From positions 1,178,001 to 1,242,000 of the forward strand of contig JAIXMN010000001.1 in the NCBI GenBank assembly GCA_025716815.1: a stretch of 64,000 nt of DNA, in the 5' to 3' direction. A program made the position numbers and the translations under genes. The notes below the pieces were generated by a model. That model did no database searches. It was not told where the DNA came from and saw only the letters and a program-made list of their open reading frames with translations. The DNA comes from Dichotomocladium elegans (lineage: Eukaryota > Mucoromycota > Mucoromycetes > Mucorales > Lichtheimiaceae). Below are positions 1 through 64,000 of the stretch, piece by piece; the stretch's first letter is position 1; each line of letters begins with the position of its first letter.

Positions 1-413
1 ATCTCCACCACCTCGTCAAGCTGTTTGATTGTGGCTACTGCCTTGCAGGCGATACGGCTGCTGTTGGAGAGCCGTGCATAAACCGTAGTTGTATCCACGA
101 TATCCCAGTGTTCCCTTGGATCAAAGTCGAGCGTGATCGTCTTGCGAGCTTTATTCGACCAAGGTTGTTGTGGTGCTGCAGGAAGCTCTGGAGGTATATA
201 AGCTTTCATGAGAGCCAAGTCTCGTCCTTTGCCAATGAGCTGACGTAGCGGTTTCGTAACGGCATCAACAAGAACGTAATTCTGATGCTCAAGGGGACGA
301 AGTAAAGACAGTGCCGCTTCACACACACCAATAGTGGACTTCCAATAGTCCTGCATTGCAATTGTGGTGTTTTCTGTAGGTAGTGGTCTGTCATTATTTG
401 TAGCGAACGACAT
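1..413 (-). CDS. N-terminal part of an unidentified protein (runs off left edge)
   Basis: An ATG at 413 opens a minus-strand frame that stays open to the window edge (137 codons visible). The protein starts MSFATNNDRPLPTENTT and continues as a mostly helical stretch with a leucine/valine-rich segment (residues 20-65) and a proline-rich PPELPAAPQQPW linker at about residues 74-85. It ends in a region resembling a coiled coil (ATIKQLDEVVE) at the edge. No intron is needed in the visible part. I do not recognise the family. The small helical build suggests a structural subunit, but that is a guess. The codon use and the absence of stops argue for a real gene. The start could lie elsewhere if an upstream exon exists. 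Confidence 0.6.
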   Translation of the reverse strand, partial: MSFATNNDRPLPTENTTIAMQDYWKSTIGVCEAALSLLRPLEHQNYVLVDAVTKPLRQLIGKGRDLALMKAYIPPELPAAPQQPWSNKARKTITLDFDPREHWDIVDTTTVYARLSNSSRIACKAVATIKQLDEVVE

Positions 414-961
414 GGGGACATACAAAAGAGAAAGGGAAACGCGGGCCAAAGCACGGCACAATCTGGGCCTCAGCGGGCTTTGCTTGTCCTTTTCCTTCAG
501 CGGCGGAGCAGCCGTAAAAAGAAAATTCACAACCCGATTCCGGTTGCAAGCAAAAACCTCTTCGAAAACAGGTTGAGAGCCAGTAAACAAAGGAGAGAAC
601 AGCAATCTTGTAGGTCATACCGTGGATGGCCATGTAAAAATCGATATTTATGCAGACAAGGGTAAGTTCGCACTTGAATCAAGCATGAGATCAAGATTAG
701 CATTCTCTATCTAGGAAATATAGCCAGTTGCACGGGCACGCCTTTGGGCGATATTCTAGTCTCAGAACCGAATGGAGTAGGCGGGTTGGATACAGTAACG
801 GTCAGTGTACAGGAAATACTGCAGGTGAATAAATCGCTTGAGCCCATAGCAAACATCAATCCCGTGTTCATGTCGCAATAATAGTAGCAGGTGGGGTAAG
901 TAATTTATTATATTGTATGTATTGAAGCGAAGACGATATTAAGATAGTACCGTCAAATAAT
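414..961. other. Intergenic: promoter of the left-edge gene and 3' flank of the UFD1-type gene
   Basis: Both neighbours are on the minus strand, so this interval holds the promoter of the left-edge gene and the 3' end of the next. Short open frames here overlap on both strands, lack family features and look like chance. I see no RNA gene or repeat. Confidence 0.5.
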
Positions 962-3204
962 CTACACAGTGACATGCTGTCGTGGGGCATTGGCATCCAA
1001 CCAATGTTGGGCTCGCTCAAGATCCTCATTTTCAGAATCGAGAGCCTTGGAACACCAGGCAATGCTGTATTTGCGAGTTGTTCCCTCCTCAAGCATTTCT
1101 GCTAATAAGCGTCTCCTGGTTGTTGATTCATCGACGCACAAATAGAGCTCTGGGTCTGGGTCTGGCAACGTGAGCTGTCTTTGCAACGACTGGATGAGAG
1201 GTATAAGGGTGGTGGCAGCCGTGTTTGCATCTTGTGGCGTTTGGATACTCGTGGCGCAATACTATGGATCGAAATGATTATCAACCTTGGCTTACTCACA
1301 GGCACATATCTCACATCCCCGCCTTACCTTATTACGGCAATAAGAATGTCCACAGCCGACCTATCAGAGGAGACCTGTCAATTGAACATCGTTTATTTCG
1401 GAAACCCTGATATCGCTTTACCGTTAATTGTGAATGGAGCTTCCGAGCTACCCTCTGGAGAAGTTTAACATTCTTTGGATCGTCATCCGTTACCCAGAAT
1501 GGACCAAAGCAGTACTGGCATAATCGTAACCGATTGTTTACTCGAGGCCGAATGCAATTTCTATTGCTGCAAAGCGGTGGAAGTCGTTGGTTCTGACGTT
1601 GGACCTCGTGAACCTTAGCGTGGACTTGGATATCTTTGATTGGTATTTGTTTCTTGCACTTTTGGCAGGTTATTGTACGACTACCACAGTAGCTTTCATG
1701 GGAATGAAGATTCAATAGACGATCCCGCGGTTCAAGTGACTGAATGCCCTGAGGGACGAGGTTCTGTTCAAAACTTAATCCATTAGTATACAAAAATGGC
1801 ACAAGCTCCCGGTTTCCTCCCGAAAAAATAATGGCTTACGTGGCAATAGCGGCAGGTGATCAATCGCTCTGAGCACATTGACTGCCGATGACGTGCCAAC
1901 TCCTCATAAGAATTCGTGACAAAGTCACCACAAATGCACGTTTTTGGAACGTGGAAATAATCAATGTGCTTTTTCTGCCCATTCCGTGTGCCCACGTAAT
2001 TACATTTTGTACAGTGCCAGTGATTTTCAAGCTCAGGCGAGCCTTTCTTGAATACTCGGCCGCATCCATGCGGACAGACCACGTTATTCCGCAGACAAAA
2101 ACTCTCATGAAGGGTATTTGACCGTTCAGGAACCCATGTATTGCAATTCTTGCACCGCGTATATCCGGCTTCGTGGGCATGCGGCTCATCTTCAATCCCA
2201 TCCATTTCTGATCCATCCGCTGAAATAGCTTCCCAGGAAACTACAGCATCGGATGATACTGCATGTATTCCAATATACACCCTACTGAGAGAGGCGGTGC
2301 CGGGGATGACAAGATCCCGGTTAGTATCCGACGATAGGTCACTCCATTCGTGATTATCGATCGTTGGCCGTTGATCAGTCCTGCTGACTACCAAATCTAA
2401 AGCGATCCGCAATTTAAGTATAAAAGTCTATCGCCCCTTCGTCGCTTTCTTACCGGTGTCACCTGACTCAACTGTCATTTGAATCCTCACTGCAGCGTGA
2501 TCCTTCAACTGCACCTCCCAATACCGATATTGTTCGTTCTCAATTTTAATGTGCGTCACAGGCTCATCCAGCACTATTGTCCCTTTTTCTCGGTGGGTTT
2601 GTCGCTGTTGTTCTTGTTGTTGTTGTGGCTGCTGCTGCTGCTGCTGCTGCAAAGCAGCACCCTGTTCCAGCGGTTCTAAATCCACCTCAAGATCGGTGTC
2701 GGTGATGCACACGGCTGCTTCAGGCTTGAGGTCGGTAACTAAGAAAGGATAGCTGCGCGATCCGTAACGACATGCAAGAATTTGGCCCTTCGCCATGGTA
2801 TTGTAATGCGCACGCAAGTGTGATTCGAGGGCCGCACGGTAGTCGATGATGTCAACTACATCGGGCGTCATGGGCTGCAATCGTGCCCAGGTGCCCTTTG
2901 GTAAAGTACAAAGCTTGATCGCAACTTTAGCATTATGTTCAACCTGTAAGGTTTCGAACATCCATGCTGGTAGCTGGACTACGCCGGTTTGTCCTGAGAA
3001 CTCCTTGACTCCACCATAGACGATCGTTCGTGTATGGGGATGACGCAATTCAAATGTCAGCGGCGACGGAAGGTTCTCGCTGTTGTTGGCAGCAGCAGCA
3101 AGCAATTCCTCAAGGGCTGAAGAGGGCAGAATGATCTTGTCACCGCTGTCTAGATCTTTAGGAGTGGGTTCGACAACGTAAGTTTTTGACCACGTAATAT
3201 TCAT
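962..3204 (-). CDS. UFD1-domain protein with zinc fingers, AZUL motif and C-terminal tail
   Basis: Five exons: 3204-2454, 2396-1840, 1763-1422, 1360-1328 and 1261-962, all GT-AG, summing to 660 aa. Residues 1-200 form a UFD1-type double-psi fold (ELLAAAANNSENLPSPLTFEL, GQTGVVQLPAWM, TWARLQP), the Cdc48/p97 adaptor fold. A poly-Q run follows (CAG/CTG tract near 2600-2650). The middle carries several Cys/His fingers (CKNCNTWVP, CPHGCGRVF, CTKCNYVGTRNGQKKHIDYFH), as in TRAF-type fingers. Further on, LHSQLT is spliced to a 33-nt exon encoding VGCGHSYCRNK, the core of an AZUL zinc domain (QLTxGCGxxxCxN). The last exon ends KALDSENEDLERAQHWLDANAP, as in UBA-like tails. This architecture occurs in fungal UFD1-domain proteins. 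It suggests ubiquitin-substrate delivery to Cdc48 or the proteasome, which is inferred from domains only. Confidence 0.85.
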
Positions 3205-5066
3205 TTGAAGATAAAAGAAGATAAAAAAGGCGGGAGCGACAATGCGATGAAAGCCAACCTTTTCTCTCTCCGCTCGCCTCCTTCTCTCTTCCTTTTCTAG
3301 AAATGCATTTTCTCAAAAACGAACTGGTAATCTCGTACAAGCCGTGGAGAAGAAAAAAAAATAGAGGTCCGCCGCCATTAATTACTCACATGCAATTAGT
3401 CAGCAACAAGCCAATCTTCTATGGGATTGTTGTACCCCAATGGCTGGAACGGTGTTATTGCGGAGACGGTGCAAGTGGTAACAGCATTGCCGATCTTTCA
3501 AAATGTACGTGCTGGGCGATACTGAGAAGCAAATAGATTCCTAGGCCCAGAGAGCGTTCTCCTCAAGTATACAGGAATAACGGGTCATTTCTTCTTATGG
3601 CGATTATTACTCTGGTTGTAGTAAATACCGTCATGTACTGCTTAAAGCAATGATTTGCTTGAGACCCGCTTTCTGTTCATTTGACCAACAGTAGATAAAG
3701 TTTTTATTCCAGCCACTCCATATGATTCGGACGTGCAAGTGCATCCTTTTTACTGTGCTGATTGGGACAGGGTTACATCGATCCGTCATGGATGCGTGTG
3801 TGTGTGTGTGTGTGTGTGTGTCATGTGAGTGTTTTTCTCTGGTGTAAAAGTATCCTTTTTGCTACGCGTAGTGTATTAAAGCTACTAGCTCCGTATGCCG
3901 GAGAACGTTTGCAGAGCTTAATACTTTAATTTCCAGTTCATCATGGGATTTATGTAGGGAATACTGGTAACAAGCAAGCGGATGATTTCTCTACGCTATT
4001 CTACAGGAGTGAAGTAGCGATAGAGGGAGGTTGTTCTGTTTTTCTCGACGACTTCCTGCCTCTTTTGAACACTACATCCTTTTCAAGCGCGACAGTGGAT
4101 TTGTCATCTTGTGCAAAGATTTGCTGTGATCCAACGAACCCATACAATGGCTGCAGGATGGATTATGTAAGACACGTTGCTCATACACACAGATCATTTG
4201 CGGAGCACGCGGCGCATTAGCCAATGAACTACCCACCTTTTGTTAGGAAGGGCCTAATGATATTCCCATATGAAAAAAACAAGCCCCCGATGATGATATG
4301 GATAGTGCCGTGCTTTTCTCGCTGGACATCTTCATATCCAGGGCATACTTTTTCTTCCTAACTGAAACATGCTTGGCATGTTTAAAATAGAAGACAGAGT
4401 ACGAAAACAAGGTTAGGAAGCGATACCAACGATGTTCATGGAAGTTACGGGGGCCAGGGGAGAGTTTTCTAGGCGACATACGACCGAACGCAAGCAGAGT
4501 GCATACTGTGTGACCATGTCTCTCGCCCTCGCTCGAATCCTCACCGCTGGTTTTTGCCAAGAGTGCTTCAATTGATCACAATCAAGCTATAGATGGAAGC
4601 GGCACGTTTGGAGGTAGAGGCGCCCAGCATAGCATCCCTTTCCACCGATGAATCGCATGCGACAATCAAGCATGATAAACTAGATAGTCCCCCGCCCACT
4701 AGAGCATGACATATATTATCGACTCCCCTAAAGTACAAAGAACGGTGGGTCTGATGAAGTTACAGTATATTGATCAATTGGGAAAATTTGCCGTGAGAAA
4801 CAGTGTGGGGTCAGAATCACACCAGCCGCTCAAAAGGAGAAATTCCAGGAGATTAGGAAATAAAAAAAAAAGCAATTTCTAAGATCAAATGTGGGAGTCT
4901 CTACCTTGCCCAGTTGTAGCATGTCAGATCAGGATGTAGAATCCATATCACCATACTGCATGTGACCTCAATGCGTTAAAGTCGTGTACATAAAAAAAGT
5001 GCAGCGGTTAGTCCACTCCTTATGTTTCTCTTCCTCTTTCCCTTCTTCCAGGCATAAACACGTTCT
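3205..5066. other. Intergenic, about 1.9 kb, no supportable gene
   Basis: The interval lies between two divergent genes, so it must contain both promoters. It has a GT microsatellite near 3.8 kb and many short frames without homology that I recognise. A short plus-strand frame near 3440-3510 reads well (VIAETVQVVTALPIFQN, followed by gtacgt) but I could not connect it to further exons. A 105-codon minus frame at 4243-4560 has no recognisable features. Confidence 0.5.
3796..3821. repeat. (GT)n microsatellite
   Basis: An uninterrupted run of about 13 GT units in the intergenic region, directly visible. Confidence 0.95.
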
Positions 5067-6814
5067 ATGGCAGGAGACGAGCAACAAGCACCAATGGAGA
5101 AGTCGGAGTCCTATTCTCTCGACCGCAAGGAGGGTGTTGTCATCGAAGCGACCGGTGACAGCAGTCGTATGGATCCTGAGGTCGCCAAGTATGCGAGCGG
5201 CGAAATCATTGAAATCGACGAGGCTACTAATAAGCGGCTTAAGCGGAAGATCTACCAGCGTATACTTGTCATTATGACCGTGACCTACTTTCTCCAGGCC
5301 CTGGACAAGGGTACCCTATCCTTCTCATCGATCATGAATCTCCCTAGTGACACAGGCCTTGTTGGACAACAGGTAAATAGGCACATCTTGTTGTGAGCTC
5401 TTCCTTTCGCTTAGCGTTAAGATGTGATAATTTGACCATAATTGCAAAATCAGTATTCTTGGCTTACAACGTGTATCTACATTGCGGTTCTGATTGTCGA
5501 ATATCCCCTTAACTGGACCATCCAACGAGTACCTATTGCCAAGTTCTTTGCCTTCAACATCTGCGCTTGGAGTGTAGTCCTTGCATGCCATGCACTCTGC
5601 AAGAACTTTGTCGGGCTCGTAATATGTCGAACCTTGCTTGGAATTTTTGAAGCGAGCTGTCAGCCTATTCTGGTCATTCTCTCGGGGATGTGGTTTCGTC
5701 GCGAGGAGCAAAACATGATTGTGACAATCTGGTACATGATGAACGGCTTTCAGCAAATTGTCGGTGGCCTCTTGGCCTATGCATTTACGCATATCACCAG
5801 CGGCCCTCTCAAATCCTGGCAGGCGCTCTTCTTGACGTATGGCTGCTTCTCTTTTATCTGGGGTATTTTGGTCCTGCTACTCTTGCCCGACAGTCCGATG
5901 CGCGCAAAATGCTTTTCTGAAGAAGATAAGAAGCTCATTATTGAACGTGTCCGATCGAACCAAACCGGTCTCCAAAATCGTGTCTTCCGTAAAGAGCAGT
6001 TCTTCGAGGCCTTCTGCGATCCTCAGGTCTGGGCATACGGTCTTGTTGCGCTGCTTACTACGCTGCCAACCTCCGGTCTCGGCGCATTTGCAAATATCAT
6101 CATCAACGGCTTTGGGTTCAGTGTCCTAAACACACAGCTTTTGGCCATGGTTCTTGGTGCGTACATCATGTTCTGCCTTCTGTCATCGAGTTACATCACC
6201 AAGCGATGGGGTCAGACCATCCTTGTCATGGCTGCTTATGTTGTCCCGTAAGTTGGAATGATGACTTGCGGAAGGGAAGGGAAGCGCTGACCAGGTGCTG
6301 ACATAGGTCCATCATCGGCACTATTGTGTTGCTTGCTGTAGAGAACAAGAACACTGCCACAAAGGCTGGTCTTTTGATGTGTTATTATCTCACTCTTTCT
6401 TTTTGGGCCACTTCGACTCTTGCTATCTCCATGCTTAGCCGCAATGTCGCTGGCCAAACGAAGAAGACTGTGGCCGTTGCGGTGAACTTTATTTTCTGGG
6501 CTGCTGGCAACGCTATTGGTAAGCACAAGAGTAACATGCGCCCGAAGGCTCCCTTTCTAATAATACTTTGAATAGGTCCCCAGATATTCCGTCCTAAGGA
6601 TGCCCCGAGGTACTTTGCTGGATTTGCAGTTCACCTTGTCTGTTATGTAATTCTCATTACCGTCCTGGGGCTCCTGCGATGGCATTTTATCCGGGAGAAC
6701 GATAAAAAGAAGCGTTTTCTCGAAGAACAGACTGATGCTGCGGATACTCGAGGTGTCCACTCCTTTGACGATTTAACGGATAGACAGAATCCCAACTTCT
6801 TTTATATTTATTGA
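5067..6814 (+). CDS. MFS transporter, anion:cation symporter (allantoate permease-like) family
   Basis: Four exons (5067-5372, 5454-6247, 6307-6518, 6576-6814) join in frame to 516 aa, the usual size for this family. The protein has a charged cytosolic N-terminus (about 75 residues), then ILVIMTVTYFLQALDKGTLSFSSIMNLPSDTGL, the typical first helix and loop of Dal5/Tna1-type transporters. It continues through some 12 hydrophobic segments. VICRTLLGIFEASCQPILVILSGMWFRREEQ matches the TM4-5 region of this family. These proteins import small organic anions (allantoate, nicotinate, uronates, dipeptides) across the plasma membrane, and substrate cannot be read from sequence. The next gene downstream on the same strand is a GH105 hydrolase that acts on unsaturated uronide products, so import of pectin breakdown products is a reasonable but unproven idea. 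The introns are all canonical. Confidence 0.88.
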
Positions 6815-7328
6815 CTTGTTTACATTAATTTCTACCTTGCTCCTTTTCTCTTTCTCTCTGTTGATACTAAAGGGCCCGTATACCATGTTACCTTCATACT
6901 TACCAACAACCTTTCCCAGTCTTTGCTACATATACCTGACTTTCAACTTAGCTGGTAATAGACGTCCTTATGTACAAAGCAGCCTTTGAACTAGCTACAG
7001 CTGTCATGCTGTAAGTACGGCGGTGTTCCGCAATGCGACATGACAAGCGAACAACATGTAAAATCGACCAAAGATTCCTGAGATCATGCTGTGGATTGGT
7101 TTGTGGGAAATTGCTTTTTATAGAGGGTTACGTGAATATCTGGGTCGCGTCAACGGTCATACATATTCGTCCAAGGATCCTATAAAAAGTACGCTTATAC
7201 TGCATATCCATGATCTCTTCACACGGATTTTTTTTACGGAATATTCGGGAGATTTCATTTCCGAATACTTTCTTATATACAGTGTTTGCAAGTTCGATCT
7301 AAAGAACACTTGTTCAAGTTCCTCAAAA
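6815..7328. other. Intergenic between MFS transporter and GH105 gene
   Basis: AT-rich spacer between two plus-strand genes. An open frame in phase with the GH105 gene starts at an ATG at 7086, but its 81 codons have no family similarity and read like untranslated sequence, so I treat it as 5' UTR or promoter. Confidence 0.5.
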
Positions 7329-8450
7329 ATGACCACCGCCTTCCAAAAAATTCCATTGAATGTTCCCCGTGCTGTGGTCGAGCAGAAGATCCAGTCACTC
7401 ATTACAAACCTGGTCGGTATTCAGGATACGTCTGGGGAGTTTTTGCTTCATCTCGAAGACGGCAGTATTGTGGATACAAAAGGATGGAACGATTGGGAAT
7501 GGACGCATGGTATTGGACTGTATGGTCTATGGATGTATTATGAAATGACCAAGGACGCGCGCTCACTGGAGATCATCAAGGCATGGTTCAATGACCGCTT
7601 CGCGGAGCCGCCGCGACACAAAAACATCAACACGATGGCGGTGTTCCTGACGCTTGCCTACCTCTACGAACACACGCATGACCGAAGGTATCTCCCACAC
7701 CTGGACAGCTGGGGCGAGTGGGCCATGCACGACTTGGCACGCACGCAGTATGGTGGCATGCAGCACGTCACCTACCTCACGCCCAATACACAGCAACTCT
7801 GGGATGATACATTAATGATGACAGTGCTCCCGCTCGCCAAGATTGGAAAATTGCTCAACAGGCCTCATTACATTGACGAGGCCAAGCGTCAGTTCTTGAT
7901 CCACATCAAGTACCTTTTCAGCACCAAAACTGGCCTTTTTTATCACGCCTGGACCTTTGAGGGCGGGGGTCACAACTTTGCTAACGCGTACTGGGGCCGC
8001 GGAAACAGCTGGCTCACAATTGTGATCCCCGAATTCATCGAACTGCTCGAGCTGCAGCCTACCGATCCCATCCGCCTCCATCTCATCGACACCCTGACCG
8101 CACAGATAAGCGGACTTGAAAAATATCAAGACAAGGTCTCCGGCCTATGGCGCACCATTCTCGACCAGGAATCATACCTCGAGGCATCTGCCACGGCAGG
8201 ATTTGCTTTCGGTATCCTCAAGGCCATACGGAAGCGATATATCTCCAGGAACTATGCAGATGTTGCACTCAAAGCCGTCCGGGGCGTGCTTAATAAGATC
8301 AATGAGAGCGGCGAGCTAGAAAGTGTCTCGTTTGGAACACCCGTGTTTAATTCGATTCAGGAGTACAAAGACATTCCGCTTACATCGATGCCCTACGGTC
8401 AAGCAATGGCCATGATGTGCCTCGTGGAATTTCTCCGTTTGTATATATAA
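7329..8450 (+). CDS. Glycoside hydrolase family 105, unsaturated rhamnogalacturonyl hydrolase
   Basis: An intronless frame of 373 aa from the ATG at 7329 (MTTAFQKIPLNVP), matching the length of YteR/YesR-type enzymes. These remove the 4,5-unsaturated galacturonyl residue from products of rhamnogalacturonan lyase by hydration of the double bond. Visible family features: WNDWEWTHGIGLYGLWMYYE near residue 57, LWDDTLMMTVLPLAKIG near residue 157 (the DD contains the catalytic Asp), HAWTFEGGGHNFANAYWGRGNSW near 203, and ASATAGFAFGI near 290. There is no signal peptide, so it should act on imported oligosaccharides in the cytosol. The lack of introns contrasts with the intron-rich genes on both sides. 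It could reflect bacterial origin or intron loss. An in-frame ATG 243 nt upstream adds a non-conserved extension and was not chosen. Confidence 0.9.
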   Translation: MTTAFQKIPLNVPRAVVEQKIQSLITNLVGIQDTSGEFLLHLEDGSIVDTKGWNDWEWTHGIGLYGLWMYYEMTKDARSLEIIKAWFNDRFAEPPRHKNINTMAVFLTLAYLYEHTHDRRYLPHLDSWGEWAMHDLARTQYGGMQHVTYLTPNTQQLWDDTLMMTVLPLAKIGKLLNRPHYIDEAKRQFLIHIKYLFSTKTGLFYHAWTFEGGGHNFANAYWGRGNSWLTIVIPEFIELLELQPTDPIRLHLIDTLTAQISGLEKYQDKVSGLWRTILDQESYLEASATAGFAFGILKAIRKRYISRNYADVALKAVRGVLNKINESGELESVSFGTPVFNSIQEYKDIPLTSMPYGQAMAMMCLVEFLRLYI

Positions 8451-8930
8451 ATTACCTGGTACACACGAAGTGGTGTGTCTAAAGAGGCGCTTAAATTGAG
8501 CAACAATGGAGGTTGGGATGATTGATTCCCGAGGTATGCATATGTCTCTCGAAAGCTGGAGGAGCATGCAGATCAAAACGGTAACTGCACCTCACCATAT
8601 AGGTTTTTATCGAGGATGGCAGTATAGAAAGACTGGAAAGGGCTGTGGGAAAGAGAGTGAAGGGCTCATTGGGCATTAGAGACGGAGTTCCCACATGTCC
8701 TAAAGAAGGGAACCAGGAAAAGCCGCACATGTTCACAGAAGGAGATCTTGTTACCTCTTTTATTGCATGTGACCAATGAAGAGTTGAATCGGAGCACAAA
8801 TATCTGTTATCTATTACACAACCCTCTGTTCCCCGGGCTTGATATGATTATGCCCTATAAGACCATTCTTATGATTTTCATGTACCTCTTTCCCTCTCTC
8901 TCTTTTTCAGCGCTTAACTTTTAATAAATC
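8451..8930. other. Intergenic, promoter of the amino-acid permease
   Basis: Tandem plus-strand neighbours. A pyrimidine-rich stretch (ctctttccctctctctctttttcag) lies just before the permease ATG. No gene is seen in the interval. Confidence 0.5.
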
Positions 8931-11792
8931 ATGTTCTGGAAAAAGAAGGACGAGGACTTCAACGATCCTAGCCAGTTCGAGAACTCGAAGATCGAGGAAA
9001 CATACAATCCTACCGACCATGCGTCTTTGAGATCACGACCAGACACCATCGATTTACAGGAAGGCATGAAGCGTGGTCTTCATGCTCGCCATATTCAGAT
9101 GATTGCACTGGGAGGTGCCATTGGGTAATCACAGAGGATTTTTTCTCTTTTTGCGAAATTAGAGATTTTACTTATCCATTGCCGACATTTAGTACGGGTC
9201 TTTTCTTGAACTCTGGTGGAAATATTGCAACTGTAAGTCTGCCGACATTTCTGGTTCTCCCTCACAGCACACACTTACATCGGCGGCTTCTCTATCTTGT
9301 CTTTTTCAGGGTGGTCCGGCTGGTGCTTTTATTGCGTAAGTTTACGTCTTTTACTTTATCGTGCGACAATTTCGATGGATTGGATCAATAACTTTTTTTT
9401 TGCGACAGATATTGTGTTGGTAAGTTTGTGCCACAGAGTACCTAGGGATCGAGGCAAACCTTAATTTTTTTTAACGACGCATGTTTTTTAAGTCGGTTTC
9501 ATGGTAAGATTTTGTGCAACTCATTGCAAACTATGGCTGATGTGTTTGGATTTCTAGGTTTATTGTATCATGACTTGCCTCGGTGAGATGGCTACGTACA
9601 TGCCTGGTAAGATGAACTTGTTCTCGGCGGAGTCACACGGGGATTCACCACTGTAACATTAGTGTCCGGTTCGTTCAACCACTATGCTACCCAGTTCGTT
9701 GATCCAGCGCTGGGATTCGCCCTCGGTTGGAATTATTGGTAAGTTTGGCCACTGTAAATGAACTCCGTCTATCCTTCTAATCTTTCCTGATTTTCTTTAT
9801 GAACTCGGCATGTAACATGCCAGGTTTTCGGTATGCTGCTTTTTTTCTCTTACAGAACGATTAACTATATACTAAATATGCACTATATGATCGCACGAAT
9901 TTCCAAATATATTTATATTCTTTAGTGGGTAAGTGCCACAATGCATATCTCTCATCACACACGATCACTAAATCTAGGCTTTGCATGATATATACATATT
10001 TAGGCTGTCACTATCGCGACTGGTAACCATTGCAGGATAATGGACGCAATAGGCATAGGGAAGGGAAGTGATCTGATCTCTCGGGTACTGTTGATTTGTA
10101 GAACTTGCTGCTGCTGCCACAATCATTAGCTGGTGGAAACCCGTGATGCCTGATCCCGCCTGGTCTACTATCTTCATGGTCCTAATTCTTGCTATCAACC
10201 TTGTTGGTGTTCGGTATGTTGCACACATGATAGGGTTCTCTATCATTCATGATCATGTGAGCACTTGCTCATACTGCAGTTCACAGACTTTATGGTGAAT
10301 TGGAGTACTGGTTTGCTCTTATCAAAATCCTTGTCGTTATCATGTTCATTATTGTTGGTAAGATCAAGATTATCGGTACTTGGAAAATTGATCAGTAATA
10401 GACGATTCTCTTCTCCTTGTATAGCTATTCTTGTCACAACGGGTGCTGTGGGAAGCTTAGGCGCGATTGGTTTCAAGTACGTCTTCGTGTCACATCCAAG
10501 AATAACAACACCAAGGCTTACGCTTTCTGTCTATTAGATACTGGAATGATCCTGGCGCTTTTGTTGATACCGAAGTTAATGGTGCTGTTGGTACTATCAG
10601 CGTCTTGCTGTCAGCTGGTTTCTCGTTCCAAGGCACTGAAATCGGTAAATATATTTGATTTCTTTCCTAGCATGAGCAGCTATTTAACGACATTGGATTC
10701 TTCTTGTATGCCTCTATCTTCAGTTGGTTTGACAGCTGGTGAGGCCAAGAACCCTACCAGAACAATTCCCCGTGCGATCCGTAATACGTTCTACCGTATT
10801 GTGTTTTTCTACATTGTCACGATCTTTTTGATCGGTCTTTGCATCCCCTATGACGATCCGCAACTAGCAGCCGGCGAGAACTCGACAACTGCCTCGTTCA
10901 CTTTAATCTTCCAGCGTGCAAATATGAATGGAGGTGCCCATTTCGTCAATGTCATCATCCTTCTCAGCGTCCTCTCTGCCGCCAATTCGTCTCTGTACAC
11001 TACTTCTCGTACCCTTCTTGGTCTTGCACGCGACGGAAATGCTCCCCGCTTCCTTGGCAAAACCAACCGATTTGGCTCGCCTTATTATGCGGTCGTCATC
11101 TCGTCTATTAGTGGCTTTGCTTGTGTTTTTGCTTCCATTTACAGGTAAGGAATAGAGCCTGATCGAAAACTTTACATACAAGGATTCTCGACTAACTCAC
11201 CCAATCTCGTTTCGTGACCCAACAGTGCTGAAGAAGCGTTTGTTTGGTTCATGAGCATCACCGCTGTCAGTGGCTTCATTAGCTGGTGGGGTATCGCCTT
11301 TGTGCATCTTCGCTTCCGCCGTGCCTATATTGCGCAGGGTCGCCGCCTCGAAGATCTTCCATACCGTGCCTTTGCATACCCTTATTCTGGCATCTTTGCA
11401 TGCGTTTTGACGGTCCTCATTATTCTCGGCCAAGGTCGGTTCTGTTCTTCTGCTTGGCAGTAGTCGTGATCTAACACTTGTGTCTTTTCTACAGGCTATA
11501 GTGCTTTCATTCCTTGGGATGCCATCACTTTTGTTACCTTGTACATTGGTATCGTGCCCGTTTTTATCTGCTACTTTGGTCATAAAATTGTCCGTCGCAC
11601 CAAGGTTACTCCACTCCTTGAAGTTGGCAAGTCATTCTACTTACAATCGTATTGAAAAGCATGGCAGAAGACGTATTAATGTATTTTATAGATTTCGAGA
11701 CCGGCCGTGTTCATCACGAGGACGTTGTCGCCGATGCGGAGGAAACCCCCAACTTCAAATGGTACCAGCAGATCCTTGCCTGGATTTTCTAA
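8931..11792 (+). CDS. Amino-acid permease (fungal AAT/Gap1-like, APC superfamily)
   Basis: Eighteen exons join to 546 aa: 8931-9124, 9193-9232, 9310-9335, 9409-9419, 9493-9503, 9558-9606, 9663-9738, 9824-9830, 9926-9928, 10004-10022, 10102-10213, 10287-10357, 10425-10476, 10538-10644, 10724-11144, 11226-11434, 11495-11626, 11692-11792. The N-terminal signature GLHARHIQMIALGGAIGTGL opens TM1. MVYCIMTCLGEMATYMPV and GWNYWFSWAVTIATEL follow, with about 12 membrane segments, and the protein ends KWYQQILAWIF. It is a proton-coupled plasma-membrane importer; the amino acid substrate is not deducible. Four exons are 11 nt or shorter. The 3-nt exon is supported by the conserved Trp in NYWFSWAVT, not by frame. 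The intron starting at 11627 uses a GC donor (gcaagt); the rest are GT-AG. All boundaries are read by eye and need RNA support. Confidence 0.88.
9926..9928 (+). other. Putative 3-nt microexon (TGG, one Trp codon) of the permease
   Basis: Preceded by ttctttag and followed by gtaagt, with flanking introns of 95 and 75 nt. Skipping it keeps the frame but removes the Trp of the conserved FSWAVTIATEL segment. It lies next to the 7-nt exon at 9824-9830, which the frame does require. Confidence 0.6.
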
Positions 11793-11879
11793 AGAAAAAA
11801 AACAAAGTCGCTGGCATATTTTGTATTTTACCCATACATCATTTATTCCTAATAATAATACTCAGTCCAAGCAATCGGA

Positions 11880-13290
11880 TTATACACTCTTTTTCAAAAT
11901 CAAAGTCGCTCTCTGCCAGTTCTGAAGTCGCAGGATTGCAAAAATACAAATCGCATTTTGCCCAGAAATCTTTACGCGTGATGACAACTCGAATGTCACA
12001 CACATACATGGAAAGATGTCGCACAAAAAAGAAGCTTTCTCTTTTATACATTTTAACATTCTGAAATGGGCAACCTAATTTTCTACCAAGGTGGCCAAGG
12101 TCATGTCGTTGATGAGCGTGGCTGTTTTGAACCTATGGACTATGCCATTGATGAGGAAATGTACTCACTTCAATCCGTTTGTTCTCACACTGAATATCTG
12201 CGTAGCATATTGTGCAAAGATAACCCTGAGCTTAATCCCACACGCATTCGCCAGCGAAAGGATACAGACATTCGGATGAAAGAAGCTGGGATCAAGCGCA
12301 GTTACACAGCATAAACTGACCAAGACAAGGTCAGATTTTTCAAACGGATGTTTGAGAAGATCTTGAGTGCGTCAGCTGCTAGGTCTCCATCTTCGTTCAG
12401 CCCAGCGATGAGCATTACAGTACAAGAAGGGCCCTGACAGCATCTTTAAGAAACCTAACACGGGGGGACCGTTCGCGTATTCTCAATGAAGAGCATAAGC
12501 GCATTCTTTTAGAATGCGTTGATGAAGACCCATCCATTGTTCTAGAGTAGCTGCTCCAACGATTTGAGGGTCTCAAAGCATCTAAAACGACGCTCCATCG
12601 ATTTATGGAAACGTATGCAACTTGTCATTAAAATGGTTCGGTTTCAGTCTATAGACAGGAATAATGCTGCGAAGATCCAAGAGCGCCTTGACTGAGTATG
12701 CAGATGGGATAGGACCGACATCGACTTCAAAAGCTGCGTTTTTTCTTTGATGAGTCTGGATTCCATATTAACGTGAAATGCAGCATGGTGTGGTCCAAGA
12801 ATTGGACCCCTGCAGTGGTTACAGTACCAAAGACAGCCATAATCGTGGGAGCAATCTCAGCATCAGGCATCATTCAATGTAGCTTGAGACTCCCGTAGCC
12901 ACCAATCAAGAAAAGAAGAAGGCAGGTCAATCTGAAGTTGCGAGCAGAGGAACTGCAACTGAACATCATCTCAGCTTCCTTAAGGCAACAATGGACGAGA
13001 TGGATAAGTATGAACATATGAAGGGCCATTAGTTGGTAATGGATAATGCACCTATCCATACGGCTTAGGATATTTCTGAATACATCGAGTCTCGGGGATA
13101 TCGATATGCTTATCTTCCACCATACTCCCCTGAACTCAATTCTATTGAGCAGTTTTGGTCAGTGATCAAGGGCAAAGTTAAATGCAATAGGTTCTTGGAA
13201 AGCGAGACGTTGATAACATAGATCTGCGAGGCATCCAACAGCTTAAAGCTGAGCGATTTCGAAGATTTCGTTTCTCATTCTTATATGTGC
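11880..13290 (+). mobile_element. Tc1/mariner-like element, copy A, decayed DD34E transposase
   Basis: The left end near 11880 has TTTTTCAAAATCAAAGTCG followed by repeated TCGCA words. Transposase remains start at 12066 (ATG) with YSLQSVCSHTEYLRSIL and KEAGIKRSY. They continue, broken by stops, through DESGFHINVKCSMVWSK (first catalytic Asp), DNAPIHTA (second Asp) and LPPYSPELNSIEQFWSVIKG (Glu). Spacing between the second Asp and the Glu is 34 residues, as in Tc1. Several in-frame stops and frame changes show that it is dead. The same transposase recurs at 16.4-17.7, 35.8-36.3, 40.9-41.5 and 59.9-61.1 kb. Confidence 0.85.
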
Positions 13291-13294
13291 TAAG

Positions 13295-14400
13295 TTAACT
13301 GCCATAATGGGAACAACTGTGATCCGACTGCTCCTCCACCTTCGGAGCTGCTCCGGTTCTTGGGAGTACATCCCTGTCCCTTCTCTTCTTGATAATGGAG
13401 ACTCCTACGCCATCCGTTTCAAGTGTACCACGAAATCGAAGTACTCCATTCTCTGAAGATTTGAGAGCTTTCGAATAGAAATCGGTGACCTCATCCCATC
13501 CGCCAGGATAAGGAAATTTTTTGGTCCATGAGCGACCCAGAATGTTTTGCCATATGATTTTTGCGTCAATCATTATGTATGACGGAGACCATGGCCGACG
13601 AAGAGGGAAACAGGCAAATTCAGGCAGTTGAAGTCGCTCAAAAAGGAGAGCGAGCTGGTAAAAGGCTGCCATATGTTGGATTGGATGAGCCTTTGCATCG
13701 TAGTAGATGCTATCGTTGTCAAAGACGTGGGTACTGGTGTAGGCATCGAAAATTGGCCGGATGGCGTCGAAAGCTTGCTGAAGATAAGCTGGGTCGTCGG
13801 GGATGTCATCTCTGGATACGTTTCGACGAGCTACAATCTGCTTAAATGTTGTTGCGGGTGTAATGATTGTCTCTCGGATGCGTTGACTGATTGTGTCGGG
13901 TCCAGACCTTGGCCAATCAGCTGCTCTTCAAGCTCCTCGTTCCGCTGTCGAATATTCAGCAAGGTTGGCCGAATCGCATTTGAATATTATTGGTGTAAGC
14001 AGCAACGATCTTGGCGCCTCCGTAATTTGCACATTGCTGGGAGTATGGAAAGGATGGTCGTTCATAATTTGTATATAAGAGGTATGTCGTCGAGTATTCA
14101 TCAATCAGATTCCGGCATCGAGTCGTTTCCTCGCCACAGCCACGTCGTTTTTAATCGATCAATGCGAGCCAGACTTCAGCAAAGAATCTGTCGTTGACAA
14201 AAGCCCTGATGTCAAAATTTTCATTGGCTTGGAACTCGTGGAGAAAAATGTATTTTGATAGTGCGTATGCATGCATTGTCGTTATATTCAAGGTCGACCA
14301 AATGGTTCAACTTTTCGCGGTACTCTTGTCTCCAGCCTATGATGTCAATGGATGATGGTACGATTGCGGGTTTCGGGTCGATGAACGTTCATACTTGGAA
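13295..14400 (-). pseudogene. Truncated Fanzor (TnpB-like) gene, copy F2
   Basis: Reading the minus strand from about 14.4 to 13.3 kb gives, with several breaks, the N-terminal two thirds of the protein found at 57-59.2 kb. Matching blocks include HAYALSKYIFLHEFQ, DIRAFVNDRFFAEVWLALID, SQQCANYGGAKIVAAYTNNI, DDPAYLQQAFDAIRPIFDAY, DSIYYDAKAHPIQH, FACFPLRRPWSPSYIMID and the LETDGVGVSIIKKR motif. The catalytic RuvC core and zinc finger are missing: the copy stops where the inverted mariner copy A begins. Premature stops and frame shifts occur in the 5' half. It differs from the 57-kb copy at about half of its residues, so it is an old or divergent lineage and not a recent duplicate. Confidence 0.8.
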
Positions 14401-14570
14401 GGATTGTTTTAGTATGGTAGGTTGTCAATGAAACGAGTATATCAAAGAAAAAGAAAGAGTGAGAGTAAACAAGCGGTTTTCTACGCGAAAGTATATATAA
14501 TCTATTCTTTCTTATTTGACTGGTCTCATACAAGCACTCAGATGGTAGGATTAACGGGAAATCAATTATG

Positions 14571-14740
14571 TACAGTGGCCACCCCTCATAGTGATATTCA
14601 TTATAATGATAATTCATTGTAGCGATACACTTTACAGAACAAAATTACCAGGTAAGGCTTATTCCAATTCATTATAGTGATGCGATTTCCTGGAACAGAG
14701 GGTATCACTATAACAGGCGGTCATTATAACATAAATGCAC
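14571..14740. repeat. Pogo/Tc1-type terminal repeat relic
   Basis: The segment begins CAGTGGCCACCCCTCATAGTG and contains repeated ATTCATTATAATGATA words, with the inverted counterpart TCACTATAA and CATTATAAC about 130 nt further on. Such CAGTGG ends with runs of short TA-rich repeats are typical of pogo/Tc1-like transposon termini. No transposase belonging to it is seen nearby. Confidence 0.45.
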
Positions 14741-14893
14741 ATCCAATTCTTATCAAGCCGACCTCTGAATACGCCCAATACAATTTCGTTTCTAACAGCA
14801 CCACGGACGGTATGTCGATTGCTGAAATACGCTATGCGAACCGCCTAGGGCTAAAAGAAAACAAAATAAACAGTATCAATAAATGATGGAAAT

Positions 14894-15092
14894 CGTCAAT
14901 GAAAGGAGCATGTGACCCGCCGCTGTATTTACTGCAGCATTGTTCATCACAAAGAAATTATGCAAGTACTCTCGGAATGCAATAACAGGACGTTTCCAAG
15001 CCCCTGTACCGATTAAAGGATCAGCGAGTCGATGAAAAGAGCATATGATCCGCCGCTGTATCTACTGCAGCATCGTTTATCACAAAGAAATT
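14894..15092. repeat. Two imperfect direct repeats of about 65 bp
   Basis: The unit at 14894-14959 (starting GTCAATGAAAGGAGCATG, with CCGCCGCTGTATTTACTGCAG) recurs at 15028-15092 with about 9 differences. The two units are 134 bp apart. They lie just left of the short Fanzor-type element at 15.1 kb. Confidence 0.8.
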
Positions 15093-15109
15093 TCTTCTGC
15101 TCCTCCTTG

Positions 15110-15672
15110 ATTTCCTATAAATAATGGACAACTGAGAAATCTTCTTTCTCCATCGACTTCATCCCGACCCTCCCTTCCATGGTCTTATTCGGTACGATCG
15201 CTATAATACCAAATTATTTTATTGCAAGTAACATCCACTGTCCTTTATAGATTAACCAATCGTACCCGTGCTTGATGAGTCATGGAAGAGAGGAGTTCCT
15301 GAACACCCTTCCGCTCTTTTTCACTGCCACCGCAGGCCCCATTCCGCTCCTTCCCTCCGCCGCCGCCATTCCCTCGTTTGGCGCCCTGGCAGCCGCCGCC
15401 TGTCTCTTCTGGTGTGCTGGCTCTCTCCTCCTGTCTCTCCGTCCCGGTTATCGCCGGGACTACCCAGGATAACTCCTGGGTCCTTCGGGGCCCTTGAGTG
15501 TAAGTTAAAGCGTATGGAGGAGTAGTGTTTTTCGGTTGATTAACAGGTTTTAATCCATGGATGCGAAATCTTTTTGCCTATTGATACGACAAATTTATAT
15601 AATTCAATGCGACATTTTTTTTTGTATTTTGCACGACATTTATTTTTGAAAATAAAGTATATTTGACAATCT
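15110..15672 (+). mobile_element. Short non-autonomous Fanzor-type element M1
   Basis: It has the same ends as the element at 26.76-27.34 kb: TATAAATAATGGA at the left, then CTTCCATGGTCTTA, an intron-like stretch ending tttatagATT, a GC-rich middle, a hairpin cassette and an AT-rich right end with GATGCGAAATC, ATGCGACATTTT and GCACGACATTTA words. No nuclease frame is present; open frames over the GC-rich middle are not shared between copies. The hairpin and tail are shared with the 3' end of the Fanzor gene at 57 kb, so I interpret it as an internally deleted or non-autonomous derivative. Confidence 0.6.
15441..15547 (+). ncRNA. Putative omega-RNA-like structured cassette of M1
   Basis: Hairpin 1: arms GTCCCGG/CCGGGAC, loop TTATCG (15441-15460), perfect. 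Hairpin 2: arms ACCCAGGA/TCCTGGGT, loop TAAC (15462-15481), perfect. Then CCTTCGGGG, GTAAGTTAAAGCGTATGG and TTGATTAAC. The same order of elements follows the Fanzor stop codon at 57 kb. Transcription is unproven. Confidence 0.55.
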
Positions 15673-15979
15673 CCCATCCCACGTCTAAAATAAAAAGGCT
15701 TTCCATCAAGCTGCTTCATCTAACTGCATTAGGCTGATCCATCATTCATAAGTCTACGAAAGATGGCCTGACTTTTTCGGTCTTACCGATAACCGCAGCG
15801 GGTTTCTTAGAGTTTAGACATCTTGTATTTCGACAGTCCCTCGACAGAGAGTGCAGTGGGTTCGATGAAACCATGCAAAAGCACAAAGGTCGATCTCAGC
15901 TGCCTTTACCGCTGTCAAGCTGTTCCATAATTTTCTGCAGGGAAGTATCAAGGTCATAATCCATGGAGTAGCGCAAAAC

Positions 15980-16425
15980 GTATCAAAAATAAATTTCGCA
16001 AGGGAGGAAAATAAAAATATCGCATAAAAAACATAAAATTGTCGCATGCACGCCCGTTAATCAACAGAAATATCAACTCCCTTCTTACTCTTCAACTTAC
16101 CCCGAAGGTAGCTAGGTGGACCATTGCGGTAACATTGGCGGACAGGGTGGAAAGGAAGGAGTCGGAGCTGTTGAGCCTCGACGGCGGATGCGACGGCGGA
16201 AGGGTTGGAAGAAGGAACGAGGACGGACGAGGACGGACCAACAACACCAGCAGCACCAGGATCATCAGGGGAAGCAACGGAGGAAGCAGATGAAGACAAA
16301 AATACCTCGATGAAGCCATGGTGGGAGACCTGCGCGGGTGCAGCCAAACCACGGTCCCACCAAAGCCCATGTCCTCTCCTTTCAAAGCGCTTGGCTTAGG
16401 CTGATATCATTACCTACAGGTAATC
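15980..16425 (-). mobile_element. Short Fanzor-type element M2, fused to mariner copy B
   Basis: On the minus strand this carries a GC-rich body and then a hairpin, CCTTCGGGGTAAGTTGAAG, TTGATTAACGGG and an AT-rich right end with GTCGCAT, ATCGCAT and TTTCGCAA words. The body differs from M1 and M3, but the 3' cassette has the same layout. It starts where the decayed mariner transposase of copy B breaks off (about 16430) and lies on the same strand. Overlapping frames of about 96 codons on both strands are probably chance in GC-rich sequence. Confidence 0.5.
16054..16138 (-). ncRNA. Putative omega-RNA-like structured cassette of M2
   Basis: Hairpin at 16121-16138: arms CCAATG/CAATGG with one A-A mismatch and loop TTACCG, which keeps the TTAyCG loop of the other copies on a different stem. 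CCTTCGGGG and the GTAAGTTGAAG tail follow, ending at TTGATTAACG. Confidence 0.45.
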
Positions 16426-16429
16426 CGAA

Positions 16430-17748
16430 ATATTAGAAAATTGCAGAATGGAACAAGGGTAACCTTTTGTCTTTTACTCTGCTCATGACAGCTGACCAAA
16501 ACTGCTCAATCGGTTTGAGTTCAGGTGAGTATGGTGGAAGAGAAGCACATCGATATCTCAGCCTTATGGATAGGTGCATTATCCATTACCAAATGGTGGC
16601 CCTTCATATATTAATACTTATCCATCTCATCTTTCGTAGCCTTAAGAAAGCTGAGATAATGTCCAGTTACACTCCTCTGATCATCACTTCAGATTGACCT
16701 GCCCTCTTTCTTTTCTTGTTTGGTGGCTGCGGGAGTCTTAAGCAACATTTAATGATCCCTGATGCTGAGATCGCTCCCAAGATTGTGGTTGCCTTTGCTC
16801 TTGTCTTTGGTATTCTGACCATTGCAGGGGTCCATTTCTTGGACCATGCCATGCTGCGTTTCATATTAATATGGAATCCGGCCTCGCTAAGGAAAACGCA
16901 ATTTTTTTTCTAAAGTCGATGTCGGTCCTGTCCCATCTGCGCACCCAGTCCAGGCGCTCTTGGATCTTCATAGCACTATTCCTGTCTACAGGCTGAAACC
17001 GAGCCGTTTTCACTGACAAGTTGAATTCGTTTTTCATAAATCAATGGAGCGTTGTTTTAGATACTTGAGACCTTCAAATCTTTGAAGCATTTGCTCCTCA
17101 GCTGCTCTAGAATAATGAATGGATTCTCATCAATGCATTCTAAAATAAAGCTCTTATACTCTTCATTGAGGATACGCGAACAACCCCTCGCTTTAGATTT
17201 CTTAAAGATGCTGTCAGGGACTTTTTCGTACTGTAATGCCCATCAGCTTGGCTGAACGAACATGGATTCGTAACTGTTTTGCAGTAGCTGATGCACTCAA
17301 AACCTTCTCAACAATCAGTTTGAAAAATCTGACCTTGTCTTGGTCAGTGTACGCTGTGTAACTGCGCTTGATCCCCCGCTTCTTTCAGCCGAATATCTGT
17401 CTTGTTTCGCTTGGGAATGTGTGTGGTAGTAAGATCAGAGTTATCTCTGCAAGATATGGTTCGCAGATATTCGGTGTGAGAACAAACGGATTGCAGAGAG
17501 TACATTTCTTTATCAACAACACGACCTTGGCCATCTTCATAGAAATAGGTTGCTCATTTGAGAATGGAAAAGTGTAGAAAAGAGAAAGAATCAAAAGGAC
17601 GAATTTTTATAGAGATTCGACATGTTTCGGTGGATGCATGTGACATTTGCTTTGTCATCATGCGTATTCTGGGGCAAAATGCGATTTGTATTTTTGCGAT
17701 CCTGCGACTTCAGAACTGGCAGGGTGCGACTTTGATTATGAAAAATAA
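16430..17748 (-). mobile_element. Tc1/mariner-like element, copy B, decayed
   Basis: The minus strand carries the same transposase as copy A: DESGFHINMKRSMAWSKKWTP read in pieces, then ISASGIIKCCLRLP, with many stops. The left end near 17748 has CATAATCAAAGTCGCACC and TCGCA words, matching copies A and C. The 3' end of the gene is lost at about 16430 at the junction with M2. Confidence 0.8.
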
Positions 17749-17860
17749 TGTGTATATATATAGCGCGCATACATATAATCGATTAGGCGTGCATGACTCT
17801 GACTTGTTTAAACCTTCCTTAAAATTGATCCCTTTCTAGCGTTCATACTATGTTTTGTAT

Positions 17861-18868
17861 TTAAACATTTTCGTCATGAAATGCCCACGCTGTCTTTTTT
17901 GGCGACACATGCGCAGACTTGACGTACAAGTCATTATCGGGCGGTCTCTCCTAGAAAATGATAATACAGTAGGCGGTGAATAAAAGGACGAGCCAAGGAT
18001 GTCTTGATGTCTGTGTATACCTTTTTTGTACAGCTTGAAAGCATGGACTGGATGGATAGACACACCTGGGCCACTGTTTGCACCGGGGACCAGTCTCTGT
18101 AGAGGATGTTTAGGCATATATGACCATTAGAATAGATCTAGTCATGAGTATCATGACGGCTTGGTAAGTAGAGTCAAAAGATATAGAGCGACTATTAGGC
18201 GTATTACACTAGTATGGATATATGAGGGAAATTGAATCGGATATCTCGCGAGTGTATGAAACTTACTGAGGGTGGAGCGGGACTCTGGGCTGCACAAATA
18301 AAACCTCTGGGGATTCTAATGGATACTCAGGTGTAAATCGGAACTAGATCAAAGAGAGCGAGAAATAAGTAGGATGCACGGGCATATGACTATATGTTAT
18401 CCGTTTGTATTCACTTCAAGGTCAAATTCTTCGCCCTGCATAGAAATGTTAGCCTTTTCATTCTTGTCTTGTTTGAATAAGTCACCCCTTACTTCCATAC
18501 TTTCCTCATATAAAGTCCCTGATGCTCCAGATATCCGCAGCTTCCACCTATTCACACATATACGCAAGCGCGGGGATGAAGCATGAGACCAGTGACAACC
18601 AGCCCTTCCTTCCTCCCCAGCGCTGTAGCGATAGGGCTGGAACTTTTCATTACCTTTTGAAGTCGTTTGCTTCCTCTATCGATACGCCCTCTGGAGGATT
18701 TGCGCCCAGATCTGGTTGTTCGTCGGCGAAGGAGGAGGAACGGAAGAAGAGAAAGAGAAAACGCTCATTCTTAGTCCATGAATTTCATGCACTTGTCGCG
18801 CTGGCACATTTTGAAGGTATACCACGTAATTCCTTTGTCAATCTTTTTGTGTAGATTGGTCTGGCCAT
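17861..18868 (-). CDS. Ubiquitin-conjugating enzyme E2, UBE2W/Ubc16 type
   Basis: Visible exons: 18868-18823, 18711-18654, a 55-nt exon (GTGGAAGCTGCGG...), a 21-nt exon encoding GEEFDLE, one starting FRFTPEYPLESPEV and ending at 18267, a 1-nt exon at 18208, one from 18137 (IYSNGHICLNILYRDWSPVQ), and the last, ending at the TAA at 17861. The protein reads MARPIYTKRLTKELRD, NPPEGVSIEEANDFKRWKL, SGASGTLYEE, PLHPH, IYSNGHICLNIL (catalytic Cys), LSSCTKK, ERPPDNDLYVKSAHVSPKK, the order and spacing of UBE2W. UBE2W enzymes attach ubiquitin to protein N-termini. The HPH motif forms only if the single T at 18208 is an exon. A longer N-terminus is possible through an upstream exon at 19068-18978. Confidence 0.85.
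18208..18208 (-). other. Putative 1-nt exon of the UBE2W gene
   Basis: On the minus strand CA|gtaagt opens a 58-nt intron that ends catactag. A single T follows, then gtaata opens a 70-nt intron that ends gactag, then ATC. Splicing gives CA+T+ATC = His-Ile, restoring both the frame and the conserved HPH-IYSNGHICL segment. Both introns are of normal size and canonical. Confidence 0.65.
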
Positions 18869-19339
18869 CTTAATTGCTGTTTAAGCGTATAGAAAGGTAG
18901 CGGACGTAAAATCAGAAACAGTGAATGAATGGGAAACAGAGAGAGAAGAGGAAGATAGAGATAGAGAGGGAACTTACTGTCTGCGATGCGAGTGTCGGAG
19001 AAATCCACATGCAATATTACGTCGTGCTCGGCGTGAGCTTTGGCATGATTATTTTTACCCCGCGACATGCTATATTAAGAAAGCGGCATGATTGCTTGAA
19101 TGCGTGCTTCGGGCGAGCAGAAGTGCCAGAACGGAAGCTCTAGTAGAAAGACGAAGAGAGAACGAAAGAGGTGGAAACGCGAAATCGACTTTCTTGATTG
19201 TCTGTTCGCGTGCATATGTGTCTCATGTCTGAGCCGGGAGGCTTCGGTGCCTCGGGAATATGAACTATTTTATTTAGCCTATCAATTACATCAGAAAAAG
19301 GAAGTTTGTTTTACATTAGTGCATTTCATCCAGCAGGCC
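18869..19339. other. Divergent promoter region, with a possible upstream UBE2W exon
   Basis: It lies between the UBE2W gene (minus) and the Golgi pH regulator (plus). A minus-strand exon 19068-18978 (MSRGKNNHAKAHAEHDV...) has a strong donor (gtaagt). It joins in frame to an acceptor at 18876 and would add about 33 residues to UBE2W. I cannot tell whether this is translated. Confidence 0.4.
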
Positions 19340-21374
19340 ATGATTGACAGTGTCATCCTGCCCATCGTCCAACTTGTAATCCTCACTGCAGGCGCCAATG
19401 CAGCATTCGCTTTGCTCTTCAAAGATCCGTTCACGCTCACCTTCACCAACATCATTTTCGCACTCACCACGAGCTGCTCCTGTATGTTGTTCTTGCTTGT
19501 TTTTACCGAAATCATGGACTTGTTCTCCACAACGTAAGCCGCACATAGGGCATTGGCAGCTGAATGAGCTTTGAGGAAAAAGAGCTTATTTCTTTCATGT
19601 AACTAGTTTACGTTCGCAATTCTGGCGATTCAACCTTTACATGCTACTTTTTCTCGTAGTCCTACTTATACCTTGGTACCAGTTATACACGTTTTTACGG
19701 CAGACGCGAGGCAAGCACATGAAAAAGTTTTGGCGGATACTTGTCCTCCTTATCTTCTTCCCATCTTTCTTTCTTTACTGATATATTATGTATGGTTATA
19801 GGATGGCGACAAAAATTGGCGGTCTATTTTACATGTGTCGGTTGGACCATCTACTTGTACCTTTTCACTCGCGTATCATCAGGTACAGTTGCTTCTTTGG
19901 TTTAAACTCTGACATTAAAAAATTACTTATCCTCTATCAATCGTCCTCGGTCATGCAGATAAGCCGCTGACGTGGACTGAGCTCGCTATATTTCGAGTAG
20001 GCACCGTAGGTGTAACTGTCATTTCTATCCTTTCGGGGATTGGCGTGGTCAATACGCCATACAATACATTTCGCGTATTCCAAAAGTATATAAAAAAGGG
20101 GTTGAACATTTGCGCTGTCGTAAAAGCGGGGAATTAATGGACCGTGCCATTGTGCAAGTATAGATCAGTCAGTGATCGTGACCTCCGTTACGCACAGACT
20201 GCCTACGACCAGACGCGTGACATGATTCAGGCCAAAAAACATGCATTGTCTCGGATGACCAAGCATGGGGAGCAACCTGTATGTAATTACAAACACCACG
20301 CTGCATTTCCCTTTCGACTATCCTCTTATCCGGTTATAAATAATACTATTATCAGCAGTCCTCTTCTATCGGTCGAATTATGTCAGTTTTTGGATCCTCG
20401 AAAAGCGGTGAGTGGTACTCTTTCGGTCACACCCTCCTTGGAGCCATTTGCTATAACATATCCCGCTCTATTCTTATCATTTACAGAATACGACTTGTTG
20501 AAGAATGAAATTGAACAACTGGAGCATCTTGCAGAGGATATGACGGCCGATCTTTCCGAACTTTCGCGTGAGCACACACGTAGCCAATTTTCAAGGACCT
20601 GGCGTGGTAAATGTTGGATTGCGGTTAAGCACGTGTTTAGCATCTATTGCATTTACAAACTTTGTGTGGTAAATATTTCGCCGCATGTGTTTATATATGT
20701 ATAGTGTTTATTGACTAACAGGGTCCTTTTGCTATCTATTACGGACGGATGGTAGTATAGACTACGTTTAATGTGCTCTTCCATCGGGTGGGCAACACAG
20801 ACCCGATTAGCAGGATGCTGTCCTTGCTGATCAGCCAGTTTGGAATCTCAGATGCCGGATTCTGGTCGCAGCAATTGAGTTTTTGGTTTGTGGGGATTAT
20901 TGTGTTTGGCTCCGTGCGAGGCTTTGTAAGTCTGCTCTCCAAAATTCTACGTTCCTTCTCGCGACGCATGATTATGTCCAAGGCAAACATCACCTTGTTC
21001 GTGGCACATATGATGGGCATGTACTTTCTCAGCTCGGTTCTGATGATGCAGAATAATATTCCTCCAGAGTACAGGTATATATCAAATGACGGAAAAAGAA
21101 AAGCGTGCGGGGTTGGGAGGAAGATTACCAATGATGGAAATTACTCATTCAAATTCATTAAACCATCTTATCCGTATTCTTTCTCTCTTCAAGGCACCTC
21201 TTATCATCATCGATCAGTGCCATTGAGTTTGATTATTTCAGACGATGGTCAGATATTATATTTGTCATTTCTTGGCTGCTGGCAGCCGTCGTCCTCTATG
21301 TCTTGCACCAGACAAATGACGCACGAAACTTAGCTTCTGATTTCGCAGATATCCAATTAGACTCAGTAGCATAG
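19340..21374 (+). CDS. Golgi pH regulator homolog (GPHR/GPR89)
   Basis: A multi-exon gene of about 9 exons, first exon 19340-19533. The protein starts MIDSVILPIVQLVILTAG. The segments follow the human GPHR order: DLFSTTLRSQFWRFNLYML, the stretch ending GVVNTPYNTFRVFQK, SVSDRDLRYAQTAYDQTRDM, a charged loop, FSRTWRGKCWIAVKHVFSIY, VLFHRVGNTDPISRMLSLL, FWSQQLSFWFVGIIVFGSVRG, AHMMGMYFLSSVLM, IPPEYRHLLSSSISAIEFDY and a last membrane helix. Length is close to the family's 455 aa. In animals the protein is a Golgi membrane anion channel needed for luminal acidification, and plant relatives are called GTG. A nine-membrane-segment layout is visible. Introns are canonical, including the one before SVSDRDL, which uses the acceptor gtatag. 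Confidence 0.9.
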
Positions 21375-21647
21375 CATTCATTTTCTTTTTTAGAAAACAT
21401 TCACAAAATCCAGCGTCTCTGCTAAGAAATTGACGATTGCATATGCACTAACGCTATACATGTTTTTGATTCTGTTCTCTGGCATGCTAATTTGATATGT
21501 GTTGGAACCCCTGCTATTTAGTCCCGTCATTTAGGGCATATAGGCAGGAGTTGCTCTCTCTCCATCCAATAATAATCCGAAACATCTAGTCTATTCAATC
21601 CTCTCTTTTAATTCTTTGATATACTTTATTTCATAGGTTTAAGAGAC

Positions 21648-23384
21648 TTATCGATCAACTTCACCGAACACAATATCCTGTGAAAAACAATTATCAGCCC
21701 TTGCTCACTGTTAGCTTGGTTAGATTCCATCACTTACCATGGTACCAATGAGAGCGACCATGTCAGGAAGCAAGTGGCCTCGAGACATGAAGTCGGAACC
21801 TTGTAAATGGTTGAAACCAGGAGCCCTACAAGAGTCAAAGGTAAGTGACAATTCCCGATATGTCTCTAAGTTTGCATGTGCAAAAAACTTACTTGATCTT
21901 GCAGCGGTAAGGTCTGTTGGAGCCATCGGACACCAAAAAGACACCGAATTCGCCCTTGGGAGCCTCAATGACACTGTAGGTCTAGAAGAGTACAATGCAT
22001 TATTATTAATCAATGATTTCTCAATTTTATTGCCATCCCCATCCTTTCCCTTTCTTACCTCGCCCTGAGGAACAGAGTAACCTTCAGAGTAGAGCTTGAA
22101 ATGGTGAATTAAAGCCTCCATGTTCTCCTTCATGGCAGCACGAGGAGGGGGAGCGATCTATTAAAAGTCTGGATCAGTATGGTTTTCCTCCCATTGATCT
22201 AAAAATATATAATATCAATATCCAAATTTACCTTCCAGTCATCGACCTTGACGGGTCCAGCGGGAATCTGGTTAGTGCACTGGTTGATGATGCGCAAGGA
22301 CTGTCGCATCTCCTCCATACGGATGAGATAGCGGTCGTAACAGTCACCGTTCTGACCGACGGGAACATCGAACTCGACCTTGTCGTAGGCGTCATAGGGC
22401 GCAGCCTTGCGAATATCCCACTTGAAGCCCGAGCCGCGGACCATCACGCCAGAGAAACCCCAGTCCTGAGCTTCCTGGGTAGTTACGACACCAACGCGCT
22501 CAGTACGAAGCTTCCAGATACGGTTAGCGCTGAGCATCTCTTCGACTTCATCGATACGGTCGCCAAACTGGAGGGCCCAGTCATGAATATCGTCCAAGAG
22601 ACCAATTGGAAGGTCGGACGCGACACCGCCAGGGCGAACGTAGGCCGTGTGGAGACGAGCACCAGAGACACGCTCGTAGAACTCCATGAGCTTTTCACGC
22701 TCCTCGAACATCCACAAGAAGGGGGTCAATGCACCAACATCCATTGCGTGTGACATGACAGCCATGATATGGTTAAGGATACGGGTGACCTCTCCAAACA
22801 TGGTACGGATATATTTTGCGCGCTCGGGAATCTCAATGTTAAGAAGTTTCTCGACCGCGAGCGAGTAAGCCTGTTCGTTGGTCATCATGGAAACGTAATC
22901 GAGACGATCAAAGTAGGGCAGCGCCTGAAGATAGTTCTTGTATTCGATAAGCTTCTCCGTGCCACGATGGAGCAAACCGATATGAGGATCGGCGCGGACG
23001 ATTTCTTCACCATTCAATTCCAAAATTAAACGCAACACACCGTGAGCGGCAGGATGCTGCGGACCAAAGTTGACCGTGAAATTGCGCATCTTGGACTCGC
23101 CTTCCTCGTCCTCGACTAGTGAAATGAAAAATAAAGAAAATATATCGATGAGCTGGCGTGCCAAGATCGATGTATACAAACGCATCCAACTCACCACCAA
23201 ATTCATTATCTTCAGTAATAGTGGTAGTAGGAATGTTCTCGAGCGTCTGCTGACCGACAGCCGAGGCCATACCGCGCCATTGAGGGCGGATAGAGCGAAT
23301 GGCAGGCGTCACTCGAGTGGTGGAAAATGAAGGACGGGCAGCGGTGGCGAGTCGACGAGCCCACAATTTCGTAGCAAATGACAT
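21648..23384 (-). CDS. NDUFS2: NADH:ubiquinone oxidoreductase 49-kDa subunit (NDUFS2)
   Basis: The first exon (from 23384) encodes an Arg/Ser-rich mitochondrial presequence ([20 protein letters not shown]). The large second exon carries [79 protein letters not shown] and [15 protein letters not shown]. Shorter exons follow ([59 protein letters not shown]), and the protein ends DIVFGEVDR. It is a core peripheral-arm subunit of complex I in the mitochondrial matrix, forming part of the quinone site. All family blocks are present and uninterrupted, so it should be functional. There are about five introns, all GT-AG. Confidence 0.97.
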
Positions 23385-26300
23385 GATTTCTCTTGTGGGA
23401 GAGCTTCAGAGTGGGGAGACTAAAAGAGAAGTGGGATTTGCAGTAGAATGCGTATATTGAAGAAGTCGGTCTCTTTTCTTAGTGGTCACACGCTTGGGGG
23501 GAGGAAATTTTGTTTTCCTCTTTGGCAGGGTCCTCTCACTCCGATGTCACGCTCAGTGTGACTGATTCTTTCCGGAGAGGGACAACGCGCCGTCCGTTGT
23601 CATTAGGACTAGAGTGCTTTCGAGATATTTAGATGGACGTTGTCGCTGGATTCCTTCTTTGACTTCTCCTATCAGTACTTTAAAATTTTATCATTGATCA
23701 GATTGGCAGTACATAACAGAGTACGCATATTGTTACTGTAAAGAATAAGAGGGTTTCAAGTGGATATCGTACTGCAAAACACACAGGATTTGGAATCCGC
23801 ACTGCCCAACGATGGGCAAGAAATATGTGAAAGGCTTTAAATACGTATTTAGCATGTGGATGATATATGGAGATAAAAAATGTGTACTTCTTGAGAACCG
23901 TTGCTGCCATATGAAGAGTGTCGAAAGAAACCCCCTTGCAGAAGAAGGTGTAGAAATCAATGAACATCTATCATTTGTTATCTCTAAACTGAGCTCACTA
24001 CATGATTGATTATTCAATATACTAAAGGAAGGTGGGGATTTTATGACCATGTATATTCATTATAAAGCCTATTGTGTGCGAGAACGTTTAGGAATCTCTC
24101 AAAGAGAGCAGTCTTTACACTTGTCGCCTTGGCATCGTAGTTCTGAAAGCCTGCAGCAGTCCTCAACCGTATTCTTCGAGATGCGTGAGCATGAGGGTTT
24201 TGCCAAATCACACGCCTCCTTCATGCCAATCTTTAAACAGAATCTTGCGGCATCTGCTGCGAATTTTATCCTTGTATGTGGCAAGAAGAGTTTTCCATTA
24301 GCAAAAGCGATTGATACCTGGTTATTGAATGTCGATTATCATCTCGAGCTTTCGCAGAATCATATGAAACAAAGACTTCGTCATCCGAGCCTTTGCGTTA
24401 TAGTAAAAAATGTACACACAACTAGAAATGCGTTCGCTGTACACTGTTAACAGATCAAATGTACTTGGATGCTTTATTGTACTTCAAAACCGGGTGCACA
24501 TGATAGTTGAAAATACCCAGTCAGCATCTCAGAGAATTCGTGCGGTCTATCAGGGTTGACCATCTATATACCAGAAACAAAATCATGGGTAATCGGCCGG
24601 ATAGGTAGAATTCTCACATAAAAACCGCGCTTGTCAAATCTATATACTTGGCGCTTCTTCTTTAACTGCACTGATTGCGTCAATAGCGCCAGCTTCTCCA
24701 TTCATTTGCCTTGACTTTACATCAATAATGCTACAGGAAGTTTTTTCCATCCGCCCATCTAAAAGCAGAAGCTTTCGTAGTTCAATGTTCATCCTAAAGC
24801 TCGTAACCTTTGGCTTACTTTCCAGATTACAGATCTACGAGGCTCGTGCTGTTCCCATCTCACCAAAAAGGGGGAAGCGAGTGATAGGTTTTCAGGACAT
24901 CTATCATGTTTCGCAGCACATTAAGCCTCTGACATCTTCATTAACTTATCATGGATCCTTACGCACCCATGAATAATACATTCCCCACATTTTTTATATA
25001 AAAGGCAAGACCCGACGTTTTCCCTTCTTACTTCAGATAGACGCTCCGCATAGACACTTACAGCGAGTACCCCCTAACCCTACTGTTTCCAGGAAGCGTG
25101 AACGTGCGCGGTTTAGCGAGTAAGCGCTTTACGTTTGTAAATCGGATGTGAGATAGAGTAATATTTTGATCTCTCAACATATAATAATTCAATCGTCAGC
25201 GTTTAACCAAATAGCAGCCTTGCTAGCCTCAATGCTGACACTTATACAATTGGTAAATTTCCTTAATGAGGACTCGGCAATCAGAAGCCTGCTATAAGGA
25301 TTAGAGACCAGGAGTAAAAATGGAGGGCAGGCGCCAGCGGCTAACATTTGTAGAACACAGAGTCAGAATAGCGGAACAGTGCGCACCAGGCACACTTAAC
25401 TCATTTATCAACAACGATGTCCATCAACTGTGGCACTTGCAGGAATATTCCCCCGCCGGAAACAAATTTTCTCTCGGTTTGGTTGAGTGGATCCATACCA
25501 CTGCTCTCTTCCTGCCAATGAGACCAATGTCGGAAAGATGGTTCGTCTTTCATGTTAAGACTAACACCGATGGTCATGGTCAAGCATTTTATGTTTTCAC
25601 TCGGTGTAGATAGCCTTCCCTTTCCCCCTCTGTATAGCGTTTCCTTCCTTCCCTCTATTTAGCTTCCTTTCCCTTTTCCCCAGATCCAATAGGTGTGCCT
25701 CCATGATACGCTGGTTCGTTTGTGAAGAAGGTCAGGAGGTCAAGGCATATATTTAATCTGCAATCCACTCACTATTGACAGTTGCAGCGTATTGTCCGAG
25801 ACCGGTAGGGCTATGGCTGAAAGGTCTAAGTACTGTACGTTGGCATCTGACCCTGAGTTCTATAAACAGGTGACCCGCTAAATCAGGAATGTTCAGTCTT
25901 CATGGCGGCAACCAGATTAGCGGGTATCCGCTGCACACCGTTTCTATATAAAAATATGGCGAATCCCTACGAATCGAAAACCATCGGTAGGTCCATCATC
26001 TGGCTTTTCATGGCAGGATAAGTGCGAAAATGATGAACCTTACTAATTAACAACCATCGGAGTGTCCCAATGTTTATTTGTGTGATGAATATGAGTATCA
26101 TTTTGGTAAGAAATTAGATGCTTGTCATGACAGCAGGTTTCTGCGTCAAAAGCCCTGCTGTCAATCAGATTCCTTTATACATCAAACCATCATGTCATAT
26201 TAGACACAATCACCGAGAAGCACACTCCAGCATCTCCATGGCGATTTCCAGATGTTGAATGAGCAGCAACTCTATATTTCACAACGGTAGGGAAAGCATG

Positions 26301-26760
26301 GTGGCGGAAAGGGCTTACACATAATAGTCCAGCCCATAATAGGCAAATCTTCCTGCCACTGGACTACAGTAAGCCCACCCAAGCTTTGAATCGGATAACC
26401 TCGGTGGCAATTGTGAATTATTAAACAACAATACTTCTGTCAGTATATAACAACCAGACTTATTTCTTGGCAAAATGCCCTTGATTTGATTTTGGGTATA
26501 TCCATACTGTGGTGGGTAATTGTCGTTGATTTTCCGCGTGCAAGGACAACAGTAGAAGGGACGATCATGACGACTACAACAATGAAAGCTGCAAGCGCAA
26601 GAATACGAACAACTGCTATTCTCAAACAAAGAATCCTGCGCCTTTTAAGAGAGTAGCTCATTGTCGGAAGGTCAATAAGAGTAGACTTACAAGACTACAG
26701 CAGGTACAATATTATGCAAACCTGAAATATTACTTTGGTTCCATTCAGGAAAAGGTTTGT
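23385..26760. other. Repeat-rich region with decayed coding fragments, no intact gene
   Basis: The minus strand at 25400-25583 contains MDPLNQTERKF, related to a block at 38.45 kb. Minus 23760-23830 contains IPNPVCFAVRYPLET, related to LNPLCFAVRILL at 38.8 kb. Minus 24040-24160 contains DAKATSVKTALFERFLNVL, which reads as coding. None connects into an open gene and I cannot name the family. They look like old copies of a dispersed multi-exon element. Confidence 0.4.
26315..26661 (-). pseudogene. Fragmentary ORFs with one hydrophobic helix
   Basis: A minus-strand frame from 26661 encodes a basic start (MSYSLKRRRILCLRIAV) and a strong membrane helix (ALAAFIVVVVMIVPSTVVLA), as in a type II anchor. 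A second frame on the same strand continues to 26315 with a better-composed sequence (NDNYPPQYGYTQNQIKGIL). A frame change between them would join the two. I do not recognise either part, and it may be a decayed small membrane-protein gene. Confidence 0.25.
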
Positions 26761-27340
26761 CAGCCTTGGCTTTTTATAAATAATGGATTTCTGAGCGAAC
26801 TCTTTCATTTTATATCAAATCCATCCTCAGCCTCTCTTCCATGGTCTTACCCGATATGAATCTATATGCTATCGTCTAGGTTTTTACTTGTGATTGACAC
26901 TCGTTGCTGTTTCTAGATTGACCAACCTTAACCGTACCCAAGGTCATGGAAGGGAGCCTTCGGACAGGGTTCTTTCCTTTTTTTTTATTGTTGTTTCCCT
27001 CGTCCGCTGGGGTTATTTTGCCGTGCAGGCTGATTTGCCTCGCAAATACGTCGCCGCACACCCGCTTCTGTCATTGCCTGCTTCTGGTGTTGCTTGTCTC
27101 TCTGATTCTGCCGCTGCTCCCCCTCCTGTCCCTTCGTCCCGGTTATCGTCAGGACATGCTTGGCTAACCCTGTGGACGAGGGCGTAATTTAAAGAGTATG
27201 GAGAAGGATCAATATTCTTTGTTGACTAACGATTTTCTTTATTGCTTCCAATATCGATGCGAATTCTTTGTACGTATTGATACGACAATTTAATACAATT
27301 CTATGCGTAAACTTTCCACATCATAGAACTCAATAGTAGT
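26760..27340 (+). mobile_element. Short non-autonomous Fanzor-type element M3
   Basis: The left part TATAAATAATGGATTTCTGAG and CTTCCATGGTCTTA, the intron-like stretch ending tttctagATTGACCAACC, and the right part (hairpin, GTAATTTAAAGAGTATGG, TTGACTAACG, GATGCGAATTC, ATACGACAATTT, TATGCG) correspond in order to element M1 at 15.1 kb. No nuclease frame is present. The two copies differ by many substitutions and small indels, so they are not recent duplicates. Confidence 0.6.
27136..27231 (+). ncRNA. Putative omega-RNA-like structured cassette of M3
   Basis: Hairpin 27136-27155 has arms GTCCCGG/TCAGGAC with one C-A mismatch and loop TTATCG. Then come a degenerate second stem, GTAATTTAAAGAGTATGG and TTGACTAAC. 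The tail is closer to the 57-kb Fanzor tail than M1 is. Confidence 0.5.
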
Positions 27341-28217
27341 GCGAGCAAGTCTTACAAGCTGCTCCCATCATGGCTTCCTAATGTTCGCTGCCGATTTGGA
27401 TATCCCAGGGTGTTGCCTGGCATTTGCAATATCGTCTCGATCTGGAAGTCGTGGTCACGGGCCTGGTGATCGTTGGTATATTGGCATGTCATACTCAAAG
27501 TATCATCCTATTACTGTCATTAACATCCCATCCATGCGGTATATTCCTGTATCATAGGTTTCATTTATGATATGATCAAGGCCTATAAGCTGCTCCTTCA
27601 TTGGTTCGTTAACGATTGCAGTGATTTGAAGATGCTACGATGGTGGTTAATATTTCTGATCATGCACGGACTTGAAGCTGGCGCTCGGCTCTGATGGCCC
27701 GTGGTGTATTTGCATAGGTATTTAATGTATCGTGCCTCGATTGCTGTTATGGTTACAGCCTTACTGCATGTTTATTATCAATAGTAGATTATTCTGGAGG
27801 CGAAAGCAAGACCAAGCCGCGGGTCGGCAGCGGACTTGGAGATGCCAGGCTGCTGGCTGACATTTCTAATAATGCTCCGGCCTGGAAGTTGTGGCGCGGC
27901 TCTCGTAATTAGCTTCAAGTATTCAATGTATCGTCCCTAGATTAGGTTTATCGTCGCAATCTGACTATGTATTCTTAAATTGTAGACCCAATGATAAGTT
28001 TTAACCAAGCGAGGCTTCGCAGGTTAGTGTTCTCAAGTATGTGGACGCTGTCTCGGCGTACAGAACCAGGGGAATGCGAGATCGAACATATCTATATTTT
28101 GATGCATACATTCGCCAATTGGGTTAATGAGCTCTATGTTTCTTTTCGAGACCAACATCCATTTTTTATGAGTTAATCCTAGCCTCGATCGCGCAGAGTC
28201 CTATTGTGCGTGAAGTC
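27341..28217. other. No supportable gene
   Basis: AT-rich sequence with scattered short frames. Two segments near 27.40 and 27.83 kb share words (GCCGATTTGGATATCCCAGG and GGACTTGGAGATGCCAGG, both followed by CTGGCAT or CTGACAT), suggesting a weak internal duplication. Confidence 0.4.
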
Positions 28218-28297
28218 GGGACCGGCTACTTAGAGAGGCTGGATTTGAAAATCCGTGTACTGCCGTCCGTCAGGTCCTCGAATAGGACCCGGTTCCA
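28218..28297 (+). tRNA. tRNA-like sequence, probably a pseudogene
   Basis: An 80-nt stretch has a 7-bp acceptor-like stem (GGGACCG/CGGTTCC, one G-T pair, discriminator A) and directly inside it a perfect 5-bp T-like stem (GGTCC/GGACC) with a 7-nt loop TCGAATA. An anticodon-like loop TTTGAAA (serine TGA) lies in the middle, and the spacing fits a long variable arm. The T loop lacks the normal TTC start and the anticodon stem does not pair well, so it is either degenerate or a coincidence. Confidence 0.3.
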
Positions 28298-28584
28298 CCC
28301 TGCCCATTCTCTCTAGCTCGTTTGCCCTACCCTCAAAAGCCCGTCCCTTTTCCACCTTTCCTTTTTTTTTCTTCCTTCCACTCATTTAAAGTAAAAGCAC
28401 TACCGCGTCTCTTTCTTTTTCGACTCTGGAAACGAAAAAGAAAAGAGAGGAAGCTTTCCCTTCACTCATTCACTCTCTTTCTCATTACACACACCCCGTC
28501 AAAATTCCGCTGCAACTCCTATCTTCTATCGTCTCCATTCTGAGGCGGCCCTGGCAGGATCGATCCCTCGGCAGCAGCTGTGCT

Positions 28585-30119
28585 GTGGAGGCGGCTGCTG
28601 GTAGCGGAGGCGACACAATTGCAGCTCCGTCATCGCGGCAGCCATCGTCCATTACTTTCAGGTCATCTGTGACATTGAATGCGTTTAGTATCGGCGGCAA
28701 AAACTCAAGCATCGACAGCGCGACCATTAGTTTGCATAGCGAAGATGACGCCATTGATCTTGTCTTGCAGGAGTATCAGAATCGAACACCGAATTTTGAT
28801 CCGCATTCTTCGATTGCAATTGACGACCTCGATCTAACTGAAACGCTGGGTAAGAATCTAGAGGAAGAAGTGCTGGACATTCTTTTTCGACGTATTGTAT
28901 GAGGGAAAGGGCAAAAGGCACATGGGTTCCTTTAAAGACGAAAAAATTATTGTTATTCAGGTACGGGAACGTTTGGTCGCGTGTTTCTCGCCCGGCAAAA
29001 GAAAACCGATATGTACTATGCCGTCAAGGTTCTTAAGAAAGCTGAGATTGTGCGGCTCAAGCAGGTTGAACACATCAACAGCGAGCGGCTTGTGCTCTCC
29101 CAAGTCAATTTCCCATTTATTGTGCAACTGTAGGATATGATCGTCCTTTTGTGTAAATGCGTGAAAACCCACACAGAAGCCGTGCTTTTTTCTTTCTTTC
29201 AGATACTACACCTTTCAGGATACCCATAATCTGTACATGGTGCAAGAATATGTCATTGGCGGTGAACTGTTTCGGCATCTTCGACGAGCTGGCCGATTCT
29301 CGACGCAGACAGCACAATTCTATGCGGCAGAAATTGTACTTGCTATACAGTAAGAGTTCGCTCCCTACAGTGAGCTTTTGCATTGGCGCTAAAAATGCAT
29401 CCTGCCAAAACTCCCAGAGACGTGACCCATAATTTTTTTAACCTATTAGGTATCTTCATTCCAAGGACATCATCTACCGGGACCTGAAACCAGAGAATAT
29501 TCTGCTGGACGCACAAGGTCATGTGCGGATCACCGATTTTGGGTTTGCTAAAAAGGTGTGCGATCGGACATGGACGCTGTGCGGAACACCCGAGTATCTA
29601 GCGCCGGAGATCATCCAGAGTAAAGGACACAGCAAGGCAGTGGATTGGTGGGCTCTCGGAATCTTGATATACGAAATGCTCGCAGGCTATCCTCCATTTT
29701 ATGACGACTCCCATGTCGGCACGTACGAGAAGATTCTTGCAGGCAAAGTGCGATGTCCGCGTCACTTTGATTCTGCAGCAAAGGAGCTCGTCAAGGGTTT
29801 ACTGGTTGTGGACCGCAGCCGGAGATTGGGTAACCTCCGGGGCGGGGCCCAGGATATCGTAAATCATAAATTCTTTCGCGGGACAGACTGGCGGGGTCTG
29901 CTGAACAAGACGGTGCGGGTAAATAAACCCCCTTCTATATACCCACCTCCTTCCGGAATTTTCCTGATCCTCAATTAACCGCAAACCGCCCTCTAGGCAC
30001 CTCTTGTTCCATTGCACGCAAACGAACATGACACCAGCAACTTTGAAAAGTATCCAGCCGAGAAGCATTATAAGCATCCTGAGGGTGATCCTTACAGGCA
30101 TCTATTTGCCGCCTTTTGA
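28585..30119 (+). CDS. cAMP-dependent protein kinase catalytic subunit-like (AGC kinase)
   Basis: Exons join at GG|T (28848/28960), before YYTFQD, before YLHSKD and before [12 protein letters not shown], and end at the TGA at 30117-30119. Kinase motifs in order: GTGTFGRV (Gly loop), YYAVKVLKK (Lys), [55 protein letters not shown] (activation loop Thr), [20 protein letters not shown], and an AGC tail ending HLFAAF, the FxxF motif that closes PKA. Regulation by cAMP through an R subunit is known for the family. The N-terminal exon ([26 protein letters not shown] in outline) is open upstream of 28585 but has no in-frame ATG, so the true start must lie in an earlier exon. The start given is only the first supported region. 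Confidence 0.85.
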
Positions 30120-31558
30120 TTTGTTCGCCACATTCTTCCCCTCATTCGCACCCACTCCTCCTCTTGTAGACAACGTAGATGTTTATCTTATTTATTCAAC
30201 TTCCCGTTCGCTATATCGGCTGACGCCTGCTGGTCTACAGACCGGCCTAGATAACTCCTCTGAAAATAATAGAGCAATCAAGCAAGCATTGTACTCGCAA
30301 CTTAAGGCGGGAAATCCGTGTGCGTGCGTGTTTTTGAGGGATCGTTTGTTCGGCTGTTTGACAGGGACTACTAAATTAGCTGACGAGAGAAGAGAGAAAT
30401 TGCTAATGGATTTGGGATTCGCTTGTTGCCAGCCTAAGTGTACTCCAATGTTCTGGGGAGTTCTTCTCCTAACAAAAGTACGACTCCCATCAGATGTACA
30501 GTGCTTGGCAATGAAGGCCTTCCGGGCGTCTGGTACCAGCAATGGAGCAAAGCCTTTGTGAACATGGGGCTCTGACGGTAATTATTTTTATTACTATTCC
30601 ACCTTGAAGAGCTATGAACTGCCAGCCGCCAACTGATAATCACATATAATATATCTGAAACTTCTTTTCAAACTACCAGAAGCACTATTTGTTATCGTAT
30701 GTGTGGCTCATATTTGCTCAACAAAGATGGTGACCTGGTGCATGACGATGCCACGCATGAACACAAGTACTAATGGTGCAAAAAAAAACGATTGCTATCT
30801 ATACAACCTTTGTAGCCAAGTACAAGACTATACAGATACTGGTCCTGAACGCGATCGATCGTCTGCTAACAGGTTGCCTGAAGGATTAGAATACGTCTTT
30901 CACGATGATGAAGATAATGGGTCATTTTGACAAGCAGTTTGTTGCATCTCTCAAATGTACAGACCTTGATGTGCTATTGACATTGTGCATCCTGGAAGTC
31001 TGGACAACAAAAATCCCTTAAATATGGTTATTTCCCGCGTCATCTACAAATCCCACTGAGACTTTATAATGAATCACAGAAGAGTTACGAAGCATCATCC
31101 TCGTTTCTGACCATGATGCGTGTGTATAGACGCTCAGTGGTTTCGAGACCGGTTTTGAGGAAGTTGACTTGTGGTGCTAGCATACAGTGGCCAATGGGGA
31201 TTTTCTGACGATTTTAGTGTACAATCTCTGATGTTGGCGTTATCCCTGCCCAATCCAGGAGCGGTTGACAGCAAGCATACACGGTGACAAGGTGACGGCT
31301 TTTACTCTCAAGAGTCGACACGAGGGATGAACATTATATGCAGTTCATCAATGGCATACTGAACGTTTTTGATGCACACAATCGGAAATTCCCCATACTA
31401 TCTGATAAAGAAGTATAATTTATAAATGTTGGCCTAATCAATAGGCCAATGTCGGCTCTGCAAACTCAGTTTCAAGATATTTGTGATATCACGATTTAAT
31501 GGCTAGGAAAAAGCATATAGCGACGGGATATGGACAGGACTCGCTGCTTTCCACACGG
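30120..31558. other. Intergenic between convergent genes, no supportable gene
   Basis: The PKA gene (plus) and the RRM gene (minus) converge here. Long frames over 30.0-30.6 kb on both strands overlap each other, and the plus one is the continuation of PKA sequence past an intron. I see no family features. Confidence 0.45.
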
Positions 31559-33772
31559 TTATGTACAGAAGGTAACAATGATAACTTCACCATGGAACTG
31601 GGATCTAGAAAAGAAAATTAATAAGCGTTCAATTACAGGAGAGAATAACATAAAGCCTACCGGTTATATTGTCTTCGGAAGATGACAGCTGACTCGGGGC
31701 TATCGAATGCAACGATCGCCTTCTTTGCGCTCTTGTCGAGCTTCACATTCTCAATACGGCCGGGAATTGACTTTGCAAGACCCATGATGTCATTTTCAGA
31801 TACATTGGAGCTGACATTGGCTATTGTTATCGTAGCTGATTTGCCTGCAGTTTGAATAGGAATAGCAGCCTTCTTTGCCGCGGGCTCGTATTTTTTTACA
31901 TCAGGGGGAGAAGAAGGGCGCTTAGTTCCTCGTGGTGTGACTCTGCTCAATACAGACGGAGTTCCGGCAACTGGATTTACCATCCTTGCTGATGGTAATG
32001 AGTCGCTTCGTGGTGATGGTGATGATGATGGTGCAGACGATGCACCAGCAAGTCGTCGTCGGTGTGGCGGTTGATACTGCTGCAGCGGTGGAGAATTTGC
32101 CACGGTTGTGGTTGCAGCAGCAGCGGCAGCAGCGGCAGCAGCAGCTCCTTTAATCGAAATGCCTTTCGGGGTTCCCAAACCTTTGATTGTAATATCGCGC
32201 TTCTCTGCCGTCCCAGGCTGTTGTTGATGGGTACCATTATGAACCACCGTTGATATCGGTGGGCTGGTGCGCCCTTGATGTTGGGGATGGGATCCATCAG
32301 TTGCTACACCACCGCCCTAATGTCTCTTGTTAACAAAGTCGAGTTCCCTGTCAACCCATATGTCTGGTCGACTTACCATAATTGCCCCCTTTCCTTCGGC
32401 TTCCCTTCGTTCACGTCGCTTACGCTGTTGCTCCATGATGAGCTCGCGCTGTCGTTTTAAAGCGTTGCTATCAGAGTTCTCTTGAAGCGAATGAGGAGTA
32501 TTTTGCATTGCTGGTTGTAGCCGCTGTTGTTGCTGCTGGTTGGCCGTTCGTTTGCTGTTGTTATCGTTTGCGCCAAAGATATCTGGTCGAGATGCAGCAA
32601 ATTTCGGGTTAATATGTATTTTTTGTGCGCCAAGGAAGCCCATTTGAGGGAATGGTGCTGGAAACGCCGGTGGCGGCGCTGGCGGTGGCATCATCATCAT
32701 ACTATAAAGACAAGAGTAGAGATAAAAAAGCAGAAATCGTGAGATAATTAGTATCGACCTTTCATACAGTGCAAACCGTATATCAGTGGGGTGGTGAGAT
32801 AGTAAATGATCCTCTTAATTCCACTTTTTGCTTTCTTTTCTTTTTTCTTTTCTTTTTTTTTCGCTTGCCCCTTCATCAATTTTTTTCTTTCTTCTCTTTT
32901 TTTTCTTTTGTTCTTTTGTTCTGCTTTTTTTCTTTCCTGGGACAAGCGGCAGCAATCACAAAAAGCTAAAAACAAGGAAGAACCCGCCAACGGTTTTGTT
33001 TCAGCTTAGTGTATCGCACACACAGGGCGTGCAATGCCGCAGCAAAAAGGAAGAAGGATGTAAGGTAGTGTGCATATATGGATATGTGTGTTCATATGAA
33101 GGTGGGGAAAGAGCGAGGGTGAGAGTGAGAGGGAATAAAGAATATGGAATACAAAAAGGGGAGAAATAGTCCATTATATCAAATGGAGGTGGGTAGAAGA
33201 GAAATGGAAACGTACTTCATCCCCATCATGCCTTGTGCAAAAGGGTATTGGCCCATAGGGACCATATTAGCTGGGGGCATTGGATACATGATGCCTCCTG
33301 CTCCTTGGAAGTTGTTATTTGGGCGAGGAGCCCCACCAGGTTTTCTGGGAGACAACGACCCCATGCTACCACCATTCGACGGCTTCTGTACAGTTTGAGA
33401 TCGGACGGAGGGTCCCTGTGATGACTTGGTGTTTGGCGAAGCAATTGCTGCGGGAGCCTGTTTCGTTTGCAAGGACGGAGTAACAGTAGAGGTTGTTGCA
33501 GTAGTTGTGCCGGTAGCAGCAGCGGAAGAAGATGAAGCTTTTGCTGCCATCTGATCTTCAGGCTCCTTCTTTTCAGGTGCGCCGGTCTGCGACTTTGCTG
33601 CGGGAAAATCGCTAGAGGTCTTAGCCAGTGGGGTAGATTCCTTTTTGGCGTCATCATTCACAAGGCCAAGTTCTCGTTCCAAATTCTCAATGTCCAGATC
33701 TGCGGGATTGATATCAAGATCAGTGTAATCGAAATCTTCGAGGTCATCAAAGTCAACGATGTCGTCTGCCAT
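31559..33772 (-). CDS. RRM-domain protein with low-complexity N-terminus
   Basis: Exons run from the ATG at 33772 (MADDIVDFDDLEDFDYTDLD, acidic) through a Ser/Thr/Ala/Gln-rich region with GGIMYPMPPANMVPMGQYPF. After an intron of about 0.5 kb the second exon starts MMMMPPPAPPPAFP and contains KIHINPKFAASRPDIFGAND and a basic helix LKRQRELIMEQQRKRRER. The third exon has a run of about 12 alanines, a Ser/Pro-rich segment and a C-terminal RRM fold (ATITIANVSSNVSENDIMGL, KKAIVAFDSPESAVIFRRQY), which is completed by a short last exon (SQFHGEVIIVTFCT). The acidic start and single C-terminal RRM suggest an mRNA-processing or export adaptor. I do not recognise a named ortholog. The TAA lies at 31559-31561. 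Confidence 0.7.
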
Positions 33773-34185
33773 TGTGTCAAAGAGAAATAATAATAATAAT
33801 ATGGGAGTTGGGGTTGGATGCGGTGGTGCAAGAGAAAGGAGTTTGGGGGCGTGCGTACGTGTGTATATGAGCGACCGCGAGTTCCAGCCAATGAGATGGC
33901 GGCTTGTCCGAATTTGTAAACAACCTCAATCAACCACCTCCTAATCTGCGTTTCATCTGGTCTTTTTAATGAATATGTCATGTGATTCCTTCCAAAGTAC
34001 CCATGACATAGAATAGATCCAAACCTTTTTTTAATATATTACACTTTTTTAACCGTTATTCGATCTGGTTGACCGTATTAAATGAATGAAGAAGATCATG
34101 TTTGTTTGTCTGAATGGAAAAGTAGTCCTAGATACACGAGTTTTTTTTTTTTTACTGGCAAGCTTGGTATCGTTACGTCATTATA

Positions 34186-34735
34186 TTATGTTAGTACACT
34201 ATCCGTCTCAGATGATTCATAACTGACGGTAGATATCGAGGATGTATTATCGAGGATATGGGCGCTATACAGGGAATAACAGGCGTCTGTCGCGGTGATA
34301 GATGATAATGAATATTCCGAGGACGCACCATATTGGGTGCCAACAAGGGAGTTGACATTTGACCGGGCCCGTACTGAGTGGTCTTTGGAGTAGAAGAACG
34401 ACCTGCGTCGGTGATAGGGCAATATTTCGGCAGGAGGTTTTGCGGATAGGATGGACCGGGGAGTGCTCTGCATCAGCATAGCGGTTTGATTCGAAACGTG
34501 TTTATTGTGGTGGCTGTACATAGATGGCGAATGGTGATAATGGATTGAGTGGCTGTAGGTAAAGTTCTTTGATGCTTCTTGGTCCTGACACGCAAGCGAA
34601 CAAAAGCTCGTGTTCTGTAGAAAATGCTATACACGTAAGCGAACAGAAGTACACCGAGTCGTTCACGGGATGGGGGTTCCAGCTTACATCGTCAGACAAA
34701 GGCTTTTCGCAATACAAGCAAATGTTAAGGTCCAT
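34186..34735 (-). CDS. Small Ecl1-like zinc-binding protein
   Basis: The start MDLNICLYCEKPLS followed by YFCSLTC matches the CxxC...CxxxC signature of the fungal Ecl1/2/3 family, small proteins linked to lifespan and stress signalling in fission yeast. A Ser/Thr-rich tail follows in another frame (ILSAKPPAEILPYHRRRSFF, SSISTVSYESSETDSVLT). An intron between about 34570 and 34525 must connect the two parts, but several donors and acceptors are possible and I did not fix it. The family assignment rests on the N-terminal cysteines and the small size. Confidence 0.5.
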
Positions 34736-35829
34736 GACAAAGAAATTATAGATAAGACTATGGTGTGGAAGAGGAAAAAGAAAGGACAGGGTGCAGCAGC
34801 CACTGGAGGCTTGTCAATATATAGACATTTGATAAAGTTTCTGCCACATGTTTGTGACCTTTCTTCCACGGAGACCATCCTTGCGGGTTCTCAGCAATTT
34901 TGGGAAGTCACCCTTTTTGACCCTTTGAGCAGGCTCCCCAAGAACACACGGAAAAACTGCATTAGATGTCACCGCATTTATTTGGTGTCAGTATACACCC
35001 TTCTCGCACAAAAAACCGGAAGGATGGATTGGCGTGGGAAGCGGGCGCCTATCGATGCATACAAGCAAAACAAAGAAAGGATTATCTATATTCAGCTGCG
35101 TGCCGTAGGACACAGACAGTGCTTTGTTGTTGTTGTTGTTGTTGTTGGGATGTTTTAGCCTCCGGACCATGAAGAATCACATTCTTTGTGTTCTAGAGAA
35201 CGAATTTCCGTTTGTCTCTTTTTCTTTATTTTCTTCACCATTTCCTTTCCAACATTCGTACAGTACATGTAGTAGATGACGAAAACCATGTGGATTGAAG
35301 AAGGAGACGCATGGTTCTGTAAGTACGCTGTTGCGTGTGTGTATGTGTATGTGTATAAACATTGCATGTCTCACCTTAACAGATACAGTACATTACCATT
35401 TTCTCTGTCTCCCTTATTATTCTACATGAGGAATCCTTTCCTTTGATCTTTAACTATATTACGTCCACCAGGGCATAAATGTGTCAGGCCTGTGTTGACT
35501 AATACGCAATATTCTTTAAAAATGCTCCCGGCGTGTAGAAATCTGTTACTGTGATCATAGTAGAATATAAGCTCCACATCTTATTTGGCAGTATAGCTCT
35601 GTATGCAGAGCCCTTTGCGTTAAGCTAGCTTCTGTTATACAAAATTCCTGTAGTTGATAATTCAAGAAGGCGACGAGCTCATCTTTTTCAAGCATGTACC
35701 CTTCCTTTTCCAAAATGAAATTTTGCATAAAAATGTGGGAAGTTTCTGTATCAGTACGTAAAAACCGAAACTACATCCTTTTGCTGATCTTTTGTCTTAT
35801 CAGTAGCTGGGATATCTTCATCCTTGTGC
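34736..35829. other. Intergenic, no supportable gene
   Basis: Contains a GTT microsatellite at about 35124-35147. Long frames on the plus strand are antisense to the Ecl1-like gene or lack features. Confidence 0.45.
35124..35147. repeat. (GTT)n microsatellite
   Basis: About eight uninterrupted GTT units. Confidence 0.9.
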
Positions 35830-36260
35830 ATAGATGCAACTTCGGAATGACCCGCTTTCTTTAGTTTGGCGGCTGCAGGAGACTTAAAGCTACATTTAAT
35901 AACACATGATGCCGGATTGCACCCTAAATTGTTGCTGCATTTTCTTTAGTCTTTGCCGCTGTGACCGCCGCAAAGGTTCCTTTCTTGGACCATACCGCAC
36001 AACGCCTCATGTTAATACGGAATCCAGATTTATCAAGGATGACACAGTTTCTTAAAGTCAACTTCAGTCATATCCTTGTCTACATTCTGAAATCGGGCCA
36101 TTTTCAATGATGGGTTGCATTCACTTTTCATTGAACAGACTGAATGGAGTACGCCTCCTTATCAAGAATATAGTCCATAGGCTCAAGGTAACTATCTTCA
36201 TCAACGATAAAGCCCTGCCCATCTTTATAGAAGCTGAAAAGCGGCGTATTTTTATAGAGT
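35830..36260 (-). mobile_element. Tc1/mariner-like fragment, copy D
   Basis: On the minus strand this keeps recognisable pieces of the copy A transposase: the segment around the first catalytic Asp (GGAACCTTTGCGGCGG, counterpart of the permuted KKGTCAVVT stretch), the region after it, and a 5' piece near 36230. It is heavily mutated and lacks both ends. Confidence 0.6.
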
Positions 36261-37569
36261 TAGCTTTGCCGAGCGTTTGACCGAGATATCATTTCATTGC
36301 ATACGGCATTATTTATATGCAATTTTGATATGGGAGGTTCTGTGCTTTTTTTTTGGTAATAGCAGTAAATGAAAAGATTTCGCATCGATGGATTAGTTAG
36401 CTGAAAACCACAACACCTTTTTCCATACCTTTTAATTTTCACTCAAAGATCCCGAGGGACTCTTTTGAGTTATTCTGTGTACACCGGTAATAACCAGGAC
36501 GGAGAGACGAATAAAGTGCCAACACACCGGAAAGAGATAGGTGGTTGCATTGGGATGCGCTAGATGAGGGACTGGCTGTCGCAGAGAAAACAAGTGGAAT
36601 GAGATAATGATGACTTGGTCAATCTGCAATCGAGCGCAGCCGTTAGGCTGCAGTAAAGCACTTCTACATTTTAGTGACCAAGCGGACGAGAACAAGGAAA
36701 AAAAGGTTCAGGTTGGACTTCACGAAGGAAAAACAGTTTGCTTATTTATAGGCGATCATCCATGACTTCTTTGTGGTTGACAATGCTGCACCATACGTAC
36801 CGGGAGGTGTTATATGCTATCCTCCTCCAAAAAACTTAAATCCATGGCGCTCATCGCTACTACTTGATGCTTGTTGTCTATCAGAGGTTCAACAAACAGC
36901 CATCAATGTTCTAATCGACAAATGTAAACGGCCCTCTTTTCTGGTGGGTAAACCTGGTTGAGTTGGCAGCAGACTTCATTTCTTGGTTTTCCGTTTGCTA
37001 TAAGTAACACGTACCTTTTCTTGTGTTACAAAGTTTTCTTTGCTTCCATCCACCAATGACCATGTTGTATCCAGTGTATCCAGACGATGATTTAGGAGAG
37101 AATATGTTGGACTGTAAAGCATTGCAGCAAGGGCAATCCAATCTATTAGAATGTGACAAAAGAATGGGTATTGTTTAGATAAATGAGTCCATGTTGTGAG
37201 CCATGTGCTGTGTGTTAAAATCCGTTGATACAGTACTGGTCAAAGGTGTTGTCTTTAAATCGGTGTACTTTATTTTCAGTTCCTTGTATTACCACTACAG
37301 TAAAGCTATTTGAACATGCGTATAATTATGCCCATATTATCAATCGTAAGTTAGTAAGGATATACAGCACGGAGCATTTACAGCCCTTGCTCTACATGAC
37401 AACGCTCTTTATATGTCATCTGTTTCGCTGGTCTGTTGTTCTATACAACTCTGACAGGTGATCAAACCTTTCCACTCGCGTAACCGGTCCATCCGGTTCA
37501 CCAGCTGCTCAGGTACCGAACCTTTCCTCTTCTGCATTAAAAACAAAACATGAGTGATTCAGACTTTTT
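36261..37569. other. No supportable gene
   Basis: AT-rich sequence with short frames of up to 87 codons on either strand and no family features. Confidence 0.4.
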
Positions 37570-39065
37570 CAACGACGGATTCTTCTTATGCCAGACTGAT
37601 AGTGAGATTCACTTGCTCGAGCTTATGCATGCCGAGGAATATGCCTGTTACGAAAAACCCGCATACATTGGCTTTAGTTGTTAGGCATCGCGTCGTCAAC
37701 CAAAAGCGCATCGAGGGCCATCGACGTATTTCTCCAAGGCTACTTCGCAGATGAGCGTGCTTATGATGATGCTCATTTCCGCCGTAGGTTTTAGAATGAG
37801 CTGCAACCTATTCCTGTGCATCTTCAGTGACTTGGAGCCACGGCATCTGTCCCCATCCCACCGCGTTCGTGTGTTCTTCCGAAATTTCAAAAGTCAAGCG
37901 GATACTTTTTCAGCCTCGGCTCGAGCTCAGCAATCTTGTTGCCGTGACATATGGCAGCACAAACGATGAGCCCTGCTGTCAAGGCAGAAGCAGATGTGGG
38001 GCTTTTCAATGGGTCTCGCAACTTCTCCACTATCATTCCCGTGAAAGATTCGGCACAGAACGCTCTCCAGCTCCAGTCCGCAGTCAGTATCACTGTCATC
38101 GTCCTCACTTTAGTATTGACCTGATCAACGGTCAGTTCTGACAGATGCTCAGCGTACTCGGGGTGGATCGTATTATGGAAGCACCTACAGATCCACTGAC
38201 AAGTCTCTCCACACTCCACCAATTCTCCACTGATCCTCACACATTAAGACAAGCGCAAGTGAGATTGCCGGTTCCCAGGTACAGTATGCTCCTTTTGGCT
38301 ACCTGTCTTCTAAAAAGGAAAAAGAAAGAAAAAAGGCAGAAAAAATACTAACTTACTCTTCCTCTTCTTTTCACTTTTTCCTATAGTTTTGCTCTTGCTC
38401 AGGCCTTCCATGTCCATCAACGGTGGTACTTTCATGAACACTCTCCCACGCGTGAAACACCTTTCTGTCGGTTTGATTGAGTGGGCCCCGCACCATCGTA
38501 TTCTTCCTGCCAAAGAGAGCATGGAGAGAAGCGAGCCTCATGACGATATCCTCAATAGTTATCGTTGGGGGGCAGATATCACGCATGTTCAAAAACATGG
38601 GGACTTATTTATGCTGATGAGTGGGTAAGAACTTTGGTAATTCGTTCATTTACATCCGTGTCAGCTAGGAAATCCTACCAGGTTATATACCTTGTGGAGA
38701 GGATGCATGGTAGCCGCATTACTGCAGTAGATAATTCATGGCGTGCAACAATATCCTGAAGGAGGTCGATTCCTGGGTTAACAAGATGCGCACAGCAAAA
38801 CACAAAGGATTCAAAACAGCCATGCAGGCGTAGGTATTCTTATTCCACGCCCCCCCCCATTTTTGCGGCATAAAATCCTCGTTGTCGATTGAATTGGCCT
38901 GAATGGACACACTCCAAGCCTTCTGCCCTCGGTAATAAATTGAATGCCTTGAACCTGCTTACCTTCAAAGCTTCTTTTCCCATTACGTGTGTGAGGATGA
39001 CCTATAGATTTTCCGAATTGACAGTAATGAAGCTGTGAATCATGAGTTATAGCTTTTGTGTCCAT
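37570..39065 (-). pseudogene. Decayed multi-exon gene or element of unknown family
   Basis: Minus-strand pieces read well: ALFGRKNTMVRGPLNQTDRK (38.45 kb), a 117-codon frame ending IAELEPRLKKYPLDF (37.9-38.24 kb), a piece around LILKPTAEMSIIISTLICEV (37.7-37.85 kb) and LNPLCFAVRILL (38.8 kb). Two of these have relatives in the 23.7-25.6 kb region. Between the PLNQT copies most differences fall in third codon positions of the minus frame, which shows that it was the coding strand. No known family comes to mind. Confidence 0.45.
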
Positions 39066-39479
39066 TAAACATGCTTATTAACTTATTTGCCTTTGATACA
39101 TGATCGATCAAAAGCTAGAAGATATTGATGAATTAAGAGGCCGTATAATCAAAATCCAGATTACAGCAGTAAAAGCAAGAAGGGCGTATTTCCGTACGTA
39201 CAGAGTTCTAGATAAACTTCTAACTTCTCGCTTTGTAGCTGCTTGCAAAGATGAAATCTTGCTATATGGTTCAAATAGACCGGTGATCTCTTGAAAATGA
39301 GAGATGCCCGGTGTAAGGAATACGTCGGCTGTATTCTCAGTTACTGTAGAAGTGACAGCTTTTATCTGCTAACATCATGGTTTTTATCTTGCCCGCTGTA
39401 CGCAAGCTACCCTGCAATCAAACAAGGCTACCGAATGGTCGCCATTCAACAAATGCTCCCTGCTGAATATTCTGATTTG

Positions 39480-40720
39480 GTGATGCCGAGGCACCTGGTC
39501 AATTATAATATTTTCCAGATGTGGGGTATTGCTGTTCATCGTAACCATTAATTGTTGCTTTTTCGCTGCCTTTAGTAGTTCTTACATGATAAACTGCTTG
39601 AGATCTTTGGTATTTGCTGTTAGACCAGCGACGTCGAGGACGACCAAAGAAAATTTTGGGGTGACAGCAAGGAAAGAAATCATGTCTATTGAAAGGTTGC
39701 TTGTCAGTCTCATTCAATATCTAAAACAATCTTACTGTTTATCTTGTGTTGTACCAGCTATGTCTTGTACGCTTTTCATATTGAACTTATTGTTGAAGTC
39801 CCTGGTGCAAATCTCGTCGCCAGCAGCAGAAAAAGGAGAGACGAAGGCATGGTCTGCCAAAGACCTCGTTCGAATGCAGTTCACCACCATCTGGAGGAGA
39901 CGGACTCGAGTCTCTTCACCCTCGATGGTGCGTGATGTACGACAGTAGCCGATGACGGCGTATCCATCTTTCTTCATCTCCTTCAAATGTTTATGGTACT
40001 GTGGAAAATATTTTTTTATGCCTTGGCAACGTCGTCTATATATAGATTTAGTTTATGGTCATCTCCTTTCGAAAGGTCAGAAGACACTCAGCTTCTCACC
40101 CAACACGTACAATATGCGACATCGGATCTTTCCCCCGTCCCCTGCTTTGCTGATTTCCCTTGCCATCGCGCCCTGCGACAGATCAAGCTTGTTCCTTGTG
40201 CACCACCGTGCGAAGTACGTCGAGATTTTGTCATCAAACATCGTCGTATACCTTGCGACTGTAGCTTGGATTTCAACCATTCGCGTTTTTAAGTAATAGG
40301 CACCAGCGAAGGGGTTCTCTCGCAGAAAGACTTCATTCAAGAAATCCTTGACCATTTCGGCAGATACTGTTACATATGTTAGAACTGTCATTGTAATCAA
40401 GAAAATCGTTATTACTTACACAATACCGGGTCAGGAGTACTTCTTCTATCGATGCAGGTTGAATCTTCGGTGGAATAACAGTGGTACCGGAAACGGTTGC
40501 AAAACAGTTTCTGCTTCGAAATGAACACTGGGTCAGCCGGGTCGTTCAGATAGCAAAGTTCTAGGCCCTCCATCTCATTCAGACGCTATTTGAGCCTGGC
40601 AACTTTGTCTTCCGTGTATTCTTCGCGGTACATCATGCACAGTGCCTGGCATATCATCGGTCCACTTATGCGGTCCATATCTTGTATGACACCATGTCAG
40701 TCATAGTTTTTAATTCTTGG
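39480..40720 (-). pseudogene. Relic of a repetitive fungal gene with serine-recombinase-like signatures
   Basis: Minus-strand pieces in order: MDRISGPMICQALCMMYREE (one in-frame TAG follows), a Cys-rich stretch, EMVKDFLNEVFLRENPFAGA, KDGYAVIGYCRTSRTIEGEE with TRVRLLQ, RTRSLADHAFVSPFSAAGDE, and after an intron or break KFSLVVLDVAGLTANTKDLK. The pattern Y-x-R-x-S, a helix with LLQ, then LVVLD-xx-L-xx-NT-x-DL resembles the catalytic domain of serine recombinases (GYARVS ... LVVxxLDRLxRNTxDLL). I recall a repetitive family in Mucorales with IGYARKSP and VLDYAGLSTNTRDL motifs; this copy belongs to it. It is broken. The recombinase link is an inference. Confidence 0.5.
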
Positions 40721-40919
40721 TTAGAGAGCATACATATTTTTCATTATATCCAAGTTCCAACCTAAAGTCGCATGGCTGTATATAAAAGCGATGTTATTTA
40801 TACCTCAACAATCCTTTCAGATATCCAGAGTAAAATACTCAGGGATCTAATATTCACTCTTTTTTACATATTCATATAAATATTATAGCGTCCTCGGTAT
40901 AATTGTCATAAGTCGGAAT

Positions 40920-41530
40920 GTTATTTTTTCCCGCACTATAACAATTACGTACGTAGCGATACTCCTGTAAGAATGAAAGTCGAATCCTTCAAGATCGCTC
41001 AACTTTAAGCTATTCGATGCTTCACTGATTCGGGTCACCAGTGTCTCGCTTTCCAAAAACCTATTGTCTTTTACCTTGCTCCGCGACTGACCAAAACTAT
41101 TCAATAGGATTGAGTTCAGTGGAGTAGGATGGAAGATATATGCATCGATACCCTCCAGGACTTGATGTATTTTAGAAATATCCATAGCCTTATGAATAGG
41201 TGTACTATCCATTACCAAGTAATCGCCCTTCCTATCGTCATACTTATCCTTTTCATTCATGGTAGCTTTAAGCAAACAGGGATAACGTTCAGCTACAGTT
41301 CCTTGGCTAGTAGCTGCGGATTGCCGGAATCCTTTTTTTTTTTGGCTGGTGACTGAGGGCGTCTCAAGTGACATTTGTCAATCTAACACTGATATTGCTC
41401 CAAAGATTGTAGCCGTTTTCGCTCTTGTTTCTTGCACCTTGCTTGTATGCCGCTCTGCTTCTTTTGTATTGATGTATGTGGACTTGACGAGGGGGGATAT
41501 TCAAATGATTAGTAATCAGTCTGAAAATAT
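40920..41530 (-). mobile_element. Tc1/mariner-like fragment, copy E
   Basis: The minus strand has a fairly open frame with LVMDSTPIHKAMDIS (second Asp region, DNAPIH in copy A), FHPTPLNSILLNSFGQSRSK (Glu region, altered) and DNRFLESETLVTRISEASNS, plus the upstream segment near 41.4 kb. The catalytic Glu is replaced, so it is inactive. It ends about 100 bp before the TTC27 gene. Confidence 0.75.
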
Positions 41531-41634
41531 TAGAACCATCGAGATATTTTGCGTGCCAAAAACTTTTTAAACTTTTTCCAGGTTCTCCGCTCTGTCTCCT
41601 CCAACCCCTTCTCCCACTTTTTTTATAACAATCC

Positions 41635-44088
41635 ATGTCCGAGTACACTTTGGCTGAGCGTGCACTCATTCTAAACGTGGCCATTGACGAAGCGAGTGCC
41701 TCGAAATTACCTACGGAGGTTGTACATGCAGCCGAAGCGATTTTGCAGGGCAACTATACCTCTGTCCTGCGCGACGGACAGTTTTTCTCGGATGCAGAAG
41801 CTACAAAAGATCTCATTGCGACAGGGAACATTGAAGAATGGGCTAAAACGCGTCTGAGCACCACGGATTTGGACGATCCAGTGACGCGATTTACCACACT
41901 CGCCACCGGCATTGCCTGCTTAAATGCGTTTATCCAAACAAACTGGACCGGTCCTCTGCTCGACTGGAGCATGAGTGAGCTCCTAGTCGGCCATCAAGAC
42001 GAGCATCTCGACAAGGCTATCCATAGCCACTGTCTCCAGTTCCTCTCAGCTGACAGTGAGCCTGTGTACCACCTTACTGAACGCCTCGGTCTGCTAGCAA
42101 TAGCTCGAATCGTTCTCCTTGCACTGCGAACAAAGTGCTCTACTGCTTCCTTTTGGGCTATGCGTGCCACATTTATTCAGCAGCAGCTCCTCGACAATCC
42201 CACAGGATCTCTCCAGACGCAGCTTGCCGAGCTGGCATCCGAGTGCGGATTTCTTGATGGCGCCGACAATGAACTTAAGATCCGGCTGGAGCTCGAGACG
42301 GGTTTGATCGATAGTTATTTCGGCCAGGACAAGGAAGCGTATATGAAAATGCAGAACGCACAAAAGGCCTCGGGGTTCGAGTGGTCGTTGACGGGAGCCA
42401 TGGGACGCCGCACCAAGTTCCAGGATTTTGACGTGTCGCAATTGGTGATGCTGGCGGAAAGCAGCAAAAAGGACGATGACAAGAAAGCAGCAGGCGGCGA
42501 CGATGATGTAGCTCGGCCAGAGATGGTGGATTTGAATGATGATACTCTGTTGGATCAGGTGGCATATGCAAAGACGGAGGAGAATGACGCGAATGCAGAC
42601 AAACGGCATGGCAATCTCCGAGTTATCGATCAGTGTCTCTTGCTTGCGTTCTGCCTAAATGTCAAGAACACGAACCCAGAGCATGGCCTGACATCCGAGG
42701 AAATGACGCCGTATGTGACTCGTGTGCTTGAGAACGCAAATAACTGGATGGTGCACACAATGGGCTTGCTTCTCAAGACTCGACTGGAGGCGCATAAAAC
42801 TCGGACGGTTGAACGCTCCCTGCTGCAGTTACAGGCGTTGGTGGATCAGATTAAGGTTGAGGACTCCGGGGCCGATGAGCGTCTCGCATACTTCTATGAC
42901 CTGCTGCTGCCGAGCAAATGGGAGATGGAGCGTGAGCTTGCAAGACGATTCGTCTCACTTGGTGTAATTCGATCGGCAAAAGACATTTTTGAACGCCTAG
43001 AGATGTGGGAGGAAGTCGTGTCGTGTTATCAGATGCTGGAGGAGCCTAACAAGGCCAAGGAGGTGCTGAGCCAGTTGTTGAAGGCTGACCCCACCTCACC
43101 CAAGTTATTGTGCATTCTCGGTGACGTGGAGCAGAATCCGGATCATTGGCGCAAGGCCTGGGAGGTATCTGGGCATCACAACGCGCGGGCGATGCGCACG
43201 CTCGGTGCGTACCACTACAAGCGGCAGGAATACAAGGAGTCAATCACGTGTTACCAGCGTGCGCTCGAGATTAATCCGCTGTTTGAGGGGTCGTGGTACA
43301 TGCTTGGATGCTCGGCTATGCAGGTCGACGAGTGGGACGTCGGTGTGCGAGCCTTCCAGCGGGTCGTCGCCCTAGATCACGAACAAGCTGAGGCATGGAA
43401 CAATCTGGCAAGCATCTATGTTCACCTCGATCGCAAGCCGGATGCATTCTTGGCCCTCAAGCAGGCGACTAAGCTCAAGTTTGACAACTGGCGAATGTGG
43501 CAGAATCTGCTGTTTATCTCTGTGGATGTCGGTCAGTTCGCAGATGCAATCTGGGCTATGCAGCGTATTGTTGAGCTGCGATGGGACAAGGTCCGAGAGG
43601 AGGCTGTCGACACGCAGGTGCTCCAGATGCTTGTCGACAATGTGATTTTGAACTGGAAGGATGCGTTTGACCGCGATGGCCAACGGCTGGCGCGACAGGT
43701 GCAACGACTGCTGGAGGATGTCATCCTGATACGTATCAGCAGCTCGCCCGAGATCTGGCGGATTGTGGCCAAGTTTTACATTTGGCAGGGCCGCCTCAAA
43801 GATGCGCTCGAGGCCAGTGTCAAGGCGTACCGCGTTGTTATGCATGATGTGCGGTTAGAAACCGACCCAGAAGTATTTGAACGTGTTGCTCAGGTGGCCC
43901 TGGACACTGTCGACTCCTACGAAAGCCTAGGCGATAAGGAACAGGACGGCGCCCCCGTGTGTGCCGACTGGCGCTATCAGTCCCGATTGATCATCAAAGG
44001 CTTGATGGGCAAGGTCAGGGACGTGTTCGATGACACAGAAATGTATGGACGCTTGAAGGATCGCTTGGACGATCTGAAATGTGCGTAG
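41635..44088 (+). CDS. Tetratricopeptide repeat protein 27 homolog (TTC27/Emw1)
   Basis: A single uninterrupted frame of 817 aa, close to the family length of 800-900. The N-terminal half is helical (ALILNVAIDEA, FIQTNWTGPLLDW). A conserved stretch HTMGLLLKTRLEAHKTRTVE appears in the middle, and TPR units follow at about residues 475-680 (MRTLGAYHYKRQEYKESITC, AWNNLASIYVHLDRKPDAFL, ALEINPLFEGSWYMLGCSAM). The yeast homolog is Emw1, an essential protein linked to cell-wall integrity and proposed to assist folding or assembly. It has no signal peptide or membrane segment, so it is cytosolic. It lacks introns in an intron-rich neighbourhood, which is not unusual for this gene. Confidence 0.92.
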   Translation: MSEYTLAERALILNVAIDEASASKLPTEVVHAAEAILQGNYTSVLRDGQFFSDAEATKDLIATGNIEEWAKTRLSTTDLDDPVTRFTTLATGIACLNAFIQTNWTGPLLDWSMSELLVGHQDEHLDKAIHSHCLQFLSADSEPVYHLTERLGLLAIARIVLLALRTKCSTASFWAMRATFIQQQLLDNPTGSLQTQLAELASECGFLDGADNELKIRLELETGLIDSYFGQDKEAYMKMQNAQKASGFEWSLTGAMGRRTKFQDFDVSQLVMLAESSKKDDDKKAAGGDDDVARPEMVDLNDDTLLDQVAYAKTEENDANADKRHGNLRVIDQCLLLAFCLNVKNTNPEHGLTSEEMTPYVTRVLENANNWMVHTMGLLLKTRLEAHKTRTVERSLLQLQALVDQIKVEDSGADERLAYFYDLLLPSKWEMERELARRFVSLGVIRSAKDIFERLEMWEEVVSCYQMLEEPNKAKEVLSQLLKADPTSPKLLCILGDVEQNPDHWRKAWEVSGHHNARAMRTLGAYHYKRQEYKESITCYQRALEINPLFEGSWYMLGCSAMQVDEWDVGVRAFQRVVALDHEQAEAWNNLASIYVHLDRKPDAFLALKQATKLKFDNWRMWQNLLFISVDVGQFADAIWAMQRIVELRWDKVREEAVDTQVLQMLVDNVILNWKDAFDRDGQRLARQVQRLLEDVILIRISSSPEIWRIVAKFYIWQGRLKDALEASVKAYRVVMHDVRLETDPEVFERVAQVALDTVDSYESLGDKEQDGAPVCADWRYQSRLIIKGLMGKVRDVFDDTEMYGRLKDRLDDLKCA

Positions 44089-44379
44089 GCATCATCGCGC
44101 ACATTCTTTCGCCTCCCCCACTTTTCACTTTTTTCCTTTTATTCACATACATATTTTTTTTTTGTAAATAGACTAATAATTTTTTTCTTGTTGTTAAAAA
44201 ATGGGTCATACACGCATATTCATACACCAGCGCACATAACCGGCTCGCATGTGCATTGACGTACATGCATTAGCGACTTTTTTTTTCTGATTTGATTTTC
44301 TTTTTTTGCAAAGAGGAGGTTATGTGTGTATGTGTGTGTATGGGATATACGGGGGGATTGTTTTATAGTTTTCTTTTTA
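44089..44379. other. 3' flanks of two convergent genes
   Basis: T-rich sequence with gtgtatgtgtgtgta repeats. No gene. Confidence 0.5.
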
Positions 44380-45347
44380 TTAGGACTCCGAACTGCTCGG
44401 CCTTTTCCCTGAGCCGGACGTTGACGGCTTTGTGAAGGACATGGCGCGCTTGAGCTTTCTTGTCAGATTCTTTCGCTTGAGTGATAACCTTGATGATTCT
44501 CGACGCAGCAGCCCGACTTTTGGGGCGATATCTGTGGACTGACTCGGGATGGGTGGCGCGCAGGGCAGTGTAGGAGTCGGCGGTAAGGACGCCGTGCCGG
44601 CAGAGGACGACGAGGAGTCGCAGTCCTGGTAGAGAAAATGATAGCTTTTTGTTTGACGGCGCCCTGATGTTGATGGTGTCGCATAACCATGGCGTGCGTT
44701 GGCGATGCCCGGCTCGGGATGAAGGACAATGATGCTCAAGTCGTCGTAATCATTATTTGTCGCATTGCTGTGATCACCATGTTTAGGAGGTATCGGTGGA
44801 GGAGGGAAGTCCAGAGAGGAAGAAGTGAGGTCGTCATCTTGATCGCCCGACGACTGCTTCGCCCCTGGTGAATAGATTCGTATCAGTAAACGGCTATATA
44901 TATATATATATATTTATATATCATCCATGGTGGTGCTGGCATTCTTTTTGGAAGGGGGGAGGCACTTTGACCGCAATCTTTTGCGCGATAATGCTTACCA
45001 CCAGAAGATTTATTCGCTTCGTTGCTGGTCGTCTGCAATGATGGGCGCTGCCAAAGTTGCTGGAGATAGATGGACGACGAAGCACGGAGCATGCGAGGAA
45101 AACAGAAAGAAAGAAATGAAAGAAAAAAAGGGAAAGCTGAAGAAGAAAAGGGGCTTTTTGCGTTTTCAGATGCAGGCGACGATGCGCTGATGTCCTTTTT
45201 TATATCAAAAGGCGAGAAGAAAGGGGGGGAGAAGAGTCTGAAGGAGGAGAATAGGCATCTTACCACGCGTGCGTTCTGCGCGTCTTCCTCCAAAACAGAT
45301 ATATCCGACATGGTATTTATACCCACGCCCATTGCTGCGTTGGGCAA
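44380..45347 (-). CDS. Small Ser/Pro-rich protein with basic C-terminus, unknown function
   Basis: Three exons: MPNAAMGVGINTMSDISVLE from 45347, a middle exon with QLWQRPSLQTTSNEANKSSG, and a last exon GAKQSSGDQDDDLTSSSLDF, SIIVLHPEPGIANARHGYAT continuing to the stop at 44380. The end is strongly basic (SRLSLKRKNLTRKLKRAMSF) and followed by a Ser-rich tail. There is no domain or membrane segment. The intron before the last exon carries a TA microsatellite (about 44895-44913). The basic helix could bind membrane or nucleic acid, but I do not recognise the family. The exon joins fit GT-AG but were not fixed to the base. Confidence 0.5.
44895..44920. repeat. (TA)n microsatellite in an intron
   Basis: About 10 TA units, then TTTATATA, inside the second intron of the small Ser/Pro-rich gene. 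Confidence 0.9.
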
Positions 45348-45824
45348 TCTCCCTTTGTGTCAACGCAAAGCCCGTATATAAATTTACATGCGCGTATGTG
45401 TGTATCAAATCCACGAGCAGATGCAAATACTGACCGTTCTTATTGTCCAATTCAATTCCTCATCCATCAAATCAACCTGGCATATATGGAGTATATGTAT
45501 CCTTCATCCACAACGCCCGAACTTTCACCAATAGGTATTCCCCCCCCAAAAAAAATATAAACAATTACGTGCACATGCATATCCTTGCAGCATACTTTTC
45601 CTTCCCTGACAAACCAAAATATACGCACAAACATTGTCCCCAGAAAAGAAAAAAGAAAAGAAAAAACAAAGGTATTGCAACACTGGCTTAGAGAAACGTT
45701 GGGCCGACTGACTTGTTGGTATGGAGATAATACAAGAGTATAAGAGAAGGCTGAGCACAGGAGAAAGGGAAATAGGGAGGAGGAGGAGGAAGAGGGAGAA
45801 GACAGAAATAGCCCAAGGTTCTTT

Positions 45825-47360
45825 TTACTCGTTGTACTAGAACCGTATCACCAAGTTAGGTTTCTAGATAGAGAGTGCCATGGTTATTGTATTAATATTT
45901 ACCTTCTTGGCAATCATCCCCTCGGGCGGTCTTGTTTCCACCTTTTTGGCGCCCACTTCCGCCCAATTGGTCGAGAGACATGTGCCATTACTCTCCACAA
46001 AGCTCTTCATCATCGCGCGCCGGGTATCGTCGTCCGCACCACTGTATATCTTTTGGAACAACGCATTGACTGCCGCTTCACCCTCTGGATTCTCCTGTTC
46101 CTTCTCAATGTCCCGTACAAGCGCGTTCCAATCTTTTTGTTTGCGCGCGCTTGTTACACTGGAAGCTGCCACTTTAAAGAGTGATCATCCAGGTCGTTAG
46201 CAGCCGGTAATCCAATATGCAGGTTTTGCTAGACCTACTCGCGACAGGGAACACATCCTCGCCCTCCAGGGTACCCCATTTGATTCCCTCAACCTTCTTC
46301 TTCAACTTGATCTCAATTTTGGTAGACAACACCTTATAGCTCGATTCCTTGGGCAAGATGTCATGAGCCAAAGGATCCAGGTCCAGCGTGTACTCGGAGC
46401 CGGTGGGCATTTTGATCGACAACGAGATCTAGTATAATAAAGTCATTCTGACGTCCCCGTCGCTCATTTTCTTTCCTTATCTCATACCGAACGGTCAAAA
46501 AATTCAAGATTGACTTTGTCTGGGTTGACCTTCTTGATGAACACTTCTACAGTGACGTAGGTATCATTCTGGAACCATTCATGTCTAGTCCCACATAATC
46601 AGCTCTTCTATTTCCTCCTTCAGGAACTGTTGATGCATACCGTGCACGAACTCCCTGCGGTGTGGCTGCGGCCACAGGTTCAGTTACTACTAAGGGACCC
46701 ATTTGAGAACGATTACTCTCCAAAGAACATCTTTTTGCCATACCCGGAGTGGGGGGTGCAGGAGTCGAGGCCGGAGCAGATGTAGGGGCCGGTGGGGCCG
46801 GTGGGAGCATGTCATCAACCTTGCGCAGCCATGTTGCCAAGCTACGTTCGTTCGGATTCAGTTCCTGGGTAGCTTTGAAAGCCTTCTGCGCCTCCAGATA
46901 CTGCTTCTGGTGGAATAAAATAATGCTATATTCCCCCGCCCCCATGGTCAGCAGAAAAAAAAAACAAAGCGTCAACTGCCATCCTTCCTTTTCCAGGCAG
47001 TAGCGTGATATAAGACGAACCCTTTTTGCAAATTGGCCCGTGCGAGCAAGCTACGCGTTCCTTTGGGTCCGTTTAGGATCTCAAGAGCCTTGTTGGCATC
47101 CTTGAGAGCATTGTCGAACTGGTTCAGTTTTTGGTAGACAGTGCAGCTAATTCCATTTCCTGTTGGCTCCTTTGCTTTCTCCTTGGAGAACACATGTGTA
47201 CGTGTGTGTTTCATTTTTCTCCTGCTTACCGCCGCAACAAAGCTTCGCTGTGAGCTGGATCGGCCTCAATGGCCTTGGTATAAAGCTTGAGTGCTTCATC
47301 ATAATCGTCGTCAAAAAAGGCATCGTTCGCGCTCACGAAGAGATCGGCTGCGGAGGTCAT
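45825..47360 (-). CDS. SGT1: SGT1 co-chaperone (TPR-CS-SGS)
   Basis: The ATG at 47360 opens MTSAADLFVSANDAFFDDDY, the first TPR helix. Further exons encode CTVYQKLNQFDNALKDANKA, IILFHQKQYLEAQKAFKATQ and WLRKVDDMLPP (three TPR units), then a Pro/Ala linker. The CS (p23-like) domain follows: HEWFQNDTYVTVEVFIKKVN, VNLEFFDRS, SYKVLSTKIEIKLKKKVEG. The SGS domain comes last: QKDWNALVRDIEKEQENPEG, DDDTRRAMMKSFVESNGTCL, STNWAEVGAKKVE, PPEGMIAKK. The last coding exon is probably only 12 nt (TAC AAC GAG TAA at 45836-45825), giving AKKYNE, similar to the WKKY end of the family. SGT1 bridges Hsp90 and Skp1 and is needed for SCF and kinetochore assembly. Confidence 0.9.
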
Positions 47361-48483
47361 TATAAATGATGTCACCAGTCGTTTGCGTGTGTGGGCGTGA
47401 GAGGAGTATAGGTGTTATGAGAGGGACAGGGTGAAAGAAGGGCTTTAAAAAGAATAAGAAAGAAGATTCCAGACGCCCGTGACCGTCCAGCCAAGCGCAG
47501 CAGCAGGATTATAGTTCACTTTGTCGAATCCTTCAGTTCATGCCCTCTCCATTTGGTTCTTTTTATAACTCTCAGTGCCTATAAGAAGCACCAAGTTCAT
47601 TGCAAACCATGCTCTTCAGACAAATCTTTTCTTAGTGCCAAAATATCCAGGCACCCCATTCTCGTCCCTTCGTCCGGGTCACTAAGACAATAGTCCCTAT
47701 ACGTACTGTACACAGACACAGAGATTACACACACGTAGCCTGAAGCTTGGCTGTTTCAAAACGCAGTGCATGTGCTGCAGCTGTCAAAGCGCATAATTTT
47801 TTTTTATCTTCGCGACACTGGATCTTTCTGCCAGTCAAAGACCGCGAGCTAAAAATACCACAACGTCTTTCTATGCCAGGGGATTTGGGAGGTATTCCTC
47901 GTCGTCGGCTGAGTGAAAAGAAGTAAGACATGCACATGCATCCTACCTCAGTCTATACATATCAAGTTTTGCATCGGCTCTGCTTGCAAGGACATCATCA
48001 TCCAATTTCATCTATTCATTTTCGGCTTCCGGCCGAAAACATCTATAGATCGATACAGCAAGATGACGTCGGTTTCCAGCTGCAAAAGGTGCGATACATA
48101 AATTATCTGAAACCGCGATAGTAGGGCGTATTGAAGATACATCCAGGGTCGTGAACGCCTCCTCTTGATGCAAGCAGACGCAACAATAAAGCTCGCTTTT
48201 GCCAACATGCTCCTTCGGCATCCGCCGTTCCCCATATCTCTCTGATGGTCGGGGGGCGGAGTGGGGTTGGGGAAGAGGCGTGGAATCGTTTTACGTATTT
48301 TTTGGACCTCTGGCAGAGAAAACAGGGGATGTCTAAGTCCCAAATCTAATGCGATAAACCTTACAAAAGATAGCGACGCTTCAACATCGATAGTTGGAAT
48401 GAGCAGGTTGATCCTAGACAGGGAGGGGTCATTTTATTACGATTATTGTTAATAAAGGCACTTGTTCGCAGTGGGTTTCGGCA
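47361..48483. other. Intergenic, no supportable gene
   Basis: Both neighbours are on the minus strand. The interval includes the SGT1 promoter on the left. Short frames of at most 111 codons show no family features. Confidence 0.5.
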
Positions 48484-49812
48484 TCAATCGTAAGCTGGTG
48501 CGGGCGGGAGCTGGACAAGGGTTTGGCGGTAGGTGGGCGGGTCGCCGGCGGGGCCGTACGCGGGCGGGGTCGGATAGTTACTTTCCCAATACCTCTCGCG
48601 CGAGGTGACGACGATCGGGAATTCTAACGAGCATACGTACATATGGTGTTGCTTGAGGTGCTCCCTGCAGGCAATAGACGTTATGGACTTTGGCGAGAGG
48701 GGTGGTGAATCTTCGAGATGAGTGCTGTCGACCGATTTCCGCTTGATGGTGGATGAGATCGCATTCGCAGCTTCCTTGACCAAGCTCTCCAGGGAAGACG
48801 TGGACGAGCAACGATGCGGAGGAGTAGTAGAAGATGGAACAGGACTGCTATCGCGACTCGCTCCGTGATCAACGATGCCTACAGTAGTATCCCTAACGAC
48901 AATATAGACGGCAAGGACGTGTGAGATCTTGATGAGGGGCATGTTGCAGTCTGCGTTGACACGGGGACAGAGTCGGAATTCGGCATTGTACTCTTGCTTT
49001 TGGTGTGGGTTATAGTTCTCGGATCTGCTGGGATAGAATGCGCTCCAGCCGAGTGGATAAAGGTCGTCTGTCCTCGAAACGATCTGGTATGACATCGACT
49101 GCTGGCCTGTGGTTTGATAAGCAATCCGCTCTCGCAGGGCGCATGTTACAGACTGCACGCTTTGTGAGTCCGGGTGATCGAGGCAGAGCATCAGATTGAG
49201 CGGCACAAGGCCGCCTTCACGATAGACGATGGTCGGGGCCGTAGCGCTATAGGTAATTTTGTCGGTATGATCTTCGCCGTGGATCGTGTCCATTAGCGGA
49301 ATGTTAAGAATGGTATCCGAGAGTAGGCACCGCCGTAGACAGATGTCCATGCGTGTCCGAATCTGCTTGTTGACCACGATCACAAAGGAAGGCGGCCGGT
49401 AGACCACCGCTTCTAACCGATATCGGATGAATCCTCGCTTGCCTCTGAACGAAGCCGGTAGTGTCGACGGCAGATCGAAACGGAAGGGGTATGTGTAGTC
49501 GCCCGGCTGGAATTCAACCGCCTCTTTTTGGTTCTTATTCAGGCTGAGTGCGCGTCGAATGAGTATCTGGCTCTCTGCACCCTCAAGCCCAGGTTTGCCC
49601 ACCGTCGTGCTTGTTTTAATGCTGACCTTGCACTGTCCCTCGAAAAACACGGATAGTTTGCTCACACGTAGCGGTTTGTGTACATGTAAAACGCAAACCC
49701 CTTTAAGTTGACAGCCTTCCGACATGTCATCTGTCCGTCCACGAAGAATGCCTGTGAATGATCCGTCAATCTGGAGCTCCACCGATGCGTCATCTCTTGA
49801 AAGAGCCGACAT
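48484..49812 (-). CDS. Alpha-arrestin (ART/Rod1-like) ubiquitin-ligase adaptor
   Basis: An intronless frame of 442 aa. The arrestin N domain is visible as VELQIDGSFTGILRG, LRVSKLSVFFEGQCKVSIKT and FQPGDYTYPFRFDLPSTLPA (the family's YxFxFxLPxxLPxS), then GFIRYRLEAVVYRP. The arrestin C domain follows (APTIVYREGGLVPLNLMLCL, SVTCALRERIAYQT, ISHVLAVYIVVRD). The C-terminus is Ser/Pro-rich and holds two PPxY motifs, PPAY and PPTY, in the last 30 residues. These bind the WW domains of Rsp5/Nedd4 ligases, so the protein probably recruits the ligase to plasma-membrane transporters for endocytosis. No membrane segment or signal is seen. Confidence 0.9.
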   Translation of the reverse strand: MSALSRDDASVELQIDGSFTGILRGRTDDMSEGCQLKGVCVLHVHKPLRVSKLSVFFEGQCKVSIKTSTTVGKPGLEGAESQILIRRALSLNKNQKEAVEFQPGDYTYPFRFDLPSTLPASFRGKRGFIRYRLEAVVYRPPSFVIVVNKQIRTRMDICLRRCLLSDTILNIPLMDTIHGEDHTDKITYSATAPTIVYREGGLVPLNLMLCLDHPDSQSVQSVTCALRERIAYQTTGQQSMSYQIVSRTDDLYPLGWSAFYPSRSENYNPHQKQEYNAEFRLCPRVNADCNMPLIKISHVLAVYIVVRDTTVGIVDHGASRDSSPVPSSTTPPHRCSSTSSLESLVKEAANAISSTIKRKSVDSTHLEDSPPLSPKSITSIACREHLKQHHMYVCSLEFPIVVTSRERYWESNYPTPPAYGPAGDPPTYRQTLVQLPPAPAYD

Positions 49813-50341
49813 GCGAGAATGGGACGCGTGAAACAGAAGTAAAGAGGGAAGCGGGCGTGAAAGAATCTGTTTCCATGGTTATGAAGAAATTTCGTGAAAC
49901 CATCTCATCGGCATGGAATGAAACTTGTGAAACCTGGCCTTACAATGCACACATTCACGCAACTTGCTCATAGCCGGATGGATGGTCAATGGCGCCTTAG
50001 GCTATGCAACCTCATCCATCTTTTGCGGGCGAATGTCACAACATCCCTCAGAGTTAGCCGAACGGCTTTGCATGTGTTTACCTGTGTCCGGAGCACTTCA
50101 GCAGAGGGGCGTACAGTATGATCACCCGTGATCGGTACATAGAACCTCGAAATGCAATGTATCACTTAATGGCTGCGTTCTTCATGCATGCGGAAAGAAG
50201 AGGACGAACCTGTTAACTTTAAATGGTAGAAAGGCGTCTTTCCCTGTTAAGTTGCTGCAGTACAGGATGCGGTTGTTTGTTATCGGATTTATGTATTTTT
50301 TTTATTTCTCGAATAACAGAAATGTACTATTAAGTAGACTT
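49813..50341. other. Intergenic, arrestin promoter and BiP 3' flank
   Basis: No gene supported. The minus-strand arrestin gene starts at 49812, so its promoter lies to the right of that point. Confidence 0.5.
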
Positions 50342-52486
50342 TTACAATTCATCGTGATCTCTAAGGGGCTCATCATCCTCATAGCTACTGGAAGAGCTAT
50401 CAGCGTACATCTTGGAAGTGATAGGGTTCACAACAGACTCGAGTTCCTCGCGCTTCTCATCGTAGTCCTCCTTGGCAGCGTTGGGGTTCTCATCCAACCA
50501 ATCCATCTTCTCGCGAATGGCATCTTCGATGGCATCACGATCATCGTCTGAAAGTTTGCTAAAGGCGCCCGTCGAGTCGTTGATCTGACTCTTCAGGGTA
50601 TACACGTAGTTCTCCAACTGATTCTTAGACTCAGTGCGCTCGCGAATGTAGCGGTCTTCCTCAGCGAACTCCTCAGCTTCGCGGACCATGCGATCGATCT
50701 CGTCCTGGGACAGACGGCCCTTGTCGTTCGTGATAGTAATAGTCTCGGACTTTCCGGACGCTTTATCAGCTGCAGAGACCTTGAGGATACCGTTGGCATC
50801 AACTTCGAAGGTGACCTCGATCTGGGGAACGCCACGTGGAGCAGGTGCAATACCAGTCAACTCGAACTTGCCGAGAAGGTTGTTGTCCTTCGTCATGGTA
50901 CGTTCACCTTCGTAGACCTGAATCAAGACGGTGGGTTGGTTATCCGCAGCTGTCGAGAAGATCTGGGACTTCTTGGTAGGAATGACAGTGTTGCGGGGGA
51001 TGAGCGACGACATGATGCCACCGGTGGTCTATTTAAGAAGCGATGAGTCAACGCGCACGGCCCTTCCTTTTCATCGTGTGCGTAAGAACATACCTCAATA
51101 CCAAGTGTCAAGGGGTTAACGTCCAACAACAAGACCTTGTCTGAACCCTCCTCACCAGAGAGGATACCGCCCTGGACGGCAGCACCATAAGCGACAGCCT
51201 CATCAGGGTTGATACCCTTAGAGGGCTTCTTGCCGTTGAAAAAGTCTTCGAGGAGCTTCTGGACCTTGGGAATGCGAGTAGAACCACCGACCAAGACAAT
51301 ATCGTCAACCTGGTCCTTAGTGACGCCGGCATCCTTCAAGACCTGTTCAACAGGTTTGAGAGTCTTGCGGAACAAGTCGTTGTTCAACTCCTCAAATTTG
51401 GCGCGAGTCAAGGTTTCAGAGAAGTCTTTGCCCTTGAAGAAGGACTCGATTTCAATGCGGACAGACATCTGGGAGGAAAGGGCGCGCTTGGCCTTCTCGA
51501 CCTCACGCTTCAGTTTACCCATGGTCTTGAGATCCTTGGTGATATCCTCGCCATTATTCTTCTTCTTCCACAGCTTGATAAAGTGGTCCATAACACGGCT
51601 GTCAAAGTCCTCACCACCCAAGTGAGTGTCACCAGCAGTGGAAAGCACCTCGAAAATGCCATCGTCAATGGAGAGGAGCGACACATCAAAGGTACCACCA
51701 CCCAAATCGTAGACGAGGACAGTCTTCTCACCACCGGTCTTGTCAAGACCGTAGGCAATGGCAGCCGCAGTAGGTTCGTTGATGATACGGAGGATGTTCA
51801 GGCCAGCGATGGTACCGGCGTCCTTAGTGGCTTGACGCTGGGCGTCGTTGAAGTACGCAGGGACGGTAACAACGGCGTGGGTGACGGGCTTACCGAGGTA
51901 GGCCTCTGCGGTCTCCTTCATCTTTGACAAGACCATACCGGAGATTTCCTCAGGGGTGAAGACCTTGTCCTCGTTTTTGACAGCGACCTTAATGTTAGGC
52001 GCGCCATTCTTGCTGACAATCTTGAAGGGGAAGTGCTTCATGTCATTCTGGACATCCTTGTCGCTGAAACGACGGCCAATCAAACGCTTGGCATCAAAGA
52101 CGGTACGTTCAGGGTTGGCGGCGTATTGGTTCTTGGCGGCATCGCCGATCAGACGTTCGTCATCTGTGAAGGCGACATAGGAGGGGGTAATGCGGTGACC
52201 TTGGTCGTTTGCAATAATTTCAACGCGTCCGTTCTTCTGAACACCAACGCAAGAGTAGGTTGTGCCCAAATCAATACCGATAACTAAGAACAGAAGTATC
52301 CGTCAGCATCCATACATTAACTTTGTGCCCTCTCTCCGTGTCCGCCTTGCCTCACTGAGCAAACCCCCTCTTTTTCTTACCAGTGCCGTAGGCTTCCTTG
52401 TCGTCTGCTGCGTGCGTGCTCACAAAGAGCGCACACAGGACGGCGAGGAGGGCCAACAGGAATGTGGCCTTGTGCTGTCGCTGCAT
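50342..52486 (-). CDS. KAR2: ER Hsp70 chaperone BiP/Kar2
   Basis: Three exons from the ATG at 52486. The N-terminus is a signal peptide (MQRQHK, then a Leu/Ala-rich core ending STHA before ADDKEAYGT). The ATPase domain has [69 protein letters not shown] and [17 protein letters not shown]. The substrate domain has [33 protein letters not shown] and [20 protein letters not shown], and a lid follows. The protein ends HDEL, the ER retrieval signal. BiP pulls polypeptides through Sec61, folds them in the ER lumen and holds unfolded-protein sensors inactive. Two introns, one right after the signal-peptide exon. A probable unfolded-protein response site lies about 200 bp upstream. Sequence is complete. 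Confidence 0.98.
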
Positions 52487-52676
52487 GATATTTGTATGTG
52501 TGTATGTGTGGAGGGATGAAAAAGAGAAGGATGCGTACGCTCCGTGGAATACGTTTCTACCCCGTTTATATACCACTATCCTGCTGGGAGCGCTAGCCAT
52601 GTAGCGTTTCGTGATTGGCCAACTGTGTTTCATTTGGCTTTGACAGATCCTTTTTCGGAGTGCAAACATTGTGGAT

Positions 52677-52696
52677 TGACGTGGCACGCTGTGACG
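52677..52696 (-). promoter_or_regulatory. Putative unfolded-protein response element upstream of BiP
   Basis: The minus strand reads CACAGCGTGCCACGTCA. It contains CAGCGTG, the core of the yeast KAR2 UPRE bound by Hac1, overlapping a TGACGTGG-type CRE/ATF6 box on the other strand. A CCAAT box (GGCCAATCACG) lies about 70 bp nearer the ATG. The position, about 200 bp before the start of a BiP gene, fits. Confidence 0.5.
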
Positions 52697-52890
52697 AGGA
52701 GCTGTGAAAATCACCGAAAATTCAGATGTATTGAGGCGTGAATTTAAAAGAAGTAGCAAGCAGGATATCCATAGAAAAAGGGCGTAAAAGAACAGCATAT
52801 AACTTAGAGAAATTGGTATGAGTAGACGGTACCGATCGGGAAAAAAAGAAAAGAAAACATAATGACGTAAAAGAAAAAATGAAGGTTATC

Positions 52891-55322
52891 TTATACTGGA
52901 CTAGTGGGGGGCGTATCCTGGACAGACTGGGTGGCAACCGATGACCAGAAACGACCGTAGATGCTTGATCGCTTGCTCTGCTGTGGATTCTGCTGCTGCT
53001 GTTGCGTAATTCTGTGATTCAGAGCACCAGGGTCAAGGCTTCTGCGTTTCGCTCTTGCAGAGGAAGAAGACCGAGAAGATGGGAAACCGAATGTTTCCAG
53101 TTCAGCGATATGCAATTTTGCATCTGCAAGCATCTGTTCCAGCTCACAGCAGCGTTCCTGGGTGCAGCATTGGCTCTCCAGCTTATCCATTTTCAATTTC
53201 ATATTTACAAGTTTCTCGACAAGCTCTGTCTGAGTTTCCTTGGCCATCTTGTTCTGATATCGAAGCTCCTCGTTCTGCTGTTGAAGTTCAAAGTTTGCTG
53301 CTTTGAGCTTGGCAACCTCAGCCTGGAGGTCAGGTTCATAGTCATCGACTATTGCCTTGAGATTGTCACGCTCAGCCTCGAGATCCATTTTATCCATACA
53401 CAAGTGCACAAAGTCTTGTTTCAACTCGAGATGCTCACTCTGTATCTGAGAGAGCGCAAGGAGTAGATCTTCAATTTGTTGGTGAAGCATAGCTGTATCT
53501 TCATGTGGAAGGATGTGTTGGGGCTGGGATAGGGCAGGTGACAAGGGCGTAGACGTGTCATTCACCGAAGTGAGAGTCCCACGGTTGCTTGTTGCTGCTG
53601 TTTGTTGTGCTGGTGATGCCGTGCTGGTCTTCTTTTTCTTTTCGGAACGCGACCAAAAATTGAAACGGACGGCAAGGACCTGTTCGGTCTGTTTCTTCTC
53701 CTGCTCGAGATCACGAACATAAAGCTCAGAAAGCTGATCCATTTTTTCATGTGTAATGATACTACTCAGTTCCATGGCATCGTTGATCATTTGGCCCGCA
53801 TCATTGTTGTATTCGAGGTGGAGCTTGCTGGTAACGTAGTCAAGGATGTCCTCAAATTCGGTCAATTGCAGTATCTTGTCCTCCGATCGCTTGAGGATTG
53901 CAATGGCAACACGCATAATTGTCTCGGCAGCTCCTTCGGCAAAGACAATATCATAGATACGTAGGACCAATGGAACTGGAAACGCATATGCGAACAGGGT
54001 CAGGAACCACTGGGACGCATACATTGGTGGATGCACAGTATGTTCCGCGAGATGGTTCGACAATTTCGGCAGTATCTGCGCCAGGAGAGCAGTAAACTGA
54101 TACAGACGCAGCTGCAGTCCCTCCATGTTGAGTGTAAACATCGTCCGCATCTCGTAGGTCTCCATTAGTCGTACAAAGACGCAAAAGGCTGCCTGTTCAG
54201 GCATCTGTGATGGTTGGCAACCTTAGTAATTGAAAGACGGCCTATTTCCCTCTTTCCCTCTCTTTCCTCTTCTCCTCTTTTTCTTTTTTTTTCTTATTTC
54301 GCTCACATTCATCAACAGCGGGCCGACTAGGAACGCCAAACCTTGACAATATCCAACATGCGAATCGTAGAGACTGTATGCCGTAAGCACACGCTGTAAC
54401 GCCTGTTGACCATCCCCACCTTCCTGTTTGAACATTTCAATGTTGGGGAATGTCCGTGAGAGATCGCGCTGAATAATTCGTTCATAAGGTGAGTGCTCGA
54501 CTATGAGCTGGCCATAGACAGTCTCGAGATGCAATGAACCTGATTGCGACATTGCTTGCCAAATGACACCCCTGACTTTTGATGGGATTCCTGCCTTGAG
54601 CTTAGCGGACAGGAGATGCGGTAACTTGTGAGCAACAGCATTAAAATCTTCAATTACAGCACTCCAGAATTCCCAGTCGATCTTTTCTTCTCCTGTGTCG
54701 GCAGATAATGGATCTTGGATAAGATGGTGCATAGTTGACAGATGATTCTTGAGCTCATTCGATTGAATGCAAACCGATTTCGGATCTTCATCGAGAAGGA
54801 CATTTTGGCGCTCAATCTGGGCGAGGATGAAGGCGCTCGAGTCCTGTGTTAAGCCCCGTAGAGTGTTAACCAGAAATAGGGCAATATGGGCGCTTATATA
54901 TATATATATATATATAGATGTGTGTGTGTGTATACCTGAGGTGGCATGCTGGCATTCTCTTCTTCGAGTCGAGGCAAAAAGTGAGTGTCGGATAGTAATA
55001 AGTGGTCATTGACAGAGCCTGAGACGCGGCGCACCCCGAGGGATCGACTAGGCTTTGGACCGATACCGAAGCTTGTCTTTCTCATACGACGGGGAGTACT
55101 CTTAGACGGCTTCATGAGATCCGCACAACGATACGATGGTTGCTCGAGGTAATGTTCGTTGATCTTATTGGAACATGAATCGGCCACAATAGGTTCTTTA
55201 GGTACCGCGGTTGCCCGGGCGTCCGGTTTCAACGTCTTTGAAGCGGGTTCTGGAGGTAATGGTGATACCTCTGCCGCTGCCATTTTGGAAGTAGGTGGTG
55301 ATGAAACATCCTTGGGCGGCAT
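52891..55322 (-). CDS. TBC-domain Rab GTPase-activating protein, Gyp5-like
   Basis: Exons from the ATG at 55322 (MPPKDVSSPP, a disordered Ser/Pro/Lys-rich start with PRRMRKTSFGIGPKPSRS) join an exon with DWEFWSAVIEDFNAVAHKLP, GIPSKVRGVIWQAMSQSG (IPxxxRxxxW with the arginine finger), and YDSHVGYCQGLAFLVGPLLM (YCQG glutamine finger). The last exon starts MPEQAAFCVFVRLMETYEMR and has HTVHPPMYASQWFLTLFAYA and FPVPLVLRIYDIVFAEGAA. A C-terminal coiled coil (about residues 500-700 of the joined protein) and a short Gln-rich tail follow. Gyp5/EVI5 proteins accelerate GTP hydrolysis by Rabs such as Ypt1 in ER-Golgi and exocytic traffic. Three exons, GT-AG; the first intron contains a TA/GT microsatellite. 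Confidence 0.9.
54895..54932. repeat. (TA)n-(GT)n microsatellite in the first Gyp5 intron
   Basis: Roughly nine TA units, then GATG and about six GT units ending in the minus-strand donor gtatac. Confidence 0.9.
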
Positions 55323-56799
55323 ATTTCAATAGAGAGGGAAGAAAAGAAGAGTGCTTGGGTGGGCGCTCGCTTTATACAAAGGTATCTAATGGTGTGCATC
55401 CAAAAAGGGTTTTGCGTAGCATCCACAGCTGCATATCTTGAATTACATTGTGCGACGAATGCGGTCTTTGAAACTTTATAGTGTCTCCGAAGTGATCATT
55501 CCCATAGCCGTCCTAAAGCAAGCCGGAGAGATTGGGTGCATGCAAAACGAGCGCCTTGGTATTTTTGAAGGTGGGGATGGGCTTTATAGATAGTAAAACT
55601 GTTATTGATGATATAACTCTATTCTTTTTTTTTTCTGCCAAAAATTATCAGGAGTTTTTTTTTTTTTGGTCTTGACGGCTTTTCAATTTCACTATGAGCC
55701 ATCCTTTTCTGGGGATCCACTCCCCCCTGATTCCTGTCAAGCATAGATTTCAGATAGGAGTGAGAACAGCCCATCCATTGTTGATCCATTAATCCGTAAC
55801 GTAAACTTTCAAGTTTGAATTCCTATACACGAGAATATCCAACTCCTGTAGTGCCCTTGTAGTAAGGAGTTGACAATCCGCCTTGATCTATTCATTGATC
55901 TCGTTGCTCCAATACAGGAGGAACAAGCATTATCTAGGCGTTTGGTTATGGTTAATTTTTACTAAGTATCCAGTTATGTTGATTGTCAGTTTGCATAAAA
56001 ACAAATGCGTCTTGCAGTTCGAAAGCTTTGTTTTGTCAACCTTTGCCATGTACGTTGGACGGGGATCAACGTCGTATTTAACCTTCCTTTCGCTGTACGA
56101 ACCGACCATCAAAGGAGAAAACGACAGTAGTTAAACCCACAAGGCGCTGCGCACTCGAAGCCAAAAATAGCACAGTATACATGTATGTTACTCGCGCTTT
56201 CATCTTCATTCCCCAACCTCATAAGTGCATAACGACATCCGGCAGTGGGTCTAATCAATATTGTTCACCAAGGTAAGCTTCGATTTTTGAAACAAGGAGC
56301 AGTGGTTATTTGCTTCTGAGATAGCCGTCGCTCTAGCTAAATCACGTCACTGTAGTGAATTATCAGTTCCACGAGAACCGAATATATCACTTCCTACCGA
56401 TTTGATTCAACTTGAAAAAATATCATTATATTAGGCGGCGAATGCTAATTTCTCGTCTTAGTATGTAATATGGCTTCTCTGGATCGGCAAAATAGTAGGA
56501 AAACGAGAGCGACGGATAAAAAAAAGAGTGCCACGTAGTGAAATCTAAAAAGGGAAGGAAAGTTTCCATACTGCGAACGACATTTACAATTAATGGTCAT
56601 TCCCCTTGGAAATCTTTTGTTCTGATGATGAAAAGCATACGTACCTTGTTCTATGCAATCATGAGGTACTGTATCATCGACACAAGCCCATTGGCCTGCT
56701 TTACTAGAGCTGGTTCACATTATCCGTTCTTGACTACGTGGATGGATAGCTTATTAAATTTGCAGAATACAGTAATATAATGAGGATCGCTTATCCTTT
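55323..56799. other. Intergenic, no supportable gene
   Basis: Contains the Gyp5 promoter at its left, poly-T runs and short AT-rich frames with no features. Confidence 0.5.
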
Positions 56800-56904
56800 G
56801 CAACGGAAATTCGCAAGTGGGGAAAAATTATGTCGCATGAAAATAAAATAAAATAAAATGGCATATCAAGATGGAAAGGATTTCACATTGATTGGTTGAG
56901 ATAT

Positions 56905-56989
56905 TTTAGTCACCAGAAAATATTATCCCTTCCTCAACACTTTAAATTACCCCGAAGGTATCCAGATGTGTGCCGACGATAACCGACAC
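56905..56989 (-). ncRNA. Putative omega-RNA-like structured tail of Fanzor F1
   Basis: A hairpin at 56989-56970 starts 6 nt after the Fanzor stop codon: arms GTGTCGG/TCGGCAC (two G-T pairs), loop TTATCG. Then CCTTCGGGG, GTAATTTAAAGTGTTGAGG and TGACTAA. In TnpB, IscB and Fanzor systems the guide RNA scaffold lies at this place, just past or overlapping the 3' end of the gene. Confidence 0.6.
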
Positions 56990-56995
56990 GGAAAA

Positions 56996-59186
56996 TCATC
57001 GCTGTTGGCGACCTCGTCCTAGTCCTCTTCGTCTCACCCTTCGCTCGTCGGGCTCTGGTGATCTAGCCCTTCTTGCTAGGCGCCTGTCACCACCCGCAGA
57101 TGCTCGCCGAAACCTTTCCGGGACCATGCCATCGGCCCGAAAACTCCTGAGAATATGTATCATATTCAGGCAGGCCGCCATATCACGGTTCCACAATCGC
57201 TGCCGAGGAGCGCCCTCTGCCATGCCTGCTGTACAGTTTTGATTTGAGCATCTGCACAGAATAAGCGACATTAGATTATCATTATTGTTTCAAACTCCTC
57301 CGCGAATAAGGTTTCATACCGTAGCAGGCCATGACAGATAACGTTTGGATTCTCGGCTCTTCGATAGGGGCGTGGGTTGGGTACCCTCCGGAACGTAGAA
57401 AGGCTCTCGGTCTCGCACGCGGGGCAACATCTGCTGGTCTTGAATTCGTCGATCAAGTATACATCAAAGCGACGTTCGCCTTGCTTGAGAAGTCGCCGGA
57501 ATCCAACACCGCGGATTGGCTCGTGATATTGAGTGTTCGGGGCAGACCAATTAACCCATCACAAATACCGCGTTGGGGCCAAACTTGTTGATCAGACCGT
57601 CCCTCAGCTTCTCATCTGCTCGTTGTTTGTTGATGTACGACGATAGACGGAGCTTTCGGAAAAGAGGTTGGGGGATCGGCATTATGGGTGGCGGTATTCG
57701 CATAGAAGTTCTCGAGAACTTGGGACACTTGGGACCGGACAAGCAGGAAGCGGTCATAATCGGCACGATCCAAGCTGCGGGAATGCTCGCCAACCATGCG
57801 TGCCCCGGCATGCACGACTTCAGGTTCCTCATTCTTGAGCCTCTGCAACAACCTGCGGTACTTGTTGGTCTTGCGCACCTTGTCCTGACAAGGTTTGGTA
57901 TATCGGAACGTCAGACGGGCACCTCGCTCCGGCCTGGAATTCTCTGAGACGCAGAAAAGGAGGTCCCTCCTCCCAGGGTCGACGGTGACGCACCTACCAG
58001 CAATATTCTGGTGTTCCTGTAATGTCAGCATGCTGACATAATTGGTCTCCTTCTCGACTCCTCAGTACTTTGCTCCGTATGTTGGTCGTTGATTGTTCGT
58101 CCTCTTGAAAAAAGTGACGCCTACTCCATCAGTATTGATTGTGCCATGGAACTCGATCGTTCCGCCTTCTTGGGGTCTGAAAGCACGAGAGTCGAGGTCC
58201 GCAACCTCTCCCCACAGAGCCAACTTCTGGCTGATATCGTGTCTTGGCCTCTTTAGAATATGCTGGATAAGAATCGTGGTGTCGATCTGCATATAGCAAG
58301 GGGCCCAGGATCGGCGAAGTGGAAAACATTGGAAGCTGCGAAGACCATTGCGTTGGAAAACATAGGCAAGCTCTATGAACGGCCGGAAGTGGTTGGCTGA
58401 ACGCGCCTTGGCGTCGTAGTAGATGCTTTGTTTTTGGAACTGGTACCCTTGGGTATAAGGATCCAAGACCGGTTGGATCTGGTCGTACGCTTGCCTGAGG
58501 AAAGCTGGTTCCGCCGGAATGACATCCCTCCGCACACCTCGGCGGGCAATGGCGAGCTTGAAGCCTGTGGCATGGCGAATCATGGTGTCGTAAATATCCT
58601 GGCGGATTTGCTCCTCGGTCCAGCCGAGTGCGTCCAGTTCACGTCTCCTCGCCGCTTTCCGCTCTCGAATGTTCAGGAGAGCATTCAACGCGCGCCGAAG
58701 GTGCTGCCCGAACCGCATGTTGATATTGTTGCAGTATGCAACAAACATCTTCTTACCTTCAAACGCAGAGCATTGCTGGGAATTCTTGAGCTGTGGCCGT
58801 TGGTACTGGGTGGCCTCGAGGTAATCCTCCAAAAACTCGCCGATCAGAGCTCGGCACTCGCCGGAAAACCCCCGGGTTGGACGAACTCGCTTGTCGAGCA
58901 TGGAGAGCCACACCTCAGAGAAGAACTTTTCGTGCAGGAACTGTTGGAGGTTGAAGTCCGGCTCGCGTGCGCGCTTACGTAGGAAGATGTACTTGGCGAA
59001 GCTGTACGCATGGGTTGTTGTCGCATGGACAACAGCGACCAAGTCCATCAACGGTTGGCGGTAGGCGGGGTTCCAGCGGATGCCTCGTATAGAGGTCTTG
59101 ACACCTAACATATGGTCAGGAGGCCTGAGGTTGGGTTGGGCAGGGTTTACACCCCTCCTCCTGGTGGGGTCGACAGGTTGTTCCAT
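56996..59186 (-). pseudogene. Fanzor (eukaryotic TnpB-like RNA-guided nuclease), nearly full length, copy F1
   Basis: The ATG at 59186 opens MEQPVDPTRRRGVNPAQPNL. Family blocks in order: THAYSFAKYIFLRKRAREPD, FSEVWLSMLDKRVRPTRGFS, CSAFEGKKMFVAYCNNINMR, FQCFPLRRSWAPCYMQID, FHGTINTDGVGVTFFKR, GRCVTVDPGRRDLLFCVSE (RuvC-I Asp at 57980), LFRKLRLSSYINKQRADEKL, VMG then NWSAPNTQYHEPIRGVGFRR (probable RuvC-II Glu at 57522), YLIDEFKTSRCCPACE and, after a 68-nt intron (57319-57252), CSNQNCTAG (zinc finger) and LWNRDMAACLNMIHIL (RuvC-III Asp). An Arg-rich tail ends the protein. Three lesions separate the frames: a TGA at about 58062 and single extra bases near 57668 (C run) and 57549 (GGGTTAATTGG). Catalytic residues are intact, so decay is recent, or the lesions are assembly errors. 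Confidence 0.85.
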
Positions 59187-59493
59187 GTCTTCACCAGTAG
59201 AGGGCTGTGATATTATCTCTTAGCACAAATCTTCTAGTCATGTCTTATTCCAGAAGCCTTACCGTCTAATGTCGGAATGTGCTTTTGTGTTCTCCGCCTT
59301 GGGTTGTATGGGTTGTGTAAGGTGAGAGAGATGTGTAATACGAGTATGTTTGTAACGGGTTTTAGGATACCCAAGTGGTAAAGAAAACGGCTTGGTCGAA
59401 CCTCATTATTTTATAGTAAATCAAGGTCCCCGTTCCAACCTGCGTGGATGGGGTACTATGAAGTGCATATCATATAATAAGCAAAAATACTCA

Positions 59494-59625
59494 CTACAAC
59501 GAAATGTCATATAGGTTATCGATTTCAGCCTGTTGGACAGTCAGGGCCTCCTGGTTCATCCGCTGCAACCGGCCCTCTAATTGGTGGATGAGTTCAAGGT
59601 CACCCTCCTCTTCAATGTCAAGCAT
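59494..59625 (-). pseudogene. Short coding fragment upstream of the Fanzor gene
   Basis: A 43-codon frame MLDIEEEGDLELIHQLEGRL continuing to DNLYDISL, a charged helix. The same frame continues upstream past a TGA into GYSAFIAFAKQ, which would read through if the TGA were TGG. It looks like the last exon of a gene. I do not recognise it. It sits between the mariner relic and the Fanzor on the same strand. Confidence 0.35.
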
Positions 59626-59924
59626 TCATTGCTTGGCAAATGCAATGAATGCACTGTATCCATGTTCCTTTTTAGGGAAACATTCTACTGCTGCATTTTT
59701 TCATCCTTGTTTCCTTTATACATCAACTTTTTTGATGGAACAATTGTGCTCATCACAATGTAGCCACGCGGATACCAAACTTTAACAATTTAAAGATAGG
59801 AGTGTGCAACGCAGACATATTAATTATGGACCATGTATTCATGTCACTTACCCTGGGAACTCTCTAATCTGAAACTCATATACCTAGGAATAAGACACCT
59901 TATTCCTCCTCCTGGGCGCAGTGA

Positions 59925-61120
59925 GGGTGGAAGATAGGCGCATCAATATCCTCAGCTTTATGAATGGGTGCATTATCCATTACCAAATAATGTCCCTTCA
60001 GATGTTCATGCTTATCCATTTCATCCATAGTAGCCTTAAGGAAGCTGAGATAATGTCCAGTGATAGTTTCCTTGCTTGCAGCTGCGGACTGCTCCGCTCT
60101 GTTTCTTCTTTGGCTAGCGGTCGTGGGAGTCTCAAGCTACATTTAATGATGCCTGATGCCGAGATTGCTCCCAAGATGGTAGTCGTTTTTGCTCTTGCTT
60201 TCGGCACTGTAACTACTGCACAAGTCCCTTTCTTGGACCATGCCATGCTGCGCTTCATGTTAATGTGGAATCCAGACTCATCAAAAACCGCAGTTTTTTC
60301 TAAGGTCGATGTCGGTCCTGTCCCATCTGCGCACCCAGTCAAGGTGTTTTTGGACCTTTGCATCGCTATTCCTGTCTACAGGCTGAAACCGAGCCATTTT
60401 CAATGACAAATTGCATTCGGTTTTCATAAATCGATGGAGCGTCGTTTTGGATACTTTGAGACTCTTAAATCTCTGGAACAGTTATTCCATCAGCTGCTCT
60501 AGGACAATTGACGGATTCTCAACAACCCGTTCTAAAATAACATTCTTACCCTCTTCGTTGAGAATACATGAACGACCTCTGCCTCTACGTTTCTTAAAAA
60601 TGCTGTCAGGGTCCTTTCCGTACTGTGATGCCCGTCGCTGAGCTGAACAAACATGGATTCCTAGCAGCTGATGCACTCAATACCTTCTCAAACATCGCTT
60701 GAAAAATCTGATCTTGTCTTGGTCAGTGTACGCTGTGTAACTGCGCTTGATCCCCGCTTTTTTCATCCGAATATCTGTATCCTTTCTCTTGGGAATGTGC
60801 GTGGCAGTGAGCTCAGAGTTATCTTTGCAAGATATGCTACGCAGATATTCTGTATGAGAACAAACGGATTGCAGAGAGTACATTTCTTCATCAACGACAT
60901 GGCCTTGACCATCTTAAAAAAATAGATTGCTCATTTCAGAATGTAAATGGGTAGAGATGAATTTGCCAAGTTTTTTTGAGCGACATCTTTCGCCGTGTAT
61001 TGCGACATTTGCTTTGTCATCACGCGTAAAGATTTCTGGGCAAAACACGACTTCTATTTTTGTAATCCTGCGACTTCAGAACTGGCTGGGGTACGACTTT
61101 AATTTTGGAAAACACTGTAT
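59925..61120 (-). mobile_element. Tc1/mariner-like element, copy C, decayed
   Basis: The best-preserved transposase of the five: YSLQSVCSHTEYLRSISCKD with KKAGIKRSYTAYTDQDKIRF near the 5' end, TLTGCADGTGPTSTLEKTAV, FDESGFHINMKRSMAWSKKG (first catalytic Asp) and ILGAISASGIIKCSLRLPRP. The region with the second Asp and the Glu is cut off at about 59925. The left end near 61116 shares CAAAATTAAAGTCG and TCGCA words with copies A and B. Frame shifts and stops make it inactive. Confidence 0.82.
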
Positions 61121-61258
61121 GTAAAGACAGACACTGTATTTAACGCGGACGTATCGACGAAGAGATATCCATCATACTATAAGCAGCAACTACTAATACG
61201 AGAATTTTAATAGACGAAGGCTAAATGGGAAACCCAAATTAAAAAGTATACAGAGATA

Positions 61259-63016
61259 CTAAGAGGTAGAGAGAGTCTGTTCTGTTGCCGACGTATTGGA
61301 TGCACCAACATTATGGGCTGCTGTTGCTGAAGAGCCCCAGTTATTAATCGACCAGTCTGTCACAATGCCCTTGTACTTTTCGCGCAAAATCTCCTCACCG
61401 GTGAGCTTGAGAGAGCCCATAAGAGAACCTATGCATGTATGTATGTACAGATAAGCAAACACAACAGTGTAATGTTCAGTCGATATATAAATATGTAATA
61501 TATATCTTACCGCCGACCCAGCCTCTGACATTGTTAAAGAAAATGCGGCCAGCGCCCTTGTTGTCTTCCGAGTTATCAACAAAACGCACAAATTTCTGCA
61601 GCCCCAGCAAGGTGCCATATCTTTTTTTCTCATATGCAGACGGATCTCGCATAATACGCAGCAATTCTTGCTTCAAGCGTGATTGGAAACCGGGCGTCAT
61701 GGTGGTGCCACCGATAAGCAAGAGCGACTGCATTAGCGGTTTGCGGAGATCGGGCTGGACTTTGAGGATGGCGTCCAGTACACAATGAGAAATGTTTGAC
61801 TCATCTTCGTCGTTGCCTTCGAATAAAACATCAGCTGCTCGTTCGCGAATCCAGCCCGGGATCACCAGAGTTGCGGTCATTCCATCATGAAGCATGATAG
61901 GATAATGCACATCTGTTGCGCTGCTAAAGTTTTTGTAGCCTGCAATATGATCTGTCTGCTCTTCCAGATTCATTAAGAGTGGCGAGCAAAAAAGAACCGT
62001 AGTCTTGATATCCTCGATGACTTCGGTTGTCAGAATGTGTTCAGGTGTTTTCGTACGGGGTGCTAGTTTGCGATGTAGATGTGAGGGTGGTATATACTCG
62101 GCATGGTCGAGCAGGAGCGACTTGACGCGTCGGCTGAGTGCCCGTCCAGCAAGAGGCGTGGTAGTAATATATGGTATCAGAGGTCGAGCAGCATAGATCT
62201 GGGTATATAATATTGAGCCCTTTTCCATGTTCATATCAAGCAATATTATCCGCTTTGAACTTACAGGTAGAACACTTGTTTCTAAATTGCCACAGTCAAT
62301 CACAAGGCCCGTTGTTGTGCCTGTGGTGAGAAGAGCCATTAAATGAACAGGAACAAAAGAAATGGACGGGACCTGGAAATACTGGAATAATAAATTGGCG
62401 ATGGTTTGCTTGAGGACAATGGGAGCAAGTGGGGACTCGCAAATGATCACTTTTCGCGACTTAGGGTCTGTCAGCAATAGCCTAACATCGCATCTTCAAT
62501 GGTTAGCATATCCAGTTCGCGCGCGCCAGCGAGATAGAGGATCTTGCCTCGATGCATCCTTCATTTACCGAAAATATATATCGTGCAACAGCCGCTTCAA
62601 TTTCTCCTCTAGCGTTTGAAGATCGCCATGTTCCATAAAATCTAGATCATACAATTCGCAAAGCTGCTTCGAGGAATAAGCAAATAAAAGGGGCGGAGGT
62701 ACAGTTAGTCCAAATTGCCCCCAGCTTCGTGCGTAGTCTTAAACAGCAAGATGCTTGCCTCACCGTCGATCCGATATGCTTCACCTTCCGAGCTCGCGGA
62801 TCGCTGTAATCGAGAACTTGTCGGCACAATGTGGCGGGGATGAGATTCTCCAGAGAAACCGCACTTTATATAAAGGGATCCAATGTCCAGAACTACGCGA
62901 TCCTCAGTGCCATAGATGGAATGACGACGAGCAAAGCTGTGCAACGAAGATGTTGATGTGTAGCTGGACAAGTAACTTGATGAGAGCGGTTCTGACGAGA
63001 CTGATGTTGTTGTCAT
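61259..63016 (-). CDS. ARP10: Actin-related protein 10 (dynactin Arp10/ACTR10)
   Basis: A Ser-rich N-terminus leads to YGTEDRVVLDIGSLYIKCGF, the actin-type phosphate loop. Then come VPPPLLFAYSSKQLCELYDL, LHDIYFRLLLTDPKSRKVII, VPVHLMALLTTGTTTGLVID, TTPLAGRALSRRVKSLLLDH, ILKVQPDLRKPLMQSLLLIG, GGTTMTPGFQSRLKQELLRI and GWVGGSLMGSLKLTGEEIL. The order and the HLMALLT and GGTxMxPGF motifs match Arp10, which caps the pointed end of the dynactin filament. The protein ends in a short Ser/Thr tail. Exon 1 joins exon 2 at a weak site with nested GTGAAG/GTGAGG donors (47- or 26-nt intron); I prefer the 47-nt one. Other introns are GT-AG. Confidence 0.88.
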
Positions 63017-63560
63017 TCTTCTCGTCAGCTTAAAGTAATTGTGCTAAGTAGAGACTAATTGAGTAGCGGCAGGAATAAAAGGGCGGATAGGCGGTGCAGG
63101 TTAAAAAAATCTAAGGCGCATTGCCGCTCAGATTGAAGGTCCTACGTACCTGAAGGTTGTTCAAATCCATCATGCCTCAGGGCCAACCAATCATCCCTTA
63201 CTTTTGCCACACACATCGAAAGAAGTACTCATTAATAACTCTTACGTACATTTAAAGGATATTCAATCGTAACAAAGAAGAGCGGCGTGGGGAATACGAA
63301 TATTTTAGTTTGACGCTGTCTAGCCATATTGCGTTGGAAGAAAAACTCTGCCGGGTAGCCTAAATCGGTTCCCCGTAGTAGATAGTGACAAGGCGTACAA
63401 CAGTCATATAGTGACGATAGTGTTGCCGGGGCCGGCATTACCACAATCAGCGCGGAGGGCGTTCGGTGAATACTCGGCGGGAACAGTAGTGTGATGAAGA
63501 TAGAGATGCAGATAATTTAAAAGCTACTAATACTACTAGAAGATGTTTCTATCTCATGAA
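63017..63560. other. Intergenic, Arp10 promoter and transportin 3' flank
   Basis: Both neighbours lie on the minus strand. No gene supported; a 70-codon minus frame at 63232-63444 has no features. Confidence 0.5.
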
Positions 63561-64000
63561 TCATACGCTGTATCGTATAGAAAGTGCTTGCTGGGTATGC
63601 CCCGGCATAACATTCCATGCATGCAGCCATTGCTCCATTGTGAGCATATTTCTATACCCTTCGAGGATCTGGAATTGTGTAAGTTGGCGGCTGTGGATGA
63701 CTCTATGTTTCAGCTTACCTGACGAAAAGCGTGATCGAGAGGCTGTGAGGGTTGTTTCCAGTTCGCAACGATACGCAGCAAAAAGATAAATTGCTATTCA
63801 GAGTTGACCAGCGATGAGCATCATCAGGAGCGCTAGGGAGTCTTTTAGCCTTACGTCTACACTTATGCTGTTGGGGTTTGTCTGAATGACTCGGCACAAT
63901 CCCTGGAATGCTGTGTCCTTTTCGTTATCTTCACCCATTTTGAGTGACATTTCAAGGCACGGATCAAGGACCTCTGACAGATAAAATGCCAGCCTTTCTG
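63561..64000 (-). CDS. Transportin (karyopherin beta-2, Kap104) C-terminus, partial
   Basis: The gene enters from the right edge. The minus strand reads LAFYLSEVLDPCLEMSLKMG, DNEKDTAFQGLCRVIQTNPN, then an intron, QFIFLLRIVANWKQPSQPLD, an intron, ILEGYRNMLTMEQWLHAWNV and MPGHTQQALSIRYSV with TGA at 63561-63563. This follows the end of human transportin-1 (NEEKDSAFRGICTMISVNP, then DFIFFCDAVASW, then the closing ILxGxKN and YGV). Transportins carry PY-NLS cargoes such as hnRNPs into the nucleus. Only the last HEAT repeats are inside the window. Confidence 0.82.

Follow-up and report, generated by a model that had tools for sequence, protein, structure and literature searches.

How does the UBE2W gene of Dichotomocladium elegans encode an intact enzyme when two of its exons, joined directly to each other, do not share a reading frame? 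The gene is located on the minus strand (18868 to 17861) of the window, i.e. the stretch of 64,000 nt analysed here, which belongs to an assembly of 39.4 Mb in 122 contigs. The initial annotation proposed that a single T, flanked by two short introns, forms a separate exon. We report that the T at position 18208 is, with high probability, a constitutive single-nucleotide exon of UBE2W, as predicted from the genomic sequence; this is the best reading because it gives the exact family sequence using canonical splice sites and introns of normal size.

Methods

Splicings between 18343 and 18021 were enumerated with zero, one or two introns, restricted to GT-AG introns no shorter than 35 nt. The reference introns (n = 23) were placed by hand from exon borders and comprised 18 from six genes of the CCT chaperonin and, from UBE2W, the five other introns, with the tested sites excluded. 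An ab initio approach to intron training, using 200 kb of contig sequence and the window, was dropped as it gave 14 introns, or 82 of implausible make-up.

Three homolog searches gave 201 different proteins (the best 120 of 528 matches, the best 120 of 166 and 16 of 16). A 159-aa version of the D. elegans protein, based on another intron 1 donor (see below), was the query in the first of these searches, in the search for a second gene copy and in the Mucorales alignment. By source genus, 29 of the 201 were counted as genome annotations from genera that we take to be members of the Mucoromycotina; three species are present twice.

Broken gene models of relatives were decoded by deriving, from neighbouring residue pairs in the model, which normal-frame residues the DNA could encode; translations and not DNA were used. 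The models of Lichtheimia ramosa, Umbelopsis PMI_123, Endogone and Cunninghamella echinulata were first picked by eye, each with its best-fitting reference, and all 16 broken models were then subjected to an unbiased scan in both shifted frames.

Results

Gene model and family assignment

The spliced translation of eight exons, including the single T, gives a stop-free protein of 154 residues. Exon 1 (18823..18868) begins with the ATG at 18868, and its MARP.. start aligns with Mucorales UBE2W. Intron 1 (18712..18822, 111 nt, GTATAC..CAG with the donor at 18822) yields RDLGANPP, near RDLAANPP of the relatives, and was preferred to the donor GTGCCA, which gives the 159-aa protein. Exon 2 (18654..18711) is followed by intron 2 (18548..18653, GTAATG..TAG, 106 nt) and exon 3 (18493..18547). 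The C-terminal end of exon 3 carries the four residues ESME (18493-18504, minus strand), which have no counterpart in the intact aligned relatives, as if the donor had been shifted 12 nt downstream. Intron 3 (18436..18492, GTAAGG..CAG, 57 nt) has a CTAAC 14 nt upstream of its end; exon 4 (18415..18435) encodes GEEFDLE and is separated by intron 4 (18344..18414, GTGAAT..TAG, 71 nt) from exon 5 (18267..18343), which reads FRFTPEYPLESPEVLFVQPRVPLHP followed by CA and ends in phase 2 (...CAC CCT CA at 18267). Then come the predicted intron 5 (18209..18266, GTAAGT..TACTAG, 58 nt, phase 2), the predicted exon 6, i.e. the lone T (18208..18208; A on the plus strand), which fills the third position of the second His codon in HPH, and the predicted intron 6 (18138..18207, GTAATA..GACTAG, 70 nt, phase 0). 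Exon 7 (18021..18137; IYSNGHICLNILYRDWSP..., starting ATC TAT TCT AAT GG) holds the active-site Cys, and intron 7 (17951..18020, GTATAC..TAG, 70 nt) precedes exon 8 (17861..17950) with the stop codon.

The protein has the features of the UBE2W family: HPH replacing HPN, the active-site Cys and the downstream Trp (HPHIYSNGHICLNILYRDW). Its Pfam domain is UQ_con, the closest solved structure is that of UBE2W (2mt6, E 6.7e-48), and a small protein tree places it with Lichtheimia hyalospora (support 99/93), to whose protein it is 91% identical. In the available part of a study on the family, HPH is described as unique to Ube2w, with the second His positioned like the Asn of HPN and placed to stabilise the oxyanion hole (PMC4630614).

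Elsewhere in the window, the open reading frames 13295-13927 and 58062-59219 (both on the minus strand) are divergent, with 46% identity over 171 residues, share a TDGVGV motif near the end and have no Pfam match at E 0.001. Both resemble what would remain of a repeated and perhaps mobile gene, for which we would guess a Fanzor/TnpB-like origin.

The reading frame and the single T

Joining exon 5 (...CA, 18267) directly to exon 7 (ATC-TAT, 18137) gives HPQSILMVIYA followed by a stop, i.e. 94 residues, while retaining the T at 18208, between TACTAG and GTAATA, gives HPH-IYSNG and the intact 154-aa enzyme. The T is bounded by an upstream AG and a downstream GT, each of the two halves (58 and 70 nt) is usable as an intron, and the base is needed for both the frame and the conserved protein. 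The broken frame of the direct join and its repair by the T were thus correctly described in the initial annotation.

Between 18343 and 18021 we found 16 single-intron and 223 two-intron solutions that are in frame. Both VLFVQP and SNGHICLNIL are retained by seven of the 223, and in two of these seven HPH is retained as well; none of the 16 single-intron GT-AG solutions has both HPH and IYSNG. HPH together with IYSNGHICLNIL is thus retained by two of the enumerated splicings only, one with the 1-nt exon and one with a 16-nt exon (HPHVIRLIIYSNG, donor GTCGCT), and the exact family sequence HPH-IYSNG comes, among the enumerated GT-AG splicings, from the 1-nt exon alone. The in-frame 16-nt exon is absent from the initial annotation, but it does not yield the family sequence. 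With the 1-nt exon the predicted junction string is CACCCTCATATCTATTC, and junctions reading CACCCTCA-ATC or CACCCTCAG-ATC would contradict it.

Splice-site quality and chance occurrence

The 23 reference introns have a median length of 68 nt and range between 55 and 123 nt. The undivided 129 nt is longer than all of them and the halves of 58 and 70 nt are typical, which agrees with the earlier description of canonical sites flanking introns of normal size. Ranked against the leave-one-out scores of the 23 introns, the sites of intron 5 are strong (GTAAGT 23/23, TACTAG 22/23), and those of intron 6 rank 7/23 (GTAATA) and 17/23 (GACTAG); GTAATA is thus a donor below average, and a T preceding the donor is found in two of the 23 reference introns. 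Branch-like YTNAY motifs are present in both halves and also in the uncut 129 nt, and do not discriminate between one intron and two.

By chance, a YAG-Y-GTR that leaves two halves of 50 nt or more should occur 0.008 times per 129-mer (264 kb of genome, both strands), and one that leaves halves of 40 nt or more 0.014 times, i.e. about 1%; the looser AG-Y-GT is expected 0.04-0.07 times. For AG-Y-GT with both sites equally good, two places were calculated for the 528 kb scanned (window included), of which one is 18208 itself.

One of the CCT genes (L036, contig C47) has a GC-AG intron (ATG|GCAAGT...TTTTTTAG), at the place where the similar gene L037 has GTGAGT.

The residue at the junction in related fungi

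Among the matches listed, six of the 29 Mucoromycotina models read HPH-[IV]YSNG (one of them IYTNG), seven HPQ-[IV]YSNG and 16 neither. A windowed test scored the HPH junction as disrupted in 13 of the 29 models, compared to 10, 8, 5, 5 and 3 of 29 at the other five junctions, where the 10 and the 8 are inflated by truncated N-termini. In the other 172 proteins among the matches listed, H is present in 169, the motif as searched is absent in three and Q occurs in none.

The HPQ annotations (P0001, P0002, P0003, P0007, P0009, P0010 and P0014) include the nearest named relative, L. hyalospora. Keeping one flanking G at the D. elegans locus gives an intact protein with exactly HPQ-IYSNG, and a mapper or gene model unable to accommodate a 1-nt exon might write HPQ: with G as the flanking base on either side, an extra base forced into the junction would produce Q. 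Judged from the protein models, the seven Mucorales HPQ annotations are probably annotation artefacts. Three Mucorales-like sequences counted among the 172 (P0005, P0008 and P0013, on contigs of 945 to 2347 nt with the source code lgn, which we take to denote assemblies of public sequencing runs) read HPH and were taken to be transcripts. Among named relatives, Mucor is nearest to two of them (for P0005 in a tie with Cokeromyces), and L. hyalospora is nearest to P0013 (73%).

Decoding of broken gene models

The L. ramosa model fits the -1 frame of GEEFDLEFRFTPEYPLESPEVLFVQPRVPIHP, the exon before HPH, at 32 of 32 positions, such that one DNA satisfies both frames (7/32 for the other shift); the -1 score was reached by 0 of 2000 shuffles, and 21 more codons precede IYSNG. 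Umbelopsis PMI_123 fits the -1 frame at 24 of 25 positions (3/25 for the other shift; 0/2000 shuffles) and continues with IYSNG, as if CA were joined directly to ATC. The matches for Endogone (20/25, -1 frame, 0/2000 shuffles, then IYSNG) and for the second C. echinulata annotation (6/6, 22/2000 shuffles, then VYSNG) are weaker.

In the unbiased scan the -1 reading was clear at the junction in two of the 16 models, L. ramosa (score 32) and Umbelopsis PMI_123 (20), where shuffled proteins scored at most 9 (12 shuffles each). The Endogone model (P0122) has its N-terminus in the -1 frame (13), i.e. frame trouble, in the model or the assembly, that extends beyond the UBE2W junction, and the short C. 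echinulata match did not stand out. No clear -1 reading at the junction was detected in the 12 further broken models, among them those of Rhizomucor, Mucor flavus and Pilobolus. In some models the detour taken corresponds to one of the in-frame alternatives with a single intron: C. blakesleeana has LESPE|VYSNG and U. isabellina HPQ-DWSP. On our reading, gene finders would have accepted the wrong frame so that the junction would work.

CAY followed by a donor-like GTNMGN is found in Umbelopsis vinacea (HPH-VRLAAAAD, where the model ends) and in one Mucor circinelloides model (HPH-VRTEF..); the D. elegans gene, when its second intron is read through, gives HPH-VIRL.., which has the same shape. 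The M. mucedo model (HPH-DWSP) fits an ordinary CAY|GT exon end; in Mucor the second intron is probably present and the upstream one missing. A short query for unspliced genomic fragments gave 16 matches, of which mainly that of U. vinacea was useful, and the viral contigs and bacterial/archaeal genome contigs searched contained no UBE2W-locus DNA of relatives. Taken together, the translated models suggest that the 1-nt structure is probably common to L. ramosa and Umbelopsis, perhaps by shared descent, and that it is possibly present in Cunninghamella and Endogone as well.

Alternative explanations

The seven HPQ annotations could also be taken at face value. A single 129-nt intron with its sites shifted by one base (CAG|TAAGT...CTAG|ATC or CA|GTAAGT...CTA|GATC) would keep one flanking G and hence give an intact protein with HPQ-IYSNG as annotated in the seven relatives, and in some of these, known from protein annotations, a genuine Q with CAG|GT is possible. 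Such an intron requires TA-AG or GT-TA ends although a perfect GT and a perfect AG are present one base away; moreover, Q is absent from all 172 other proteins among the matches listed, P0005, P0008 and P0013 read HPH, and the two C. echinulata annotations disagree, one having HPQ and the other being readable as CA joined to GT(Val), albeit as a weak match. We therefore regard a shifted single intron as improbable. The chance that the genome truly has one base more (CAGGTAAGT, or TAG|TATC), lost through an assembly or sequencing error, appears smaller still. One added base would suffice for ordinary splicing, and CAGG would give HPQ as in L. hyalospora, but an equal frame conflict was decoded from the models of other genomes (L. 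ramosa and Umbelopsis), and a suitably placed YAG-Y-GTR would have a chance probability of 1%. In addition, of six CCT chaperonin genes taken from the assembly, five were checked and need no frameshift: four are open across all introns over 5754 nt, and in the fifth, which at first seemed broken, the frame resumes after an apparent unlisted intron. The frameshift-free CCT genes and the decoded relatives together make a base error at the UBE2W joint unlikely.

Use of the 16-nt exon (18208-18193, donor GTCGCT) would be canonical and in frame, giving HPHVIRLI-IYSNG; we give it very little credence as it inserts five residues between HPH and IYSNG, and nearly all of the 120 relatives listed lack such an insert (the exceptions being the Pilobolus and Umbelopsis AD052 models), and as its donor is unlike those of 22 of the 23 reference introns, which start with GTA or GTG. 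Finally, since splicing without the T leads to a frameshift and a stop, the gene might be a decaying pseudogene, or ribosomal frameshifting might act on a T-less mRNA. The remaining exons are all intact, the protein is 91% identical to that of L. hyalospora and a search of the whole genome found no second UBE2W copy, the matches on other contigs being weaker, while frameshifting would call for a signal placed exactly at the intron junction in several genera, without known reason; both ideas can be given next to no weight. The predicted 1-nt exon thus remains our preferred reading.

Discussion

Mechanism and origin

Exon definition is unnecessary for short introns whose recognition takes place across the intron. 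The 58-nt phase-2 intron (CA|GTAAGT...TACTAG) and the 70-nt phase-0 intron (T|GTAATA...GACTAG) would each be excised as an ordinary short intron, with recognition across its own length, and the leftover T would complete CAT, the second His codon of the HPH active-site signature. Removal is likely to be sequential because both sites can hardly be bound at once across one nucleotide: with the first intron gone, CAT|GTAATA would serve as a normal donor in the next step, which makes sequential splicing the simplest course.

The second intron is probably the counterpart of a phase-0 intron of ordinary type that follows CAY in Mucor-like genes; the first would be an extra phase-2 intron one base upstream. 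The extra intron may have been gained upstream of the older phase-0 intron; alternatively, loss of a base from the end of the exon may have been compensated by a cryptic exon that restored the frame, a scenario put forward for Fusarium in the accessible text of PMC12940212. The CAY|GT end of Mucor-like genes fits intron gain upstream, or an upstream intron that was later lost precisely. We lean slightly towards a history in which the 1-nt exon was fixed before the Mucorales/Umbelopsidales (perhaps Endogonales) split and kept, while lineages resembling Mucor and Phycomyces lost the upstream intron precisely, CA|intron|T|GT turning into CAT|GT.

If real, the exon would mean that recognition across introns tolerates an exon without recognisable length, located in a catalytic motif and perhaps present subphylum-wide, and it would explain the recurring wrong UBE2W models, and probably the HPQ variants too, in public fungal proteomes. 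If it is also old and shared, it would be a very old fungal 1-nt exon completing a catalytic His codon, a false HPQ signature would now be present in several reference proteomes, and lineages with and without the extra intron would form a natural series for studying splicing order and intron gain.

Comparison with known single-nucleotide exons

Few single-base exons have been published. Among the literature matches listed, in a coverage that leaves out most subscription journals, there was no 1-nt exon in UBE2W or in the Mucorales, and we found one fungal nuclear case. The initial annotation named Arabidopsis APC11 as precedent, which holds, and knew of none in such a fungus, which is outdated since February 2026, when a 1-nt exon with read evidence was reported for Fusarium CYP621A and, according to the part of the paper available, claimed by its authors as the first fungal case (PMC12940212). 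As far as that part goes, the two are alike in being nuclear fungal 1-nt exons flanked by short introns, in a conserved motif and with nearly all gene models wrong (PMC12940212). The joint intron is 139 nt in Fusarium, more than twice the given median of 56 nt, compared to 129 and 68 nt in D. elegans (PMC12940212). CYP621A is described there as an ascomycete P450 gene with G as the exon base (AG-G-GT), confirmed by RNA reads (PMC12940212), whereas the D. elegans gene is mucoralean, encodes a ubiquitin-conjugating enzyme and has T as the predicted exon base.

Arabidopsis APC11 likewise has a constitutive, frame-restoring single base between two introns in a small gene of the ubiquitin system, but, in the portion of the report at hand, its joint intron is 422 nt, the base is A, and cDNA and mutated constructs prove it (PMC4674806). 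The plant VPS55 and APC11 1-nt microexons are, as outlined in the available sections of PMC8831610, deeply conserved in land plants and missing from annotations, as suggested here for UBE2W; in some lineages the base was absorbed into a longer exon, as would be the case in Mucor UBE2W, and RNA-seq and RT-PCR back the plant microexons (PMC8831610). A 1-nt exon also appears in the literature, as far as excerpted, for placozoan mitochondrial cox1, and the term is used in an Ophiostoma mitochondrial-genome paper (PMC12308204). Stwintrons, as characterised in the excerpts available, resemble the UBE2W case in that two successive splicing reactions take place within one fungal intron stretch, and differ in that the donor, branch or acceptor of one intron is interrupted by the other and no exonic base is left; removal of all 129 nt breaks the UBE2W frame, so that one base must be kept. 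The 1-nt exon as a kind is therefore already known, and its D. elegans UBE2W member appears to be new.
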